DNA from: Erythrobacter sp. HKB08
Lineage (GTDB): Bacteria; Pseudomonadota; Alphaproteobacteria; Sphingomonadales; Sphingomonadaceae
Reading direction: 5' to 3'
Assembly: GCF_004114695.1 (NCBI RefSeq)
Contig: NZ_CP035310.1
Location: 1,967,501-2,031,500 of the forward strand
Length of the DNA stretch: 64,000 bases
Shown in pieces: positions 1-64,000 of this stretch. Below the pieces are notes generated by a model that saw nothing but the letters and a program-made list of their open reading frames with translations, was not told where the DNA came from and ran no database searches. Position 1 is the stretch's first letter. The number at the start of each line of letters is the position of its first letter. A program made the position numbers and the translations under genes.

Positions 1-215
1 GTCTGGAAGGTCACACCGGCCTTCTCCGCGATGTGCTGCGCCTCAAGCAGAGCACCGCGCGGCATGTCGGCGAGGCAAATGATCCGTTCGCATCCGATCT
101 CAACCGCTTGGCGCACCTGGTGCGCAACAAGGCTGTCCGCCCCGATACGCATATCGGCGATGAATTCGGATGGCTCACCCGTGGTGGCTCGTGCGGAAAG
201 AAGGGCTGTCAGCAT
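1..215 (-). CDS. Partial protein of unknown function
   Basis: The gene starts with ATG at 215, just inside an upstream in-frame stop at 243-245, and runs off the left edge, leaving 71 codons. The visible N-terminus has a stretch reading RIGADSLVAHQVRQA followed by GCERIICLAD, which loosely recalls the first strands of nucleotidyltransferase-type folds. The glycine-rich GGxGxR nucleotide signature is absent. It lies 68 bp downstream of the Hpt-like gene on the same strand, so the two may be co-transcribed. I do not recognise the family with confidence and assign no function. Confidence 0.5.
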   Translation of the reverse strand, partial: MLTALLSARATTGEPSEFIADMRIGADSLVAHQVRQAVEIGCERIICLADMPRGALLEAQHIAEKAGVTFQ

Positions 216-283
216 CGGCAGGCTAGTAACATTCGCGCGCAGTTATGCGCAGCGTGCCAGCCTTGCCAAGAAGAACCGTGCGG

Positions 284-592
284 CTAGCCCGATTCCTCAA
301 CAAATTCGCGGTGAAACGTTTCGATCTTGCGGATGACCGTCGGCTCGCCGGGCGCAGAGGTCAGTGCCTCTTCGGCCAGTTCGATCAACCCGTCGGCGTT
401 GAAACCGGCCGCTACCCCCTTGAGGCGCTGGGCGGCCATTTCCCAGTTCGCATCACAGCGCGAACGGCGCAGCAAGTCGAGCTGGCGCTCGACGCTTTCG
501 GCGAAGACATCGCGGAGCTCGCGCATCAGCGCGGGATCATCGCCCGCCGCCGCCGCAAATGTTGAGTCCAGATTGCCACACTCGAATGCCAT
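284..592 (-). CDS. Hpt-domain-like protein lacking the phosphoacceptor histidine
   Basis: This 102-residue protein is mostly helical, the size of a single histidine-phosphotransfer domain. Residues 51-61 read EMAAQRLKGVA. In true Hpt domains the corresponding motif is HRLKG, with the histidine carrying the phosphate; here residue 55 is Gln. The rest of the helix (LKG, then a small-residue patch and GLIELAEEAL) follows the family. It may therefore bind a response regulator or histidine kinase without transferring phosphate, or be a diverged paralogue. The start ATG at 592 is 69 bp from the divergent 662 gene. Family assignment is moderately secure; loss of activity is inferred from one residue. 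Confidence 0.65.
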   Translation of the reverse strand: MAFECGNLDSTFAAAAGDDPALMRELRDVFAESVERQLDLLRRSRCDANWEMAAQRLKGVAAGFNADGLIELAEEALTSAPGEPTVIRKIETFHREFVEESG

Positions 593-614
593 TCGTCGCG
601 CAATAAGCCCGTTT

Positions 615-634
615 GGTTAAGGCAGGGTTTAACC
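615..634. promoter_or_regulatory. Inverted repeat GGTTAA-N8-TTAACC in a divergent intergenic region
   Basis: In the 69-bp gap between the Hpt-like gene and the coiled-coil gene, GGTTAA (615-620) and TTAACC (629-634) form an inverted repeat. A possible -10 (TATTCT, 648-653) lies just downstream of it, about 9 bp before the ATG at 662. The TTAA pair resembles alphaproteobacterial CtrA sites, but the spacing is 8 rather than the canonical 7, so the factor is uncertain. Confidence 0.35.
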
Positions 635-661
635 CGTTCCAAAGTGTGATATTCTGTTGAA

Positions 662-3283
662 ATGACCGGGGGATCGAACATCAGGGCCATTGGGCCGGAC
701 GCACCTGCCGAAGCCGAAGTTTCGGAAGGGCCGATCGAGGAAACCACGCTCGAAACGAGCGAAGAGGACATTTACGAGGAATGGGAGGAGGAAGTTTATT
801 CCGGTCCTTCCAAACTTCGATTTGTCGCCCCGACCCTCGCGGTATTGCTCGCTGCGGGCTGGACCGGCTTCTTCGGTTGGGCTTACCGCACCGAAATCAT
901 GTCCCAGCCCGATCCTCAAGGATGGGTGAGCCTGATCGCTGCGTGGTCGATGCCGGTAGCGCTGATCGTCGGCCTATGGCTGCTGGCAATGCGTAACAGC
1001 CGCCGCGAAGCCATCCGCTTCGGCGAAGTGGCAGCCACCCTTTCCGACAAGTCCGCCGAGCTCGAACAGCGCCTGTCGGTCGTGAACCGCGAGTTGAGCC
1101 TGGCGCGCGAATTCCTGGCTGCGCAATCGCGCGAGCTTGAATCGCTCGGCCGTGTCGCAAGCGAGCGCCTCTCCGAAAATGCAGATCGCCTCCAGGCACT
1201 GGTCGTCCAGAACGGCGAGCAGGTCGACGCCATCGCCAATGTCAGCACCACCGCGCTCGACAATATGAACCGCCTGCGGGACGACCTGCCGGTCATCGCC
1301 AACAGTGCCCGCGACGTATCCAACCAGATCGGCTCGGCGGGACGCACCGCACATGGCCAGATTGCCGAGCTGGTGTCCGGCTTCGAGCGGTTGAACGAAT
1401 TCGGCAAGGCGAGCGAGCAGCAGGTCGAGACCATTCGCGCACGTATCGAGGCTGCTCTCGGAACATTCGAGACGCAGACGGCCGAGATGGAAGAACTGGC
1501 CGAAGCGCGCTTCGGTGCGCTGCGCGAACAGAGCGAGCAATTCCGCACCGAACTCGATGGGCGCGAGGTCGAGGCGCTGGCGGCAATGCGTCGCCGTGCC
1601 GACGCGCTGGCAGAGGAATTCGCCAAGACCCGCTCCGCCCTCGAGGACGAGGAGGAAGAAGCGCTGCGCTCGCTGCGTGCCCGCCTCATGGCAATGCGCG
1701 AGGAAGCGCAGACCGTCAGTTCCTCGGTTTCGGGTGCAGAGGAAACCGCGCTTGCCGCATGGAAGGGCCGCGTCGAGCAGCTCGACGGGCAGCTTCGCGA
1801 AGCTATCGCGGAAATCCAGCGCATCGACCAGGCTGCGCTCGAATCCGCCAATCGCAAGCTCGATGCGCTTCGCGAGGAAGCCGAGGCGGTCGACGACAAC
1901 ATCGCCCAGCGCGACCGCAAGCTGCTGGCGACCATCCTGCAGCGCCACCAGCTGATTGCCGACCGCGAAAAGCAGGCGATCGAGCAGATGACCGAGCAGC
2001 TCGACCAGTTCGATGCCGCGCTCGAAGAGAAACGCGCTGCGCAGCTCGCTCATGCCGAAGAGATCGCGGAGCGCGGCGATGCGGTTGCCGAGCGGATCGA
2101 GCACCTTCGCACGACCCTCGCCGAAATGGCGGAAAGCGGCAGTGCGACGCAGCAGTCGCTCGCCGAGAATACCGACGCCATCGTTGCCAAACTGACCGAG
2201 GGCCGCTCGGTAATGGAAGGCATCGACGCTTCGGTGGCGCAGCTGACCGAAGCGAGCGTGCGCCTCCTCGAGCTGATCCAGGCCAGCTCCGAGCATACGA
2301 GCAAGGCCCTGCCCGCTACCCTGACCGATGCCGAGACGCGCCTGACTGCCGCAAAGGAACATGCCAACGAACTGCGCGCCGTGATTGGCGAAGCCGGCAT
2401 GAAAAGCGAGGACCTCTCGAGCTACGTCATCACCGCGCGCGATACCAACCGCGCGGCGATCCACGATCTCGACGGCTTGTCGCATCGCCTCGGCGAATCC
2501 TTCGACGAGCATGACAAGCGAATTGCCGCCCTACGCGAGAACCTCGAAAGTTTTGCGGGTAGGAGCGACGAACTGGGCGAACAGGCCCGCTCGGCACTCC
2601 AGAAAGCTGTTGAAGCGCTTGAAGAAGCCGTCGCGGCCACGCCGGACAAGCTGGAAACGCTCATGGGCGAGCGTATCGAGCGCATCACCGAAAGCGTCGG
2701 CTCAACCACCGCGGATGCCGTTGAAAAAGCGCTGCAGGAGAGCGTCACCAGTTCCCTCGTCGAACTGGAAGCTGCGACCGACCGGGCTACCGGCGCCGGT
2801 CGCGAGGTGACCGTCCAGCTGCGCGACCAGCTGGCCAAGGTCAACGAACTTGCCGGCAACCTCGAGACCCGCGTCGCTAGGGCCCGCGAGATGGCGGAGG
2901 AAGAGGTCGGCAACGACTTCGCCCGCCGCGTTGCGCTCATTACCGAGGCGCTCAATTCCAACTCGATCGACATCGCGAAATCGCTGTCGGAGGATGTCAG
3001 CGACACCGCCTGGGCAAGCTACCTGCGCGGCGACCGCGGCATTTTCACCCGTCGTGCCGTCCGCCTGCTCGACAACAGCGAGGCACGCGAGATCGCGGAA
3101 ATCTACGATACCGACCCGGACTTCCGCGAAAACGTCAGCCGCTACATCCACGACTTCGAAGCGATGCTGCGCACCATGCTGTCGACCCGAGACGGCAATG
3201 CGCTCGGCGTGACGCTACTGAGTTCGGACATGGGCAAGCTGTACGTTGCCCTTGCCCAGGCGATCGAGCGGCTGCGCGATTAA
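662..3283 (+). CDS. Large two-TM coiled-coil membrane protein, function unknown
   Basis: The protein has 873 residues. An acidic N-terminal tail (about 1-50, rich in Glu) precedes two hydrophobic segments at roughly 53-75 and 88-110. A very long, charged heptad-rich region (about 120-770) follows, dominated by Glu, Ala, Arg and Leu. A folded-looking C-terminal part (about 770-873) contains RRAVRLLDNSEAREIAEIY. Such architecture suggests a membrane-anchored structural or scaffold protein. I see no nucleotide-binding motif, so 'ATPase' labels sometimes attached to coiled-coil proteins would not be justified. Its TAA stop overlaps the stop of the convergent DUF1467 gene within a TTAA at 3280-3283. 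Confidence 0.85.
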   Translation: MTGGSNIRAIGPDAPAEAEVSEGPIEETTLETSEEDIYEEWEEEVYSGPSKLRFVAPTLAVLLAAGWTGFFGWAYRTEIMSQPDPQGWVSLIAAWSMPVALIVGLWLLAMRNSRREAIRFGEVAATLSDKSAELEQRLSVVNRELSLAREFLAAQSRELESLGRVASERLSENADRLQALVVQNGEQVDAIANVSTTALDNMNRLRDDLPVIANSARDVSNQIGSAGRTAHGQIAELVSGFERLNEFGKASEQQVETIRARIEAALGTFETQTAEMEELAEARFGALREQSEQFRTELDGREVEALAAMRRRADALAEEFAKTRSALEDEEEEALRSLRARLMAMREEAQTVSSSVSGAEETALAAWKGRVEQLDGQLREAIAEIQRIDQAALESANRKLDALREEAEAVDDNIAQRDRKLLATILQRHQLIADREKQAIEQMTEQLDQFDAALEEKRAAQLAHAEEIAERGDAVAERIEHLRTTLAEMAESGSATQQSLAENTDAIVAKLTEGRSVMEGIDASVAQLTEASVRLLELIQASSEHTSKALPATLTDAETRLTAAKEHANELRAVIGEAGMKSEDLSSYVITARDTNRAAIHDLDGLSHRLGESFDEHDKRIAALRENLESFAGRSDELGEQARSALQKAVEALEEAVAATPDKLETLMGERIERITESVGSTTADAVEKALQESVTSSLVELEAATDRATGAGREVTVQLRDQLAKVNELAGNLETRVARAREMAEEEVGNDFARRVALITEALNSNSIDIAKSLSEDVSDTAWASYLRGDRGIFTRRAVRLLDNSEAREIAEIYDTDPDFRENVSRYIHDFEAMLRTMLSTRDGNALGVTLLSSDMGKLYVALAQAIERLRD

Positions 3284-3555
3284 TCGAGAAATAGCGGACC
3301 GAGGAAATTGAGGTCCTCGACCCCGATCCAACCGAAAGTGTAATTCGCGATGTAGAGCGCGGTCAGCACCGCAGCGATCACGCTTGCGCGAAAGACGAGC
3401 ACCCTTGGCCTGAAATTGGCTGGAGCACTGTCGGCCTGGCCAGGCACTTTCGGCACGCCCGCCTCGTCATGCGTTTTCACGCCGAACGGCAACATGACGA
3501 ATGCCGTCATCACCCAGACGAGCGCGTAGATCGCGAGGATGGAGGTCCACTGCAT
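3280..3555 (-). CDS. DUF1467 family small membrane protein
   Basis: This 91-residue protein has two predicted TM helices (about 5-25 and 55-75) joined by a loop containing LPFGVKTHDEAG, which matches my memory of DUF1467 proteins of alphaproteobacteria. No molecular function is established. It begins 4 bp after the rnj stop, making it the last gene of the long nuo-birA-coaX-rnj unit. Its own stop shares TTAA with the stop of the convergent coiled-coil gene, leaving no room for a dedicated terminator between them. Confidence 0.8.
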   Translation of the reverse strand: MQWTSILAIYALVWVMTAFVMLPFGVKTHDEAGVPKVPGQADSAPANFRPRVLVFRASVIAAVLTALYIANYTFGWIGVEDLNFLGPLFLD

Positions 3556-3559
3556 GGGG

Positions 3560-5203
3560 CTATCCTACCAGCATGACGCGGACTTGAGGACGCTTTCCGC
3601 TCCAGCGCTGTGCAGCACGGCGGGTGGCGAGACGAGCCGCTTCGGCAATCGCACCGGGCTCGCTGCGCATCGCGCCCTTGAGCTTGCCGATCGCCTCGGA
3701 AATGTCTTCCTTGGTTTCTGCGATGAAATCGGCTTCGTCTTCGTCGAGCGGCAGGCCGAGCAGGTCGATGTGAGCCTCAAGGTCGCGGGTCAGCGCGACG
3801 AAGATCGCGCCATTGTAGGCAATCCGGCGCCGCATCGCGACCGCTTCCCCGTCGGCCGGCACGATGATGTCGCCATCGAGGACAAGGCGCCCTGCCCTCA
3901 CCTCGGCCAGCTTTTCAGGCTTGCCCGGCGCGAGGCGGACGATGTCGCCGTTCTTCTGCACGACGGTATGCTCGATGCCGTTGGCGCGGCCGAGGCGAGC
4001 CTGTTCCTGCATGTGCCGCATCTCGCCATGCACCGGCACGAGAACCTCGGGACGGATCCAACCGTAAAGCGCCTCTAGCTCAGGCCGTCCCGGGTGGCCG
4101 GAAACGTGGATTTCGCTCTGGCGGTCGGTCACCATGACGATACCGCGCTCGGCGAGCTGGTTCTGCACCTTGCCTATAGAAATCTCGTTGCCGGGTATCT
4201 GGCGGCTTGAGAAGAGCACGACATCACCGGACACCAGTTCCAGCGGATGGTTCTCTTCCGCAATGCGCGAGAGGGCCGCACGCGGCTCCCCCTGCCCGCC
4301 GGTGGCGATGATCAGCACCTCGCCGCGCGGAAGGCGCATGGCGGTATCGAAATCGACCGTTTCCGGGAAATCGAGCAAATAGCCGTTCGCTTGCGAGACA
4401 TCGATGATGCGATCGAGCGAGCGACCGGCCACGCAGATCTGCCGTCCAGTCTCCCGCGCGACTTCGCCCAGCGTATGCAGGCGCGCGACGTTGGAGGCGA
4501 AAGTCGTGACCAGCACGCGGCGCCCACTGTGCTTTGCGACCTCCTCCATCAGCCCCTTGAACACCGCGCCTTCGGATCCGCTGGGGTTGGGATTGAAGAC
4601 GTTGGTCGAATCGCACACCAGCGCCGTGATGCCCTCGTCGCCGAGCGCGGTCAGTTCCTCTTCGGTGGTAGGCTCGCCGATGATGGGATCTTCGTCGAGC
4701 TTCCAGTCGCCGGTGTGGAAGATGCGCCCGTGTGCGGTCTCGATCAGCAGGGCGTTTCCTTCCGCGATCGAATGGGCGAGCGGGACGTACTGGACCGAGA
4801 ACGGCCCGAGCTCGAACTGCTCGAGATCGTCGACTTCATGCAGTTCGACCTCGTTGGTCAGTCCGGCTTCCTCCAGCTTGCGACGAACCAGCTCTGCGGT
4901 GAACGGCGTCGCGTAGAGCGGCACACCGAGGTCGGCGGCGAAATACGGCACCGCGCCGATATGGTCCTCATGCCCATGCGTCAGCACGATGCCGACGAGG
5001 TCTTTCAGACGGTCCTCGATAAATTCGAGGTCGGCAAATACGAGATCGATCCCCGGGTACTCGTTGCCCGAGAACGTCATGCCGAGATCGACCATCAGCC
5101 ATTTCCCGTCCGCCCCGTAGAGGTTGACGTTCATGCCGATTTCGCCCGACCCGCCAAGGGCCAGGAAGAGCAGTTCCTTCTCGGGCGTGAAATTGCGTTT
5201 CAT
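3560..5203 (-). CDS. rnj: Ribonuclease J
   Basis: RNase J is a metallo-beta-lactamase/beta-CASP ribonuclease with endo- and 5'-3' exonuclease activity that matures and degrades RNA in the cytoplasm. The 547-residue protein has the zinc motif HGHEDH at 76-81, then HTGDWKLD, the beta-CASP feature CDSTNVFNPNPSGSEG, HVSGHPG and PVHGEMRH. Length is normal for the family. It starts 9 bp downstream of coaX and ends 4 bp before the DUF1467 gene. With RNase E encoded at 35992, this organism has both major RNA-decay nucleases, as is common in alphaproteobacteria. Confidence 0.95.
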   Translation of the reverse strand: MKRNFTPEKELLFLALGGSGEIGMNVNLYGADGKWLMVDLGMTFSGNEYPGIDLVFADLEFIEDRLKDLVGIVLTHGHEDHIGAVPYFAADLGVPLYATPFTAELVRRKLEEAGLTNEVELHEVDDLEQFELGPFSVQYVPLAHSIAEGNALLIETAHGRIFHTGDWKLDEDPIIGEPTTEEELTALGDEGITALVCDSTNVFNPNPSGSEGAVFKGLMEEVAKHSGRRVLVTTFASNVARLHTLGEVARETGRQICVAGRSLDRIIDVSQANGYLLDFPETVDFDTAMRLPRGEVLIIATGGQGEPRAALSRIAEENHPLELVSGDVVLFSSRQIPGNEISIGKVQNQLAERGIVMVTDRQSEIHVSGHPGRPELEALYGWIRPEVLVPVHGEMRHMQEQARLGRANGIEHTVVQKNGDIVRLAPGKPEKLAEVRAGRLVLDGDIIVPADGEAVAMRRRIAYNGAIFVALTRDLEAHIDLLGLPLDEDEADFIAETKEDISEAIGKLKGAMRSEPGAIAEAARLATRRAAQRWSGKRPQVRVMLVG

Positions 5204-5212
5204 ATTTCGTCT

Positions 5213-5989
5213 TTATTGTGCGGCCCGCTCCGCGAGGATTGCGAGCCCTTCGAGGGTAAGATCGGAATCGACAGCGTCGAACATGTCCGTGTGCTTGTCG
5301 AACAGGATGGCGAGGCCGCCGGTCGCGATGACCTTGGCCGGGCGACCGATCTCGGCGCGCATGCGCTCGATCAGCCCTTCCATCATCGCGACATAGCCCC
5401 AGAAGACGCCGATCAGCATCTGGTCTTCGGTGTTGGTTCCGATGACGCTGTCGCTTTCCGGCGACTTGATGGCAATGCGCGGCAGCTTGGCGGTGTTCCC
5501 GACGAGTGCGTCGAGCGAGAGGTTGATGCCCGGAGCGATGATGCCGCCCTTGTAAGCACCGTTGAAATCGACCGCGTCGAAAGTGGTCGCGGTGCCGAAG
5601 TCGATGACGATCAAGTCGCCGTCATATTTGGCATGCGCGGCGATGGCGTTGAGTGCGCGGTCGGCGCCGAGCGAGCGCGGCTCGTCGACATCGACCGAAA
5701 TGCCCCAGTCCGCGTCGGCCTGCCCGGCGATCATCGGCGTGACGCCGAAATACTTCTCGCTCAGGACGGTCAGATTGTGGATCGCGCGCGGGACGACCGA
5801 ACCGACGATGATGTTGGTGATCTCCTTGCGATCCACGCCCTCGATCTGGAGCAGCTGGAGGAGCCACACGGCATATTCATCGCCCGTCCTGCGCGGATCG
5901 GTCGCGATGCGCCAGCGCGCCTTGATCTCCCGCCCGTCGAACAGGGCGAAGACCACATTGGTGTTTCCGACATCGGCAGCAAGCAGCAT
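5213..5989 (-). CDS. coaX: Type III pantothenate kinase
   Basis: CoaX phosphorylates pantothenate in the first committed step of coenzyme A synthesis. The 258-residue protein shows the ASKHA-fold phosphate motif DVGNTN (6-11), the GADR signature (108-111) and DFGTATTFD (130-138), all typical of type III enzymes. It lies between birA (14 bp upstream) and rnj (9 bp downstream). The order nuoN-birA-coaX-rnj is one I associate with alphaproteobacteria. Confidence 0.95.
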
Positions 5990-6003
5990 GACAGCCTTCT
6001 CCT

Positions 6004-6714
6004 TCAGGCGAGCATCACGTCGCCGGCATGGATGGCACGTGTGGTGCCGTCTTCCAAGCGCAGCAAGAGCGAACCTTCATCGCTCAATCCGGCAAACTGG
6101 CCCTCAACGGCCTGCGATTCTTCGCCATGAACCTGCAGCGGAGTGCCCACCGGATGGGCCGCAGCGAGCCAACGCCGCATGATCGGGGCAAGGCCAAACT
6201 GCCGCCAGCGGTCGAGCTCGCGCGCGACGCTATCCGCCAGCGTTTCGGCAAATACATCGCGCGAAGGGGCCGGACCGACATCGGAAAGCGCAATTGTCGC
6301 GCGATCCTCGAGTTCTGGCGCGGCGGCGAGGTTCACGCCGATGCCGAGGACCACAGCCTGCCCTTCCCGCTCGAGCAGGATGCCCGAAAGCTTCGCGCCT
6401 TTGAGCATCAGGTCGTTCGGCCATTTGATCTGCAGGGCCGAGGGATCGGGGATCAAGGGAAGCAGCGCCTCGTAGAGCGCGAGGCTCGCAACCAGGGTTA
6501 GCGTGTGGACGGGCGGGTCTCGATCGGTGGGATGGATCACGGTCGAGCCCATGAAGTTCCCGCTACCGTCGAACCACTTGCGTCCCTGCCGCCCCCGACC
6601 GGCGACCTGGCGGTCGGCGACCAGCCAGTCGCCTTCGGGCACGTGCCGACCGTCGCGGATCCGCGATGCGAGATCCGCGTTGGTCGATCCGGTTTCTGCG
6701 ACGGTTTCGATCAA
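6004..6714 (-). CDS. birA: Biotin-[acetyl-CoA-carboxylase] ligase, short form
   Basis: This enzyme makes biotinyl-AMP and attaches biotin to carboxylase carrier proteins. Residues 39-47 (GRGRQGRKW) form the biotin/ATP loop and KWPNDL lies at 97-102. At 236 residues it lacks the N-terminal helix-turn-helix of E. coli BirA, so it is a monofunctional ligase and not a repressor of biotin genes. Its ATG overlaps the nuoN stop (ATGA at 6711-6714), which suggests coupled translation with complex I. Confidence 0.95.
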
Positions 6715-8174
6715 GCCGAGAAGAAGAGCGCTGCTGCTGCCCGGTCGGCCCAGTCACCCAGCCAGATGGTCAGCAGGAAGCCGAGCGGCGAGACAAACAG
6801 CGTAGCGAGTGCGAGCACGACCCAGTGCGAAGTCTCGCCCTTGCCTTCCACGACCTCTGCCGGATCGTCGAAGTACATGACCTTGACGATCTTGAGGTAG
6901 TAGAACGCGCCGATGACGCTGGCCGCGATACCGATCGCCGCGAGCAGGATGAGGTCGGCCTCCACCGCGGCGCGGAAGACGACGAACTTGCCCCAGAAAC
7001 CCATCAGCGGCGGGATACCGGCCAAGCTGAACATCATGATCGCAAGGCACAGCGCGAGCGCACCATGCGAGCGCGACAGGCCTGCGATGTCCGCAATGCT
7101 TTCGACCTGCTTGCCGTCCTTGTCGCGCAGCAACAGGATCGCGACGAAACTGCCGAGCGTCATGGCCACGTAGAAGGCGAGGTAGATCAGCATGGCCGCT
7201 GCGCCTTCCTGCGTACCGGCGGCAAGGCCGATCAGGATGAAGCCGACGTTGTTAATCGAGCTGTAGGCGAGCAGACGCTTGAGGTTCTCCTGCCCGATCG
7301 CTCCGAGTGCACCGACTACGATCGATGCAAGCGCCGCGAAGATCACGATCTGGCGCCAAGCATCGAGCTCCGGCCCGAACGGGTCGAGCGCGATGCGCAT
7401 GAGCATCGCAACGGCAGCAACCTTGGGCGCAGTGGCGAAGAAAGCGGTGACGGGCGTCGGCGCGCCTTCGTAGACGTCGGGCGTCCACATGTGGAACGGC
7501 ACGGCGGCGATCTTGAACGCGAGGCCAGCGAGGACGAATACGACACCGAACAACAAGCCGGTCGACATGCCATCACCCATGGCGGCACGGATCGACAGGT
7601 AGTCGGTCGCGCCGGTGAAGCCGTAGACGAGGCTCATGCCGTAAAGCAGGATGCCCGAGGCGAGCGCGCCGAGGACGAAGTACTTGAGGCCCGCTTCCGC
7701 CGAACGGCCATCGCTACGCGCGAAGCTCGCAAGGCAGTAGGACGCGAGGCTCGACAGCTCGAGGCCGATGTAGAGCGTCATCAGGTCGACGGCCGAAACC
7801 ATCATCCCCATGCCGACGGCACCGAAGACCATGAGAACCGGATATTCGGGGCGGTACTCGCCGCTCGCCGCGAAGAAGCGGGGCGTCACGATGAGACAGC
7901 CGATGGTCGCGAGATAGATCAGTATCTTCGACAGGCTGCCGAACGCGTCCATGCGGTACACGCCGCCAAACGCATCTCCGCCCAGGGCATAGGACGGATC
8001 GGTCAGCAGGTGAGCGGTGAAGATGCCCGCGCCGAACAGCGCTACGACCGCAAGGATCGTCACCAAACGCGCCGAGGATTTGCCCGCAAAGGCCGAAACC
8101 AGCACGAGGATCAGGCCGGCAACCGAAAGGATGATTTCCGGCAGCGTGAAATAGAGGGAAGAGGCGTAGCTCAT
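6711..8174 (-). CDS. nuoN: NADH-quinone oxidoreductase subunit N
   Basis: NuoN is one of three antiporter-like membrane subunits of complex I that carry the proton channels. The 487-residue protein is almost entirely hydrophobic, with about 14 TM helices, the family stretch HMWTPDVYEGAPTPV in the middle and LLAYSSINNVG further on. Length is normal. Its ATG overlaps the nuoM stop (TGATG at 8172-8176) and its stop overlaps the birA start. Confidence 0.96.
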   Translation of the reverse strand: MSYASSLYFTLPEIILSVAGLILVLVSAFAGKSSARLVTILAVVALFGAGIFTAHLLTDPSYALGGDAFGGVYRMDAFGSLSKILIYLATIGCLIVTPRFFAASGEYRPEYPVLMVFGAVGMGMMVSAVDLMTLYIGLELSSLASYCLASFARSDGRSAEAGLKYFVLGALASGILLYGMSLVYGFTGATDYLSIRAAMGDGMSTGLLFGVVFVLAGLAFKIAAVPFHMWTPDVYEGAPTPVTAFFATAPKVAAVAMLMRIALDPFGPELDAWRQIVIFAALASIVVGALGAIGQENLKRLLAYSSINNVGFILIGLAAGTQEGAAAMLIYLAFYVAMTLGSFVAILLLRDKDGKQVESIADIAGLSRSHGALALCLAIMMFSLAGIPPLMGFWGKFVVFRAAVEADLILLAAIGIAASVIGAFYYLKIVKVMYFDDPAEVVEGKGETSHWVVLALATLFVSPLGFLLTIWLGDWADRAAAALFFSA

Positions 8175-9739
8175 CAGTGTTCTCCCTCGCCTTCATGGCC
8201 TTCGCCATGCGTCTCCGAGGGTTCGACGAAATTGGCATTGCGGTCGCGCGGGGCGCCCGCTTCGAGTTTGGCGTCACCGGCCGGCTCGGCCCGCGAGAGG
8301 CGTGCATCGAGTGCGGCGATGTCCTGGCGCATCGGCGCGAGGAAGCTTTCGGGATAGACACCCATCCACAGCACTGCCGCAGCGATCGGGGTCAGCATGA
8401 TCCATTCGCGCAGGTTGATGTCGGGCATCGCGGCCGCATCGGCGTTCTTCTGTTCGCCGAAAGCAATCCGGCGGTAGAGATAGAGCATGTAGCCCGCACC
8501 AAGGATGATGCCGGTTGTCAGGACGAAGGTCGCAACGCTCGACACCTCGTAAACGCCCATCAGGCTGAGGAACTCGGCAACGAAGCCGCTGGTGCCCGGC
8601 AGGCCGATGCTCGCCATGGTGAAGAGCAGGAAGAAGAGCGCGTACTTCGGCATGTTGATCGAGAGGCCGCCGTAGCGGTCGATCTCGCGCGTGTGCAGGC
8701 GGTCGTAGATGACGCCGACGCACAGGAACAGCGCGCCCGACACCAGGCCGTGGCTCAGCATCATGATCATCGCGCCTTCGAGGCCCTGCGGATTGAAGGC
8801 GAAGAGGCCCGCCGTCACGATCGCCATATGCGCGACCGAGGAATAGGCGATCAGCTTCTTCATGTCGTGCTGCACGAGCGCAATGAGGCTGGTGATGACC
8901 ACCGCCGCCATCGACAGGCCGAGGATCAGCCAGACGAACTGTGCGCTCGCTTCGGGGAACATCGGCAGGCTGAAGCGGATGAAGCCGTAGCCGCCCATCT
9001 TCAGCAGTACGCCGGCCAGGATGACCGAACCCGCAGTCGGCGCCTGAACGTGCGCATCGGGCAGCCAGGTGTGGACCGGCCACATCGGCATCTTCACCGC
9101 GAAGCTCGCGAAGAAAGCCAGCCACAACCAGGTCTGTGCGCCTGCCGGGAAGTCGTACTGCATCAGCGTCGGGATGTCGGTCGTGCCTGCAGTGCTCACC
9201 ATCCACAGCATCGCGATCAGCATCAGGACCGAGCCGAGCAGCGTGTAGAGGAAGAACTTGTAGGCTGCGTAAATGCGGTTCGCCCCGCCCCAGATACCGA
9301 TGATCAGGTACATCGGGATCAGGCCGGCTTCGAAGAAGATGTAGAACAGGAACAGGTCCTGCGCGGCGAATACGCCGATCATGAGCAGTTCCATGACCAG
9401 GAAGGCAGCCATGTACTCGCCGACGCGGGTCTTGATCGCGTCCCAGCTGGCGAGGATGCAGATCGGCATCAGGAAGACGCTGAGAACGATCAGCATCAGT
9501 GCGATGCCGTCGATACCGAGCGCGTAGCTGAAGCCCGCGAACAGCTCAGCCCGCTCGACGAACTGCCACTGGGCACCGCCGATATCGTAGTTGAGCCATA
9601 GCAGGATGCCGAGCGCGAGATTGGCGAGCGTCGCCACCAGCGCCGTCCAGCGGGCACCGTTCGCATCGAGGAACAGGCACGCCGCTGCCGCCACGAGTGG
9701 CACGAGGAGCATCACGGAAAGGATCGGGAAGCCGTCCAT
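8174..9739 (-). CDS. nuoM: NADH-quinone oxidoreductase subunit M
   Basis: NuoM is the second antiporter-like proton-pumping subunit of complex I. I chose the ATG at 9739 (MDGFPILSV; 521 residues) because it overlaps the nuoL stop as TAATG and starts the first TM helix; an upstream extension would read into nuoL out of frame. MPMWPVHTWLPDAHVQAPT and LIAYSSVAHM are family hallmarks, with the conserved lysines of the half-channels. The C-terminal ~45 residues are hydrophilic and His/Glu-rich, ending GEGHEGEGEH, which is longer than in E. coli. Confidence 0.96.
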   Translation of the reverse strand: MDGFPILSVMLLVPLVAAAACLFLDANGARWTALVATLANLALGILLWLNYDIGGAQWQFVERAELFAGFSYALGIDGIALMLIVLSVFLMPICILASWDAIKTRVGEYMAAFLVMELLMIGVFAAQDLFLFYIFFEAGLIPMYLIIGIWGGANRIYAAYKFFLYTLLGSVLMLIAMLWMVSTAGTTDIPTLMQYDFPAGAQTWLWLAFFASFAVKMPMWPVHTWLPDAHVQAPTAGSVILAGVLLKMGGYGFIRFSLPMFPEASAQFVWLILGLSMAAVVITSLIALVQHDMKKLIAYSSVAHMAIVTAGLFAFNPQGLEGAMIMMLSHGLVSGALFLCVGVIYDRLHTREIDRYGGLSINMPKYALFFLLFTMASIGLPGTSGFVAEFLSLMGVYEVSSVATFVLTTGIILGAGYMLYLYRRIAFGEQKNADAAAMPDINLREWIMLTPIAAAVLWMGVYPESFLAPMRQDIAALDARLSRAEPAGDAKLEAGAPRDRNANFVEPSETHGEGHEGEGEH

Positions 9740-11727
9740 TACATCAGGATCCAGGTGATTGCGGCGACCAGGCCGAGGAGCATGACCAGCGCGTATGTAT
9801 TGAGGAAGCCGGACTGCACGCGCTTCGCAGCGACGGAGCCCTTGGCGACGACCCATGCGGCACCGTTAGGCCCGAAGCGGTCGATGATACCGACATCGCC
9901 CTTCTGCCAGAACTGGCGACCGATCCAGAAGGCCGGCTTGACGAAGACGAGGTTGTAGAGCTCGTCGAAGTACCACTTGTTGTACAGGAAGGCATGCAGG
10001 TAGCCGAACTGCTCGACGAACTTGCCCGGGATCGACGTGTCCTTGATGTAGGCGAACCACGCGATCACGAGGCCGACCACCATCACCGCGAAAGGCGCGT
10101 ATTTCACCCAGGTCGGGACGCCGTGCAGCGCGTGGATCAGGTTTTCGTTGTAATAGACCGAGCCTGCCCAGAACTCCGCGCCGTCGACGAACGCTTCGCT
10201 GAACAGGAAGCCTGCGAAGATCGCGCCGAGCGATAGCACGCCGAGCGGGACGAGCATCGAGATCGGGCTTTCATGCGGGTGGTAGCCACCGGTCGTGTCG
10301 GCACCGGCTTCTTCCGGCGTCTTGTGGACCGAGTGCTGGATGTGTTCGCTCTCGATCCAGCGCGGCTTGCCCCAGAAGGTGAGGAACATCAGGCGCCAGC
10401 TGTAGAAGCTGGTCAGCAGCGCGGCGAAGCAGCCGACGAAGAAGGCGAACTGCGACAGCTCGGTGCCGCGACCGAAAGCCGCCTCGAGGATCGCATCCTT
10501 GGAATAGAAGCCCGCGAAGCCTCCAAGGCCGTAGAGACCCACGCCGGTGATCGCGAGCGTGCCCGCCATCATCGCCCAGAAGGTGATCGGGATTTCCTTA
10601 CGCAGCGCGCCGTAATAGCGCATGTCCTGCTCGTGGTGCATCGCGTGGATGACCGAGCCTGCACCAAGGAACAGCAGCGCCTTGAAGAAGGCGTGTGTGA
10701 ACAGGTGGAACATGGCGACGCCGTAGGCGCCCACGCCAGCGGCGAAGAACATGTAGCCGAGCTGCGAGCAGGTCGAATAGGCGATGACGCGCTTGATGTC
10801 CCACTGCGTCGTGCCGACGGTCGCTGCGAAGAGGCAGGTCGCGGCACCAACGAAGGTGACGATCGCGAGCGCGGTCGGCGCGGTTTCGAACATCGGCGAA
10901 AGGCGGCAGACCATGAACACGCCGGCGGTAACCATGGTGGCTGCGTGAATCAGCGCGGAGACCGGCGTCGGGCCTTCCATCGCGTCCGGCAGCCAGGTGT
11001 GCAGGCCGAGCTGGGCCGACTTGCCCATCGCGCCGATGAACAGGAGGATACACAGGATATCCATCGTGTAGAGGCGCATGCCGAGGAAGGTGATGTCGCT
11101 GCCGCTCATGGCGGGCGCGGCTTCGAGGATCTCGGGGATCGACACCGTGCCGAACACCAGGAACGTACCGAAGATGCCGAGCATGAAGCCGAGGTCGCCC
11201 ACGCGGTTGACCACGAATGCCTTGATCGCGGCGGCATTGGCGCTCGGCTTGCGGAACCAGAAACCGATCAGGAGGTAGGATGCAAGGCCGACGCCTTCCC
11301 AACCGAAGAACATCTGCACCAGGTTGTCCGCCGTCACCAGCATCAGCATGGCGAAGGTGAAGAGCGACAGGTAGGCGAAGAAACGCGGCTGGTCCGGGTC
11401 TTCCTCCATGTAGCCCCAGCTATAGAGATGGACGAGCGCGGAGACGGTGTTGATGACCACCAGCATGACCGCGGTCAGCGTGTCGACGCGCAGCGCCCAG
11501 TCGAACTCCAGCGAGCCAGACTGGACCCACTGAAGCACGGGGACCACGGTCGCCTGTGCATCGCCGGCCCAGAAATCGAGGAAGATCGGCCAGCTCAGGC
11601 CTGCCGAAATGAACAGCGCGCCGGTCGTAATCGACTTGGCGAAGACGCTCGGCGCGGCCTTGTTGACCAGCCCTGCGACGATCGCAGCCAGCAGCGGCAG
11701 GAAGACGATGATGAGAATTTCGGACAA
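9739..11727 (-). CDS. nuoL: NADH-quinone oxidoreductase subunit L
   Basis: NuoL is the distal antiporter-like subunit of complex I, carrying the long lateral helix that spans NuoM and NuoN. The 662-residue protein has GKSAQLGLHTWLPDAMEGPT and VSALIHAATMVTAGV, which are diagnostic. A hydrophilic loop near residue 460 is followed by further helices to the C-terminus. It begins 4 bp after nuoK and ends overlapping nuoM. Confidence 0.97.
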   Translation of the reverse strand: MSEILIIVFLPLLAAIVAGLVNKAAPSVFAKSITTGALFISAGLSWPIFLDFWAGDAQATVVPVLQWVQSGSLEFDWALRVDTLTAVMLVVINTVSALVHLYSWGYMEEDPDQPRFFAYLSLFTFAMLMLVTADNLVQMFFGWEGVGLASYLLIGFWFRKPSANAAAIKAFVVNRVGDLGFMLGIFGTFLVFGTVSIPEILEAAPAMSGSDITFLGMRLYTMDILCILLFIGAMGKSAQLGLHTWLPDAMEGPTPVSALIHAATMVTAGVFMVCRLSPMFETAPTALAIVTFVGAATCLFAATVGTTQWDIKRVIAYSTCSQLGYMFFAAGVGAYGVAMFHLFTHAFFKALLFLGAGSVIHAMHHEQDMRYYGALRKEIPITFWAMMAGTLAITGVGLYGLGGFAGFYSKDAILEAAFGRGTELSQFAFFVGCFAALLTSFYSWRLMFLTFWGKPRWIESEHIQHSVHKTPEEAGADTTGGYHPHESPISMLVPLGVLSLGAIFAGFLFSEAFVDGAEFWAGSVYYNENLIHALHGVPTWVKYAPFAVMVVGLVIAWFAYIKDTSIPGKFVEQFGYLHAFLYNKWYFDELYNLVFVKPAFWIGRQFWQKGDVGIIDRFGPNGAAWVVAKGSVAAKRVQSGFLNTYALVMLLGLVAAITWILM

Positions 11728-11731
11728 GAGC

Positions 11732-12037
11732 TTAGCCTTTCATCCGGCTGACATCATCGACCGCGATCGTGCCGCGGTCGCGGAAGAAAATAACGAGAAT
11801 GGCGAGCCCGATGGCCGCCTCGCCCGCCGCGACGGTCAGCACGAACATCGAGAAGACCTGGCCGACGAGGTCGTTCAGGAATGCGCTGAAAGCGACGAGG
11901 TTGATGTTGACGCTGAGCAGGATCAGCTCGATCGCCATCAGGATGATGATCACGTTCTTCCGGTTGAGGAAGATACCGAGCACGCCAAGCACGAACAGGA
12001 CTGCGCTCACGACGATGTAATGTTCGACGCCGATCAT
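11732..12037 (-). CDS. nuoK: NADH-quinone oxidoreductase subunit K
   Basis: NuoK is a three-helix membrane subunit of complex I contributing buried glutamates to the fourth proton path. The 101-residue protein starts [15 protein letters not shown] and contains [17 protein letters not shown] and [14 protein letters not shown], matching the family and its two conserved Glu residues. The ATG at 12037 overlaps the stop of the newly noted 33-codon ORF as ATGA. Confidence 0.97.
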
Positions 12038-12135
12038 TTGCGTCCCTTTCTCGAAGCTACAAGGACGAGTGCGCCCAGTCCCAGTGCGCCCAGGACGATC
12101 AGGAAAATCAGGATCTGCCAGATACCGAGGCCCAT
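12034..12135 (-). CDS. 33-residue single-TM ORF between nuoJ and nuoK, TatA-like N-terminus
   Basis: The gap between nuoJ and nuoK is filled by a 33-codon ORF. It starts [19 protein letters not shown], continues with a hydrophobic run and ends in a basic tail (SRKGRK). Its ATG overlaps the nuoJ stop (TGATG, 12133-12137) and its TGA overlaps the nuoK ATG (ATGA, 12034-12037), so it is translationally linked on both sides. The topology is one TM helix with a cationic C-terminus. The opening resembles TatA/TatE (consensus like SIWQLLIIAVIV), but the amphipathic helix after the TM is missing. It could be a complex I assembly factor or accessory subunit. Codon-level conservation is not tested. Confidence 0.6.
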
Positions 12136-12755
12136 CAGAGCTCGACCCCCTTCCCGACTTCAGGACGCTTCATGACGGTCGCGTCCTCGGGGCGGCGCTG
12201 GTTCTGCTTGGCGATGTTCTGGTGGCCGCGCTGCGTCTTGGGCGGACGGTGCGTCAGCACGATCGCGCCGATCATCGCGATGAGCAGGATGATGCCCGCA
12301 GCCTCGAACAGGAACAGGTACTTGCCGTAAAGCAGGACACCGAGGCTCTCGATATTGCTTTCACCCACGCGCGGGGCGCCCTCGCCGCTCGGCGTGCCGA
12401 GTTCGAGCGCTCCGGCCTGGTAGGCGCCGATGCCCAGCACCAGCTCCGCCAGCAGGACCAGCGCGATGGCGATCCCGAGAGGGAAATTGCGGATGAAACC
12501 GGCGCGCAGTTCGGCGAAGTCGATGTCGAGCATCATGACGACGAACAGGAACAGCACCGCGACCGCGCCGACGTAGACGACGACCAGCAGCATCGCGATG
12601 AATTCCGCGCCGACCAGCACCATCAGGCCCGCCGCGTTGAAGAACGCGAGGATCAGCCACAGCACCGAGTGGACCGGGTTTTTCGCCGTGATCACCATCA
12701 CCGCGCTGGCGATGACGAGGACCGCGAAAAAGTAGAAGGCGATTGTTTGAATCAT
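12135..12755 (-). CDS. nuoJ: NADH-quinone oxidoreductase subunit J
   Basis: NuoJ is a five-helix membrane subunit of complex I near the quinone-proton coupling hinge. The 206-residue protein has [19 protein letters not shown] and [18 protein letters not shown], typical of the family, with the flexible TM3 region. The final ~25 residues are hydrophilic and basic ([17 protein letters not shown]). It starts 27 bp after the nuoI stop, one of the larger gaps in the operon, and its stop overlaps the 33-codon ORF. Confidence 0.96.
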
Positions 12756-12782
12756 GTGCCCCGTTTCTCAGTTGCGGCGCGG

Positions 12783-13271
12783 TTAGCGGTAGGGCGCATC
12801 GGCTTCAAGGTTCGCGGCGATCGCACGCTCCCACTTGTCCCCGTTGGCCAGCAGTTTTGCCTTGTCGTAGAGCAGTTCCTCGCGCGTTTCGGTCGCGTAT
12901 TCGAAGTTCGGCCCTTCGACGATCGCATCCACCGGGCAGGCTTCCTGGCAGAAGCCGCAGTAGATGCACTTGGTCATGTCGATGTCGTAGCGCGTGGTGC
13001 GGCGGCTGCCGTCCTCGCGCGGTTCGCTCTCGATAGTGATTGCCTGCGCCGGGCAGATCGCCTCGCACAGCTTGCAGGCGATGCAGCGCTCTTCCCCGTT
13101 GGGATACCGGCGCAGGGCATGCTCACCGCGGAAACGCGGGCTGAGCGGGTTCTTCTCGAACGGATAGTTGATCGTCACCTTGGGCTTGAAGAAGTACTTC
13201 AGCGTGAGGGCATGCGCCTTCACGAACTCCCACAGGGTGAACGATTTTACGAGATGCGCGACCGAGGTCAT
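12783..13271 (-). CDS. nuoI: NADH-quinone oxidoreductase subunit I
   Basis: NuoI carries the N6a and N6b [4Fe-4S] clusters that pass electrons toward NuoB. I chose the ATG at 13271 ([11 protein letters not shown]; 162 residues) because it overlaps the nuoH stop (ATGA) and gives the family length; upstream in-frame codons lie inside nuoH. Both ferredoxin motifs are intact: [12 protein letters not shown] and [12 protein letters not shown]. Confidence 0.97.
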
Positions 13272-14323
13272 GCGGCGGCTCCATAGTGGCCCGTGGCCAT
13301 CAGATATCCGGAAATGGCGACGACGAAGAACAGGCTCAGCGGCAGGAAGACCTTCCAGCCAAGCCGCATCAGCTGGTCGTAGCGATAGCGCGGTACGGTC
13401 GCCATGACCCAGCTGAACATGAAGAAGAAGAACAGGATCTTGGCGAACAGCCAGATGATGCCCGGCACTTCGTAGAGCGGCGCCCAGTCGACCGGCGGCA
13501 ACCAGCCACCGAAGAAGAGCAGCGCGTTGAGCGTGCACATCAGCAGGATGTTGGCATATTCGCCGAGCCAGAAGAGCGCGAAGCTCATCGAGCTGTATTC
13601 GGTCTGGTAACCGGCGACGAGTTCCGATTCAGCCTCGGTAAGGTCGAAGGGAACGCGCTGCGTTTCCGCGAGGCTGGAGATGAAGAACATCACCCACATC
13701 GGGAAAAGCAGCAGGTTGAACCAGTAGCCGTTCACGAAGCCGAGGCCGTGGCCCTTCTGCGCCTCGACGATGTCGCTGAGGTTGAAGGTGCCCGCCCACA
13801 GCACGACGCAGATCAGGATGAAGCCGATCGAGACTTCGTAAGAGATCATCTGTGCGGCGGCGCGCATGGCGGAGAAGAACGGGTATTTCGAGTTGGACGC
13901 CCAGCCCGACATGACCACGCCGTAAACCGACAGCGAGCTGATCGCGAGGATGTAGAGCAGGCCGACGTTGATGTCCGCCAGCACCACGCCCGCATCGAAC
14001 GGCACCACGGCCCAGGCGGCGAGCGCCACGGTGAAGGTGATGATCGGCGCGAGGATGAAGATGCCCTTGTTCGCCGCGCTCGGGATAATGGTTTCCTGCA
14101 GGAATACCTTGAGACCGTCGGCGAAAGACTGGAGCAGGCCGAAAGGCCCGACCACGTTCGGCCCGCGACGCAGGTTGATCGCCGCCCAAACCTTGCGGTC
14201 CATGTAAATGATCATCGCGACTGCCAGCATGAGCGGCAGCGCGATCAGCAGGATGCCTGCGACGGTCGCAGTGAACCACGCCCATTCGTAGGTCATGCCG
14301 AGGTTCTGGAAGAATTCGGTCAT
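13268..14323 (-). CDS. nuoH: NADH-quinone oxidoreductase subunit H
   Basis: NuoH is the eight-helix membrane subunit that forms part of the quinone chamber. The ATG at 14323 ([10 protein letters not shown]; 351 residues) overlaps the nuoG stop as ATGA and is preferred over an upstream in-frame start lying within nuo[15 protein letters not shown] and the loop [18 protein letters not shown] are family signatures that line the quinone entry and E-channel. Confidence 0.97.
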
Positions 14324-16335
14324 TCCGCTGCCTCCGCAAGTTCTTCGCCGTGCAGCAGCTCGGCCGAGCATTGCTGCATCACGCCGCTCGCACGCGCGAT
14401 CGGGTTGGTGAGGTAGAAATCCTTGATCGGATAGGCATCGATCGTGCCTTCAGCCTTCGCAGCGCCATCGGCCTTCGGCAGCGATCCGAGGTCGGCAAGG
14501 CCTTCCTCGCCGAGCGCAGGCACGGCCTTGATCATGGCCGACTGCAGTTCGTCGAAGCTGTCGAAGCCGACGTTCACGCCGAGCGCATCCGCAAGCGCGC
14601 GAACGATCGTCCAGTCCTCGCGCGCGTCACCCGGCGCGAAAACGGCCTTCTCGGCATATTGCACGCGGCCTTCGGTGTTGACGAAGGTTCCGTCCTTCTC
14701 GGCGAAGCTTGCCGCCGGGAGGATGATGTCGGCCGAATGCGCGCCCTTGTCGCCGTGATGGCCGATGTAGACCTTCAGGCTGTCGGCGTAAGGCTCGTAA
14801 TCCATCTCGTCCGCGCCGAGCGAGAGGAGCACTTTCGGAGCAGCTTTGGCGATATCCGCCATGCCGCCCTTCTGCGCGAAGCCGAGCATCAGGCCGCCCA
14901 TGCGCGCCGCGGAGAAGTGCAGCACGTTGAAGCCGTTCCACCCGTCCTTGACGACGCCAAGCGCGTCTGCCGCAGCAAGGCCCGCAGCGAGCGCACCCTT
15001 TGCAAGCGCGGCGCCGCCCATGATGATCGCCGGGCGCTCGGCACCATTGAAGGCGTCGGTAACGCTGGCCGGAAGGTTCGACAGGGCCGAAAGATCGTTG
15101 CCGATGAATTCGGCAGGATAGGTCGGATCCCATTCCGGGCCGAGCACGAAGACTTTCGCCCCGCGCTTGACCGCCTTGCGCAGGCGGACATTCACCAGCG
15201 GCGCTTCCCAGCGCACGTGGCTGCCGACGATCAGGATCGCATCGGCGGTCTCGATACCCGCGAGGGTCGAGTTGAAATTCACGGCCGCGAGGTTCGACAC
15301 GTCGTAATCCATGCCGGTCTGGCGACCTTCGACGAGGTTCGAACCACATGCCTTGAGCAGCGACTTGGTAGCGAACATCGTTTCGCAGTCGACCATGTCG
15401 CCCGCGACGGCCGCGATGCTCTTGGTGTTGCCCTTGAGCTGCTTGGCGATCGCCTTGAAGGCCTCGTCCCAACCGGCAGGCTGGAGCTTGCCGCGCTTGC
15501 GCATGAAGACCTTGTCGAGGCGGCGGCGAGTCAGCCCGTCGACCTGGTAGCGCCCCTTGTCGGACAGCCATTCCTCGTTGACGTCGTCATTGTTGCGCGG
15601 AAGCGCACGCATGACTTCGCGGCCCTTGGAATAAAGGGTGATGTTCGCGCCGACCGCGTCGGAAACATCGATGCTGAGCGTCTTCTTGAGCTCCCACGGA
15701 CGCGCTTCGAACGCATAGGGGCGCGAGGTGAGCGCGCCGACCGGGCAAAGGTCGATGACGTTTGCGGACAGCTCGTGCTGCGCGGCCTGCTCGAGATAGG
15801 TGGTGATCTGCATGTCCTCGCCGCGATACAGCGCGCCGATTTCGTCCACGCCGGCGATCTCTTCGGAGAAACGCACGCAGCGGGTGCAGTGGATGCAGCG
15901 GGTCATCACCGTCTTGATCAGCGGACCCATGTACTTCTCGGTCACCGCCCGCTTGTTCATCTGGTAGCGCGAACCGCCACGACCATAGGCAACAGCCTGG
16001 TCCTGCAGGTCGCACTCGCCGCCCTGGTCGCAGATCGGGCAGTCGAGCGGGTGATTGATGAGAAGGAATTCCATCACGCCTTCGCGCGCGGTCTTCACCA
16101 TTTCGGTGTCGGTGCGGATGTCCTGCCCTTCGGTCGCCGGGAGCGCACAGCTCGCCTGCGGCTTGGGCGGTCCGGGCTTCACCTCGACGAGGCACATGCG
16201 GCAGTTGCCGGCAATCGACAGCCGCTCGTGATAGCAGAAACGCGGGATTTCCTTCCCGGCCATTTCGCAGGCCTGCAGGACGGTCGCACCGTCCGGAACC
16301 TCGATTTCCTGTCCGTCTACTGTGACCTTAGGCAT
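14320..16335 (-). CDS. nuoG: NADH-quinone oxidoreductase subunit G
   Basis: NuoG is the large peripheral-arm subunit carrying iron-sulfur clusters N1b, N4 and N5. The 671-residue protein has an N-terminal [2Fe-2S] domain with CRMCLVEV, then [14 protein letters not shown] and [10 protein letters not shown], followed by a molybdopterin-oxidoreductase-like domain. The extra N7 cluster ligands of the E. coli protein are not evident; length matches the shorter alphaproteobacterial and mitochondrial form. Its ATG overlaps the nuoF stop (TAATG at 16333-16337). Confidence 0.97.
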
Positions 16336-17627
16336 TATTCGGCTGCCTCAGCGAATTTGGCGTTGTGTTCGTGAATCCGGCGCTCGAGCTCCGGACGGAA
16401 ATGGCGGATGAGGCCCTGAATCGGCCATGCGGCCGCATCGCCCAGGGCGCAGATGGTATGGCCTTCGACCTGCTTGGTGACCTGTTGCAGCATGTCGATT
16501 TCCTCGATCGCCGCATCGCCTTCGCGCAGGCGCTCCATCATGCGCCACATCCAGCCAGTACCTTCGCGGCAGGGCGTGCACTGGCCGCAGCTCTCGTGTT
16601 TGTAGAAGTAGCTGATGCGGGAAATCGCGCGGACGATGTCGGTCGACTTGTCCATCACGATGACACCGGCCGTGCCGAGGCCCGAGCCGAGGTCCTTGAG
16701 GCCGTCGAAATCCATCGGTGCGTCCCAGATCTGCTCTGCCGGGACCAGCGGAACCGACGAACCGCCGGGGATCACGGCGAGGAGGTTGTCCTTGCCGCCG
16801 ATGATACCGCCGCAGTGCTTCTCGATCAGCTCGCTGAACGGGATGCTGAGCGCTTCCTCGACCACGCAAGGCTTGTTCACATGGCCGCTGATCTGGAACA
16901 GCTTGGTGCCCTTGTTGTTCTCGCGCCCGAAGCTGGCGAACCACGAACCGCCGCGACGCAGGATCGTCGGGACGACCGCGATGCTCTCGACGTTGTTGAC
17001 CGTGGTCGGGCAGCCATAGAGGCCCGCGCCTGCCGGAAACGGCGGCTTGAGGCGCGGCTGGCCCTTCTTGCCTTCTAGGCTTTCGATCATCGCGGTTTCT
17101 TCACCGCAGATGTAGGCGCCCGCGCCGCGGTGCAGGAAGACGTCGAAATCGTAGCCCGACTTCGCAGCGTTCTTGCCGATCAGGCCGGCATCATAGGCCT
17201 CGTCGATCGCAGCCTGCAGCGTCTCGGCCTCGCGGATGTATTCGCCGCGGATGTAGATGTAGGCCGCACGCGCGCGCATGGCGAAACCGGCAACCAGCGC
17301 GCCTTCGATCAGCTTGTGCGGATCGTGGCGGATGATCTCGCGGTCCTTGCACGAACCCGGCTCGGATTCGTCGGCATTGATGACGAGGAAGCTGGGACGG
17401 CCGTCCTTGCTTTCCTTCGGCATGAACGACCACTTGAGGCCGGTCGGGAAGCCCGCACCGCCGCGGCCGCGCAGGCCAGAGGTCTTGATTTCCTCGATGA
17501 TCGCGTCCTGGCCGCGCGCGATGAGCGACTTGGTATCGTCCCAGTCGCCGCGCTGTTGCGCTGCCTTCAGGCCCCAGTCCTGGAAGCCGTAGACGTTCGT
17601 GAAGATGCGATCCTTATCGGCCAGCAT
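16335..17627 (-). CDS. nuoF: NADH-quinone oxidoreductase subunit F
   Basis: NuoF binds NADH and FMN and holds the [4Fe-4S] cluster N3, so it is the electron entry point of complex I. The 430-residue protein shows the nucleotide-binding stretch [16 protein letters not shown] and the cluster motif [11 protein letters not shown] near the C-terminal third. It overlaps the preceding 62-codon ORF by 14 bp and is followed immediately by nuoG. Confidence 0.97.
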
Positions 17628-17802
17628 CGTCGATATCCTTCGTTTTCGCCAGTTTCAGCTGCCGCAGGCACAGCACCTGGAAAATCAGTCCCATCGCCAT
17701 CAGCGCGATGCCGGTCGAACGCTCGCCCGCCGAGGCGAGATAGGCGCCGGCGAGAAAGCCGACGACACCGGCAATTGCGAGGGCGATCACTCCGCCGTTC
17801 AT
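17614..17802 (-). CDS. 62-residue two-TM membrane protein between nuoE and nuoF
   Basis: The ORF begins with ATG at 17802, overlapping the nuoE stop (ATGA, 17799-17802). A GTG two codons earlier is possible but would give a longer overlap. The product starts [19 protein letters not shown] and has two hydrophobic segments (about 5-24 and 32-48) separated by a short polar turn, then a charged tail. It overlaps the start of nuoF by 14 bp. No homologue is recognised. Unidentified ORFs between nuo genes are known in Paracoccus and Rhodobacter operons, but I cannot say this matches any of them. Confidence 0.65.
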
Positions 17803-18470
17803 GACCACTCACCGCGATAGTCGTGGTTCGCCTCGACCATTTCCTTGAGCGTGGTCGGACCGCCGCTCGGCTCGGACGTATGACGGCCCGGCTCCTGCGT
17901 ACCGGCCTTCGGCTGTTCGCCCCTGGCAAGCGCATCGAGCACGGCGTCGAGACGCTCCGGCGTCAGGTCTTCGTAATTATCGTCGTTGATCTGGACCATC
18001 GGCGCGGTTGCGCAATTGCCCATGCATTCGACTTCGGTGAGGGTCCACAGGCCGTCTTCCGACACCTCGCCCTTCTTCATGCCGCGCTTCTTGCAAGTCT
18101 CGAACAGCCCGTCCGAACCGCGCAGCATGCACGGCGTCGTGCCGCAGACCTGCACGTGATAACGGCCTACCGGCTTGAGATTGTACATGAAATAGAAGGT
18201 CGCGACTTCGAGAACGCGGATGACCGGCATGCCGAGATAGTCGGCGACATATTCGATCACCGGCAGCGGCAGCCAGCCCTGCGTGTTGGTCTCTTCACCG
18301 ACCTGGCGCTGGGCAAGGTCGAGCAGCGGCATCACCGCAGAGCGCTGGCGCCCTTCGGGATAGCGCGCAATCGCCTTGTCGGCCTTCGCCTTGTAGTCGG
18401 CGTTGAAGGCGAAATTGCCCCAACGCTCGCGCAGTTCCGGCGTATCGGGTGCGGGTGTACGATCAGCCAT
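17799..18470 (-). CDS. nuoE: NADH-quinone oxidoreductase subunit E
   Basis: NuoE carries the [2Fe-2S] cluster N1a next to NuoF. Ligands are visible at Cys109, Cys114, Cys149 and Cys153 (CGTTPC and CMGNC). The core of about 180 residues is normal. A further ~40 residues (about 184-223), hydrophilic and Gly/Pro/Glu-rich and ending HDYRGEWS, extend beyond the E. coli protein. Its ATG lies eight bases upstream of the preceding 59-codon ORF's last base, so the genes overlap slightly. Confidence 0.96.
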   Translation of the reverse strand: MADRTPAPDTPELRERWGNFAFNADYKAKADKAIARYPEGRQRSAVMPLLDLAQRQVGEETNTQGWLPLPVIEYVADYLGMPVIRVLEVATFYFMYNLKPVGRYHVQVCGTTPCMLRGSDGLFETCKKRGMKKGEVSEDGLWTLTEVECMGNCATAPMVQINDDNYEDLTPERLDAVLDALARGEQPKAGTQEPGRHTSEPSGGPTTLKEMVEANHDYRGEWS

Positions 18471-18642
18471 GGATCAACCTGTGTTGCAGATAACGGCCGA
18501 CATAGAGGCCGATGACGGCAGCGAAGGCCGTCGAGAGGATTTCCTTGAGGCTCGATTGCCCGTGAAACGCGACGAGATACGCCGCCACCGCCGAAGCGAA
18601 GGCCGCGAATGCCGCGATGAAGATGAAAATTTCGCGGAGCAC
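18463..18642 (-). CDS. 59-residue membrane ORF between nuoD and nuoE (GTG start)
   Basis: This 59-codon ORF fills the nuoD-nuoE gap. It would start with GTG at 18642, overlapping the nuoD stop by one base (TAGTG), and its TGA at 18463-18465 lies inside the first codons of nuoE. The product has an N-terminal TM helix (starting LREIFIFIAAFAAFASAV), a short polar segment and a second hydrophobic stretch (about 36-50), ending QHRLIHG. I do not recognise a family. The tight packing and membrane character support a real gene, but the start codon is weak. Confidence 0.55.
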   Translation of the reverse strand: MLREIFIFIAAFAAFASAVAAYLVAFHGQSSLKEILSTAFAAVIGLYVGRYLQHRLIHG

Positions 18643-19853
18643 TAGCGGTCACACTCCCCGAACACGACGTCGATCGCGCCGAGAATGGCGGTCGCGTCGG
18701 GCAGCATGTGGCCTTTGCTCATCATGTCCATCGCCTGGAGGTGACTGAAAGCGGTCGGACGGATCTTGCAGCGGTAGGGTTTGTTCGACCCGTCGCTGAC
18801 GAGATAGACGCCGAATTCGCCCTTGGGGCTTTCGGTCGCGACGTAGACTTCGCCCGCCGGGACATGGAAGCCCTCGGTGTAGAGCTTGAAGTGGTGGATT
18901 AGCGCTTCCATCGACTGCTTCATCTCGCCGCGCTTGGGCGGGGAGACCTTGCCGTCGGTGCTCGCGACCGGACCTTCCGGCATTTCGGCGAGGCACTGCT
19001 TGATGATCTTCGCGCTCTCGTAGACTTCCTTCACGCGCACGACGAAGCGGTCGTAGCAGTCGGAATTCGTCCCGACCGGGATTTCGAAGTCCATGCGGTC
19101 GTAGACGTCGTAAGGCTGCGCCTTGCGCAGGTCCCACGGAACGCCGGCGGCGCGGATCATCGGGCCCGAGAAGCCCCAGGCGATCGCGTCGTCACGGCTG
19201 ACGACAGCAATGTCGACGTTGCGCTGCTTGAAGATGCGGTTGTCGAGAACGAGGCTCATAGCGTCGCCGAACAGCTCCGGCAGACGCGTATCGAGCCATT
19301 CGCCGATGTCGACGAGGAGCTTTTCCGGCACGTCCTGATGGACACCGCCCGGACGGAACCACGCGCTGTGCATGCGCGCGCCCGAGGCCCGCTCGAAGAA
19401 GTTCATGCAGTCTTCGCGCAGCTCGAACACCCATAGGTTCGGCGTCATCGCGCCAACGTCCATCACGTGGGCGCCGATGTTGAGCATGTGGTTGCAGATG
19501 CGGGTCAGCTCGGCGAACAGCACGCGAAGGTACTGCGCACGCTCCGGCACCTCGACATTCAGCATCTTCTCGATAGCGAGGACGTAGCTGTATTCCTGCG
19601 CCAGCGGCGAGCAGTAGTCGAGACGATCGAAATAGGGCAGCGACTGAAGGTAGGTGCGCTGCTCGATCAGCTTCTCGGTACCGCGGTGCAGCAGGCCGAC
19701 ATGCGGGTCGATACGCTCGATGATCTCGCCATCGAGCTCCATGACCATGCGAAGAACGCCGTGCGCCGCCGGGTGCTGCGGGCCGAAGTTGATCGTGTAG
19801 TTGGTGATGACCTCGTCGCCGGTGGTCGGCGACTCTTCGAGCTGCAGGCTCAT
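18642..19853 (-). CDS. nuoD: NADH-quinone oxidoreductase subunit D
   Basis: NuoD forms, with NuoB, the quinone-reduction site of complex I. The ATG at 19853 ([13 protein letters not shown]; 403 residues) overlaps the stop of the upstream lipoprotein gene (ATGA) and gives the standard length. [15 protein letters not shown] carries the quinone-head His. The C-terminus ends DVVFGECDR, close to the conserved DVVFGEVDR of the family. Confidence 0.97.
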
Positions 19854-20443
19854 GCTGCTTCTCCTGTGGTGCAGGTCCAGGTTCCGGTAGGATAGCGGCG
19901 TTGCCCCGCACCGCTGGTGATGACGAGCTGGGCCGGCCACTGGTAAGTGTTGACAGCCGGCTCTTTCGGAGCGCCCTCGCCCCGGATGACGGAGACGGTG
20001 AATTCACCGTCGCCAACGGTCGGGCCGGATTCAATCGCCTGGGCGCCGCCGAGATCGGCTCCGCCCATGACGCGCTCGACCCCGTTGATCACGACGACAG
20101 CGCGGCCCGAGGTATCGGTATTGCTGGTAGCGCCCGCGACGAAGACGGTTTCGCCGCCCTGCTCGAACTTGCAGCCGCCGTCGGTCTTGCCGAGCCTGGC
20201 GGCGGCGTTCTGCGACACGGCGACGAGTTTCTCGGGCGGCTGGGCAGTGCCGGTCGGCGCACCGAGCGGACCCGATGCGATGCGGTCGGCGAAGTCGTCG
20301 GCGCCATCGTCGTTCGCGCTTTCGACGCGTTCGGCGAATTCCTCGGCGCTTTCACCGGGCGCAGCCGACTGCTCCGGCGTGCATTGGCACCCGGCGACGA
20401 GGCTGACGCCTCCGAAAACAACAAGGAGAGGAATTTTCCTCAC
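19850..20443 (-). CDS. Lipoprotein of unknown function inserted between nuoC and nuoD
   Basis: The product is a 197-residue secreted lipoprotein. It has a GTG start at 20443 overlapping the nuoC stop (GTGA), a basic N-terminus, a hydrophobic core and the lipobox LVAGC with Cys19. An acidic Ser/Glu/Asp-rich linker (about 25-55) follows, then a domain with Cys residues in GGCKFEQGG and TWTCTTGEA that might form a disulfide. Its stop overlaps nuoD (ATGA at 19850-19853). I do not recognise the fold. Its place between two core subunits of the quinone module is unusual and implies either co-regulation or a periplasmic role linked to complex I. Confidence 0.75.
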
Positions 20444-21294
20444 TTCTCGTCGTCCTCCTTGTCGACCTCGGTGGCAGCCGGGGTGTCCTTGGTCTTGCCC
20501 TTGCGCTCCGCGCGGTCGGCCCGGTCCTCGGTCGGCTCGGGCGCATCCTCGGCGACGTCGGTGTCCTTCTCGGCCGGCGCGTCGGCGCTGACTTTCTCGG
20601 CAGCCTTGGCGTCGGCCTTGGCACCGGCACCGGTATCGGACGGCTTTTCCGTGGTCTTCGGCTCGTCGACAGGAGGCGTATCCGCCTTCTCGTCGCCCGG
20701 GAGCACGTAATCCGCGCCTTCCCAAGGGCTCATGAAGTCGAAGGTGCGCATGTCTTGCGCGAGCTTCACCGGCTCGTACACGACGCGCTTCTCGTCTTCC
20801 GAATACCGCAGCTCGGTATAGCCGGTCATCGGGAAGTCCTTGCGGAAGGGATGCCCTTCGAAGCCGTAGTCGGTCAGGATGCGGCGCAGGTCGGTGTTGC
20901 CTTCGAAAAGGACACCGAACATGTCGAACACCTCGCGCTCGAGCCAGCCCGCATTCGGCCACAGCGTCGTGACGGTCGGAACCGGCGTCGCTTCGTCGGT
21001 CGAGCACTTGACCATGATACGGTGGTTCTTGGTCAAGCTCAGCAGCATGTAGACGACTTCGAACCGCTCGGGACGCGACGGGTAGTCGACGCCGGCGATC
21101 TCCATCAGCTGCTGGTATTCGTGTTCGTCACGCAGCAGGCGCAGCGCATCCTCGATGCTCTCGCGCTTCACGCGGAAGAGGATTTCGCCATGCTCTTCAT
21201 GAGCGTCGACGAGCATACCGCCGAGCGCCTTGGAAAGAGCCTCACTTACGCCTTCGTTCGAAGCGATCTTCGGTGCGGAGTGAAGGACAGCCAT
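20440..21294 (-). CDS. nuoC: NADH-quinone oxidoreductase subunit C with long acidic tail
   Basis: NuoC is a structural subunit of the peripheral arm. The ATG at 21294 ([10 protein letters not shown]; 284 residues) overlaps the nuoB stop (TGATG). The conserved core (about 1-200) includes [20 protein letters not shown] and [13 protein letters not shown]. Residues 201-284 are a low-complexity tail of Asp, Glu, Lys, Ala and Pro, absent from E. coli or Paracoccus NuoC, and probably disordered. It is a separate gene here, not fused to nuoD. Confidence 0.96.
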
Positions 21295-21845
21295 CAGCGT
21301 TCGATCGTCCCTGCACGGCGGATTTTCCGCTGCAGCTGCATGACGCCGTAAAGCAGCGCCTCGGCAGTCGGCGGGCAACCCGGGATGTAGATGTCGACCG
21401 GCACGATGCGATCACAGCCGCGCACGACCGAATAGCTGTAGTGATAGTAGCCGCCGCCATTGGCGCAGCTGCCCATCGAAATGACGTATTTCGGGTCCGA
21501 CATCTGGTCGTAGACCTTGCGCAGGGCCGGAGCCATCTTGTTGCACAGCGTGCCTGCGACGATCATCACGTCCGACTGGCGCGGCGAGGCGCGCGGGGCG
21601 ACGCCGAAACGCTCCATGTCGTAGCGCGGCATGTTCACGTGGATCATCTCGACCGCGCAGCACGCAAGGCCGAAGGTCATCCACCAGAGCGAACCGGTAC
21701 GCGCCCACTGGAACAGGTCCTCGGTCGAAGTGACGAGGAAGCCCTTGTCGTTCACCTCGGCCTGGAGGGCGTTGAAATAATCCTGGTCGGGCTGGCGGAT
21801 TTCACCACCCTGCGCCGCCGGAGGAAGGGTTTCGTTCACTCCCAT
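21294..21845 (-). CDS. nuoB: NADH-quinone oxidoreductase subunit B
   Basis: NuoB carries cluster N2, the last iron-sulfur cluster before quinone. The ATG at 21845 ([10 protein letters not shown]; 183 residues) was chosen for family length; upstream codons lie within nuoA. The N2 ligands are present in [18 protein letters not shown] and [12 protein letters not shown]. It overlaps the end of nuoA by 10 bp. Confidence 0.97.
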
Positions 21846-22210
21846 TCGAGAGCTCCCACTTTCCACGCGTAGGCAAAGCCCACGATCAATTCGGTAAGGA
21901 AGATCATCATCGTGAACCAAGCCGGCCAGCCCGTCACGTCGAGGCTCACAGCCCACGGGAAGAGGAATGCCGCTTCGAGGTCGAAGATGATGAAGAGGAT
22001 CGCCACGAGATAGAAGCGCACGTCGAACTGGCTGCGGGGCTCTTCGAACGCGGGGAAGCCGCATTCATATTCGCTGAGCTTTTCCGCATCGGGATTGTGC
22101 GTTCCGGTCAGGCGGGAGACGCCCATTGGCAGGAACACGAATGCTGCCGAAAGACCTACCGCAACGAGCAGGAACAGCAGGATCGGGAGATATTGGCTGA
22201 GATCGACCAC
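21836..22210 (-). CDS. nuoA: NADH-quinone oxidoreductase subunit A
   Basis: NuoA is a three-helix membrane subunit at the peripheral/membrane arm junction. The 124-residue protein has the conserved loop [20 protein letters not shown] and the acidic motif [11 protein letters not shown]. It starts with GTG at 22210 (VVDLSQYLP). It is the first gene of the long nuo transcription unit; a plausible promoter lies 34-62 bp upstream. Confidence 0.97.
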
Positions 22211-22243
22211 GCGTTAATCCATCAGGGCTCAAAACTGCGCCCG

Positions 22244-22272
22244 CCTCTAGGCCCCTCGGCTTGCGGGTGCAA
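22244..22272 (-). promoter_or_regulatory. Candidate sigma70-type promoter for the nuo operon
   Basis: On the minus strand TTGCAC (22267-22272) and TAGAGG (22244-22249) are separated by 17 bp, in the 119-bp gap upstream of nuoA. The -10 is embedded in a GC-rich context, as I expect for sphingomonads. This would give a 5' leader of about 25-30 nt. No other promoter is needed to explain the whole nuo-to-DUF1467 unit, but internal promoters cannot be excluded. Confidence 0.4.
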
Positions 22273-22329
22273 GGGGACGAATCGTGTAATCCCTGCGCCG
22301 GATGTTGCGAAAGGCGGAACCTGCCCTTT

Positions 22330-23589
22330 TCAGTCGGTCGCCAGCTTGCGAATCTGCGTCGGAGCCAGCGTCTTGCCATCAGCCAGCTCGCCCTCGACGA
22401 AGCTGCCCCACTGGCCGTTCCCGACATAGTAGAGCGCACCGCGCCCCAGATACCCCGAAAGCGGTTCGATCCATTCGGGATTCGCCTGCTCGAGCACGCG
22501 ATGTCCGACGATCGAGCGACCATCACTGCCGAGCGTCAGGCCGACTATGCGCATCGGATTGATGCCGTTCTGGACCGCGATGAGTTCATTGCCCTGCCGC
22601 CAGAGTCCGTCGATCCCGTCGAGCAAGATCGGAAGCTCGGTCGAGACGCGGCTCACTCGCCCGCTTTCGATGTCGATGGCGGCGAGGCCATAGCTGTAGT
22701 CGCTCACATAGAGCGTGCGTCCGTCCTCGCTGGTGACCAGTCCCTGCGGTGAGCGGAGAATCTTCGGGGGAACGAGCGTCCGCATCGCATCCGCGCCGAT
22801 ACGGTAGCTGTAGACCCCTCCGCCGATCGGGTCGCTTGCGTAGAGCACTCCGTCGCGGCGGTGGAGATCGGACAGGTTTGCCCCTTCCGGCGCGGCAATA
22901 CGGATTTCAGCGCCGCCTGCCGCATCCAACCCGATCAGTCCGGTGAAGCGAGGCTCCGGGTCTTTCGCACCGTCGATCGCACCGGCAGCAACCCAGATGC
23001 GGCCCGAGCTAGGCTCGAAAACGATCCCGCTGAGATTTGCTACGCTTTCCGGCCTGATTTCCTGCCATGGGCCGCTTGCCGATCCGGCCCAGACGCTGCC
23101 CCCGGAAACGGACGTTGCCGCCATCCTGCCTGTATCGAGGTCGAGCAACACGCTCTCGACCAGCCCCGCCTCGGCAGGGATCGTCGCGACGACCTCGCTG
23201 GTCGCGATAACCTCGCTATCGGCGCGCAGGCGCTCGGCAATCCGGCCGGGGTCGACACCGGCGAGCATCTGCGAGATCGCGGCCTTTCCGCGATCGCTGA
23301 AGATGTATCCCCGATCGTACAGCCATTCGAGCGATGCCATTGCATCCTCGACCCGGTCCTCTTCGATCTCCGCTGCGAGCAAACGCCGGCGGACCGAACT
23401 GCTGTCGGGGAAGTCCCGCGCAAGCTCTTTCAGGCCGTCGTAGTCGCGAATGAGGCCAATGTTCGGATGGACAGGGCTCCATTCATGCCCCGGGGCAGCT
23501 TCCTCGCTCGCGACCGCTGTATCGACCGCTGGCGTGGCGGCGCAGGCCCACAGCAAGCCTGCGCCCACGACTGCGAGCGCTGCCTTCAC
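22330..23589 (-). CDS. Secreted beta-propeller protein, probable lipoprotein
   Basis: The 419-residue product has a signal sequence ending LLWACAATP, where Cys16 could be lipidated although Trp at -2 is atypical. A helical segment (about 40-120) follows, then repeated blade-like segments such as RSPQGLVTSEDGRTLYVSDYSYGL. These recall SMP-30/NHL six-bladed propellers. No catalytic metal site is clear. Its ATG overlaps the stop of the upstream aldehyde dehydrogenase gene (ATGA at 23586-23589), so it may serve the same pathway, but the substrate is unknown. Confidence 0.75.
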   Translation of the reverse strand: MKAALAVVGAGLLWACAATPAVDTAVASEEAAPGHEWSPVHPNIGLIRDYDGLKELARDFPDSSSVRRRLLAAEIEEDRVEDAMASLEWLYDRGYIFSDRGKAAISQMLAGVDPGRIAERLRADSEVIATSEVVATIPAEAGLVESVLLDLDTGRMAATSVSGGSVWAGSASGPWQEIRPESVANLSGIVFEPSSGRIWVAAGAIDGAKDPEPRFTGLIGLDAAGGAEIRIAAPEGANLSDLHRRDGVLYASDPIGGGVYSYRIGADAMRTLVPPKILRSPQGLVTSEDGRTLYVSDYSYGLAAIDIESGRVSRVSTELPILLDGIDGLWRQGNELIAVQNGINPMRIVGLTLGSDGRSIVGHRVLEQANPEWIEPLSGYLGRGALYYVGNGQWGSFVEGELADGKTLAPTQIRKLATD

Positions 23590-25019
23590 TTCTTGAGCTG
23601 GGTGCTGATCGCCTTCTTCGTGCGGTCCCCATAGGGCGGCTTGAACCCGGCGATACCCGCGATGTCCTTCTTCGACTGGGTGTAGACCGAACGTGCGTGG
23701 CTGAACTCGCGGAAACCCTCCGGCCCGTGGTACGAACCGATGCCCGAAGGCCCGACGCCGCCGAAGGGCAGGTCGTCCATCGAGACGTGGAAGATCACGT
23801 CGTTGACCGTCACGCCGCCGGAAATCGTACGCTGAAGCACTTCCTCGCGCTCGCCCGCATCGTCGCCGAAGTAGTAGAGGCCGAGCGGACGGTCCTTCTC
23901 GTTCACGTAGTCGATCGCCTCGCCCACACTCTTGTAGGTCTTCACCGGCAGGACCGGGCCGAAGATTTCCTCCTGCATCGCCTGCATGTCGTCATTGACG
24001 TTGCGCAGGATCGTCAGCGGCATCTTGCGCGAGTTGGTGTTGGAGAAATCCTCGTCCGCCGGGTTGATCTCGATCACCTCGGCGCCCTTCTCGCGTGCAT
24101 CTTCGACGAGCCCCTGCAGGCGGTCGAAGTGACGGTCGGTCACGACCGAGGCATAGTCGTCATTGTCGAGCAGCGAGGGGTACATGTTGCGCACGCCAAG
24201 CTCGACGGCCGCAATCGCGCCCTCCTCGCGCTCTTCGGGCACATACATGTAGTCCGGTGCGAGACAGATCTGGCCGGCATTCATCATCTTGCCCATCGCG
24301 ATGCGCTCGCCCGCCTGCTCGAAATTGGCGCTACGGCCGAGCACGACCGGCGACTTGCCGCCCAGTTCCAGCGTGACGGGAACGAGGTTGTGCGAAGCGG
24401 CTTCCATCACCTTGCGCCCGGTCGCGGTCGACCCGGTGAAGACGAGATGGTCGAATGGCAGCGAGGAAAACGCGTGTGCGACTTCCGGACCGCCGGTCAC
24501 GACTGCGACCTCGTCTTCGGAGAAATACTTCTCGACCAGTTCTTTGGTGAGGTCCGACGTCTTTTCGGTGAACTCGCTCGGCTTGATCATCGAGCGGTTG
24601 CCGGCGGCGAGTACCTGCATCAGCGGGCCGAAGGACAGGTTCACCGGGAAGTTCCACGGGCTGAGAATGCCGATCACGCCCTTCGGTTCATAACGCAGCT
24701 GCGCCTTCGCGCCGAGCAGGCCGAGCGGGAACTGCAGCTTGCGCTTCTCCGGCTTGGACCACTTGTCCATGTGCTTGAGGCAGTATTTGCCGAAATTGAT
24801 GGTCCCGACGATGTCGGTCATCATGCTCTGCGACTGGCTGCGGCTGCCGAAGTCCTCGCTCATCGCTTCGCACAGCGGTTCCGCATGATCGACCAGCAGC
24901 GCGATGGCGCGCTTGATGCGGTCCTTGCGCACATCGAGCCCCTCGGGCCTCGCGGCGGTGAAAGCCTTGCGCTGCTTGTCGAGGATCGCCTGCAGGTCGG
25001 CGGAGTGGTCGGTAGCCAT
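23586..25019 (-). CDS. Coniferyl-aldehyde-type dehydrogenase (ALDH family)
   Basis: The 477-residue protein is an NAD(P)-dependent aldehyde dehydrogenase that oxidises an aldehyde to the acid. SPWNFPVN lies near 120, catalytic Glu218 is in LELGGKSP, and the nucleophile Cys252 is in GQICLAPDY. The C-terminal PFGGVGPSGIGSYHG resembles coniferyl aldehyde dehydrogenases and the related membrane-linked ALDH3-like enzymes. Actual substrate cannot be read from sequence; aromatic or fatty aldehydes are both possible. It is divergent from the thiolase gene with 167 bp between them. Confidence 0.88.
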   Translation of the reverse strand: MATDHSADLQAILDKQRKAFTAARPEGLDVRKDRIKRAIALLVDHAEPLCEAMSEDFGSRSQSQSMMTDIVGTINFGKYCLKHMDKWSKPEKRKLQFPLGLLGAKAQLRYEPKGVIGILSPWNFPVNLSFGPLMQVLAAGNRSMIKPSEFTEKTSDLTKELVEKYFSEDEVAVVTGGPEVAHAFSSLPFDHLVFTGSTATGRKVMEAASHNLVPVTLELGGKSPVVLGRSANFEQAGERIAMGKMMNAGQICLAPDYMYVPEEREEGAIAAVELGVRNMYPSLLDNDDYASVVTDRHFDRLQGLVEDAREKGAEVIEINPADEDFSNTNSRKMPLTILRNVNDDMQAMQEEIFGPVLPVKTYKSVGEAIDYVNEKDRPLGLYYFGDDAGEREEVLQRTISGGVTVNDVIFHVSMDDLPFGGVGPSGIGSYHGPEGFREFSHARSVYTQSKKDIAGIAGFKPPYGDRTKKAISTQLKK

Positions 25020-25186
25020 GGGTGCTCTCCCTTATCGGTTTTTCTTTGCCACGGTTGTCGAGCAAGCGCGCGCGAAACACAAGCGTCAAGCGAGGCTGCG
25101 GCAATGCAACCGAATGCGGTTTGCCTTTGCCGCAGTGCAGCACTACATCGCCTGACAACCAATCAACTCACGCAAGGGGCGAGCTC

Positions 25187-26383
25187 ATGCCGCAGTTTTC
25201 CGAAGCCGATCCGATCGTCATTCTCTCCTATGCCCGTACCCCTATGGGCGGGATGCAGGGCGTACTCGCAGACGTTGCAGCGACCGACCTCGGTGCCACA
25301 GCAGTCAAGGCTTCGGTCGAGCGTGCCGGTGTGAGCGGCGACAAGATCGACCGCATCTACATGGGCTGCGTCCTTCCTGCCGGTCTCGGCCAGGCCCCTG
25401 CCCGCCAGGCGGCCCTAAAGGCGGGCCTGCCGAAGTCGGTCCAGGCGACGACCGTCAACAAGGTCTGCGGCAGCGGCATGCAGACCGTGATCATGGGCGC
25501 AGAAGCGCTCGCGTCGGGCACGGTCGACACCGTCATCGCCGGCGGGATGGAGAGCATGACCAATGCGCCCTACCTGCTCAAGAAGCACCGTTCGGGCGCG
25601 CGGATCGGCCATGACACGGCTTACGACCACATGTTCCTCGACGGGCTCGAAGATGCCTATGAGGAAGGCCGCGCCATGGGCACCTTTGCGCAGGAAACCG
25701 CCAACGAATACCAGATGACCCGCGAAGAGATGGACGACTACTCCATCGAATCGCTGCGCCGTGCGAATGCGGCGATCGAAAGCGGCGCATTCGCCGACGA
25801 GGTGGTCCCGGTAACCATCGCGACCCGCGCGGGCGAAGTCGTCGTCGATACGGACGAACAGCCGGGCCGTGGCCGTCCGGACAAGATCCCGACCCTGCGC
25901 CCTGCCTTCGCCAAGGACGGCACGATCACCGCCGCAACCTCCAGCTCGATCTCGGACGGTGCCGCAGCAGTCGTGCTCACCCGCGAAAGCGTCGCCAGGG
26001 AAAATGGCCATCAGCCGGTTGCGAAGATCGTCTCCATGGCTGCGCACGCCCAGGAGCCGGCCAAGTTCACGACCGCCCCTATCGGCGCGATCGAGAAGGT
26101 GCTCGAGCGCGCGGGCTGGTCGGTCGACGATGTGGACCTGTGGGAAGTGAACGAGGCCTTCGCCTGCGTCGCGATGTTCGCCATGCGCGACATCGGCATC
26201 GACCATGCCAAGATCAACGTGAATGGCGGCGGCACGGCGCTTGGCCACCCCATCGGGGCCAGCGGCACGCGGATCATCGTGACGCTGCTCAACGCGCTGA
26301 AAAAGCAGGGCAAGAAGCGCGGCGTCGCATCGCTCTGCATCGGCGGTGGCGAAGCGACGGCGGTGGCTGTCGAACTCGTCTGA
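25187..26383 (+). CDS. Acetyl-CoA C-acyltransferase (thiolase)
   Basis: The enzyme condenses or cleaves acyl-CoA units. The ATG at 25187 (MPQFSEADPI; 398 residues) follows an AAGGGG ribosome-binding site; upstream in-frame codons would add a non-homologous extension. The acyl-binding Cys94 sits in VNKVCGSGMQ, with NEAFA, the GGGTALGHPIGASG motif carrying the catalytic His, and the second cysteine in SLCIGGGEA. It could be a biosynthetic (PHB or mevalonate-type acetoacetyl-CoA) or degradative thiolase. It stands alone without beta-oxidation partners. Confidence 0.93.
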   Translation: MPQFSEADPIVILSYARTPMGGMQGVLADVAATDLGATAVKASVERAGVSGDKIDRIYMGCVLPAGLGQAPARQAALKAGLPKSVQATTVNKVCGSGMQTVIMGAEALASGTVDTVIAGGMESMTNAPYLLKKHRSGARIGHDTAYDHMFLDGLEDAYEEGRAMGTFAQETANEYQMTREEMDDYSIESLRRANAAIESGAFADEVVPVTIATRAGEVVVDTDEQPGRGRPDKIPTLRPAFAKDGTITAATSSSISDGAAAVVLTRESVARENGHQPVAKIVSMAAHAQEPAKFTTAPIGAIEKVLERAGWSVDDVDLWEVNEAFACVAMFAMRDIGIDHAKINVNGGGTALGHPIGASGTRIIVTLLNALKKQGKKRGVASLCIGGGEATAVAVELV

Positions 26384-26412
26384 CCCCAGCCCCGATCATT
26401 CCGATTTCCTGT

Positions 26413-26447
26413 CGGCCCGGTTGCGTGATACACACGCGCCCGGGCCG
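26413..26447 (+). terminator. Strong hairpin after the thiolase gene
   Basis: CGGCCCGG (26413-26420) pairs with CCGGGCCG (26440-26447), and GCGTG (26423-26427) pairs with CACGC (26433-26437) inside it, leaving an ATACA loop. The U tract after it is poor (CAGTTT), so it may be a weak terminator or an RNA-stabilising structure in front of the lipoprotein gene. Confidence 0.45.
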
Positions 26448-26471
26448 CAGTTTCATTGGGGGAGATTGGTA

Positions 26472-26891
26472 ATGAAAAAAGCGGTATTCTTGATAACGGT
26501 CGGTGCTCTGGCGGCTTGCCAGCAGGAACCGGCAGAAGCGCCTGCAACCGAAGAAACGGTCGCAGCCGAACCGGCGGAAATGACCGTGGCGAACGGTTCC
26601 CCGCCCGGAACCTATACCGTCACCATGGCCGATGGTTCGACCGGCACTTCGACGATCAACGGCGACGGCACCTATGTCGACACCGGCGCGGACGGTACTG
26701 CCGAAGAAGGCACCTGGCAGGTGATCGACGGCAAGACGTGCTTCAAGCTGAACGCCGAAGGTTCGACCCAGATGTGCTGGACGGAAAGCGCTCCGGGCGA
26801 AGACGGTTCGTTCACCGCGACTTCGGACGCTGGTGAAGTCGTGACCGTCACTCCGGCTGCTGCTGCCGAGGGCGAAGCCGCGGCCGAGTAA
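26472..26891 (+). CDS. Small secreted lipoprotein, unknown function
   Basis: The product has 139 residues. It starts MKKAVFLITVGALAACQQE, a classic lipoprotein signal with lipobox LAAC and Cys16. The ATG at 26472 is preceded by a GGGGGAG ribosome-binding site, which decides this start over longer in-frame options. An Ala/Glu/Pro linker (about 18-40) leads to a small beta-rich domain with two cysteines (KTCFKL and TQMCWTE) and a Glu/Ala-rich tail. No family is recognised with certainty. A terminator follows immediately. Confidence 0.8.
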   Translation: MKKAVFLITVGALAACQQEPAEAPATEETVAAEPAEMTVANGSPPGTYTVTMADGSTGTSTINGDGTYVDTGADGTAEEGTWQVIDGKTCFKLNAEGSTQMCWTESAPGEDGSFTATSDAGEVVTVTPAAAAEGEAAAE

Positions 26892-26916
26892 AGCCGTTTC
26901 GGCATTGAATGAGAGA

Positions 26917-26941
26917 GGGCGGCCCGCGGGTCGCCCTTTTT
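26917..26941 (+). terminator. Rho-independent terminator of the small lipoprotein gene
   Basis: GGGCGGCCCG (26917-26926) is followed directly by its near-perfect complement CGGGTCGCCC (26927-26936), with one G-T pair, then TTTTT (26937-26941). It lies 26 bp after the lipoprotein stop and faces the convergent SH3-protein gene. Confidence 0.8.
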
Positions 26942-26945
26942 CGTA

Positions 26946-27416
26946 TCAGGGCTCTCCGGCTCCCCACAGGCGCTCCGCCCGTACCCAGCCTTCGCGACCG
27001 GCAACGTCGAATTCGCACCAGCCAGCTTCGCAATCGCCCAGGCGGCCGACCACGCCCGGCTCGGCGTTCCACTTGAGCTTCGCATTGGCGGACGGAGCTT
27101 CGCGCATGGCGGCAAGCCCCTCGCCAACCACGATCGCCCCGCGCGTTGCGCTGAGCAGGTTGGAGTTCACCCAGCCTTCGGCGCCCTCGTGATCGCGCAC
27201 GAGACGCCACCCATCTACGACACGGATCACCTTCAGCGGCAGCCCGTCGCGGCGGTAGACCCACTCGATCTTGTATTCCTGGCTCGGCCCGACGCGCATG
27301 TAGAGCTCTTCGGTGTCGATCGTCGCCCAATAGGGTACGTCGCGGTCCTGCCCGGCAAGCGGAGCAGAGAGCGTCGCGAATACGGCAACGACGAGCAAGG
27401 TGAATCGCTTGAACAT
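26946..27416 (-). CDS. Secreted SH3-domain protein
   Basis: The ATG at 27416 (MFKRFTLLVVAVFATLSAP; 156 residues) begins a signal peptide with likely cleavage near residue 22. Two bacterial SH3-like segments follow: ELYMRVGPSQEYKIEWVYRR through DHEGAEGWV, and AMREAPSANAKLKW through GREGWVRAERLW. Such proteins usually bind cell wall or act as periplasmic adaptors. No catalytic motif is present. It is divergent from the 2-hydroxyacid dehydrogenase gene. Confidence 0.85.
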   Translation of the reverse strand: MFKRFTLLVVAVFATLSAPLAGQDRDVPYWATIDTEELYMRVGPSQEYKIEWVYRRDGLPLKVIRVVDGWRLVRDHEGAEGWVNSNLLSATRGAIVVGEGLAAMREAPSANAKLKWNAEPGVVGRLGDCEAGWCEFDVAGREGWVRAERLWGAGEP

Positions 27417-27507
27417 CCCGCGAAAATAGCCCGCGCGGGCGATCCTCTTCAAGCACGTAAAGCTCGATGCTTGACCCTTACCCCCAAGCGCGCCTAGCGC
27501 CTGTTGC

Positions 27508-28524
27508 ATGACCGTAGTCACCGACAGCGCGACCCGCCGGGTCGAGGGAAAGCCCAGGGTTATCGTCACGCGCCATTTGATGCCCTCGGTCGAGACGCGC
27601 ATGGCCGAACTTTACGACGCCTCGCTCAACCCGTCCGACGAGCCTTTCACCCGCGAACAGCTTGCTCAGGCGATGCAGGATTGCGACGTGCTGGTGCCGA
27701 CGGTGACCGACCGGATCGATGCGGAACTTATCGCAGGGGCCGGCGACCGGCTCGGCCTGATTGCCAATTTCGGCGCCGGGACCGACCACATCGATCTCAA
27801 GGCAGCGCGCGACAAGGGCATCATGGTGACCAATACGCCGGGCGTGTTCACCGATGACACGGCGGATATCGCCATGCTCGGCATCATCGGGGTTCCGCGC
27901 CGCATTCGCGAAGGCGTCGAGCTCGTTCGCAGCGGCAAGTGGACCGGCTGGGCCCCGTCCGGGATGCTCGGCCGCAAGATCGGCGGCAAGGTGCTCGGCA
28001 TCGTTGGCATGGGCCGGATCGGTCAGGCCGTCGCCCACCGTGCCCGCGCCTTCGGGCTCGAGATCGCCTATCACAATCGCAAGCCGCTGCCCGAAGCTGT
28101 CGAGCGCATGCTTGCGGCTCGCTATGTCGAGAATCTCGACGACCTGCTCGCCGAAGCGGACATAGTCAGCCTGCATTGCCCGGCGACCAAGGATACGGTC
28201 GGTATGCTCGATGCGCGCCGCATCGGGCTGATGAAGAAGGGCGCGTGCCTCATCAACACGGCTCGCGGCGAACTCGTCGACCAGGAAGCGTTGATTGCCG
28301 CGCTGGAGAGCGGCCATCTCGCCGGGGCGGGTCTCGACGTCTATCCGCAGGAGCCGAAGGTCGATCCGCGCCTTATTCGCTCGCCCAATGTCATGACCCT
28401 GCCGCACATCGGCAGCGCTACCGCCGAAGGGCGCGAGGCATCGGGCGAGAAGGTGATCGCGAACATCCGTTTCTGGGCCGACGGTCACCGCCCGCCCGAC
28501 CAGGTGCTCGACGCGCTGGTCTGA
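27508..28524 (+). CDS. D-2-hydroxyacid dehydrogenase (glyoxylate/hydroxypyruvate reductase type)
   Basis: The 338-residue enzyme is an NAD(P)-dependent D-isomer dehydrogenase. The Rossmann motif GIVGMGRIGQA lies mid-protein, the catalytic Arg is in NTARGELVD, and the catalytic His is in LPHIGSAT. It most resembles glyoxylate or D-glycerate dehydrogenases, though substrate choice among 2-ketoacids cannot be fixed from sequence. A leading ~15 residues (TVVTDSATRRVEGK) are extra relative to many homologues, and a later start is possible. Confidence 0.9.
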   Translation: MTVVTDSATRRVEGKPRVIVTRHLMPSVETRMAELYDASLNPSDEPFTREQLAQAMQDCDVLVPTVTDRIDAELIAGAGDRLGLIANFGAGTDHIDLKAARDKGIMVTNTPGVFTDDTADIAMLGIIGVPRRIREGVELVRSGKWTGWAPSGMLGRKIGGKVLGIVGMGRIGQAVAHRARAFGLEIAYHNRKPLPEAVERMLAARYVENLDDLLAEADIVSLHCPATKDTVGMLDARRIGLMKKGACLINTARGELVDQEALIAALESGHLAGAGLDVYPQEPKVDPRLIRSPNVMTLPHIGSATAEGREASGEKVIANIRFWADGHRPPDQVLDALV

Positions 28525-28532
28525 GGCCAAAG

Positions 28533-28560
28533 AAAAAGGGCGGAGCTTTACGCCCCGCCC
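28533..28560 (-). terminator. Terminator for the nitronate monooxygenase-like gene
   Basis: Read on the minus strand, a GGGCGG/CCGCCC stem (28538-28543 with 28555-28560) is followed by TTTTT (28537-28533). It lies 10 bp past the minus-strand stop and 9 bp past the convergent dehydrogenase stop. On the plus strand the U tract is only two bases, so it should act mainly leftward. Confidence 0.65.
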
Positions 28561-28569
28561 TTCCCCAAA

Positions 28570-29976
28570 TCAGTCTCCGGTCAGGATCCTGTCGACCAGT
28601 TCCTTCACCGTCGGGGTGAAGTTGTTCGAGTAGAACGGGTCCTGCTTGAAGCGGTATGCCGCATGCCCGGCAAACGCGAGGTTCTCGTCCGGATCGCCGC
28701 CATGCGCGATGTCCTGCAGGGTCTTCTGGATGCAGAAGCTGCGCGGATCGGCGAGACGGCCGGTGGTGTGATCGTCGTGGTCCTTCCAGCTCGAGAACTG
28801 GCAGTGCGACAGGCAGCCCATGCAGCCCTGCTGGTCGGCGCGGATCTGCTCCGCGCTTTCCGGAGTGACAAAGACGACCGTGTTGTCCGGCGTCTTGAGC
28901 GCTTCGGTAAAGCCTTCGTGCATCCAGCTCTGCGCCTTGCGCTGGTCGCCCGGGTGGACGAAGAAATACTTCGCCTTGCCGTGGTCGGACAGAGGGACGG
29001 TGCCCTCTTCCTCGTCGCGCTTGAAAATCGGGATCTGGCGCTCGCTGCGATGCATCAGGTCATAGAGGAACGGGGTCTTCACCGCGCTCGAATAGAACCC
29101 CGTCGGGCTGAACTTGTGCAGCAGCACATCGCCCGGCTCGACCGTGCGCAGCATGTCCTTCCAGACCTGCGGGATCGGGCTCTCGTGCGTGAGCAGCGGG
29201 CGCGTGCCGAACTGGAAAGCGATCTTGCCGAGCTCGGGATTGTCGATCCAGTCGTTCCATTCGCGCAGGAACCACACGCCGCCGGCCATGACGATTGCGG
29301 TATCTTCCGACACGCCCTCGGCGCGCATAGTGTCGCGCAGCGCCTTCACGCGGGGATAGGGATCCTCCGGCTTGCGGGGGTCTTCGGCATTGGACAGGCC
29401 GTTGTGCCCGCCGGCGAGCCACGGGTCCTCGTAAACGACCGCAGCCATCAGTTCCGGCACCTTGGAATAGCTGCGCTTCCACAGCGCGCGGAAGGCGCGG
29501 GCCGAGCTGATGATCGGCAGGTAATGGACGTTGAAGCGCTGGGCGATCTCGGCCAGCTTGTAGGGCATGCCCGCGCCGCAGGTGACGCCGGTGATCAGGC
29601 CCTTGCAGTTTTCCAGCACGCCTTCGAGGACCTGCTGCGCGCCGCCCATTTCCCACAGCACGTTGATGTTGATCGCGCCCTTGCCGTCGGCGATTTCGTA
29701 GGCGCGCTTCACCTGTTCGGTCGCACCGTCGATGCCGTAGCGCACGAGCTGTTCGAAACGCTCCTTGCGGGTCGCTTGCGGGTAGACCTGCGGGATCGGA
29801 TTGCCGTCTTCGTCGTAGCTGTCGGCATTCACCGCGCTGACGGTGCCGATACCGCCGGCAGCTGCCCAGGCCCCCGAGCTCGCATGGTTGGTTGCCGAAA
29901 CGCCCTTCCCGCCCTCGATCAGCGGCCAAACCTCTCGCCCGCCATACATAATCGGGCTCAATCCCTTGAAACTCAT
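28570..29976 (-). CDS. Nitronate monooxygenase-like flavin oxidoreductase
   Basis: The 468-residue protein has the FMN-binding TIM-barrel of the 2-nitropropane dioxygenase/enoyl-reductase-II superfamily. PLIEGGKGVSATNHASSG lies near the N-terminus, with ITGVTCGAGMPYKLA, the glycine-rich MAGGVWFL and the phosphate loop FQFGTRPLLTHES. It is longer than ordinary nitronate monooxygenases (about 330-370). The extra C-terminal part includes a cysteine group (CMGCLSHCQF and later FCIQK), which could bind metal or a cluster. Substrate is unknown. Confidence 0.8.
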   Translation of the reverse strand: MSFKGLSPIMYGGREVWPLIEGGKGVSATNHASSGAWAAAGGIGTVSAVNADSYDEDGNPIPQVYPQATRKERFEQLVRYGIDGATEQVKRAYEIADGKGAININVLWEMGGAQQVLEGVLENCKGLITGVTCGAGMPYKLAEIAQRFNVHYLPIISSARAFRALWKRSYSKVPELMAAVVYEDPWLAGGHNGLSNAEDPRKPEDPYPRVKALRDTMRAEGVSEDTAIVMAGGVWFLREWNDWIDNPELGKIAFQFGTRPLLTHESPIPQVWKDMLRTVEPGDVLLHKFSPTGFYSSAVKTPFLYDLMHRSERQIPIFKRDEEEGTVPLSDHGKAKYFFVHPGDQRKAQSWMHEGFTEALKTPDNTVVFVTPESAEQIRADQQGCMGCLSHCQFSSWKDHDDHTTGRLADPRSFCIQKTLQDIAHGGDPDENLAFAGHAAYRFKQDPFYSNNFTPTVKELVDRILTGD

Positions 29977-30001
29977 TATATTTCCATTCCTGTAATGCAG
30001 C

Positions 30002-30739
30002 TTATGGTGCTGCGTCCCCGGCCCCGCCGGACGACCCCTGGCAAGGCTCTATTTCAGATGGTTCGGGCCTCGTAGCGGCTCGTTTGAACTGTGCATAGTA
30101 CCCCGCCAGTTCCGGCGCGTTCTTGAAGGCCATCAGCTCGAAGCCGACGCGTTCGAACTCGCATGAAAGGAGCAGCGGATCGATCCCGTGCTGGTCGGTC
30201 GGCCGATCGACATCGACCACGATCACCTGCCCGTCCTCGCGCACGGCAGGCCACAGGCGCCAGAGAAACGCGTAGGGCTCCTCCACCTCGTGGTACATGT
30301 GGACGAGGAAGATGCGATCGAAACTGTCGGTCGGCAGACGCGGATCGTCGGGCGCGCCGAGCTTGATCGAGACATTGTCGAACCGCTCGCGCTCGACACG
30401 CTGGCCGAGGCGCCCGATCGCTTCCCGGTCGATATCCTGCGCAAGAACGCGGCCCTCCGTGCCGACGCGTTCTGCGAGGCGCACCGTGTAATAGCCCTCG
30501 CCCGCGCCGATATCGGCTACGCTCATGCCCGGCGAGATGCCGGCGAGCGTCATGACCGTCTCAGCCTCGCCGCGGTTATCACGCGCCGTCTCGGTCGAGA
30601 ACTCGGTCGCGCCGAGGCCCGAAATCGGCCTGTCGGGTTTGGGGAATTCGACCGCAGAGCCGGGCCGACCGGAATCGATCGCGTCGCAGCTACACAGGGT
30701 GCAGCTTGCCAGCAGGCCCAAGGCGAGAAGTCGGCTCAT
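30002..30739 (-). CDS. Lipoprotein-anchored class I SAM methyltransferase
   Basis: The 245-residue protein begins MSRLLALGLLASCTLCSCDA, a lipoprotein-type signal with Cys18 in LCSC. It then shows the SAM-binding motif VADIGAGEGYYTVRLAE (about 73-89), a later acidic residue in LAQDIDREA, and LVHMYHEVEEP. A methyltransferase domain behind an export signal is odd because SAM is cytoplasmic. Homologues of this exported type occur in proteobacteria, but their substrate is not known to me. It is 25 bp from the nitronate monooxygenase start on the same strand. Confidence 0.8.
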   Translation of the reverse strand: MSRLLALGLLASCTLCSCDAIDSGRPGSAVEFPKPDRPISGLGATEFSTETARDNRGEAETVMTLAGISPGMSVADIGAGEGYYTVRLAERVGTEGRVLAQDIDREAIGRLGQRVERERFDNVSIKLGAPDDPRLPTDSFDRIFLVHMYHEVEEPYAFLWRLWPAVREDGQVIVVDVDRPTDQHGIDPLLLSCEFERVGFELMAFKNAPELAGYYAQFKRAATRPEPSEIEPCQGSSGGAGDAAP

Positions 30740-30879
30740 AGGTCCGCCTTAATCGCCGCAGGTGCGACGTTCAAACGGCAAAATGCAGCATTCACCGGAA
30801 AGGCGCGCTGCGTATCCACCTCGAAGCGGATCCCCGACCGGAACTATTGGCACTTGTTCAGCGAGCGTTTGCCGCGCGC

Positions 30880-32007
30880 TTACTCGACGTCTTCGACTTC
30901 GACCTGCTCGCCGGTCACGCGCTGCGCGAGCGCGGCGGAGATGAACTGGTCGAGCGCGCCGTCCAGCACCGCATCGGGCGAGCTGGAGGTCACGCCGGTG
31001 CGCAGGTCCTTCACCATCTGGTACGGCTGCAGGACGTAGGAACGGATCTGGTGGCCCCACCCGATCTCGCTCTTTTCCTGGTATTCGCCAGACGCCGCCG
31101 CCTCGCGTTCCGCCATCTCGCGTTCGAACAGGCGGGCCTTGAGCATGTTCATCGCGGTCGCGCGGTTCTTGTGCTGGCTGCGGTCGTTCTGGCTCGCCAC
31201 GACGATCCCGGTCGGCTGGTGGGTGATGCGAATTGCGGAGTCCGTCGTATTGACGTGCTGTCCGCCCGCACCCGAAGCGCGGTAGGTGTCGACCTTGAGG
31301 TCCGCCGGGTTGATTTCGATGTCGATATCGTCGTCGATCACCGGATAGACCCAGACCGAGCTGAAGCTGGTGTGGCGTCGCGCCGAGCTGTCGTAGGGGC
31401 TGATGCGGACGAGGCGGTGGACGCCGCTCTCGGTCTTGGCATAGCCGTAGGCGTTCTCGCCCTTCAGCAGCAGCGTCGCGCTCTTGATCCCGGCCTGGTC
31501 GCCCGCCTGGTATTCGACCGTCTCGACCTTGAAGCCGCGCCGTTCGGCCCAGCGGGCATACATGCGGAAGAGCATCTCGGCCCAGTCCTGGCTCTCCGTA
31601 CCACCGGCGCCAGCGTGGATTTCGATATAGGTATCGTTCCCGTCAGCCTCGCCCGACAGCAGTGCCTGGACCTTGTCGGCATCGGCACGCTCGGCGAGTT
31701 TCTCAAGGCTCGCAAGACCGTCGTTAACGATGTCCTCGTCGCCCTCGGCTTCGCCCATTTCGATGAACTCGACCGCGTCGGACATCTCGCTGGAGATTTC
31801 GTTGACCGTATTGACCGCGTTTTCGAGTTGTTTCTGCTCGCGGCTCACGGCCTGCGCTTCCTTGGGATCGTCCCACAGGGTCGGGTCCTGGACACGTGCA
31901 TTGAGCTCGTCGAGACGGCGCAGGGCGCGCTCCCAGTCGAGCGACTGGCGCACGAGTTGCAGCGCGGCTTCGATACGGTCGATGTGGGCCTGCCCTTCGG
32001 CACGCAT
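30880..32007 (-). CDS. prfB: Peptide chain release factor 2
   Basis: RF2 recognises UGA and UAA and triggers peptide release. The 375-residue protein has the GGQ motif at 248-250, methylated by PrmC in other bacteria. The anticodon-mimic tripeptide is SPY (203-205) rather than the SPF of E. coli. There is no in-frame UGA near codon 25, so the autoregulatory +1 frameshift of many prfB genes is absent and the gene is read straight through. It lies 87 bp downstream of the PBP1A gene. Confidence 0.97.
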   Translation of the reverse strand: MRAEGQAHIDRIEAALQLVRQSLDWERALRRLDELNARVQDPTLWDDPKEAQAVSREQKQLENAVNTVNEISSEMSDAVEFIEMGEAEGDEDIVNDGLASLEKLAERADADKVQALLSGEADGNDTYIEIHAGAGGTESQDWAEMLFRMYARWAERRGFKVETVEYQAGDQAGIKSATLLLKGENAYGYAKTESGVHRLVRISPYDSSARRHTSFSSVWVYPVIDDDIDIEINPADLKVDTYRASGAGGQHVNTTDSAIRITHQPTGIVVASQNDRSQHKNRATAMNMLKARLFEREMAEREAAASGEYQEKSEIGWGHQIRSYVLQPYQMVKDLRTGVTSSSPDAVLDGALDQFISAALAQRVTGEQVEVEDVE

Positions 32008-32094
32008 GGTAAGTCTCCGAAATTGTGGCGGTCCGCTTAGCGGACAGGCGAGGATTGTAAAGCCGCAGCCGTGGGACGCGAGGTTAGGACGACG

Positions 32095-34599
32095 TCAGTA
32101 AATGCCGCCCTGCTCCTCGACAAAGTCCTCGAGCGCCTGGCCATTGTCGCCCTCCCCGGATTCCGACCGTGCACCTTCCTGCCCGCGGCGGATCAGGGCG
32201 AGGATTTCCTTGCGCTTGGCCTCGATCTCGTCGCGGCGGGTCGAGCGCGGCGGTTCGGTATCGGGCTTGAAGGCTTCCCAGATGATCGCGGCGCGCGGAT
32301 CGTCGGTCGGCCAGCCATCGAAGACCTGCTTGCCCGAGCGACGGTCGACGCGGACCATGCGCACACCGGCCGGAGCCACGAACGGCTCGGCACGCAGCTT
32401 CTTTTTCGTGTCGCGGAAAAAGGCCTTGATCATCGGCGCGGCGACCGTGCCGCCCTGCGCATAACCGCCGAGGTTACGCGGGTTGTCGTAGCCGAGGTAG
32501 ACGCCGGCAACGACGTCCGACGTACCGCCGACGAACCACACGTCCTTCGGGCCCGTCGTCGTGCCGGTCTTGCCGAACATCGGCAGCTCGAGGTCGCGTA
32601 GCACAGTGCCGGTTCCGCGCTCGATAACTCCTTCGAGCATGTGAAGCACCTGGTAGGCGGTGCGCGGGTCCATCGCCTGCTCGCCGGTAAGGCCGAAGCG
32701 CGGCATGGGCTGGCCGTCCCACTCGGGCATGTTGCAGCCCTCGCACGGGCGGTTGTCGGCGCGCCAGATCACCTTGCCACGGCGATCCTGCACGTAATCG
32801 ATCAGCGTCGGCTTGTTGAGCCGTCCGTGGTTGGCCAACGCCGAATAGGCATTGGTCATCTTCAGGACGGTGGTTTCGCCCGAACCCAGTGCAAATGCCG
32901 GATAGGGATCGTAACTGCCGATATCGAGCGCCTCGAACGTGTCGATGACCTTGGGCATGCCTGCCTGCATGGCGATCTGCACGGTCATGATGTTCTGCGA
33001 CTGCTCGAGCCCGTAGCGCATCGGGAATTCGCCCGCACGGCCGCCACGGAAGCATTTCTCGCCAAGGTTTGAGCCCTGGTAGTAGCAGTAGGAACCGTTC
33101 TCGATCTGCGTTGACGGCGTCATGCCGTTGTCGAGCCCGGTGGCGTAGACGAAGGGCTTGATCGTCGAGCCCGGCTGGCGCTGTGCCTGCGTCGCGCGGT
33201 TGAACGAGCCGAGGCGGCTGTCGAATCCGCCCTGCATTGCAAGCACGCGGCCCGACTGCGGATCCTGCGCGACGAAGCCGCCCGAGGCGCCGGGAATGGT
33301 ACGCACCAGATAGGTGCTGCCGCTGCGCTCTGCCGCGATCACGTCGCCCGGCTTGAGCGCATTGGGCAGGTTGCTGAGCGGGAAAGTCTCGCCGTCGGCA
33401 AAACCGATCCGCGCAGACGGGCCGTCGCGTTCGGTCACGACGCCGACACGCCAGCCCTTGTAGTTGATACCGAGCGGGGAGCTTGCAAGCTGCTGCGCCC
33501 AGTCGCCGTCATCGAAATCGATCGTCGCGATCGGACCGCCCCACCCGCGCCCGCCATGGTAGCGCAGCAGTCCTTCGCGCAGCGCATCGCGCGCCGCAGC
33601 CTGCATTTCCGGGTCGAGCGAAGTGCGGATCCACAGGCCGCCTGCATAGACGCTGTTCGGTCCGTCTTCGGCAGTTTCCCCGAAGTCCTCGAGCAGCTGG
33701 CGGCGAACCTCTTCCATGAAGTAGCCCGCATCGACCGTCGGCGGCTGGCGCTGACCGGTAATGATACCAAGCGGCTTGGCCTTCGCAGCCGACGCTTCTG
33801 CAGCGGTGACGAAATCATTCGCGGCCATCTGGTCGAGAATGAAGTTACGGCGTTCGAGCGCGAGACCGAAGTTCTTCTCGCGGCTGTAAGTCTCCGGCGC
33901 CTTGGGAAGCGTCGCCAGATAGGCGGCTTCATGCAGTTCGAGGTCTGCCGCATCCTTGTCGAAATAGGCCCGCGCGGCTGCCTGCACCCCGAAGCTGCGG
34001 CGACCGAGCGGTATCTCGTTGAGATAGAGTTCGAGGATTTCCTGCTTGGTCAGCACGCCTTCGATACGGCGAGCCAGCACCATCTCGCGCAGCTTGCGCA
34101 CGACCGAGTATTCGCTCGACAGGAAGATGTTCTTCGCGACCTGCTGGGTAATGGTCGAACCGCCGACCGCCCGCTCGCCCGAGCCCATCTTGCTGACATA
34201 GTCGATCACCGCGCCGAACAGGCCGCCGGCATCGATACCGCCATGGCTGAAGAAGGTCTTGTCCTCGGCTGCGAGAAACGCCTCGATCAGCGTCTCGGAA
34301 AAGTCTGCATATTGCAGCTGGACGCGGCGATCGCGGGCGTAGGTATGCACGATCTCGCCATCGACACCGCGCACAACGGTCGGCAGCGGCGGTTCGTAGT
34401 CTCGCAGCGTCTCGACATCCGGCAGGTTACGCGTGAGAACGATGAACAGCACGATGAAAAGCAGCGTGAAAACCCCGCCGATCACCGAAGCGAAACGGAA
34501 CCAGCGTTTCTCCTGCCACATCCGGCGGAACCAGGCCGCGATGCCGCTGGCTTCGCGCTTGATCCGGTAGCTTATCGATTGAAGCGTATTTTCTGCCAT
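32095..34599 (-). CDS. mrcA: Penicillin-binding protein 1A
   Basis: This is a bifunctional class A PBP that polymerises and cross-links peptidoglycan in the periplasm. The ATG at 34599 (MAENTLQSI; 834 residues) was preferred; an ATG seven codons upstream (34620) is also possible. One TM helix near 37-57 precedes the GT51 domain (AAEDKTFFSHGGID, GGSTITQQVAKN). The transpeptidase domain has STIK in RQPGSTIKPFVY, SQN in EQSQNIM, and KTG in FGKTGTT. Upstream lies the amidase gene, so the two may be co-expressed for cell-wall turnover. Confidence 0.96.
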   Translation of the reverse strand: MAENTLQSISYRIKREASGIAAWFRRMWQEKRWFRFASVIGGVFTLLFIVLFIVLTRNLPDVETLRDYEPPLPTVVRGVDGEIVHTYARDRRVQLQYADFSETLIEAFLAAEDKTFFSHGGIDAGGLFGAVIDYVSKMGSGERAVGGSTITQQVAKNIFLSSEYSVVRKLREMVLARRIEGVLTKQEILELYLNEIPLGRRSFGVQAAARAYFDKDAADLELHEAAYLATLPKAPETYSREKNFGLALERRNFILDQMAANDFVTAAEASAAKAKPLGIITGQRQPPTVDAGYFMEEVRRQLLEDFGETAEDGPNSVYAGGLWIRTSLDPEMQAAARDALREGLLRYHGGRGWGGPIATIDFDDGDWAQQLASSPLGINYKGWRVGVVTERDGPSARIGFADGETFPLSNLPNALKPGDVIAAERSGSTYLVRTIPGASGGFVAQDPQSGRVLAMQGGFDSRLGSFNRATQAQRQPGSTIKPFVYATGLDNGMTPSTQIENGSYCYYQGSNLGEKCFRGGRAGEFPMRYGLEQSQNIMTVQIAMQAGMPKVIDTFEALDIGSYDPYPAFALGSGETTVLKMTNAYSALANHGRLNKPTLIDYVQDRRGKVIWRADNRPCEGCNMPEWDGQPMPRFGLTGEQAMDPRTAYQVLHMLEGVIERGTGTVLRDLELPMFGKTGTTTGPKDVWFVGGTSDVVAGVYLGYDNPRNLGGYAQGGTVAAPMIKAFFRDTKKKLRAEPFVAPAGVRMVRVDRRSGKQVFDGWPTDDPRAAIIWEAFKPDTEPPRSTRRDEIEAKRKEILALIRRGQEGARSESGEGDNGQALEDFVEEQGGIY

Positions 34600-34686
34600 G
34601 ATCGGGCGAGCCTTTAGCACGGGAATTCTGTCGCGGAACAGAACGTTTGTGCTTTTGCCCTGTCGCTGTCGATTACCAGTCCGGCG

Positions 34687-35559
34687 TCACTGGTTGGACT
34701 GGCGCGCGAAGAAGATGCGGATTGCCCGCCCCATGGTCTCGGCGAACTCCTCGCGACCTTCCTGCGAAACGAGCCGTTCGGCATCCTCGCGGTTGGTGAT
34801 GAAGCCCGATTCGTAGAGTACCGCCGGCACGTCCGGAGCGCGCAGTACCGCCAGCGTCGCCGAACGGCGCGCCTGCGGGTGGAACCGCAGAGAGCCGCCG
34901 CCTTCCCTTGTGATCAGACCGGCGAACTCGTCCGAAGTTTCCTGCACGCGGCGCTGCGACAATTCGACGAGGATGTTGCTGACCTCCTCGCTCTGGCCGT
35001 TGAGGCGCACGCCGTTCAGCTGCGCATCGGCACTGTTCTCGCGCTCGGCGAAGCGGGCCGCCGCCTCGCTCGATGCCTTGCTCGACAATGTGTAGATGCT
35101 CGCCCCGCCGATCTCGCCTTTCTCGCCGGCGGAATCGGCGTGGATCGAGATGAACAGGTCGGCATCGAGCCGCCGCGCGATCTCCGGCCGCTCCTCGAGG
35201 ACGAGGAAGGTGTCGTCGTCACGGGTCAGGGCCACCCGGATCCCGCCTTCTGCCAGCAATTCGTCACGCAAGGCCTTGGCGAGGCCGAGGACGACGTCTT
35301 TCTCGCGGTAACCGCCGCCCGAAGCGCCGGGGTCTTTCCCGCCGTGCCCCGGATCGATCACCACCAGCGGGCGCGAGCGGTCCGGCGGGCCGAGCACTTC
35401 GGGCAGGTCGACCGGCGAACCGGCATCGGGCAGCATGACCTTCAGGACGTAATCGCGACCGAGATGCGGGATGGGTATCGTCCAGCCAAGTCCGACCAAC
35501 GCGCCCACGATCGCCACCGGGACGAGGAAAATCAGCCAGATTTGCAGGCGAACGGACAT
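34687..35559 (-). CDS. N-acetylmuramoyl-L-alanine amidase (Amidase_3)
   Basis: The enzyme cleaves the amide linking peptide to MurNAc during cell separation. The 290-residue protein has an N-terminal TM or uncleaved signal (about 7-27). The zinc-site motifs are DPGHGGKDPGA, YREKDVVLGLAK and SIHADS, and the catalytic Glu is in VLYESGFITN. It lacks the N-terminal AMIN domain of E. coli AmiC, so septal recruitment must work differently. Its start is 432 bp from the divergent rne gene. Confidence 0.92.
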   Translation of the reverse strand: MSVRLQIWLIFLVPVAIVGALVGLGWTIPIPHLGRDYVLKVMLPDAGSPVDLPEVLGPPDRSRPLVVIDPGHGGKDPGASGGGYREKDVVLGLAKALRDELLAEGGIRVALTRDDDTFLVLEERPEIARRLDADLFISIHADSAGEKGEIGGASIYTLSSKASSEAAARFAERENSADAQLNGVRLNGQSEEVSNILVELSQRRVQETSDEFAGLITREGGGSLRFHPQARRSATLAVLRAPDVPAVLYESGFITNREDAERLVSQEGREEFAETMGRAIRIFFARQSNQ

Positions 35560-35586
35560 TTCACCCCTTGGTTACGGTGTTGCGAG

Positions 35587-35602
35587 CATATTGCGCAATA
35601 TG
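35587..35602. promoter_or_regulatory. Perfect 16-bp palindrome CATATTGCGCAATATG
   Basis: The sequence is its own exact reverse complement. It sits 28 bp upstream of the amidase ATG and immediately before the candidate rne -35 element. The position suits an operator acting on both divergent genes. The binding protein is unknown. Confidence 0.6.
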
Positions 35603-35603
35603 G

Positions 35604-35632
35604 TTGCTACACGAAACCCACGGTGCTAGCGC
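35604..35632 (+). promoter_or_regulatory. Candidate promoter for rne
   Basis: TTGCTA (35604-35609) and TAGCGC (35627-35632) are separated by 17 bp, similar in style to the candidate nuo promoter (TTGCAC, 17 bp, TAGAGG). The predicted start near 35639 would leave a leader of about 350 nt before the rne ATG. Confidence 0.35.
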
Positions 35633-35706
35633 TTTGCTACCGGATACCGGCCGACCCCGCCGCAGCGATATTTGCGGAATCAGGGAGTTGCGCGAGGTCC
35701 GAGACT

Positions 35707-35724
35707 GCTTCGCCAAGGCGAAGC
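35707..35724 (+). other. RNA hairpin in the rne leader
   Basis: GCTTCGCC (35707-35714) and GGCGAAGC (35717-35724) are exact complements with AA between them; a stable 7-bp stem with a CAAG loop is expected. It lies in the presumed untranslated leader and has no U tract, so it is not a terminator. A role in RNase E autoregulation is a guess from position. Confidence 0.5.
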
Positions 35725-35991
35725 CACGCAACAGGTTGATGCAGAGAATGAGAAGCCCCTCCCCGATCGAAACGATGCCGCCGCAGGGCCGCTTCGTCGC
35801 GATTTCGGGCATGGCCGCGCACGCAATGCGCGATCTCGTCTCGGCAGACACATCACTTCGCCCGGCAGGAATGAGACCGTCCGGGCGTTTCGATATTGCC
35901 GCCCAGCCCAGCACGGGAAGCGGCCTTCACACAGATAGACGCGCGCGAAACGCACCACTCAAAGCGATGAGCGGCGTCCGGAGAAATTTAC

Positions 35992-38676
35992 ATGGCAACG
36001 CGCATGCTTATCGATGCGCGCCACCCGGAAGAAACCCGGGTGGCGGTGCTCAAAGGGAACCGGATCGAGGAGTTTGACTTCGAATCTGCTGAACACAAGC
36101 AGATCAAGGGGAATATATATCTGGCCAAGGTGACGAGGGTCGAACCCTCGCTGCAGGCCGCCTTCGTCGACTTCGGTGGCAATCGCCACGGTTTCCTCGC
36201 TTTCAGCGAAATCCACCCCGACTACTACCAGATTCCCAAGGAAGACCGCGAAGCGCTCCTCGCCGAGGAAGCAGCTGCGGCCGAAGAAGAAGCCCGCCTG
36301 CGTGCCGAAGAAGAAGAGCGCGGCGAAATGCCCGGCGAGGAATACGACGCCGAGGACGAAGAATCGGGCGAAGCTCTCGCCGAAGACCTGGCCGAGGACG
36401 GCGTCGAAGAGATCGACACCTCCGAAAAGGACAAGGTCGCCACGATCGAGGAAGGCCAGCTCGACAGCGACGAAGACGACGAGGATGACGACGGCGACGA
36501 CGAAGACGACGCCGAAGCTTCCGACGACGATGGCGACAAGTCCAAGTCCAAGCGTCGCGGCCGTGGCCGTCGCCGCCAGGGCAAGGGTGGTCGCAGCCGC
36601 GCGAAGGAAGTGGACGAAGTCCGCGCCCGTCGCCAGGCGCTGCGTCGCCGCTACAAGATCCAGGACGTCATCCAGCGCCGCCAGGTGCTGCTCGTCCAGG
36701 TCGTGAAGGAAGAGCGTGGCAATAAGGGCGCTGCCCTCACCACCTATCTCAGCCTCGCGGGCCGTTACACCGTGCTCATGCCGAACAGCTCGCACGGCGG
36801 CGGTATCAGCCGCAAGATTTCGAGCGCGAACGACCGCAAGCGCCTCAAACAGGTCGTCTCCGACCTCAAGCTGCCCCGGACAATGGGCCTGATCGTCCGC
36901 ACCGCGGGCCTCAGCCGCACCAAGACCGAGATCAAGCGCGACTTCGACTATCTCGCCCGCCTGTGGGACGAGATCCGCGAGCGGACACTGTCATCGGCAG
37001 CCCCGTCACTGATCCATTCCGACAGCGACCTGATCAAGCGCGCGATCCGCGACATCTACAACCGTGACATCGAGGAAGTCGTCGTCGAGGGTGAGGAAGG
37101 CTACAAGTCGGCCAAGGCCTTCATGAAGCTCCTCATGCCGAGCCATGCGCGCCGCGTGAAAGCCTATTCCGACCCGGTGCCGCTGTTCCAGCGTTACGGC
37201 GCGGAAGACCAGCTGCGAGCGATGTACGACCCGGTAGTCCAGCTCAAGTCGGGCGGCTATCTCGTCATCAACCCGACCGAGGCGCTGGTCTCGATCGACA
37301 TCAACTCGGGCCGTTCGACCAAGGAACACGGGATCGAGCAGACTGCGCTCGCGACCAACCTCGAAGCGGCCAAGGAGATCGCCCGCCAGCTGCGCCTGCG
37401 CGACATGGCCGGGCTCGTCGTGATCGACTTCATCGACATGGAGTACAACTCCAACATTCGTAAGGTCGAGCGCGCGATGAAGGACGCGCTCAAGAACGAC
37501 CGCGCGCGTATCCAAGTCGGTCGCATTTCCGGCTTCGGCCTGATGGAAATGAGCCGCCAGCGCCTTCGCACCGGCGTCCTCGAAGCGACCACGCGCGACT
37601 GTCCGCATTGCGACGGCACCGGCCTCGTTCGCACCGCATCGAGCGCTGGCCTTTCGGCGCTGCGCCTGATCGAGGACGAAGCGGCCAAAGGCAAAGGCAC
37701 GATCATCCGCCTCGCCGCAAGCACCGAAGCGGCGATCTACCTGCTCAACGCCAAGCGCGGCGACCTGCAGGAAATCGAGGACCGCTACAACGTCACGGTG
37801 GAAGTCGTGCCGGAAGGCGAGGACGAAGGCGCGAAGATGAGCGTCGGTTCCTCCGGCCCTCGACCGGCGGAAGCTCCGAAGTTCGATCCGATCGTCGACG
37901 ATGAAGAGGATGACGACGACGTCACCGACTTCGATGAGGACGAGGACGACAAGCCGAAGAAGAAGCGCCGTCGTCGTCGTGGTGGCCGTGGCCGCAACAA
38001 GAACAAGGATGCCGACCGTGACGATTCGTCGGACGACACCGATGAGGACAGCTCGGACGAAACCGATCACGCATCGGATGACGATGGCGACGAGAAGCCG
38101 AAGAAGAAGCGTCGTCGCGGTGGTCGCGGACGTCGTGGTGGCCGCGGTCGCAAGAAGGACGATGCCGAGAACGTGACCGAGGGCGCGGAAGGGCTCGAAG
38201 AGGTCGCGGAGCAGGTCAAGGAAGACATGGCCGTCGTTGCCGGTCCCGACGATTCTCCCGAAACCGCCGAAGCGGTAGCCGAGGAAGAAAAGCCCAAGCG
38301 CAAGCCGCGCAAGCGCAAGGCCAAGGCTGAAGAAAAAGCTCCCGCAGAGCCGGAGGCCAAAGCCGAAGCCGAAGCCGACGCTGAGGAAAAGCCCAAGAAG
38401 CGCACCCGTCGCAAAAAGGCTGATGAAGCTCCCGCCGAGGAAGCGAAGGCCGAGCCTGAGGCCGAGGAACAGCCCAAGAAGCGCACTCGCCGCAAGAAGG
38501 CTGAGGAGCCCGCGGCAGCTGCCGAGGCCGTTGCCGAACAGGTCAAGGAAGATATGGCCGTCGTGGCCGGCCCGGACGATGCTCCGCAGACTGCCGAGGC
38601 AGCAGCGGATGCAGGCTCCGAAGACGACGACGGCAAACCGCGTCGCGGCTGGTGGCAGCGCACCTTCGGCGAATAA
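35992..38676 (+). CDS. rne: Ribonuclease E/G family endoribonuclease
   Basis: RNase E starts decay and processing of most RNAs and scaffolds the degradosome. The 894-residue protein opens with the RNase H-like/S1 region (MLIDARHPEETRVAVLKG, then FVDFGGNRHGFL). An acidic-then-basic insert (about 83-215) splits the S1 domain, a feature known for alphaproteobacterial RNase E. Catalytic Asp residues appear in VSIDINSGRST and VVIDFIDMEYN, and the Zn-link is CPHCDGTG. The C-terminal third (about 630-894) is disordered, alternating Asp/Glu runs with KKKRRRRR and RTRRKK blocks, and repeats QVKEDMAVVAGPDD twice. It ends GWWQRTFGE. Confidence 0.95.
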   Translation: MATRMLIDARHPEETRVAVLKGNRIEEFDFESAEHKQIKGNIYLAKVTRVEPSLQAAFVDFGGNRHGFLAFSEIHPDYYQIPKEDREALLAEEAAAAEEEARLRAEEEERGEMPGEEYDAEDEESGEALAEDLAEDGVEEIDTSEKDKVATIEEGQLDSDEDDEDDDGDDEDDAEASDDDGDKSKSKRRGRGRRRQGKGGRSRAKEVDEVRARRQALRRRYKIQDVIQRRQVLLVQVVKEERGNKGAALTTYLSLAGRYTVLMPNSSHGGGISRKISSANDRKRLKQVVSDLKLPRTMGLIVRTAGLSRTKTEIKRDFDYLARLWDEIRERTLSSAAPSLIHSDSDLIKRAIRDIYNRDIEEVVVEGEEGYKSAKAFMKLLMPSHARRVKAYSDPVPLFQRYGAEDQLRAMYDPVVQLKSGGYLVINPTEALVSIDINSGRSTKEHGIEQTALATNLEAAKEIARQLRLRDMAGLVVIDFIDMEYNSNIRKVERAMKDALKNDRARIQVGRISGFGLMEMSRQRLRTGVLEATTRDCPHCDGTGLVRTASSAGLSALRLIEDEAAKGKGTIIRLAASTEAAIYLLNAKRGDLQEIEDRYNVTVEVVPEGEDEGAKMSVGSSGPRPAEAPKFDPIVDDEEDDDDVTDFDEDEDDKPKKKRRRRRGGRGRNKNKDADRDDSSDDTDEDSSDETDHASDDDGDEKPKKKRRRGGRGRRGGRGRKKDDAENVTEGAEGLEEVAEQVKEDMAVVAGPDDSPETAEAVAEEEKPKRKPRKRKAKAEEKAPAEPEAKAEAEADAEEKPKKRTRRKKADEAPAEEAKAEPEAEEQPKKRTRRKKAEEPAAAAEAVAEQVKEDMAVVAGPDDAPQTAEAAADAGSEDDDGKPRRGWWQRTFGE

Positions 38677-38702
38677 GCCCTAGGGCGCCCAAATCGAGAA
38701 AA

Positions 38703-38735
38703 GGCCCTCCGACTTCACCGTCGGGGGGCCTTTTT
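38703..38735 (+). terminator. Rho-independent terminator of rne
   Basis: GGCCCTCCGAC (38703-38713) pairs with GTCGGGGGGCC (38720-38730), with one T-G pair and a TTCACC loop, followed by TTTTT. An A run upstream (38699-38702) lets the same stem serve the convergent methyltransferase gene ending at 38746. Confidence 0.85.
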
Positions 38736-38745
38736 CATGGGCGCA

Positions 38746-39381
38746 TCACGACCCGGCCTTGATGCCGACGCCCCACTCGTTCCATCCGATCGACTTCGGC
38801 GTCTTGGGCAGATAGCTCGCGCCCATCGGCTCGACTTCGAACCCGCCGGCGGTAACTGCCGTAGTGACCGGCCTTGTCAGGTGGCAACCGCCTGCGAAAG
38901 GCTTCCAGAAAGGTTCGAGCCGGTCCTGGAACCGCGCGACTTTGGTGTCCGGCGCGCGGCCGTGTTCGAGAAACAGCAGCTTGCCCCCTGGCTTCAGGAT
39001 GCGGCGCATTTCCTTCACCACCTGCGCCTGGTCCTGAACCGAACACATGGTGTAGGTGCAGACCACCGTGTCGAAGCTGTTGTCCTCGAAGGGAATATCT
39101 TCGCCGATGCCGTCGCGGATGTCGGCCTTCCAGCCCTTCTTTTCCGCCTCCGCGCGGGCGTATTCCAGCAGCTTTCCGCCCGGGTCTATGCCCGCGTAGC
39201 GGGTGATCGCGTCAGCTCGGTAGAACTGCTGGTTGATCCCGCCGCCGCAGCCGAGTTCGAACACTTCGCCTTGCGCGAGCGGTACGACCTTGGACCGCAA
39301 TTTCATGATTGCAGGCATTCCGCAGGCGAATTTGATCACGCGCGGCACCCCGTGGGCGTCCCACCAGCTTGCTAGGCCCAT
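38746..39381 (-). CDS. Class I SAM-dependent methyltransferase
   Basis: The ATG at 39381 (MGLASWWDAHGVP; 211 residues) was chosen; in-frame codons upstream run into the divergent dehalogenase gene. The SAM site is VFELGCGGGINQQFY, followed by YAGIDPGGKLL, DTVVCTYTMCSV and LKPGGKLLFLEHG, which place it with UbiE/phosphatidylethanolamine-N-methyltransferase-like enzymes. Substrate is uncertain: a lipid, quinone or small molecule is possible. Confidence 0.85.
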   Translation of the reverse strand: MGLASWWDAHGVPRVIKFACGMPAIMKLRSKVVPLAQGEVFELGCGGGINQQFYRADAITRYAGIDPGGKLLEYARAEAEKKGWKADIRDGIGEDIPFEDNSFDTVVCTYTMCSVQDQAQVVKEMRRILKPGGKLLFLEHGRAPDTKVARFQDRLEPFWKPFAGGCHLTRPVTTAVTAGGFEVEPMGASYLPKTPKSIGWNEWGVGIKAGS

Positions 39382-39444
39382 GGCTTTTTCCCCTTCCCTT
39401 TCGCGACCTTCGCGGCATGATAGGCCGCGGAGAGGGGACTGACC

Positions 39445-40341
39445 ATGGGCAAGGTACATCGCACGCCAGACGAGCGGTTCGCCGATATCCCGGATTATCC
39501 GTTCGACCCGCGCTACCACATCCTCGAGGGTGGGCTGCGCCTCCATTACGTCGACGAAGGGCCGCGCGATGCGACGCCGGTTCTGATGATGCACGGCGAG
39601 CCGAGCTGGAGCTTCCTCTATCGCAAGATGATCGGCCCCGTGGTCGAGGCGGGCTACCGCGTGCTAGCGCCCGACCTCATCGGGTTCGGCAAGTCGGACA
39701 AGCCTACCGCCAAAAGCGACTACACCTATGCCCTCCACGTCGCATGGATGCGCGAATGGTTCGAAGCGATGGGCCTGCGCAATGTCGTTCTCGCCTGCCA
39801 GGACTGGGGTTCACTCGTCGGCTTGCGCCTCGTCGCGGCGATGCCCGACCGCTTTGCCGGTGTCGTCCTGTCGAACGGAGGGCTCCCCGCCGGGCAGGAC
39901 CCGCCCCCGGCCTTTGCGAAATGGCGCAGCTTTTCGAAATACAGCCCGGTCTTCCCGATCGGCGGGATCATCCAGCGCGCGACGACGACCAAGCTGAGCG
40001 ACGCCGAAGTCGCCGCCTACGATGCTCCCTACGACACCCGTGCGAGCAAGGCGGGTGCGCGCATTTTCCCCTCGCTCGTCCCCTTGGGCGACAATGTTGC
40101 GGTTCCCGACCAGCTCGAAGCATGGAAGGTGCTCGAGAAATTCGAGGGTCCCTTCACCTGCTGCTTCAGCGACAAGGACCCGATCACGCGGGGCGGTGAA
40201 GCGGCCTTCGTCGACCGGGTCGCCGGCGCGAAGGACAATCCGCTGCATCGCAAGCTGTCCGGCGGGCACTTCATCCAGGAAGACGATCCGGCGGGGTTCG
40301 TCTCGGCAATCCTCGACACGGCGAAGCGCGCGGGCGTCTAG
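39445..40341 (+). CDS. Haloalkane dehalogenase (HLD-I type)
   Basis: This is an alpha/beta-hydrolase that replaces a halogen with water to give an alcohol. The 298-residue protein has the oxyanion motif HGEPSW (50-55), nucleophile Asp120 followed by Trp121 in ACQDWGSLVG, a late acid in FSDKDPI, and the catalytic His in SGGHFIQED. Asp-Trp after a Gln and the late-acid position fit haloalkane dehalogenases rather than esterases or epoxide hydrolases. It may act on natural marine organohalides. The methyltransferase is divergent with 63 bp between. Confidence 0.88.
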   Translation: MGKVHRTPDERFADIPDYPFDPRYHILEGGLRLHYVDEGPRDATPVLMMHGEPSWSFLYRKMIGPVVEAGYRVLAPDLIGFGKSDKPTAKSDYTYALHVAWMREWFEAMGLRNVVLACQDWGSLVGLRLVAAMPDRFAGVVLSNGGLPAGQDPPPAFAKWRSFSKYSPVFPIGGIIQRATTTKLSDAEVAAYDAPYDTRASKAGARIFPSLVPLGDNVAVPDQLEAWKVLEKFEGPFTCCFSDKDPITRGGEAAFVDRVAGAKDNPLHRKLSGGHFIQEDDPAGFVSAILDTAKRAGV

Positions 40342-40416
40342 ACGCAAGCTTTTCACTTTTCGCAGCGCAGCATTGGCACTATTGGCATCGGTTCAATTCC
40401 AGAACCGGGACCGACT

Positions 40417-41430
40417 ATGACTACTGCCATCGAACCGCTGCGCATTCCTGACGAAGCCAAGGAGCGGGTCCGCCTGCTGTTCATGGCCAAGCACGTGCTG
40501 TGGGGCGGCGGTATGCACCCGGAAGACGGCAACCACGCCATCTACCACCACGAGGTCCGCACGACGCTGGAGAACCTCGGCCTGAACCTCGAACTCGCGA
40601 ACACCTACAAGGTATTGTTCGAGCGTCCCGATGTCGATTTCGTTTTCCCGCTGCTCAACCGCGGCGGCTTCGTGAACAGCGAGATGCTGATCCCGATCCT
40701 GTGCAACATGCACCGCATCCCTTACCTCGGCGCAATGCCGTTCCTGCGCGGACTGGGCGACGACAAGTCGGTGTCCAAGCTGGTCTGCACCCATGCCGGC
40801 GTCCCGACGGCCCCGTGGTTCTGCTACCGCAAGGGCGCTCCGGTGCTCGAGAAGGACCTGCCGCCCTCGCCCGATGGTCGCTGGGTCATCAAGCCGAATG
40901 CATCCTCGGCAAGCTGGGGCATCTCCGACGCCTTCGACTGGAACGGCGTGACCAACGCGATCGCCGACATCCATGGCCAAGGCCACGATGCCATCGTCGA
41001 GCCCTATCTCGACGGTTACGACGTGCAGTGCGCCTTCATCACCATCAAGGACGAGCCGATCGCCCTGCCGATGCTGTGGTACGAGCGCGAGGACACGCAG
41101 AAGCTGTGGACCTATTACGAAAAGCGCGATCTCGTGCAGAACACCGAAAAGGCCGCGCTCAAGACCTTCGAACACCCTGAATTCGCGCCGAAAATCACCG
41201 AGATGGCGAAGAAGGTCGCACAGGAATTCGTGCCCTTCGACTATGGCCGGATCGAGTTCCGCGTCGACCTGAAGACCGGTGACATCAACTTCATCGAGAT
41301 CAACCTCAACTGCAACCTGTGGTCCGAAAAGGTCATGGCGAAGGCGGCAAGCTATGCCGGGTTCAGCCATGCCGATCTGCTCGAAACGCTGCTCGCCGAG
41401 AGCTGGCGCCGGAACGCGCTGATCTCCTAA
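40417..41430 (+). CDS. ATP-grasp protein related to D-alanine-D-alanine ligases
   Basis: The 337-residue protein has an ATP-grasp layout: an N-terminal preATP-grasp region, WVIKPNASSASWGI as the ATP-binding lid, AIVEPYLDGYDVQCAFI, and the metal-binding end ININFIEINLNCNL-type segment (DINFIEINLNC). Ordinary Ddl enzymes belong to mur/fts clusters; this copy is isolated beside the dehalogenase. It probably ligates a carboxylate to an amine, but substrates are unknown and Ddl activity should not be assumed. Confidence 0.75.
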   Translation: MTTAIEPLRIPDEAKERVRLLFMAKHVLWGGGMHPEDGNHAIYHHEVRTTLENLGLNLELANTYKVLFERPDVDFVFPLLNRGGFVNSEMLIPILCNMHRIPYLGAMPFLRGLGDDKSVSKLVCTHAGVPTAPWFCYRKGAPVLEKDLPPSPDGRWVIKPNASSASWGISDAFDWNGVTNAIADIHGQGHDAIVEPYLDGYDVQCAFITIKDEPIALPMLWYEREDTQKLWTYYEKRDLVQNTEKAALKTFEHPEFAPKITEMAKKVAQEFVPFDYGRIEFRVDLKTGDINFIEINLNCNLWSEKVMAKAASYAGFSHADLLETLLAESWRRNALIS

Positions 41431-42155
41431 TCGGGGATCCGCTCGCCCTTCCAGTCGAAAACCTTGCCGCTGTCATCGGGGCCTAGGGCGTCGATGACGG
41501 CGAGCAGGTTCGACGCGGCATCCTCCGGCGTGGTCAGCTGGCCTTCGGGCAGGCCGGACTGGAAGGGTTCGCTCAACGCCGTGTCGACCGTGCCCGGGTG
41601 CAGGCCCACGACGATGCCTTCGTCATGCGTGCGGCCGAGCTCGATTGCGAAGTTCATGAGCAGCATGTTGAGCGCAGCCTTGCTCGCCCGGTAGGAATGC
41701 CAGCCACCAAGACCGTTGTCGCCGATCGACCCGACGCGGGCCGATAGCGCCGCGAACACGCAGCGACGGTCACGTGGCAGCAGCGGGAGCATGTGCTTGG
41801 CGACCAGCGCAGGGCCGATGGTATTGATGCGCAAGACCTCCGCCATGGTAGCCGCATCGAGCCGCTTGTAGCTTCTTTCCGGCCCCGTGCCGTCATCCAG
41901 CGTAAGCACGCCGGTCGCGACAATAACCAGTTGAGGGGAAACGTCTTTCAGCTTCGCCGCAATGTCCGAGAGTGTCTGCTCATCAGAGAAATCGAAGCGG
42001 AAAGTGCGACCTTCGGGGTCGTCCCTCAACGAGCGTCCGCCGCGCCATACGTTGCAGCCACGCGCTTCGAGGGCATCACCCAGTGCACGCCCGATGCCGC
42101 CGCTAGCCCCGAAGACGACAGCCGTTTCCGGCCAGATCCCGCGTTCATCATTCAT
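41427..42155 (-). CDS. Short-chain dehydrogenase/reductase
   Basis: The ATG at 42155 (MNDERGIWPE; 242 residues) is preferred; a start nine codons further upstream is possible. The Rossmann motif GASGGIG lies at 16-22, with IVATGVLT, a serine-containing FAALSARVGSIG, and YRASK as the catalytic Tyr/Lys pair. It resembles C-factor-like SDRs of unknown substrate. Its TAG stop overlaps the stop of the convergent ATP-grasp gene (CTAA, 41427-41430). Confidence 0.88.
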   Translation of the reverse strand: MNDERGIWPETAVVFGASGGIGRALGDALEARGCNVWRGGRSLRDDPEGRTFRFDFSDEQTLSDIAAKLKDVSPQLVIVATGVLTLDDGTGPERSYKRLDAATMAEVLRINTIGPALVAKHMLPLLPRDRRCVFAALSARVGSIGDNGLGGWHSYRASKAALNMLLMNFAIELGRTHDEGIVVGLHPGTVDTALSEPFQSGLPEGQLTTPEDAASNLLAVIDALGPDDSGKVFDWKGERIPD

Positions 42156-42319
42156 GGCAACAAGACGCTGCACGCCACACACAAGTTCCGGACGGCTCGC
42201 ACGCCGCTTGGTGATGAAATCGCGGCAATCGCAATGGCAAATCTCTCAACATCCGCCGCCTTGCCCTATGCGCCCGAGGCGCTAGATAGGTGGCAACCAG
42301 CAACAGGACTCGATTGATC

Positions 42320-43102
42320 ATGGCGACCTTCACCCTTCCCAAGAACTCGAAGATCACCGGCAAGGGCCGAACCCACAAAGCCGATGGCGCGGGGAAGGTG
42401 AAGAAATTCAAGATCTACCGCTACGATCCCGACAGCGGCGAGAACCCGCGTTACGACACGTTCGAGATCGATCTCGACGATTGCGGCCCGATGGTCCTCG
42501 ACGCGCTTTTCAAGATCAAGAACGAAGTCGACCCGACGCTGACCTTCCGCCGCTCCTGCCGCGAAGGGATTTGCGGTTCGTGCTCGATGAACATGAACGG
42601 CAAGAACGGCCTCGCCTGCACCACCGCTATCGAGGACCTCAAGGGCGAAGTGCGCATCACGCCGCTACCGCACATGGAAGTGATCAAGGACCTTGTCCCG
42701 GATTTCACGCATTTCTACGCGCAATATGCCTCGATCCGTCCATGGCTGCAGGCCGTCACCCCGACGCCGAGCGGCAAGGAACGCCTCCAGTCGCCCGAAC
42801 AGCGCGAGAAGCTCGACGGCCTTTACGAGTGCATCCTATGCGCTTGCTGCTCAACCTCTTGCCCGAGCTACTGGTGGAACTCCGACAAGTTCCTCGGCCC
42901 GGCCATCCTGCTGCAGGCCTATCGTTGGCTGGCCGACAGCCGCGACGAGATGACCGGTGAGCGCCTCGACCAGCTGGAAGACCCCTTCCGCCTCTATCGT
43001 TGCCACACCATCATGAACTGCGCGAATGTCTGCCCCAAGGGCCTTTCGCCGGCGAAGGCTATCGCCGAAACCAAGAAGATGATGGCCGAGCGCGAAATCT
43101 AA
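42320..43102 (+). CDS. sdhB: Succinate dehydrogenase iron-sulfur subunit
   Basis: SdhB passes electrons from the flavoprotein SdhA to quinone in complex II. The ATG at 42320 ([11 protein letters not shown]; 260 residues) gives the usual alphaproteobacterial N-terminus; a GTG 10 codons earlier is less likely. The [2Fe-2S] ligands are Cys80, 85, 88 and 100 (CREGICGSC). The [4Fe-4S] and [3Fe-4S] ligands are in [12 protein letters not shown] and CANVCPKG. sdhC, sdhD and sdhA are not next to it, so the complex II genes are split. Confidence 0.97.
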
Positions 43103-43558
43103 GTGGCTCTTTCCGAAGAGGTTTTCGACCACTCTCCCGATCCGGATTATCCGGGTTGGCGCAACTGGAATCTCAAGGACCCGACGCTCTTCAACGGCGC
43201 GGTGATGGGTAAGCTCATCACCCGCGTCGAAGGCGACAAGTGCCGCCTGCGCATGTTCCCGGAGCGCAAGCACGAGAACCTGCAGGGTATCATCCACGGC
43301 GCGGTGACGCTCTCGCTCATCGACATCTCGATGTTCACGACGATGCACACGCTCGGCAGCGGCAATGCCGGCCCGTCCGTGACGCTCGAGCTTTCCACCC
43401 AGTTCACCGGGGGCGGCGATCCCACCAAGCCGCTCGACGCGGTGACCGAGATCATGCGCGAGACGGGCAAGCTGGTGTTCGTGCGCGGCACGGTCGAGCA
43501 GGACGATAATGTCGTCGCGGCCTATTCCGGCATAGTGCGCAAGTTCCTGCCGCGATGA
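43103..43558 (+). CDS. PaaI-like hotdog-fold thioesterase
   Basis: The gene starts with GTG immediately after the sdhB stop (TAAGTG). The 151-residue protein has the hotdog motif ENLQGIIHGAVTLSLIDISM, in which the His-Gly-Ala and Asp positions are those of PaaI-type acyl-CoA thioesterases. Its end overlaps zapE (ATGA at 43555-43558). It probably hydrolyses a CoA thioester; the acyl group is unknown. Confidence 0.85.
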   Translation: MALSEEVFDHSPDPDYPGWRNWNLKDPTLFNGAVMGKLITRVEGDKCRLRMFPERKHENLQGIIHGAVTLSLIDISMFTTMHTLGSGNAGPSVTLELSTQFTGGGDPTKPLDAVTEIMRETGKLVFVRGTVEQDDNVVAAYSGIVRKFLPR

Positions 43559-44673
43559 GCGGCGTCCTCGAACGCTACCGCGAACTCGTCGCGAACGGCG
43601 AATTGAGGCCCGATCGCGAACAGGAAGCTGCCGCAACGCGTCTCGAACAGCTCCAAGGCGAACTCGAATCCGTGCCGAAGCGCGGGAGCATCCTTTGGCG
43701 GGCGCTCAAGGGCAGACCGGATGCGCCGAAGGGTATCTACATGTGGGGCGGCGTCGGGCGTGGGAAATCCATGCTGATGGACCTGTTTCACGACACGCTG
43801 CAGATAGACCGCAAGCGGCGCGTCCATTTCCACGCGTTCATGCAAGAGGTCCACGGCATCCTGCGCGAAGAGCGCAAGTCGGAATCCGGCGACCCGATCC
43901 CGCCCACTGCGGACAGGCTGGCGCAGGACATTCGCTGCCTCGCTTTCGACGAGATGGTGGTGAACAACAGCGCGGACGCAATGATCATGAGCCGTCTGTT
44001 CCGTGCGCTGATCGTCGACAAGGGCGTGACCGTCGTGACCACTTCGAACCGCCCGCCGCAGGACCTCTACAAGGACGGCCTCAACCGCGAGCATTTCCTG
44101 CCCTTCATCGACCTGATCGAGGAAAAGACCGACGTCCTGCCGCTCAATGGGCCTGTCGATTATCGCCTCGAACGCCTGGCCGGCATCGAGAGCTGGCACA
44201 CCCCGCTTGGCGACGAGGCGACTGCGGCAGTGCGCGAGGCCTTCTTTCGCCTGACCGATTTCGAACCGGAAGACGCCGCCCACGTTCCATCGGCGGAACT
44301 GGATGTCGGCGGGAGCAGGACGATCCACGTGCCGAAATCGCTCAAGGGCGTCGCTGTCTTCAGCTTCAAGCGTCTATGCAGCGAAGCGCGCGGCGCGAGC
44401 GATTATCTCGCGATTGCAAGGAATTACCACACGGTCATTCTCGTCGGCATCCCGCAGATGGGACCGGAAGACCGCAACGAGGCCGCACGTTTCGTCACGC
44501 TGATCGACGCGCTCTACGAGCATCGCGTGAAGCTGTTCGCGACTGCCGCAGCAGAGCCTGAACAGCTATACCAGGCAGGCGACGGCAGCTTCGAGTTCGA
44601 ACGGACGGTCAGCCGCCTGATGGAAATGCAGAGCGACGATTACATGGCACTCGGCCACGGGACCGAAAGCTAG
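43555..44673 (+). CDS. zapE: Cell division protein ZapE / AFG1-type ATPase
   Basis: The 372-residue AAA-like ATPase matches ZapE, which acts on the Z ring in E. coli, and the AFG1 family linked to respiratory complexes in mitochondria. Walker A is GGVGRGKSM (65-73), Walker B is IRCLAFDEMVV, and VVTTSNRPPQDLYKDGLNR is a family hallmark. Its operon with sdhB favours the respiratory-chain side of its reported roles. The stop overlaps the convergent crotonase stop (CTAG, 44670-44673). Confidence 0.93.
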   Translation: MSGVLERYRELVANGELRPDREQEAAATRLEQLQGELESVPKRGSILWRALKGRPDAPKGIYMWGGVGRGKSMLMDLFHDTLQIDRKRRVHFHAFMQEVHGILREERKSESGDPIPPTADRLAQDIRCLAFDEMVVNNSADAMIMSRLFRALIVDKGVTVVTTSNRPPQDLYKDGLNREHFLPFIDLIEEKTDVLPLNGPVDYRLERLAGIESWHTPLGDEATAAVREAFFRLTDFEPEDAAHVPSAELDVGGSRTIHVPKSLKGVAVFSFKRLCSEARGASDYLAIARNYHTVILVGIPQMGPEDRNEAARFVTLIDALYEHRVKLFATAAAEPEQLYQAGDGSFEFERTVSRLMEMQSDDYMALGHGTES

Positions 44674-45629
44674 GCGGCGTTCGCGAGGCGCTGCTGCGCG
44701 CTGGTCAGCCGGTTCATGATCTTCAGGTCCTGCTCGCGCAGCTGGAGCGCAGCATCGGCCCAGATTTCGGTGATGCGGGTGAGCTCCTCAAGCTCGAGAT
44801 CCCACGACACCTTCATCGCCTTGCGCGCATTGACGAGGCCGGTGTGGCGACGCTCCGACTTCTTGATGAAATCGCGGCACGCCTCGATGCCCTCACCATC
44901 TTCGGCCAGGCAGTGCACCAGCCCCAGCTCGTGAAGCTGCTCGGCAGTGTAAGTCTCGTTAGAAACGATGATCCGGTCGGCCGCGGCGCTGCCCAGCTTG
45001 CGCGAGAGAAGCGCATGGGCGCCCATCCCGGGGAAGAGGCCGAACATGATTTCCGGGAGGCCGAAAGTCGCGCTCCGTTCGGCCACGATGTAGTCGAACG
45101 ACAGCAGTGCCTCGAAACCGCCGCCGAGGGCTGCACCCTGCACGAGGCCGATCGTCAGCATCGGGATGTCGAGCGTGTTGATGTTCCGGTGCAGAATTTC
45201 ACAGCAGCGATGGCCGTAATGCACCAGTCCTTCGCGGTTGCGCTCGCGGATCAGCTTCTGGAACAGCGCGAGGTCCCCGCCGAAGCAGAACACGCCCGGA
45301 GCGCGGCTTCCGAGGATGAGATAGCGCAGCGGCACCTTGCCCGGGCCGAAGTGCGAGCCGATCAGGCTCTGCCAGTTTTCGAAGTCCGACAGCATCGGCG
45401 GCGTGAAGCTCGGCCGGCCTTCCGGACGCATGAAGGTCCAGAGAGCCTGCTGCTCCTCTTGGTAGAGGACATCGAGTTCGGAGAGTTCGAATAGCGGTTG
45501 GGGAAGCCCTTCCGGCAGCGCGCGATCGACGACGAGGCCTTCGCTCTCGTCACCCAGCGGCATTACCGGTTCGTCACCGCCCAGTTCGGCAGCGCCCCGT
45601 TCTTCCAGCCCTGACCCCACTCGATCCAT
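44670..45629 (-). CDS. RpfF-like crotonase, candidate DSF-family signal synthase
   Basis: The 319-residue protein is a crotonase-fold enzyme with the two glutamates used by RpfF: Glu173 in GGGFEALLSFDY and Glu193 in FGLPEIMFGLFPGMGA. Their 20-residue spacing equals that of Glu141 and Glu161 in Xanthomonas RpfF, and FGLFPGMGA matches its helix. Ordinary enoyl-CoA hydratases differ here. RpfF enzymes make cis-2-unsaturated fatty-acid signals. The first ~45 residues are acidic and poorly conserved. No RpfC/RpfG sensor gene is in the window. It lies upstream of the exosortase locus on the same strand side, separated by 142 bp. Confidence 0.8.
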   Translation of the reverse strand: MDRVGSGLEERGAAELGGDEPVMPLGDESEGLVVDRALPEGLPQPLFELSELDVLYQEEQQALWTFMRPEGRPSFTPPMLSDFENWQSLIGSHFGPGKVPLRYLILGSRAPGVFCFGGDLALFQKLIRERNREGLVHYGHRCCEILHRNINTLDIPMLTIGLVQGAALGGGFEALLSFDYIVAERSATFGLPEIMFGLFPGMGAHALLSRKLGSAAADRIIVSNETYTAEQLHELGLVHCLAEDGEGIEACRDFIKKSERRHTGLVNARKAMKVSWDLELEELTRITEIWADAALQLREQDLKIMNRLTSAQQRLANAA

Positions 45630-45662
45630 AGACGACCCCTCTGGCGAATGCTTTTCTTTGAG

Positions 45663-45692
45663 AATCTACAAGAGGACTGACTCTGTTGGCAA
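45663..45692 (-). promoter_or_regulatory. Candidate promoter of the RpfF-like gene
   Basis: On the minus strand TTGCCA (45687-45692) and TAGATT (45663-45668) are separated by 18 bp, in an AT-richer stretch about 35 bp upstream of the ATG at 45629. An AGAGGGG ribosome-binding site precedes the start. Confidence 0.4.
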
Positions 45693-45722
45693 ACTTTTAT
45701 TTTTCCGAGCGGATTCTCTTCG

Positions 45723-45741
45723 CTGACCCAAACTAGGTCAG
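45723..45741. promoter_or_regulatory. Inverted repeat CTGACC-N7-GGTCAG, possible operator
   Basis: Half sites at 45723-45728 and 45736-45741 are exact complements. The element lies about 30 bp upstream of the candidate -35 of the RpfF-like gene and 31 bp past the amidotransferase stop. It could bind a dimeric regulator, or form a weak hairpin. A T run (45748-45753) lies too far for a standard plus-strand terminator. Confidence 0.4.
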
Positions 45742-45771
45742 TCGATAATTTTTTGAGTCATTTCCGTGGGC

Positions 45772-47670
45772 TTAGGCGGCGATCTTGAGATTTTCGAGCG
45801 CCCGGTCGAGCATCGTCAGCTGCCACAGGATGCGGCCATTGTCGGACCGTCCGGATAGGTGGTTTTGCGTAAGTGTGCGGATATTGTCACGCTCGAGCCA
45901 ACCCATCCGCACGGCCAGCGAATTATCGGCCAGCGCCTTAGCCTGCGCCGCCAGCGGACCCCGGAACCACTCGCTGATCGGGGTGACGAAGCCCTGTTTC
46001 TGGCGATAGAGGATGTCGTCGGGTAGGTAGCGCTCCATTGTGTTCTTGAGCAGCCATTTGCCCTGCGAGCCGCGAATGCGCGCCCGCTCGGGCACTTTCG
46101 CGCAGAATTCGACGAGCCTGTGATCGAGCAGCGGCTCCCGCGCCTCGAGACCGACCGACATGCTCGTTCGGTCGACTTTCGTGAGAATATCGCCCGGCAG
46201 CCAGAACTTGAGATCGGCATATTGCGCCCGGTCGAGGCCTGTTCGTGCCGGCGCGCTACGCATGCAATCGACCAGCGGCTGCTCGCCCCGGTAGCCATCG
46301 AGCGACTTCGCGAAGTCGTCGGTATAGAAGGCCTTGCGTTGCTGCGGCGTAGTGACAGCGAGCGCAGCCGCATATCCCTCGCATCCGTCACGGGCGAGCG
46401 ACAGGAGAGTGCTCTTGGCCCTCAGCGGGCGCGGTGCCCAGTCAGCCTTGGGCCAGACACGTCCGAGCGAGCCGAACAGCCCTTCCCTCACCCTGCCCGG
46501 TACGACCGAGCGAAACTGCTCTTCACGGTAATGGAAAACCTGCCGGCGATAACCCGCCAGCGCTTCGTCCGCACCGTCGCCGGAAAGCGCGACGGTCACG
46601 TTCTCGCGCGCCAGTTCGCACACGCGCAGGGTCGGTAAAGCGGAGGCATCGGCAAAGGGTTCGTCGAACATCGCTGCAATGCGATCGACAAGGCCGAAGT
46701 CGTCGGGATCGACAATCCGCTCGCGGTGATCGGTCGCAAACAGCTGCGAAACCTTCCGCGCATGGGAGGTTTCATCCAGTCCCTCGACGTCGAAGCCGAT
46801 CGAGCAGGTCGAAACCGGCCGGTTCGACGCCTCCGACATGAGAGCCACGACCGAGGAGGAATCCACCCCGCCCGACAAGAACGCGCCGAGCGGAACGTCG
46901 GCGACCATGCGCGAGGTTACCGCTTCGCGCAGGTGGAAGAGAAGTTCGGCCGAAAGGTCCTCGGTCTTCGCCTTCGAGCGTTCCTCGAAACTGACGTCCC
47001 ACCATTTCGTCGGGGAGGTCATCCCCTGCCCGCTCTTCAGCAACAGGAAGTGCCCGGCAGGCAGCTTTGTCACGCCTTTGAGGATGCTGCGATGGTCGGG
47101 CACGTAGCCCCAGGTGAGGTAATCCTCGACAGCCCGGACATCGACTTCCCGCCGCAGCAGCGGATGGGCGAGAAGCCCCTTCAGTTCCGAGGCAAAAGCA
47201 AGACTTCCATCGCTCAGTTCGGCGAGGAACAGTGGCTTCACGCCGAGCCGGTCGCGGGCGAGAAACAGCGTTCTTTCCGACAGGTCGTAGATCGCGAAAG
47301 CGAACATCCCGTGCAGGCGGCTCAGGCAGTCCGGCCCCCATGCCTGCCAAGCAGCAAGGATCGTCTCGCTATCGCCGTCGGTGCGGAAGCTCGCGCCCTT
47401 CTTTTCGAGCTCGCGCCGAAGTTCGCGGAAATTGTAGATTTCGCCGTTGAAGACGAGAACCGCACGCCCATCGGCCGAGAGCATCGGCTGCGGCGAGCCT
47501 TCGAGGTCGATGATCGAGAGCCTGCGGTGGCCGAGCCCCACGCCGTGTTCGGTCCATACGCCCGAGCCGTCAGGCCCGCGGTGGGCGATCGCGTCGCACA
47601 TGCGCCCGACCCGCGCCGGATCGACCGGCTTGGGTGTACCGAGATGAAATAGACCCGCGATCCCGCACAT
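45772..47670 (-). CDS. XrtA-system amidotransferase (asparagine synthetase type)
   Basis: The 632-residue protein starts MCGIAGLFH, so mature Cys is the N-terminal nucleophile of the class II glutaminase domain. The synthetase domain contains the ATP pyrophosphatase loop FLSGGVDSSSVVAL. It matches exosortase A system-associated amidotransferases, which amidate a sugar or protein component of the exopolysaccharide system rather than free aspartate. The start is 9 bp past the xrtA stop, and it is the last gene of the minus-strand cluster. Confidence 0.9.
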   Translation of the reverse strand: MCGIAGLFHLGTPKPVDPARVGRMCDAIAHRGPDGSGVWTEHGVGLGHRRLSIIDLEGSPQPMLSADGRAVLVFNGEIYNFRELRRELEKKGASFRTDGDSETILAAWQAWGPDCLSRLHGMFAFAIYDLSERTLFLARDRLGVKPLFLAELSDGSLAFASELKGLLAHPLLRREVDVRAVEDYLTWGYVPDHRSILKGVTKLPAGHFLLLKSGQGMTSPTKWWDVSFEERSKAKTEDLSAELLFHLREAVTSRMVADVPLGAFLSGGVDSSSVVALMSEASNRPVSTCSIGFDVEGLDETSHARKVSQLFATDHRERIVDPDDFGLVDRIAAMFDEPFADASALPTLRVCELARENVTVALSGDGADEALAGYRRQVFHYREEQFRSVVPGRVREGLFGSLGRVWPKADWAPRPLRAKSTLLSLARDGCEGYAAALAVTTPQQRKAFYTDDFAKSLDGYRGEQPLVDCMRSAPARTGLDRAQYADLKFWLPGDILTKVDRTSMSVGLEAREPLLDHRLVEFCAKVPERARIRGSQGKWLLKNTMERYLPDDILYRQKQGFVTPISEWFRGPLAAQAKALADNSLAVRMGWLERDNIRTLTQNHLSGRSDNGRILWQLTMLDRALENLKIAA

Positions 47671-47679
47671 GCGTCCGGC

Positions 47680-49242
47680 CTATCGCAGGCCTGCCGTGCG
47701 GTCCATCCATTCCGCGCGCCCGCCAACAGAGGCGACGAAATCCTCGATGACCTGTGCGGCGGTGTCGTCGTCCTGTCCCTCTGCCGAGATGATCATGACG
47801 ACGGTCGGCTCGGCCGAGACGGCAAGGCGCGATTGCAGTGTCGCAAGCTTCAGACGCGCCGTACTGCCGGTGATGGTGTCGCCGATCCGGTAGCTCGTCA
47901 GCACATGGCGCTTCAGGAAACCGCTTGCCTGCAGGATTTCGCCGGACGCCTCGGGCGAGGATTGCCACGGTGCGAGCCAGCGCCATGGCGTTTCGGGCAC
48001 GAGCGCGCCTTCGCCAAAGGCACCCGGCTCGCCCGCGCTTTCGTCACCGGAATAGATACCGATCACCACGTCGACTTCGCGCCCGGAGGCGTCACGATAG
48101 CGTGTGACGAATTTGCGCGCTGCGCCCGTCATGCGCGGCTCCCAAGCGATCCCCGGCTCGTATGCGACCCGCGTCCAACCGGCGACCGGCAGCGCCTCGA
48201 TACGAGGCGGGATGCTTGCCTGCGCCGACATGGCGGCACTTGCCCATCCAAGCGTCGCGAGAAGGCCGAGCAGCATCGCGGCAAGCGTCAACTTCGCATT
48301 GCCGGTGTAACGTGCAACGCGCGTCACTACGTCCGACCCGACCAAGGCCGGGAAATCGATGCCGAGGTCTTCGGGATCGCGATCGAACCAGCGCCAGAAG
48401 ATGGCGAGCAGTGCGAACACGACGAGCGCGAAGAATATCCATCCGTAGAAAACGTGGTCGAAGCCTTCGGCGAATTCGATGCCCTGCGACTGCGCAATGT
48501 AGATCGTGCCCCACGCCCGAACGCCATTGGCGACGATCGGCAAGGCCATTGCGGTAACGAGAAAGACGATGCGCCGCTTCCACGACTTGAAACAGGCGTA
48601 GGCGACCAGCGCCGCCAGGGCCGCCATGGCGACGAGGAACTGCACGCCTGAGCAGGCTTCGGCGACCTCGAACAAGCCGGCCGGCGTGTCGATGAAGACC
48701 CCGTCGATGACCGCAGGGATGCCGCTCCATTCGGTCAGCGCGATCACAAGGTAGGCAGTGATCATCTGGAGGCTCGGGACAAGTTCTTCCCCGATGGGCA
48801 CGAGGAACGAGAGGTAGGCGAGCGGGAATACGCAGGCGAGCGAGACCCGCGGTCCGAGGAACAGCAGCACGCAGCTGATCAGCGCACCCAAAGTGCCGAG
48901 CTGGCTGACGGTATTGACGCTCGCCAGGGTGCCGAGCAGCCATACGAACAGCGAGCCCAGCAGCGGGACGAAACCCGGCAGCCAGCTCGTCGGCTCGATT
49001 TTCGCCAGCTCCGACCGGCGTGAGTAAACCAGCCAACCGACGATCAGCGGGACGAACAGCACGTGGTTGAACGTCGAAACGTTCCACCACTGGTCGGCCA
49101 TGTTCGCCCAGTCGCGGAAGTGCGCGACGAACAGCGCGAGCGCTGCGATCGCGAGATGCGCCAGCGGCGCACGACAGACCTGCGGAATGGCTTGCGACCA
49201 CGTTGCGCGGCTCGGGAGCGCGAAATTCAGGCCGCGCGCCAT
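47680..49242 (-). CDS. xrtA: Exosortase A fused to an EpsI-type domain
   Basis: Exosortase is a membrane transpeptidase-like protease thought to process PEP-CTERM proteins. The 520-residue protein has about eight TM helices in its first 290 residues. The catalytic triad is visible as Cys197 in EACSGVQF, Arg242 in NGVRAW and His263 in FDHVFYGW. The remaining ~220 residues form a soluble EpsI-like domain, separate in some species and fused here. Its ATG overlaps the glycosyltransferase gene by 16 bp. Confidence 0.94.
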   Translation of the reverse strand: MARGLNFALPSRATWSQAIPQVCRAPLAHLAIAALALFVAHFRDWANMADQWWNVSTFNHVLFVPLIVGWLVYSRRSELAKIEPTSWLPGFVPLLGSLFVWLLGTLASVNTVSQLGTLGALISCVLLFLGPRVSLACVFPLAYLSFLVPIGEELVPSLQMITAYLVIALTEWSGIPAVIDGVFIDTPAGLFEVAEACSGVQFLVAMAALAALVAYACFKSWKRRIVFLVTAMALPIVANGVRAWGTIYIAQSQGIEFAEGFDHVFYGWIFFALVVFALLAIFWRWFDRDPEDLGIDFPALVGSDVVTRVARYTGNAKLTLAAMLLGLLATLGWASAAMSAQASIPPRIEALPVAGWTRVAYEPGIAWEPRMTGAARKFVTRYRDASGREVDVVIGIYSGDESAGEPGAFGEGALVPETPWRWLAPWQSSPEASGEILQASGFLKRHVLTSYRIGDTITGSTARLKLATLQSRLAVSAEPTVVMIISAEGQDDDTAAQVIEDFVASVGGRAEWMDRTAGLR

Positions 49243-50468
49243 GTCGCGTGGTCCTGCGGCTTTTCGCCAGCCTCGAGCATGTCGCCGAGCGGGCGTAGCA
49301 TCGCCTCCCAGCCCTGATGGTCCGTCACGAACGCGTGGGCCGATGCTGCCATCGCGTCCGCCTTCTCCGGCGAGGCGAACAGTGCGAGGAGATGCTCGAC
49401 AAGTTCGCTGTCGGAACGCCCGATGGCGAAATCGCGCCCGTCCAGCGCATCGATACCCGTCGCGGCCTCCTGCGAGAGCACGACCGGCTTCGCCATCGCC
49501 ATGGCTTCGAGAACCTTGTTCTGCACCCCTCGCGCGATGGTGAGCGGCGCGAGAACGGCATCGCTGTGTGCGAGAAACGGGCGCACGTCGGGTACTTCGC
49601 CCCAGACCTTGACCCCCGGTTGCTGGCCGAGTGCCTCGACAGCAGAAGTCGGGGCGCGGCCCACGATGTGGTACTGCGCGGACGGATGGATGTCGCGCAG
49701 GCGGGGGATAAGCCGCAAGGCCGCACGCTCGACCGCGAGCACGTTGGGCTGATAATCCATCTGGCCGGTGAACACGACATGCGGCCCTTCATTCTGTGCG
49801 AAGGGAGAGCGGCTGTCCGAACCGGAGGGCGCGAAGAACTCGGTGTCGATACCGTTGCACAGGGCACGGACCTTCCTGGCAGCCTCAGGCCCGAGCCGCG
49901 AGCGTAGCAAGTCTGCTTCGTTTTCACTCACAAGGAATACTGCATCCGCGCGCTCGACAAGGCGGTCTTCCTCCTTGGCGAGCAAGCGCGCTTCGCGACG
50001 GTCGATGATCGCACGCGGCGTCTTGCCCTGCTGGCCATAGGCTTCGAACTTCGCGGAATCGACGTCGCACAGATCGATCAGCACCCGGCCCGCAAAGTCG
50101 TCCGGGACATACTGACCCATCTGGCCGGAGAACACGAAGATCGCATCGATGTTCCGGGTCGCAATTGTCTCTGCGACCCAGCGCTTGAGGTCGTCGCTGC
50201 CGAATGCCGTCAGGCTGACCGGCTTGCCCGTCGCAAGCGCTTCGATGCCTGCCATTTGGAGGGACTTCTTGCGCGGGACAAGGCAATGCGTTTGCGCGAC
50301 CTTCGCAAGCTCCGTCTTGGCTGCGAAATCGGCCTCGGTCTCACCGAAACAGCCGACATGCACCCTCGCATGTTGCGCCAGCTTGGCGAGCAGGTGGTGC
50401 GAGCGGATCTTGTCGCCCCGATCCGGCGGGAACGGGATGCGGTGCGCGAGGAAAAGGATGTCGCCCAT
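49227..50468 (-). CDS. XrtA/PEP-CTERM-system glycosyltransferase, family 4 type
   Basis: The ATG at 50468 (MGDILFLAHRIPFPPDRGDK; 413 residues) overlaps the FemAB stop (TGATG). The GT-B fold opens with FLAHRIPFPPDRGDKIRSHH, the hallmark of the exosortase-associated glycosyltransferase group, and later has VFTGQMDYQPNV and a C-terminal donor-site region. It would add a sugar to the lipid-linked repeat unit on the cytoplasmic face. Confidence 0.9.
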   Translation of the reverse strand: MGDILFLAHRIPFPPDRGDKIRSHHLLAKLAQHARVHVGCFGETEADFAAKTELAKVAQTHCLVPRKKSLQMAGIEALATGKPVSLTAFGSDDLKRWVAETIATRNIDAIFVFSGQMGQYVPDDFAGRVLIDLCDVDSAKFEAYGQQGKTPRAIIDRREARLLAKEEDRLVERADAVFLVSENEADLLRSRLGPEAARKVRALCNGIDTEFFAPSGSDSRSPFAQNEGPHVVFTGQMDYQPNVLAVERAALRLIPRLRDIHPSAQYHIVGRAPTSAVEALGQQPGVKVWGEVPDVRPFLAHSDAVLAPLTIARGVQNKVLEAMAMAKPVVLSQEAATGIDALDGRDFAIGRSDSELVEHLLALFASPEKADAMAASAHAFVTDHQGWEAMLRPLGDMLEAGEKPQDHATWRAA

Positions 50469-51532
50469 CAGGCGAGGCCCTTGGCAATCGGCGGTCCGAG
50501 ACGATTGGCGACAGCAGGCGGCAGGCGCTTCCAAAGCTCGGAAAGCCGCGAATTCGTGTCACTGGTCGGGTCGGTATTGCGCGCCGGTGCGCCGGGCGCA
50601 GCCCAGCGCGAATAGGTGAGCGGCTGCGGCTCGAAGCCCCAGTTCTTCTTGTAGCTGTGAGGCCCGCTGCCGGTCTTCGAACGCCCGAAATCGAAGCGGG
50701 TGCAACCCTTGCGCCGGGCATGCAGCATGAGCTCGTAATACATCCGCTCGTTCGCACGCAGGCCGCGCGCGGCGAAGATGCCCCCACCCCAGAACGGCAT
50801 GACTGTGCCGGCGTGGTAGAGCGAAAGAACGCTCGCAACCGCGTCGCCGCCATGGCGGACGGTCAGTATGTCGGCATTGTCTCCGAAAGCATCGAGCATC
50901 GCGTCGAACAGGCTGCGCGGAAAAACGGGCGTACCGAGATTGTGCACGCTCGCCGCATAGACCGCGTAGTGCGCCGCGCGGTCATCCTCGCCGTTCCCGA
51001 CCACGATTTCGAGATCGTTCTTGAGGCTCTTGCGAACCTCGGCACGCTGCTTGCGCGGGATGGCGAGAAGTTCTGCTTCATCGTAGTCCGACAGGTCACG
51101 CGCGAAGTTGCAGTGCTTGTCGGACCAGCGATGCCAGCTTGCCGGTGTATCGCCGGAGCGGACTTCGACTTCGGCGCAGGACTGGCGCACGGCCAGCTCG
51201 CTTGCCGCCTCGCACAGCGCGAAACGCGTCTGCTTCGAGGTCGCGAGCGGGCCGCCCCCTACCCCGAAACCGCTCGATACGAGCGCACGCCCGAACACCG
51301 GTGAATGCGCGAGCGTGAGCGGGAGCCAGCCAGTGACCATTCCCGCCTTTTCCGCGACGAGCCCCAAGGCCCGCTGCCCGGTGCCAGCCTCGACCGCCTT
51401 CAGCCAAGCCGGCCTGTGAAAGACGCTGCCCTCCATATCGCGCACGAAGGCTTCGAGCCGTGCGACTTCCCCCGGATCGGCAAGATCGGCGAGCGCAATC
51501 GCCTCGCTCGAAAGGGGGAACGGCGCGTTCAC
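50468..51532 (-). CDS. FemAB family protein of the XrtA system
   Basis: The gene starts with GTG at 51532, overlapping the deacetylase stop (GTGA), giving 354 residues; longer in-frame reading runs into the deacetylase gene. FemAB proteins add amino acids from aminoacyl-tRNA in Gram-positives; the PEP-CTERM-linked branch probably modifies polysaccharide or a lipid carrier. Features include GSVFHRPAWLKAVE, the basic segment RKQRAEVRKSLKND and FDFGRSKTGSGPHSYKKNWG, conserved in this branch. Confidence 0.88.
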   Translation of the reverse strand: MNAPFPLSSEAIALADLADPGEVARLEAFVRDMEGSVFHRPAWLKAVEAGTGQRALGLVAEKAGMVTGWLPLTLAHSPVFGRALVSSGFGVGGGPLATSKQTRFALCEAASELAVRQSCAEVEVRSGDTPASWHRWSDKHCNFARDLSDYDEAELLAIPRKQRAEVRKSLKNDLEIVVGNGEDDRAAHYAVYAASVHNLGTPVFPRSLFDAMLDAFGDNADILTVRHGGDAVASVLSLYHAGTVMPFWGGGIFAARGLRANERMYYELMLHARRKGCTRFDFGRSKTGSGPHSYKKNWGFEPQPLTYSRWAAPGAPARNTDPTSDTNSRLSELWKRLPPAVANRLGPPIAKGLA

Positions 51533-52431
51533 GCAGGCAGCTCCACGGCGAGCTCCGCCTCGCGGTGGGCCAGCATATCCATCCGGCCCCAGGCGAAGTC
51601 CTTCACCAGTTCGCGCAGCTTGGGCGCCATCTGGTCGAGCTTGGTGTAGTGGCGAAAGCGCGACTTGAGCGGCGCATTCGGCACGCGAGGCTGCTGCGGG
51701 TCGATTTCCCACGGGTGGAAATAGAAGATTGCCGGGCGCTGGTCCTTGCCGTTCACCTGCCGGATCGCCCAGCGCGAGAATGCATATGGCAGGACGCGAA
51801 AAAAGCCCCCTCCCCCAGCGGCGAGACGCTTGCCGCCGAACATGGCGGTGGTCACCGGGATCTCGACGAGGTCCGACCACGGCAGCGGCTTGAAAGCGAA
51901 GCGTGGTGCCTCGCGCCAACCGTAATGGTCGTGCGCGACCGGCGCGACGCTGGAGGAGTAGGTGTAACCCTGCTCGGCCAGTTCCATGTAGGCCCAGGGC
52001 GTGCGCTGGTCGATCGAGAAGCTCGGTGCGCGGTAACCGATCACGCGCGCTCCCGATGCATCCTCGAGGATCTTGCGCGCCTTGACTATATCGGCAGCGA
52101 ATTCCTTGCGATCGAAGGTGAAGACGCGCGCATGGTCGTAGCCGTGGCTCGCCAGTTCATGGCCCGCCTCGACAATCCGGCGCATCAGCGCGGTGTTGCG
52201 CTTCGCCACCCAGCCAAGCGTGAAGAATGTCGCCTTGACGTCCGCTTCATCGAACAGGTCGAGAATGCGCGCGACATTGTCCTCGACGCGCAGCGACAGG
52301 CTGTCCCAGTCGTCACGCGAGATGACGTTTTCGAAAGCGCCGACCTGGAACCAGTCCTCGACATCGACCGACAGGCCGTTGACGATGGGCTTCTGGTCGA
52401 TCGGGGCACGCTCGATCGGCGAATGTTTCAC
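51529..52431 (-). CDS. XrtA-system polysaccharide deacetylase
   Basis: This is a NodB/CE4 deacetylase removing acetyl groups from the exopolysaccharide. The 300-residue protein has NGLSVDVEDWFQVGAFENV with the metal-binding Asp, HELASHGYDHARV, and GYRAPSFSIDQRTPWAY. It lacks an obvious signal peptide, which is normal for the exosortase-associated group. It sits 13 bp downstream of the ATPase gene. Confidence 0.92.
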   Translation of the reverse strand: MKHSPIERAPIDQKPIVNGLSVDVEDWFQVGAFENVISRDDWDSLSLRVEDNVARILDLFDEADVKATFFTLGWVAKRNTALMRRIVEAGHELASHGYDHARVFTFDRKEFAADIVKARKILEDASGARVIGYRAPSFSIDQRTPWAYMELAEQGYTYSSSVAPVAHDHYGWREAPRFAFKPLPWSDLVEIPVTTAMFGGKRLAAGGGGFFRVLPYAFSRWAIRQVNGKDQRPAIFYFHPWEIDPQQPRVPNAPLKSRFRHYTKLDQMAPKLRELVKDFAWGRMDMLAHREAELAVELPA

Positions 52432-52444
52432 CGGCTTGCTCCCC

Positions 52445-53593
52445 TCAGGCTACCTTGCGGGGAGGCTGGCCGCTTTCCATCCACTCGATCATCATCGTCA
52501 GGACGTTGCGAACCATGCGCTCCTGCTCTTCGAGGCGGGTTTCCAGCTTGGTCACCCGCTCGACGAGGTCCTGCGGGACATCGCCTGCGCCGTTCTCGAC
52601 ACTTTCCGAGAGTTCGACGATCGCCTGCTGCAATTCCGAAATCTGCGCATCGCGTTCGGCGAAGAGTTCGTCCAGCTTCGGCTTGGGAACCGGCGGTGCG
52701 TAGGTCGAATGCTTGACCGGCCCCGGAGCGGGCGCGGGCGCGAGCTTTTGCATCGGCTGCGGCGCGGCTTCGGGGAAGGCGTTGTCGTTGCGCAGTTCGG
52801 CAAGGACCGAGCCGAGCATCGCGTTGTCGATCCGCGTGCGCTGCTCGACCGCGCCAAGCAGCAGAAGCCGGGTCGCGACCTGGTTGACCTTGCGCGGGAT
52901 ACCGCCGGTCGCCTCGTAGAGTTCCTTGAACACGCGCTGGTCGAAATCGGGATTGCCGTTCCATCCAACGCAGGTGAGGCGGTGCTTGATATACGGCTCG
53001 ATCTCACCCGGCTCCATCGCCTCGAGGTGATGGGCGGCGATCACGCGCTGCCGCAGCTGTTCGAGCTCCTCGTGCTCGGCGAGAACCTGCTTGAACTCGG
53101 GCTGGCCGAGCAGCAGCAGCTGCAGCAACGGGTGCGAGCCAAGCTGGAAGTTCGACAGCATGCGCAGCTCTTCGAGCGCTTCGACCGAAAGGTTCTGCGA
53201 TTCGTCCACGACGAGCAGGCAGCGGCGGCCTTCGCGCGCTTCCTCGTGCAAGAAGTTCTCGATTTCGCCAAGCGCGGCGGCCTTGTCATGCCCTTCGACA
53301 TCCAGGCCGAAGCTTTGCGCGGCAACATGCACCAGTTCCTCGCCATCGAGGTTGCTGGTGACGATCTGGCCGACGGTCAGCTGGTCCTTGTCGATCTTCT
53401 GCATGAGATGCGCGACCAGCGTCGACTTGCCCGCACCCACCTCGCCGGTGATGACGATGAAGCCTTCGGCCTGCGCCATGCCATAGCCGAGATAGGACAG
53501 CGCCTTGCGGTGCGTCGCGCTCTCGAAATAGAAATTCGGGTCGGGAGTGAGCTGGAACGGTCGCCCTGTCAGCCCGTAAAAATCGTCGAACAT
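52445..53593 (-). CDS. XrtA-system ATPase (ExeA-like AAA+)
   Basis: The 382-residue protein starts MFDDFYGLTGRPFQLTPDP, characteristic of the exosortase-linked ATPase group. Walker A is GEVGAGKST (50-58) and Walker B is CLLVVDE (125-131). A winged/lid region follows and the last ~120 residues are Pro/Ala-rich with a coiled coil ending ESGQPPRKVA. It likely drives assembly or regulation of the export machine together with the deacetylase and barrel. Confidence 0.9.
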   Translation of the reverse strand: MFDDFYGLTGRPFQLTPDPNFYFESATHRKALSYLGYGMAQAEGFIVITGEVGAGKSTLVAHLMQKIDKDQLTVGQIVTSNLDGEELVHVAAQSFGLDVEGHDKAAALGEIENFLHEEAREGRRCLLVVDESQNLSVEALEELRMLSNFQLGSHPLLQLLLLGQPEFKQVLAEHEELEQLRQRVIAAHHLEAMEPGEIEPYIKHRLTCVGWNGNPDFDQRVFKELYEATGGIPRKVNQVATRLLLLGAVEQRTRIDNAMLGSVLAELRNDNAFPEAAPQPMQKLAPAPAPGPVKHSTYAPPVPKPKLDELFAERDAQISELQQAIVELSESVENGAGDVPQDLVERVTKLETRLEEQERMVRNVLTMMIEWMESGQPPRKVA

Positions 53594-53609
53594 TGTCAGT
53601 CCCCCAACA

Positions 53610-55253
53610 TCAGAAACCGTAGCGCAGGCCGACGAGGCCCGACGCGGCGGTCAGGTCTTCGAGGGCATCTTCGCTATCGATGTGATCGAGTGCGATCGCG
53701 GCGCGTACCGCCAGGCGATCGGTGAGCGAGCGGCTGTAAGCGGCGGAAGCACCGACCGCGAGCACTTCGCCCGCATTGTCGAAGCCGCTGTCCAGCAGCG
53801 TCATGTAGGCATTGGTCGTGAACCCGGCGCGGCTGCCGAGATCGCCCGACAGGAACCAGCTCATGTAATAGGCCTCGTCGGTCACGCCGTTGGCCGCATC
53901 GAGCACCGTGCCTTCGGGCGCGATGAACTTGCGATTGTCGTAGCCGATGCCGAGACCGGTCGAGAGACGGCCGACCTGCGTCGTGTAGTTCGCAGCGATC
54001 CCGCGCGAGCGGAAGACCGACGAACGCACCGAGCCGAGAGCGCCGGTGAGGCACTGGCTGCCTTCCGATCCGGCCACGCAGCCGCCGAGGTCGCCGGTCA
54101 GCGCATTGCGCGTTGCGGAGAATTCGGTCGGCAGGTTGGCGAGCGAGTTCGTCAGCAGCCCGCCGAAGCCGGAAATCGTGTCGTAGACCGAGACGTTCAG
54201 GGCCGAGCGCTGGTTGGGCGCCCAGGCGAAGCTGCCGTAGTAGGTATCGCTGTCATAGCGGCGCCCATAATGCGCCTCGAACGCGGTGCGCGAACTCGGA
54301 CGCCAGACGACGCCGACATCCCAGATGAGGCCATCGGTTTCGAAGGCGATGCGGCGCGGCTGGCTCTTGTCGGTGACCAGGCGTCCGTCATCGCCGATGA
54401 CCGGGTTGCCATTGGTATCGAGCACCGCGTCGCGGGCCGACACCTCGACATCCTCGTATCCAACGCCCGCGACCAGCGCCACATTGGGCGAAACCGGCAG
54501 GGTCACATCGCCGCGCACATAAACGTCGCGCACGCGCTGATCGAGGTTGGAGACATCCTCCTGCGCCCAGCCAGCGCCAACGCCGACACCGACCGGAAGC
54601 GGTTCGCCAGGACGCGTCGCGAGATTGATCGAGGCGCGCTGGCTCACGCTGTCGTCGAACACGTCGAGCGGATCGGCGCCCGGCGCGGTGACGATGGCGT
54701 CGGGCGTTTCGACCCGCGTGTAGCCGATGCGATACTGCGCCGCGACTGCGACATCGCCCGCATGGGTCGACAGGGTCGGACCGGCATAGGCGGAGTAGAT
54801 GCGGCTCTCGGTATCCTCGCCATTGAGGGCATTGAGCGTCGCGCCACCATTGCCATCGACGCGGGTGCGTGCGGCAAGAGCGCCCGCTTCCACCGTCAGC
54901 ACCTGCGGCACGATCGAGGTATAACCGCGCGCAACGCCGCTCAGCGTGTCGCTGGTCAGCGCGTCGTCGCCATAGCCGATGTTGTATTCGTAGCGGACCG
55001 AAACCGAGCCGCCCGAATTGCGGCCATTGACCGAAGCATCCACGCCGGTCGCGATCTGCGTATAGGTCACCACGTCGTCGCCCGGAGAAAGCTCGGCGAC
55101 GAAGATCTGGCTGACCTCGATATAGGGTTCGACATTGACGCGGCCATTGCCGGCCGAGCGGCGCTCCTCGCGCTCGCTATCCTGCGCCAGCGCCGGGCTT
55201 GCGCCTGCCGCTGCAAGGGCGATTGCCGCCGTCGAAAGGATGAGGTTCCGCAT
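53610..55253 (-). CDS. XrtA/PEP-CTERM-system outer-membrane beta-barrel
   Basis: The 547-residue protein has a signal peptide (MRNLILSTAAIALAAAGASP, cleavage after LAQ) and many alternating strands with YEYNIGY, AQYRIGYT and AAYSRSL. It ends in LRYGF, a C-terminal phenylalanine as expected for BAM-inserted barrels. It belongs to the outer-membrane protein group found in exosortase loci, likely the outer-membrane channel or anchor for the polysaccharide. The nearest neighbours are the ATPase and the autokinase genes. Confidence 0.88.
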   Translation of the reverse strand: MRNLILSTAAIALAAAGASPALAQDSEREERRSAGNGRVNVEPYIEVSQIFVAELSPGDDVVTYTQIATGVDASVNGRNSGGSVSVRYEYNIGYGDDALTSDTLSGVARGYTSIVPQVLTVEAGALAARTRVDGNGGATLNALNGEDTESRIYSAYAGPTLSTHAGDVAVAAQYRIGYTRVETPDAIVTAPGADPLDVFDDSVSQRASINLATRPGEPLPVGVGVGAGWAQEDVSNLDQRVRDVYVRGDVTLPVSPNVALVAGVGYEDVEVSARDAVLDTNGNPVIGDDGRLVTDKSQPRRIAFETDGLIWDVGVVWRPSSRTAFEAHYGRRYDSDTYYGSFAWAPNQRSALNVSVYDTISGFGGLLTNSLANLPTEFSATRNALTGDLGGCVAGSEGSQCLTGALGSVRSSVFRSRGIAANYTTQVGRLSTGLGIGYDNRKFIAPEGTVLDAANGVTDEAYYMSWFLSGDLGSRAGFTTNAYMTLLDSGFDNAGEVLAVGASAAYSRSLTDRLAVRAAIALDHIDSEDALEDLTAASGLVGLRYGF

Positions 55254-55258
55254 GGCCC

Positions 55259-56287
55259 CTACTCCTCGTATCCGTAATAGGACCCGAAATTCCGCCCGCT
55301 CGGGCTGAACTGGGTCGCGTTGAGCAGGAGCTTCACGTCCGGGCAGGCAGAGAGGAGCTGGTAGGCATCCTCCAGCGCATTCTGTCCCGTCTGGTCGGCA
55401 CGTGCGACGAGCACGCCCTGCCCGACATGCTTAGCAAGCTCCGCAGCCGAAGAAGCTGCGAGCGCCGGCGGCGTGTCGAAAATGACGATGCGATTGGGCG
55501 AGCCTGCAGTCAGGCGGTCGAGGACTTCCGCAGTGCGTTCGCTTGCGAGATACTCGCTGTCCGCGCTGCTCTGGTTGCCGGCGGGCATGACCCACAAGCC
55601 GCCGATATCGGTCCCCATGACGAGGTCTTCCGGCTTCACGTCCGGATTGGCGAGCGCATCCATGAAGCCGGGTCCCTTCGGCAGGCCGAAGGTCGAGAGG
55701 ATCGACGGTTTCGCGAAGTCCGCATCGATCAGCAGCACTTCGAGATCGCGCTCGCTCGACAGGGCGATCGCGAGGTTCGAGGCGCAGAAGGTCTTGCCGT
55801 CGCCGGGGTGCGGCGAGGTGATGAGGATTCGGCGCGAGGCAGCATTCCCGCGATCGCGCGCGGCGGCGAGAAGCTGGCGTTTGACGATGCGGAATTCCTC
55901 GCGCAGCGCGCTCGTCGCCGATTCCGGGACGATCAGCCCCTGCTCGCGCATATACGCGCGGTCGATTTCGTATTTCGGCCCGTTAAGCGAGACGGCAGGC
56001 TTGACCTGCTCGACGATCACTTCGGCAGGCGGCACATGGACCGGGAGCTTTGCCTCCTCCTTCGAAGGTTCAGCTTGCGCGGGCGCAGGTGCCGGTGCGG
56101 CAGGCTGTTCGTCTTTCACGCGGACCTTGGCGCGCTTCATCTCGCGCTCGGGCAGCTTGCCCTTGATCGGAGCCGACTTGAACGGGTCGAGGCCGAATGC
56201 GCCGCTGGCACGCTCGAACAGCGAGCTTTCGTCGCTGGCTTCGCCCTTACCTTCGCCGGGAAGCGGGATTTTCTTGTGTTCCGTCAT
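55259..56287 (-). CDS. XrtA-associated tyrosine autokinase (BY-kinase)
   Basis: The ATG at 56287 (MTEHKKIPLPGEG; 342 residues) was chosen; further upstream codons enter the chain-length gene. The N-terminal ~110 residues are low-complexity. The kinase has Walker A SPHPGDGKT (158-166), Walker A' LLIDADFAKPS (185-195) and Walker B IVIFDTPP, and ends in SYYGYEE, a short tyrosine cluster for autophosphorylation. Adaptor and kinase are separate genes here, with the chain-length protein as the likely adaptor. Confidence 0.9.
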   Translation of the reverse strand: MTEHKKIPLPGEGKGEASDESSLFERASGAFGLDPFKSAPIKGKLPEREMKRAKVRVKDEQPAAPAPAPAQAEPSKEEAKLPVHVPPAEVIVEQVKPAVSLNGPKYEIDRAYMREQGLIVPESATSALREEFRIVKRQLLAAARDRGNAASRRILITSPHPGDGKTFCASNLAIALSSERDLEVLLIDADFAKPSILSTFGLPKGPGFMDALANPDVKPEDLVMGTDIGGLWVMPAGNQSSADSEYLASERTAEVLDRLTAGSPNRIVIFDTPPALAASSAAELAKHVGQGVLVARADQTGQNALEDAYQLLSACPDVKLLLNATQFSPSGRNFGSYYGYEE

Positions 56288-56297
56288 CGTCCGCTCC

Positions 56298-57821
56298 TCA
56301 CGCCACCATGCCGCGCTGCACGAATTCGATCGCGAGCAGCAGGACGCACAGTCCCGCCAGCGCACCGGTTGCGCCGAAGAATTGCTTGAGCCGCTTGCGC
56401 TCCAGTTCGCGCGCAGCGTCGGTCAGCGTGTGCGAGATCGCACCGAGGACCGGCAGATCCATCACACGCTCGAGCTTGGCAGTCGTCGCGAAGGTCGAGC
56501 GAAGCTGGCCCATCGCGAAAGCCGCGCCGATACCGGCTGCGATGCCGGCGAAAAGCACGCCGAGGAGCAGCAGCGGACGGTTCGGAGCCGACGGCGAACG
56601 GGGCGTCGTCGGCGGGTCGATTACCTCGAACTTGAACGAACTGCGCTCGTTCTCGACCTGGCCACGCAGGCGCATTTCCTCGCGGTCCTTGAGCAGCTCG
56701 TCATACTTGTCCTTGAGCACCTGGTAATCGCGGCTGATGCGGTTGGCTTCGGCTGCGACGGCCGGTTCGTTCGCCTGGCTGGCGATCAGGGCCGACAGGT
56801 CGGCCTGGAGCGCTGCCTTGCGCGCCGTCAGAGCCTGTACATTGGCCTGGCGTTCGGAGCGGATGGAAACGAGCGCGGTGTAGGCCGGGTTCGGGCTGCC
56901 ACCGGCATTCGGATTCTCGCCTGCCGCCTGCTTGCGCAGCAATTCAACCTGCTTCTTGATCGCGATCACGTCAGGATGGCTGTCCGTCAGGCCGCGCGCC
57001 TGCAAAGAGGCAAGCTGCGACTGCGCCTGCATCAGCGCGCCGCGGGCGCTGCCGGTGTCGTTCGAACCACCGATGATGGTGCGCGGCGTTCCGGCGATCT
57101 GACCGTTGATGGCAGCAAGAGCGCTTTGCGCGGCTGCAAGGTCGGCGTCGACATCCCGCGATTCCGCACGCAGCGACTGCAGGCGCATCGAGACGCCGTC
57201 CGCACCGCCGATCAGGTCGGGGTTCTCGGCTTCGAAAGTCAGGCGGCGCTGTTCGGCCGCTTCGAGTTCCTTCTTCCGCTCTTCCAGTTGCTGGTCGAGG
57301 AAGACGATCGTCTCGGCGACTTCGCCGCGATTGCCCGCGATGTTTTCTTCGCGGAAGATGTCGATCAGCTTCTGCACGACGTCATGCGCCAGTGCCGCGT
57401 TCTCCGCATCGGACAGGTCGCTGCGACCGATTTCGGCGCTGAGCTCGAAGAGGTTGTCCTCCTGGCTCTTCACAGCGACCGATTCCGTCAGGTTCTCGAT
57501 TGCCGCTTCCATGTCGCGCTGGGTGGCGATTTCCTCGCCGAGCCGCGTCGAGCGGATGACTTTCTCGAGATTGACCGAGCTGGTCAGCGTCTGGCGTACG
57601 CGCGTGATGTCGCGCTCCGCACCGCCGGCGATCTTGAGCTGCTCGGCAAGCACGTCGTCGAGCTGCACATAGATGCGCGCGTTCGATTCATAGGCGTTGG
57701 GGATCATGGCAACGACCAGCCAGCCCAGGATGCACGCACCCCAGGCCACGCCGAGCGCCAGCCAGCGCCGTCGCCAGACCGAAAAGACTGCTGCGCGCAG
57801 ATCTTCGAAGACTTCGTTCAT
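56298..57821 (-). CDS. XrtA-system chain-length determinant protein (Wzz/GumC type)
   Basis: The 507-residue inner-membrane protein spans the membrane at about 18-36 and again near 425-445 and 485-505. Between them is a long periplasmic coiled coil (about 150-400) with DQQLEERKKELEAAEQRR. It sets exopolysaccharide chain length and partners the autokinase. It starts 16 bp after the export lipoprotein gene. Confidence 0.9.
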   Translation of the reverse strand: MNEVFEDLRAAVFSVWRRRWLALGVAWGACILGWLVVAMIPNAYESNARIYVQLDDVLAEQLKIAGGAERDITRVRQTLTSSVNLEKVIRSTRLGEEIATQRDMEAAIENLTESVAVKSQEDNLFELSAEIGRSDLSDAENAALAHDVVQKLIDIFREENIAGNRGEVAETIVFLDQQLEERKKELEAAEQRRLTFEAENPDLIGGADGVSMRLQSLRAESRDVDADLAAAQSALAAINGQIAGTPRTIIGGSNDTGSARGALMQAQSQLASLQARGLTDSHPDVIAIKKQVELLRKQAAGENPNAGGSPNPAYTALVSIRSERQANVQALTARKAALQADLSALIASQANEPAVAAEANRISRDYQVLKDKYDELLKDREEMRLRGQVENERSSFKFEVIDPPTTPRSPSAPNRPLLLLGVLFAGIAAGIGAAFAMGQLRSTFATTAKLERVMDLPVLGAISHTLTDAARELERKRLKQFFGATGALAGLCVLLLAIEFVQRGMVA

Positions 57822-57837
57822 TGCGTGCGCCCGCCCC

Positions 57838-58482
57838 TCAGAACATGCTTTCCGGGATGATGATCACATCGCCCGGCTGGAGGAGGACGTTCGCGCGGCT
57901 GTCGCCCTTCTTGAGAAGGTCGCCGAGGCGCAGCGCGTATTCTTCCTGACGCCCGCTTTCGCGGTTCTTGCGGATAAGCTTGGCGCGGTTGCCTGCGGCA
58001 AATTCACTGAGGCCGCCGACCGCGATCATCGCGTCGAGCACGGTCATGTTCGCGCGGTAAGGCAGCGAGGCCGGCTTTTCGGTCGCACCTACGACGCGGA
58101 TCTGCTGGCTGAAAGTGCCTTCGAACTTGTTGACGATGACCGAAACCAGCGGCTCTTCGATGTACTGCGAAAGCTGCAGGCGGATATCCTGTGCGAGCAT
58201 GGTTGGCGTTTTGCCGACGGCCGGCATGTCGGTGACCAGCGGAGTGGTGATACGACCGTCCGGACGGACCTGGATGTTTTCGGCGCCCAGCTCGGGATTG
58301 CGCCACACGTGGATGGTCAGCTCGTCGAGCGGGCCGATGACATATTCCTCGCCCGGCCCTTCCTGGCTCGCCACGAAAGACGCAGGCGGAAGCTCGCTGC
58401 CGCCGGTCGTCGCGCAGCCCGCGAGCGAAAGCGCGGCCATTGCGGTGCCCGCAAGAAGGGTGGTGAAACGTGTACTCGGCAT
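57838..58482 (-). CDS. XrtA-system polysaccharide export lipoprotein (Wza type)
   Basis: The 214-residue protein has a lipoprotein signal with LAGC (Cys23). The poly-export domain is EYVIGPLDELTIHVWRNPEL, followed by a SLBB domain (QIRVVGATEKPASLPYRANM) and the C-terminal segment LLQPGDVIIIPES. It forms the outer-membrane exit of the polysaccharide. It follows the PLP-decarboxylase gene by 180 bp, the largest gap in the cluster, which may hold a promoter. Confidence 0.93.
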   Translation of the reverse strand: MPSTRFTTLLAGTAMAALSLAGCATTGGSELPPASFVASQEGPGEEYVIGPLDELTIHVWRNPELGAENIQVRPDGRITTPLVTDMPAVGKTPTMLAQDIRLQLSQYIEEPLVSVIVNKFEGTFSQQIRVVGATEKPASLPYRANMTVLDAMIAVGGLSEFAAGNRAKLIRKNRESGRQEEYALRLGDLLKKGDSRANVLLQPGDVIIIPESMF

Positions 58483-58662
58483 CGATGCGCATCCTTGCCT
58501 TTTGAGCGGGCTGATATGCGCAAGGCAGGAGCGACCTGGCCTTCCGCACCCGCGGACAGGCGGTCTTCCTCGCCAAAAAGGGTGAACATCCGGTTAGCCA
58601 ATTTGCGTTTCCGGGTGTTTATCAAGGCGCAGTCCCAGTTCGGGACGGTGCTGCAGGGAAGG

Positions 58663-59889
58663 TTAAACCAGCATTTCCTCGGCCGGACCCTGCCCCAGGA
58701 ATGCGGACGGGGACGCGCTCGCGCCATAGGCTCCGGCGCAGAAGACGGCGACGAAATCGCCGACATCGGCCCTCGGCAAGTGCGCGCCGTCGGCCAGGCG
58801 GTCGAGCGGGGTGCACAGGCAGCCGACCACATAGACCTCTTCCTCCGGTTGCGCATCGAAGCGGTTCGCGATGGCAACCGGGTAATTGCGCCGCACGACC
58901 GTCCCGAAGTTGCCCGAGGCGGCCAGCTGGTGATGAAGGCCGCCGTCGGTCACGAGATAGGTCGTGCCGTGGCTTTCCTTCCGGTCGACGATGCGAGTGA
59001 GGTAAACCCCTGCCTCGCCAACGAGATAGCGCCCGAGTTCGAGGCACAATTCGGTCTCCGCGAGGCTATCCGGCAGCGAGGCGACCTTCTGCGTCATTGC
59101 CGCGCCAACTGCGGCAAGGTCGAGCGGTTCGTCGCCGTGGAAATAAGGGATGCCGAACCCGCCGCCCATGTTGAGCTTGGGTAAAGGCGCGCCGATTTCG
59201 CCTGCCAGGCGGTCGGCAAGCGCGAGGACGTTGCCCTGCGTCTCGATGATCGCATCGGCCGAAAGCGCCTGGCTGCCGGTGAAAATGTGCAGCCCGCGCC
59301 ATTCGGCACCGCTTTCGATCACCTTCCTCGCAATTGCAGGAACCTGTTCTTCGTCGATGCCGAAGGGCTTGGCACCCCCGCCCATTTTCATGCCGGAGCC
59401 GCGTAGCTCGAAACTCGGGTTCACCCGCAGCGCTATTCGCGGCGTCATGCCGAGCCATTCGGCAAGGCCCAGTGCGCGGTCGACCTCGCCAGCGGATTCC
59501 GAATTCAGCGTCACGCCCGCACGGATCGCGGCCATCAATTCCTCGTCGCGCTTGCCGGGACCGGCAAAGCTGACTTTCGCCATGTCGAGTCCCACCGACT
59601 GCGCCAGTTCGAGCTCTCCGCCCGAAGCGATATCGAAGCCATCGACCAACTTCGCCATGTGCTCGACGACCGGGGCGAAGGGGTTCGCCTTGATCGCGTA
59701 ATTGATCCCGATCCGTTCGGGCAAAGCCGCTCGCAATTCGGCGATGCGCGCATCGAGCCTGTCGCGCGAATAGACGAACAGCGGCGTGCGCCCCGCCTCT
59801 TCGACGAGGCTGCTGGCCGAGCGACCGCCGATCGAGAGTTCACCGTCGAGCGTCTCGAAACCGGCGGGAATGGGTCCGAGCGGCTTCAT
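58663..59889 (-). CDS. XrtA-system PLP-dependent decarboxylase
   Basis: The 408-residue fold type III enzyme has the PLP lysine Lys68 in INYAIKANPFAP, a glycine-rich phosphate loop in MGGGFGIPYF, and the catalytic Cys in VVGCLCTPLD. It matches the exosortase A-associated relatives of diaminopimelate and ornithine decarboxylases. It likely makes an amine that is then activated by the adjacent acyl-CoA ligase and ACP. Its ATG overlaps the ligase stop (ATGA at 59886-59889). Confidence 0.9.
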   Translation of the reverse strand: MKPLGPIPAGFETLDGELSIGGRSASSLVEEAGRTPLFVYSRDRLDARIAELRAALPERIGINYAIKANPFAPVVEHMAKLVDGFDIASGGELELAQSVGLDMAKVSFAGPGKRDEELMAAIRAGVTLNSESAGEVDRALGLAEWLGMTPRIALRVNPSFELRGSGMKMGGGAKPFGIDEEQVPAIARKVIESGAEWRGLHIFTGSQALSADAIIETQGNVLALADRLAGEIGAPLPKLNMGGGFGIPYFHGDEPLDLAAVGAAMTQKVASLPDSLAETELCLELGRYLVGEAGVYLTRIVDRKESHGTTYLVTDGGLHHQLAASGNFGTVVRRNYPVAIANRFDAQPEEEVYVVGCLCTPLDRLADGAHLPRADVGDFVAVFCAGAYGASASPSAFLGQGPAEEMLV

Positions 59890-61412
59890 GCGGCAAGCTC
59901 CCGCTTGAGCGCGGTCCGGTCGATCTTGCCGTTGGGATTGAGCGGCATGGCTTCACGCCAGTGGATCACCTGCGGCTGCATGAAATTCGGCAGTTCACGT
60001 GCGAGATATTTGGGCAATTCGCTCTCCGCATCCTCGGCGCCGCGCTCGGCACGTGCGATCAGGTGGACGGCATGGCCGAGCCGCTCGTCGGGTACGCCCA
60101 GCGCGACCGCTTCTGCGACCAGACCGCTTGCAAGTGCGGCCTCTTCGACCTCCTGCGGGCTGATGCGGTTGCCTGCGCTCTTGATCATCGCGTCGCGGCG
60201 ACCGACGAAATAGAGCAGGCCGTTCGCTTCCCGCTTCACGCGGTCGCCCGACCATACTGCCATCCCGCCGAATTTCGAGACTTGCGGAGCCGGCTTGAAG
60301 CGCTCTGCAGTTCGCTCGGCATCCTGCCAGTATCCTTGCGCCACCAGCGGCCCGCAATGGACCAGTTCGCCCTCCTCGCCCGGGTCGGCAATGTTGCCGC
60401 CATCGTCGATCACGAGGATTTCGGCGAAGGGGATGGCAGTACCCATCGAAGTCGGATGCTCGTCGACCAGCGACGGGTCGAGATAGGTCGAACGGAATGC
60501 CTCGGTCAGCCCGTACATCGGGAACAACCGCGCATCGGGGAAGATCGAACGCAGGTCGCGCACGAGATCGATGGTCAGCGCGCCGCCGCTGTTCGTCATG
60601 CGCCGCATCGGGGCGACCGCGTCCTCGCTCCATTCGATCTCGGTAAGCTGCACCCACAGGGGCGGAACAGCCGCGAGCGTGGTGACGCCGTGCTTCGCGC
60701 AGGCCTTCACGACGTCGCGAGCGAAGAGATAGTCGAACGGGACGACAGAGCCGCCCGCGAACCAAGTGCTCAGCAGCTGGTTCTGTCCGTAATCGAACGA
60801 GAGCGGCAGCACGCCGAGCGTCACGTCGTCCGCCGCCATGCCGAGGTAATCCGCAACGCTGACAGCGCCGAGCCACAGGTTTGCATGGCTCAGCATCACG
60901 CCCTTGGGACGGCCGGTCGAACCACTGGTGTAGAGGATCGCGCAAAGCTCTTCCGGATCGTTGTCGGACGGTCCGAGCCCGCTTTCGAGGACAATCGCCT
61001 GCGACAGCGCCTCCGTCTCCTCGATCACTGCGCAGCCGTGTGGCACATCGCCTTCCTGCAGCGAGGCGATACGGCCCTTGTTGCCGATCAGCATGCTCGC
61101 CCCGCAATCGTGCAGGATGTGCTTCGCCTGCGCGTGCTTGAGCAGCGGGTTGATCGGAACATGGACCAGCCCCGCGCGAGCGGCGGCCAGCGGCATCAGG
61201 CAGGTCAATTCGCCTTTCGAGGACCAGCTGGCGACGCGCGAGCCCTTTTCCGGCACGTGATCGATTAACCATTGGCTAAGGCGGGAAACACGGGTCCTTA
61301 ATGCCTCGTAGCTAAGCGTCTCGCCCTTGAGCACGAGCGCGGGATCGCCAGCCTTGCCGCATTCGGCAAGATGGTCGAGAGGCTTGGCTTGAGGGAGGGA
61401 CGGAAGGGACAT
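59886..61412 (-). CDS. XrtA-system acyl-CoA ligase (AMP-forming)
   Basis: The 508-residue ANL-family enzyme activates a carboxylate as an adenylate. The P-loop is LYTSGSTGRPKGVMLSH, the hinge region is GDRVKREANGLLYFVGRRD, and the catalytic Lys is in NPNGKIDRTALK. It is grouped by family with the exosortase A-associated ligase that works with the decarboxylase and the ACP. Its ATG at 61412 is only 26 bp from the divergent FemAB/GNAT-like start. Confidence 0.92.
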   Translation of the reverse strand: MSLPSLPQAKPLDHLAECGKAGDPALVLKGETLSYEALRTRVSRLSQWLIDHVPEKGSRVASWSSKGELTCLMPLAAARAGLVHVPINPLLKHAQAKHILHDCGASMLIGNKGRIASLQEGDVPHGCAVIEETEALSQAIVLESGLGPSDNDPEELCAILYTSGSTGRPKGVMLSHANLWLGAVSVADYLGMAADDVTLGVLPLSFDYGQNQLLSTWFAGGSVVPFDYLFARDVVKACAKHGVTTLAAVPPLWVQLTEIEWSEDAVAPMRRMTNSGGALTIDLVRDLRSIFPDARLFPMYGLTEAFRSTYLDPSLVDEHPTSMGTAIPFAEILVIDDGGNIADPGEEGELVHCGPLVAQGYWQDAERTAERFKPAPQVSKFGGMAVWSGDRVKREANGLLYFVGRRDAMIKSAGNRISPQEVEEAALASGLVAEAVALGVPDERLGHAVHLIARAERGAEDAESELPKYLARELPNFMQPQVIHWREAMPLNPNGKIDRTALKRELAA

Positions 61413-61438
61413 TGCTCTCCGGCAAGGTAACGAGGAAC

Positions 61439-62413
61439 GTGACGAGGGTCAGCTATCACGACACGGTTAATGTCTTGCAAGCGATGAATTTCGCTGGCGA
61501 GGGACCGTTTGCGCGGCCCGAGTGGTTCGCGCTGCTGGCAGAGCGCAAGGAGGATGTGCTGCTTGCCGTTGCCGAGGACGGGGACAAACGCGTCGCCCTG
61601 CCCCTGATGCGCAAGGGCCGGATGTTTGAGCCGCTGCGGAACTGGTACAGCTTCAGCTGGCGCCCTCTCGGGCAGGATGCCGCCGTTCTGGAAACACTCG
61701 CCCGCGACCTGAAGTCGCAAGCTTCGCACATCGTCCTATCGCCCCTCCCCGACGAGGACCGCAGCGCATGCGACCTGCAATGCGCTTTCAATGGCGCGGG
61801 ATGGTTCACCGTTCTGGAAAGATGCGACACGAACCATGTGCTTCGCGTGGCCGGTCGCAGCTTCGCCGAATATTGGGCGGGTCGCCCCGGCAAGATGCGC
61901 ACGACCCTGAAGCGCAAGGCCAGGAAGGTCGACGTGCGCATACTCGAATGTTTCGACGAGCAGGCATGGGCCGACTACCAGGCGATCTACGCGGACAGCT
62001 GGAAGCCGACCGAGGGCGATCCCGACTTGCTCGAAGCGTTCGCGCGCCAGGAAGGCGCAGCGGGCCGCATTCGCCTCGGTATCGCAGTTGCCGATGGACA
62101 GCCCGTCGCGGCGCAGTTCTGGACGGTGGAGGACGGCACGGCCTACATCCACAAGCTCGCTCACATCGAGGCGGCCAAGCCGCTGTCTGCCGGAACGACC
62201 CTGTCGGCCGCGCTGTTCGAGCATGTGATCGATCGCGACCATGTCGAGCTGGTCGACTTCGGAACCGGCGACGATCCCTACAAGCGCGACTGGATGGACG
62301 GCGAACGCCCCCGCTACCGCCTCGAATGCCTCGACCCGTCAAATCCTCGTCTTTGGCCGCGGATACTAAGGCTTGCCCTGCGCAAACTTGCGAAGCGCAC
62401 AGGGCGGAGCTAA
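61439..62413 (+). CDS. FemAB/GNAT-like acyltransferase
   Basis: I place the start at GTG 61439 (VTRVSYHDTVNVLQAM; 324 residues) because GAGGA lies 5 bp before it; an earlier TTG at 61412 overlaps the divergent ligase start. The protein is related to BioF2/FemAB-like acetyltransferases, with FAEYWAGRPGKMRTTLKRKA and a VDFGTGDDPYKRDW end block. It is a second FemAB-like protein in the locus, next to the ACP. Its substrate is unknown, perhaps an ACP-bound acyl group. Confidence 0.8.
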   Translation: MTRVSYHDTVNVLQAMNFAGEGPFARPEWFALLAERKEDVLLAVAEDGDKRVALPLMRKGRMFEPLRNWYSFSWRPLGQDAAVLETLARDLKSQASHIVLSPLPDEDRSACDLQCAFNGAGWFTVLERCDTNHVLRVAGRSFAEYWAGRPGKMRTTLKRKARKVDVRILECFDEQAWADYQAIYADSWKPTEGDPDLLEAFARQEGAAGRIRLGIAVADGQPVAAQFWTVEDGTAYIHKLAHIEAAKPLSAGTTLSAALFEHVIDRDHVELVDFGTGDDPYKRDWMDGERPRYRLECLDPSNPRLWPRILRLALRKLAKRTGRS

Positions 62414-62445
62414 GGGCGACGCCTCGAAAACAGGGGATTACGGCA

Positions 62446-62757
62446 ATGGCCGGCGAAACCGAAACCAGCATCGAGAAGAAAGGCCTCGCGCCGAGCCGTC
62501 AGCAGATCGACGACACCTTGCGTTCGATCCTCGCCGACGTGCTGGGCCTCGACGCCGACCGGGTCGAGGAATTCGACGCCGATACCGGCCTGTTCGGCCA
62601 CCTTCCGGAACTGGATTCGATGGCGGTCGCCGGACTGCTGACCGAGATCGAGGATCGCTTGCACATCATCATCGAAGACGAAGATGTCGATGCGGAAATG
62701 ATCGAGACCTACGGCGGCCTCCTCGCCTTTGCCGAAATGAAGGTCGTCGCGGCCTGA
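62446..62757 (+). CDS. XrtA-system acyl carrier protein
   Basis: The 103-residue protein is a small ACP. Ser58, in the motif LDSM (PELDSMAVAGLL), is the 4'-phosphopantetheine attachment site. Several acidic residues (HIIIEDEDVD) follow, as in carrier proteins. A ~15-residue N-terminal extension is not typical. It would carry the acyl or aminoacyl unit made by the ligase and decarboxylase. It starts 33 bp after the acyltransferase stop. Confidence 0.9.
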   Translation: MAGETETSIEKKGLAPSRQQIDDTLRSILADVLGLDADRVEEFDADTGLFGHLPELDSMAVAGLLTEIEDRLHIIIEDEDVDAEMIETYGGLLAFAEMKVVAA

Positions 62758-62759
62758 TC

Positions 62760-63446
62760 ATGCGCACTGTCACCAGCTGGCAGGCGCCCATCGGCGACGG
62801 CAAGACGCGCGAGGAGATCGCGCTCCAGTTCAGGCAGGATCGCCCTACCCGGCTGCTCGTCCTCCCGCCGCTGTTCGACGAAGGAAACAAGCTGCGCCAC
62901 CAGCTGGTGGAGGTCATGCGCAGGCTCGACCTGTCGGGCATCGATAGCGTCCTGCCCGACCTTCCCGGGCAGAATGAAAGCCTGCTCACTCCCGAGAAAC
63001 TGACGCTCGCGATGCTCGAAAATGCTGCGGCCGATGCTGCGCAGCATTTCGGCGCAACGCACTGTCTGTCGGTGCGCAATTCAGCCTGTTTCGCGCCGGT
63101 CGAATTGCCGGGCTGGAGCTATGCCCCGGTGTCCGGCTCATCCGCGATCCGCTCGCTCATGCGTGCGCGCAGCATCGCCGCGAAAGAGGCGGGGCGCGAG
63201 GAGGCTCTTTCCAATATCGAGGCACAGGCGCGGGATGGCGGCACCGAACTCGCCGGCTGGAAGCTCAGCGCACAATTCTTCGCCGAGATGATGGATGCGC
63301 AGCCGCGCGCGGCAGAAGCGCATACCGAGATCCGTCAGGAAGAAATCGGCGGAAAACCGCTCTGGCTGCGCGCGGAGCCGGACGACGATCCTGATCAGGC
63401 CGATGCACTTGCCGCCATCATCGCTGTCGGGATGCTAGAGACATGA
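62760..63446 (+). CDS. XrtA-system hydrolase 2 (alpha/beta-hydrolase-like)
   Basis: The ATG at 62760 (MRTVTSWQAP; 228 residues) follows the ACP stop by 2 bp. The protein has LLVLPPLFDEGNKLRHQLVE and DLPGQNESL, typical of the exosortase A-associated hydrolase 2 group. The usual GxSxG elbow is replaced by VRNSACF (Ser108), so catalysis by that serine is not assured. Its stop overlaps the next gene (ATGA). Confidence 0.85.
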   Translation: MRTVTSWQAPIGDGKTREEIALQFRQDRPTRLLVLPPLFDEGNKLRHQLVEVMRRLDLSGIDSVLPDLPGQNESLLTPEKLTLAMLENAAADAAQHFGATHCLSVRNSACFAPVELPGWSYAPVSGSSAIRSLMRARSIAAKEAGREEALSNIEAQARDGGTELAGWKLSAQFFAEMMDAQPRAAEAHTEIRQEEIGGKPLWLRAEPDDDPDQADALAAIIAVGMLET

Positions 63447-64000
63447 GCCGTATCCCCCTCACCTTCGAATGCCAGGGCGTGAAGTGCGTCGGAACGCTCG
63501 ATACCGCTCCCGGCCTCACCGGCCTGCTGATCGTCAATGGCGGCAATGAAATCCGCTCGGGCGCTTTTCAGGGCCAGTCCCGTCTCGCAGCCCGGATCGC
63601 CAAGGCTGGCTTTCCGGTCTTCCGCTTCGACCGCCGCGGAACCGGAGACAGCGATGGCGAGAACCGCGGCTTCCGCAAGAGCCGCAAGGACATCCTCGCT
63701 GCTATCGAGGCCTTCCAGGCCACTACCCCGCAGATGACCCGCATCGTCGCCTTCGGCAACTGCGATGCTGCGAGCGCGTTGATGCTCGCCTCGGGCGCCG
63801 GGTGCGATCGCCTTATCCTCGCAAACCCGTGGACCTTCGAGGACGGTGCGGTCGAGCAAACTCCCGATGCGGTGCGCACGCGCTACCTGGCGAAACTCGC
63901 CAAGCGCGGTGAATGGAAGCGTCTGCTGACCGGCGGCGTGAACCTTCGCAAGCTGGCAAAGGGGCTCGTGGCAGCGGCCAAGCCGGCTGCTCCTCCCTCG
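63443..64000 (+). CDS. XrtA-system hydrolase 1 (partial; runs off the window)
   Basis: The reading frame from ATG 63443 stays open through 186 codons to the right edge. It has NGGNEIRSGAFQGQSRLA and the elbow AFGNCDAASALML, where Cys107 occupies the nucleophile position instead of Ser. GxCxA at this position is what I recall of exosortase A-associated hydrolase 1 proteins. The His and acid residues lie beyond the window. It overlaps hydrolase 2 by 4 bp. Confidence 0.85.
   Translation, partial: MSRIPLTFECQGVKCVGTLDTAPGLTGLLIVNGGNEIRSGAFQGQSRLAARIAKAGFPVFRFDRRGTGDSDGENRGFRKSRKDILAAIEAFQATTPQMTRIVAFGNCDAASALMLASGAGCDRLILANPWTFEDGAVEQTPDAVRTRYLAKLAKRGEWKRLLTGGVNLRKLAKGLVAAAKPAAPPS

Follow-up and report, generated by a model that had tools for sequence, protein, structure and literature searches.

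The window analysed here, a stretch of 64,000 nucleotides from the genome of Erythrobacter sp. HKB08, carries on its reverse strand (44670-45629) a gene for a DSF synthase of the RpfF/DfsA type, 319 amino acids long and assigned by ORF calling, family model, fold and tree, which adjoins an exosortase-A polysaccharide locus. It is likely, in our judgement, that the enzyme makes a DSF-family signal acting via c-di-GMP, and that relocation has separated the synthase from its sensor, a GGDEF-EAL protein with a hydrophobic input domain (termed A1 in the following). What is new here is that, in a part of the loci examined, the synthases of relatives lie convergent with either an RpfC-type kinase or a GGDEF-EAL protein whose hydrophobic input domain has no name.

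In the mechanism we propose, the synthase would convert 3-hydroxyacyl-ACP drawn from fatty-acid synthesis to a cis-2-unsaturated acyl-ACP and, then, release the free fatty-acid signal, by analogy with RpfF/DfsA, for which the passage from 3-hydroxyacyl-ACP through cis-2-enoyl-ACP to the free acid is described in the available part of PMC4504480. The receptor of the signal would most likely be a 654-residue GGDEF-EAL protein whose gene lies at another site of the genome. To judge from the architecture of this protein, the signal would shift c-di-GMP turnover and, hence, the biofilm/exopolysaccharide state. We infer the product of the synthase, its sensing and the c-di-GMP output; control of the exosortase-A polysaccharide by the signal is speculative.

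Identity of the synthase

The open reading frame begins with ATG and runs for 319 codons to a stop. Three lines of evidence, namely the family model, the tree and the fold prediction, group its product with DSF synthases, apart from ordinary enoyl-CoA hydratases. Against NF006452, which NCBI names only 'crotonase/enoyl-CoA hydratase family protein', the protein scores 355 bits (cut-off 177). The synthase of locus L206, which passes the RpfF equivalog NF053515 at 580 bits, scores 412 bits in NF006452, and this model thus describes a wider family that includes RpfF. The window protein itself stays below the equivalog cut-off (210 bits against 550); in a phylum sample (n = 398), 62 genomes match at 1e-45, and just 3 of them reach that cut-off.

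In a sequence search of the PDB, the DSF synthases 7zq7, 3m6m, 5fus and 6dgn lead (1e-51 to 1e-43), the next crotonase following at 3e-16, and in a search with the predicted fold (33 sequences, pLDDT 77) the top 12 matches are all RpfF/DfsA chains, at 4e-17 or better, with ordinary hydratases next at 1e-10. Pseudomonas DspI, reported to produce a cis-2 acid, holds rank 30 in the fold search, amid ordinary hydratases, so that a ranking by fold cannot decide the question alone. A tree was built with 93 rows, namely the window protein, 85 relatives with three repeats, and seven crotonase paralogues of the same genome as sole outgroup. In it, the window protein and its relatives split from the paralogues with support of 100/100; the bootstrap had yet to settle completely, and the branches leading to the paralogues are long. 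The earlier note, which took the gene for a probable DSF-type synthase, had named placement with ordinary enoyl-CoA hydratases as one outcome that would overturn this reading, and the split is the opposite outcome.

That note had argued from the two catalytic glutamates of RpfF and their spacing, which are indeed kept: the pair is E173/E193, 20 residues apart, invariant across 14 clade members and conserved in 85/85 (E173) and 77/85 (E193) of the relative rows. However, both glutamates, at the same spacing, also occur in three of the seven ordinary crotonase paralogues of the genome, and the pair is therefore non-diagnostic; the proposal of a DSF-type synthase stands on NF006452, the PDB and fold searches and the tree, and its original argument does not discriminate. 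In eight rows, corresponding to seven genes (L128, L130, L132, L136, L140, which is also L208, L144 and L145), the second catalytic glutamate is replaced by aspartate, and all seven belong to one other proteobacterial family. Two glycines of the window protein, G118 and G170, correspond to G86 and G138 of the Xcc enzyme, as mapped in an ungapped stretch of the phmmer alignment with the glutamate of GGGFE taken as E141; roles of G86, G138, E141 and E161 in Xcc RpfF are given in the part of PMC9040811 that is available, where the two glycines are tied to thioesterase activity.

The exosortase-A neighbourhood

On its far side the synthase gene is convergent with the gene of ZapE (NF040713 of NCBIfam; 43555-44673, forward strand), which it overlaps by 4 bp, and ZapE is found in 75 of the 80 best relative loci. 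On the other side, an AT-rich gap of 142 bp (45630-45771, reverse strand), which may contain a promoter, separates the synthase from the gene directly upstream, that of the XrtA/PEP-CTERM amidotransferase (TIGR03108; 45772-47670). The genes that follow, likewise on the reverse strand and assigned by NCBIfam, encode an exosortase A fused to an EpsI-type domain (TIGR03109, TIGR02914; 47680-49242), an XrtA-system glycosyltransferase (TIGR03087; 49227-50534), a FemAB-type XrtA-associated protein (TIGR03019; 50468-51500, start approximate), an XrtA-system polysaccharide deacetylase (TIGR03006; 51529-52431), an XrtA-associated ATPase (TIGR03015; 52445-53593), an outer-membrane protein (53610-55253; a weak match to TIGR03016, below cut-off), an XrtA-associated tyrosine autokinase-like protein (TIGR03018, below cut-off; 55259-56365), a chain-length determinant (TIGR03007; 56298-57821), a polysaccharide export protein (TIGR03027; 57838-58482), an XrtA-associated PLP decarboxylase (TIGR03099; 58663-59889) and an XrtA-associated acyl-CoA ligase (TIGR03098; 59886-61412). 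From amidotransferase to ligase, all models apart from the outer-membrane and kinase ones are above the NCBIfam cut-off, and the synthase, 142 bp downstream of the amidotransferase on the same strand, does adjoin an exosortase polysaccharide cluster, as had been stated.

The 142-bp gap holds one perfect 6-bp hairpin; a conserved hairpin 5′ of the synthase was rejected, that of the window being missing from the close relatives listed (the first 34 of 80 loci scanned over 200 bp upstream). Elsewhere in the window, positions 39445-40341 presumably encode an alpha/beta-hydrolase resembling haloalkane dehalogenase.

In a family sample of 59 genomes from 58 genera, 20 genomes exceed the NF006452 cut-off, and in 15 of these 20 the synthase and exosortase A are no more than 10 kb apart. 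Among the 80 best loci, 62 have the amidotransferase directly upstream of the synthase and 58 have exosortase A at a distance of up to 6 kb, the misses including contig ends, insertions and losses. The first two counts argue that the adjacency did not arise by chance. Seen from the polysaccharide locus, 19 of the 38 family-sample genomes with exosortase A over cut-off carry the synthase somewhere, 15 of them within 10 kb. In genome G026 (L079:9655-14636), an ABC exporter and a HlyD-type partner are found between synthase and amidotransferase. Such extra genes were considered as sensors and rejected, being the ABC exporter and HlyD genes in L079 and FemAB-like and flippase genes in L085.

Sensor genes beside the synthases of relatives

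The neighbours of the synthase were surveyed in 57 relative loci, of which the family contributed 19, the class 18 and a phylum search another 20. Two profiles were run on all frames, namely A2, which represents the RpfC-type input domain and was derived from 11 alphaproteobacterial kinases, and A1, a different hydrophobic domain, from five GGDEF-EAL proteins including that of the genome under study. A convergent A2 kinase adjoins the synthase in 22 loci and a convergent A1 GGDEF-EAL protein in five, the gaps ranging from -63 to 241 bp. Of these, 11 loci with an A2 kinase and four with an A1 protein had supplied the profiles, and the independent profile finds are the other 11 and one (L198). 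A weak A1 match in L199 is on the same strand as the synthase. Fifteen loci are at the exosortase site with no adjacent sensor, and two more end at a contig edge. Neither sensor type is adjacent in L110, L111 and L113, although the synthase has sufficient flanking sequence to either side in these three; the neighbours tested with Pfam in L111 and L113 are not sensors, and in L111 a GGDEF-EAL frame was found 6 kb off. The remaining nine loci match neither A1 nor A2, with a GGDEF-EAL frame nearby by tblastn in eight (L189-L191, L193-L196 and L202) and none in L192.

A Pfam scan of ten synthase neighbours returned nine GGDEF-EAL or histidine-kinase proteins and one peptidase; the neighbour in L109 is a HisKA-HATPase-REC-Hpt protein. 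The best score (6e-102) of A2, a profile drawn solely from alphaproteobacteria, belongs to the kinase beside the RpfF of L206. Near the N-terminus of 8 of the 11 A2 rows is the motif DSEHEQ, which we take to be the same stretch as the DSF-binding N-terminal region of RpfC. In the Xanthomonas protein, DSF is bound by an N-terminal region of 22 residues, and a glutamate, E19, is reported to be kept among homologues that have that input domain (PMC5391125 and PMC6536496, in the parts available). Two members of the same family, L092 (G051) and L201 (G689), encode a DSF synthase of another kind, 38-41% identical, next to an RpfC-type kinase; the family thus contains two kinds of DSF system. In another, L107:6933-12987, two RpfC-type kinases flank the synthase, one convergent and one divergent.

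The candidate sensor of the genome

When the GGDEF-EAL protein adjoining the synthase in L089 was used as query, its residues 17-639 of 647, input domain included, matched G000:C1:2243757-2245616 of the genome under study (48% identity, 1e-181), the next four matches beginning at residue 207 or beyond (1e-105 at best). The corresponding open reading frame of 654 residues (G000:C1:2243694-2245658, equal to L161:6695-8659), 0.23 Mb from the synthase, consists of a hydrophobic input domain of about 220 residues followed by GGDEF and EAL domains, whose signature motifs (GGDEF, EAL, DDFG and AEGIE) are intact. Pfam finds GGDEF and EAL only, with nothing before residue 225 and no PAS, and the A1 input domain, marked by the motif RNxGRP, has no Pfam name and no NCBIfam model above cut-off; comparison of the A1 and A2 input domains detected no homology. 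The hydropathy of the N-termini of four relatives' sensors suggests membrane segments, and the sequence of the genome aligns with them; the input domain is probably transmembrane.

The candidate receptor is thus predicted from its sequence to be a GGDEF-EAL protein, probably membrane-bound, which is neither RpfC nor RpfR. The advice to look for RpfC/RpfR-like sensors elsewhere in the genome led to a GGDEF-EAL candidate, of neither of the kinds envisaged. What suggests fatty-acid sensing by the A1 input domain is its association with the synthase.

Association of synthase and sensor

In the family sample, A1 was found at 1e-15 in 23 genomes, that is in 19 of the 20 that bear the synthase and in 4 of the 39 that lack it (Fisher 1.1e-10), or in 19/20 and 1/39 without three weak matches (2.8e-13). 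As the donors of the A1 profile (G000, G013, G023, G035 and G043) are among the 19, the counts were also taken with these five excluded, giving 14/15 against 4/39 (1.3e-8), or against 1/39 without the weak matches (6.8e-11). The one genome with the synthase but not A1 is G051, in which an RpfC-type kinase adjoins the synthase; G044 has a strong sensor match and no synthase.

A kinship-aware test used an rpoB tree, which covers 56 of the genomes (three were without usable rpoB) and was obtained by a quick search, with long branches in one part. With the strong matches, seven pairs agree and one disagrees (p = 0.07), and with all matches the ratio is about 6 to 1 (p = 0.125). Leaving out G051, a post hoc choice made after the synthase tree, a mean of 6.7 of 7 pairs agree and none disagree (p = 0.016-0.031), and leaving out the five profile genomes there are four or five pairs, too few for 0.05 (p = 0.125 to 0.625). 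The association between synthase and sensor is, therefore, strong in the raw counts, with modest independent support once kinship is taken into account.

A second sample, 50 genomes searched from among the 80 best loci, of which at least five (L266, L281, L313, L315 and L340) are shared with the family sample, has A1 in 48 of its synthase-bearing genomes; it was not found in Erythrobacter crassostrea (L307) and in one MAG (L298), both of which bear the synthase. Erythrobacter sp. NAP1 is one of those that carry synthase and sensor together. In a class sample (n = 289), A1 occurs in five genomes, three of them weak matches, and NF006452 in 19.

Probable relocation of the synthase

In the synthase tree, the 16 rows from the exosortase site group together as a single clade (100/99) within a clade of 21 rows (100/99) whose other members (L094, L087, L198, L086 and L089) adjoin the A1 sensor. 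The order of genes, which were named by eye, is TonB receptor, hydrolase, sensor, synthase in L086 (G023) and TonB receptor, hydrolase, sensor, mdh at the sensor site of the genome under study. Of 53 sensor loci, among which some genomes are counted twice, 42 have the hydrolase close to the sensor. From the single nested clade and the gene order shared with L086, it follows that the synthase probably left the sensor site for the exosortase locus once. The ancestor would probably have carried synthase and sensor as a convergent pair, and the synthase probably moved a single time into the exosortase-A locus, in an Erythrobacteraceae-type lineage, while the sensor stayed put. In two genomes without the synthase, L184 (G047) and L186 (G014), a weakly matching sensor copy lies close to this hydrolase gene, as though it had drifted once the synthase was lost.

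Alternative explanations

The enzyme might be a DSF synthase whose signal is read by some other receptor, such as another kinase or a transcription factor, with the GGDEF-EAL protein a historical neighbour only. We consider this unlikely. In its favour, the sensor is unlinked to the synthase in this genome and its input domain is unlike that of RpfC, a few genomes have the synthase or the sensor alone, and the kinship-aware support is weak. Against it, the two genes are linked in relatives, at the same chromosomal site among others, and the sensor is present in 48 of 50 synthase-bearing genomes despite the genes lying apart. Furthermore, an RpfC-type input domain was not found in the genome, in which the RpfC input profile gave just a 27-residue linker match (1.3e-4). 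Hpt matches in the genome number three, a MASE1-like hybrid kinase and a CheA-like protein, classed as such by eye, and a frame of 259 residues, and an RpfC-type or Hpt-kinase receptor was rejected on the nature of the CheA-like and MASE1-like proteins and the linker-only match. The circuit of Xanthomonas, to which the earlier note had appealed, is thus not copied here.

The crotonase could, instead, be a biosynthetic enzyme of the exosortase-A locus that works with the acyl-CoA ligase and the PLP decarboxylase to provide or trim an acyl group, and no signal synthase at all, an account that we hold to be improbable. Its position in the XrtA locus is conserved, as this account would have it, and its presence tracks exosortase A, which is found in 19/20 synthase-bearing and 19/39 synthase-lacking genomes of the family sample (Fisher 0.0004); the kinship-aware test is uninformative for exosortase A, which is identical in 5.4 of 7 pairs. 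In seven loci (L285, L288, L293, L294, L298, L303 and L305), moreover, exactly the ligase and the decarboxylase are left side by side with the synthase, tblastn finding at the locus none of the genes from export protein to amidotransferase; three others (L300, L318 and L323) retain one or two exosortase core genes. The synthase also persists in loci that no longer contain the exosortase core. When the genomes of seven core-depleted loci (L285, L288, L298, L300, L305, L318 and L323) were searched for A1, it was present in all except that of L298, so that six whose locus has lost all or most of the core still have both synthase and sensor, which speaks against a biosynthetic role. So do the unlinked clade members, L086, L087, L089, L094 and L198, which adjoin sensors, with none of the window's exopolysaccharide genes found within reach of L086, L087, L089 and L094. 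Indeed, the presence of the synthase is tied more tightly to the A1 sensor than to exosortase A (4/39 against 19/39 in synthase-lacking genomes). The exosortase neighbourhood, on which the earlier note had relied, is a weaker clue to function than was assumed, but not an empty one.

Finally, an ordinary beta-oxidation enoyl-CoA hydratase, misread through the glutamates that three of its seven paralogues share at the same spacing, is rejected on the tree split, the fold ranking and a family score that greatly exceeds the scores from models of ordinary hydratases.

Comparison with known systems and implications

The DSF signalling system that we favour, acting via c-di-GMP, resembles known systems in its parts. 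With Xanthomonas RpfF (of the rpfF/rpfC/rpfG set), to which it is 36-38% identical, the window synthase shares NF006452 membership, catalytic residues and fold, and the convergent sensor gene of rpf and its RpfC-type kinases are matched in relatives; it differs in that no RpfC input domain was found in its genome, that the candidate sensor is a GGDEF-EAL enzyme and that the synthase is in an exosortase-A locus. The Burkholderia and Cronobacter RpfF/DfsA enzymes (5fus, 6dgn) have the same synthase fold at 31-32% identity. The RpfR system has a GGDEF-EAL partner, as the candidate sensor would be here; in the part of PMC6361424 that is available, rpfF and rpfR are convergent and RpfR has the layout FI-PAS-GGDEF-EAL. 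In contrast, the candidate sensor has a hydrophobic input region that lacks PAS and in which Pfam names no domain, and the synthase and sensor genes are separated. With respect to the exosortase-A (XrtA/PEP-CTERM) polysaccharide locus, whose XrtA-associated genes surround the window synthase, the DSF synthase is an added neighbour.

Since the accessible text of a review of c-di-GMP stimuli (PMC8846402) names RpfR as the DSF-sensing c-di-GMP enzyme, a membrane-embedded enzyme of this role would, so far as that text goes, be a new variant. Among the matches listed in searches of the open-access literature on DSF in Sphingomonadales/Alphaproteobacteria, exosortase and GGDEF, no description of a system of synthase and A1 sensor was found; a Bradyrhizobium FadD paper concerns, in its available part, RpfB (PMC10226988). 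The wider proposal is that there is a further class of DSF receptor, in which a membrane-embedded input domain (RNxGRP) is coupled to GGDEF-EAL and changes c-di-GMP without a phosphorelay, and that it serves as the resident quorum sensing of Erythrobacteraceae and some Novosphingobium, the synthase having been captured by the exosortase-A locus; here we see the balance as close to even, tipping slightly in favour.

If correct, the finding would provide a cell-to-cell signal for widespread environmental bacteria, the genera among the 80 best loci being Erythrobacter, Altererythrobacter, Pontixanthobacter, Croceicoccus and Novosphingobium. It would name both ends of the circuit and supply a receptor domain that is directly testable and, at the same time, would offer a lead on tying exosortase-A polysaccharide loci to population density.
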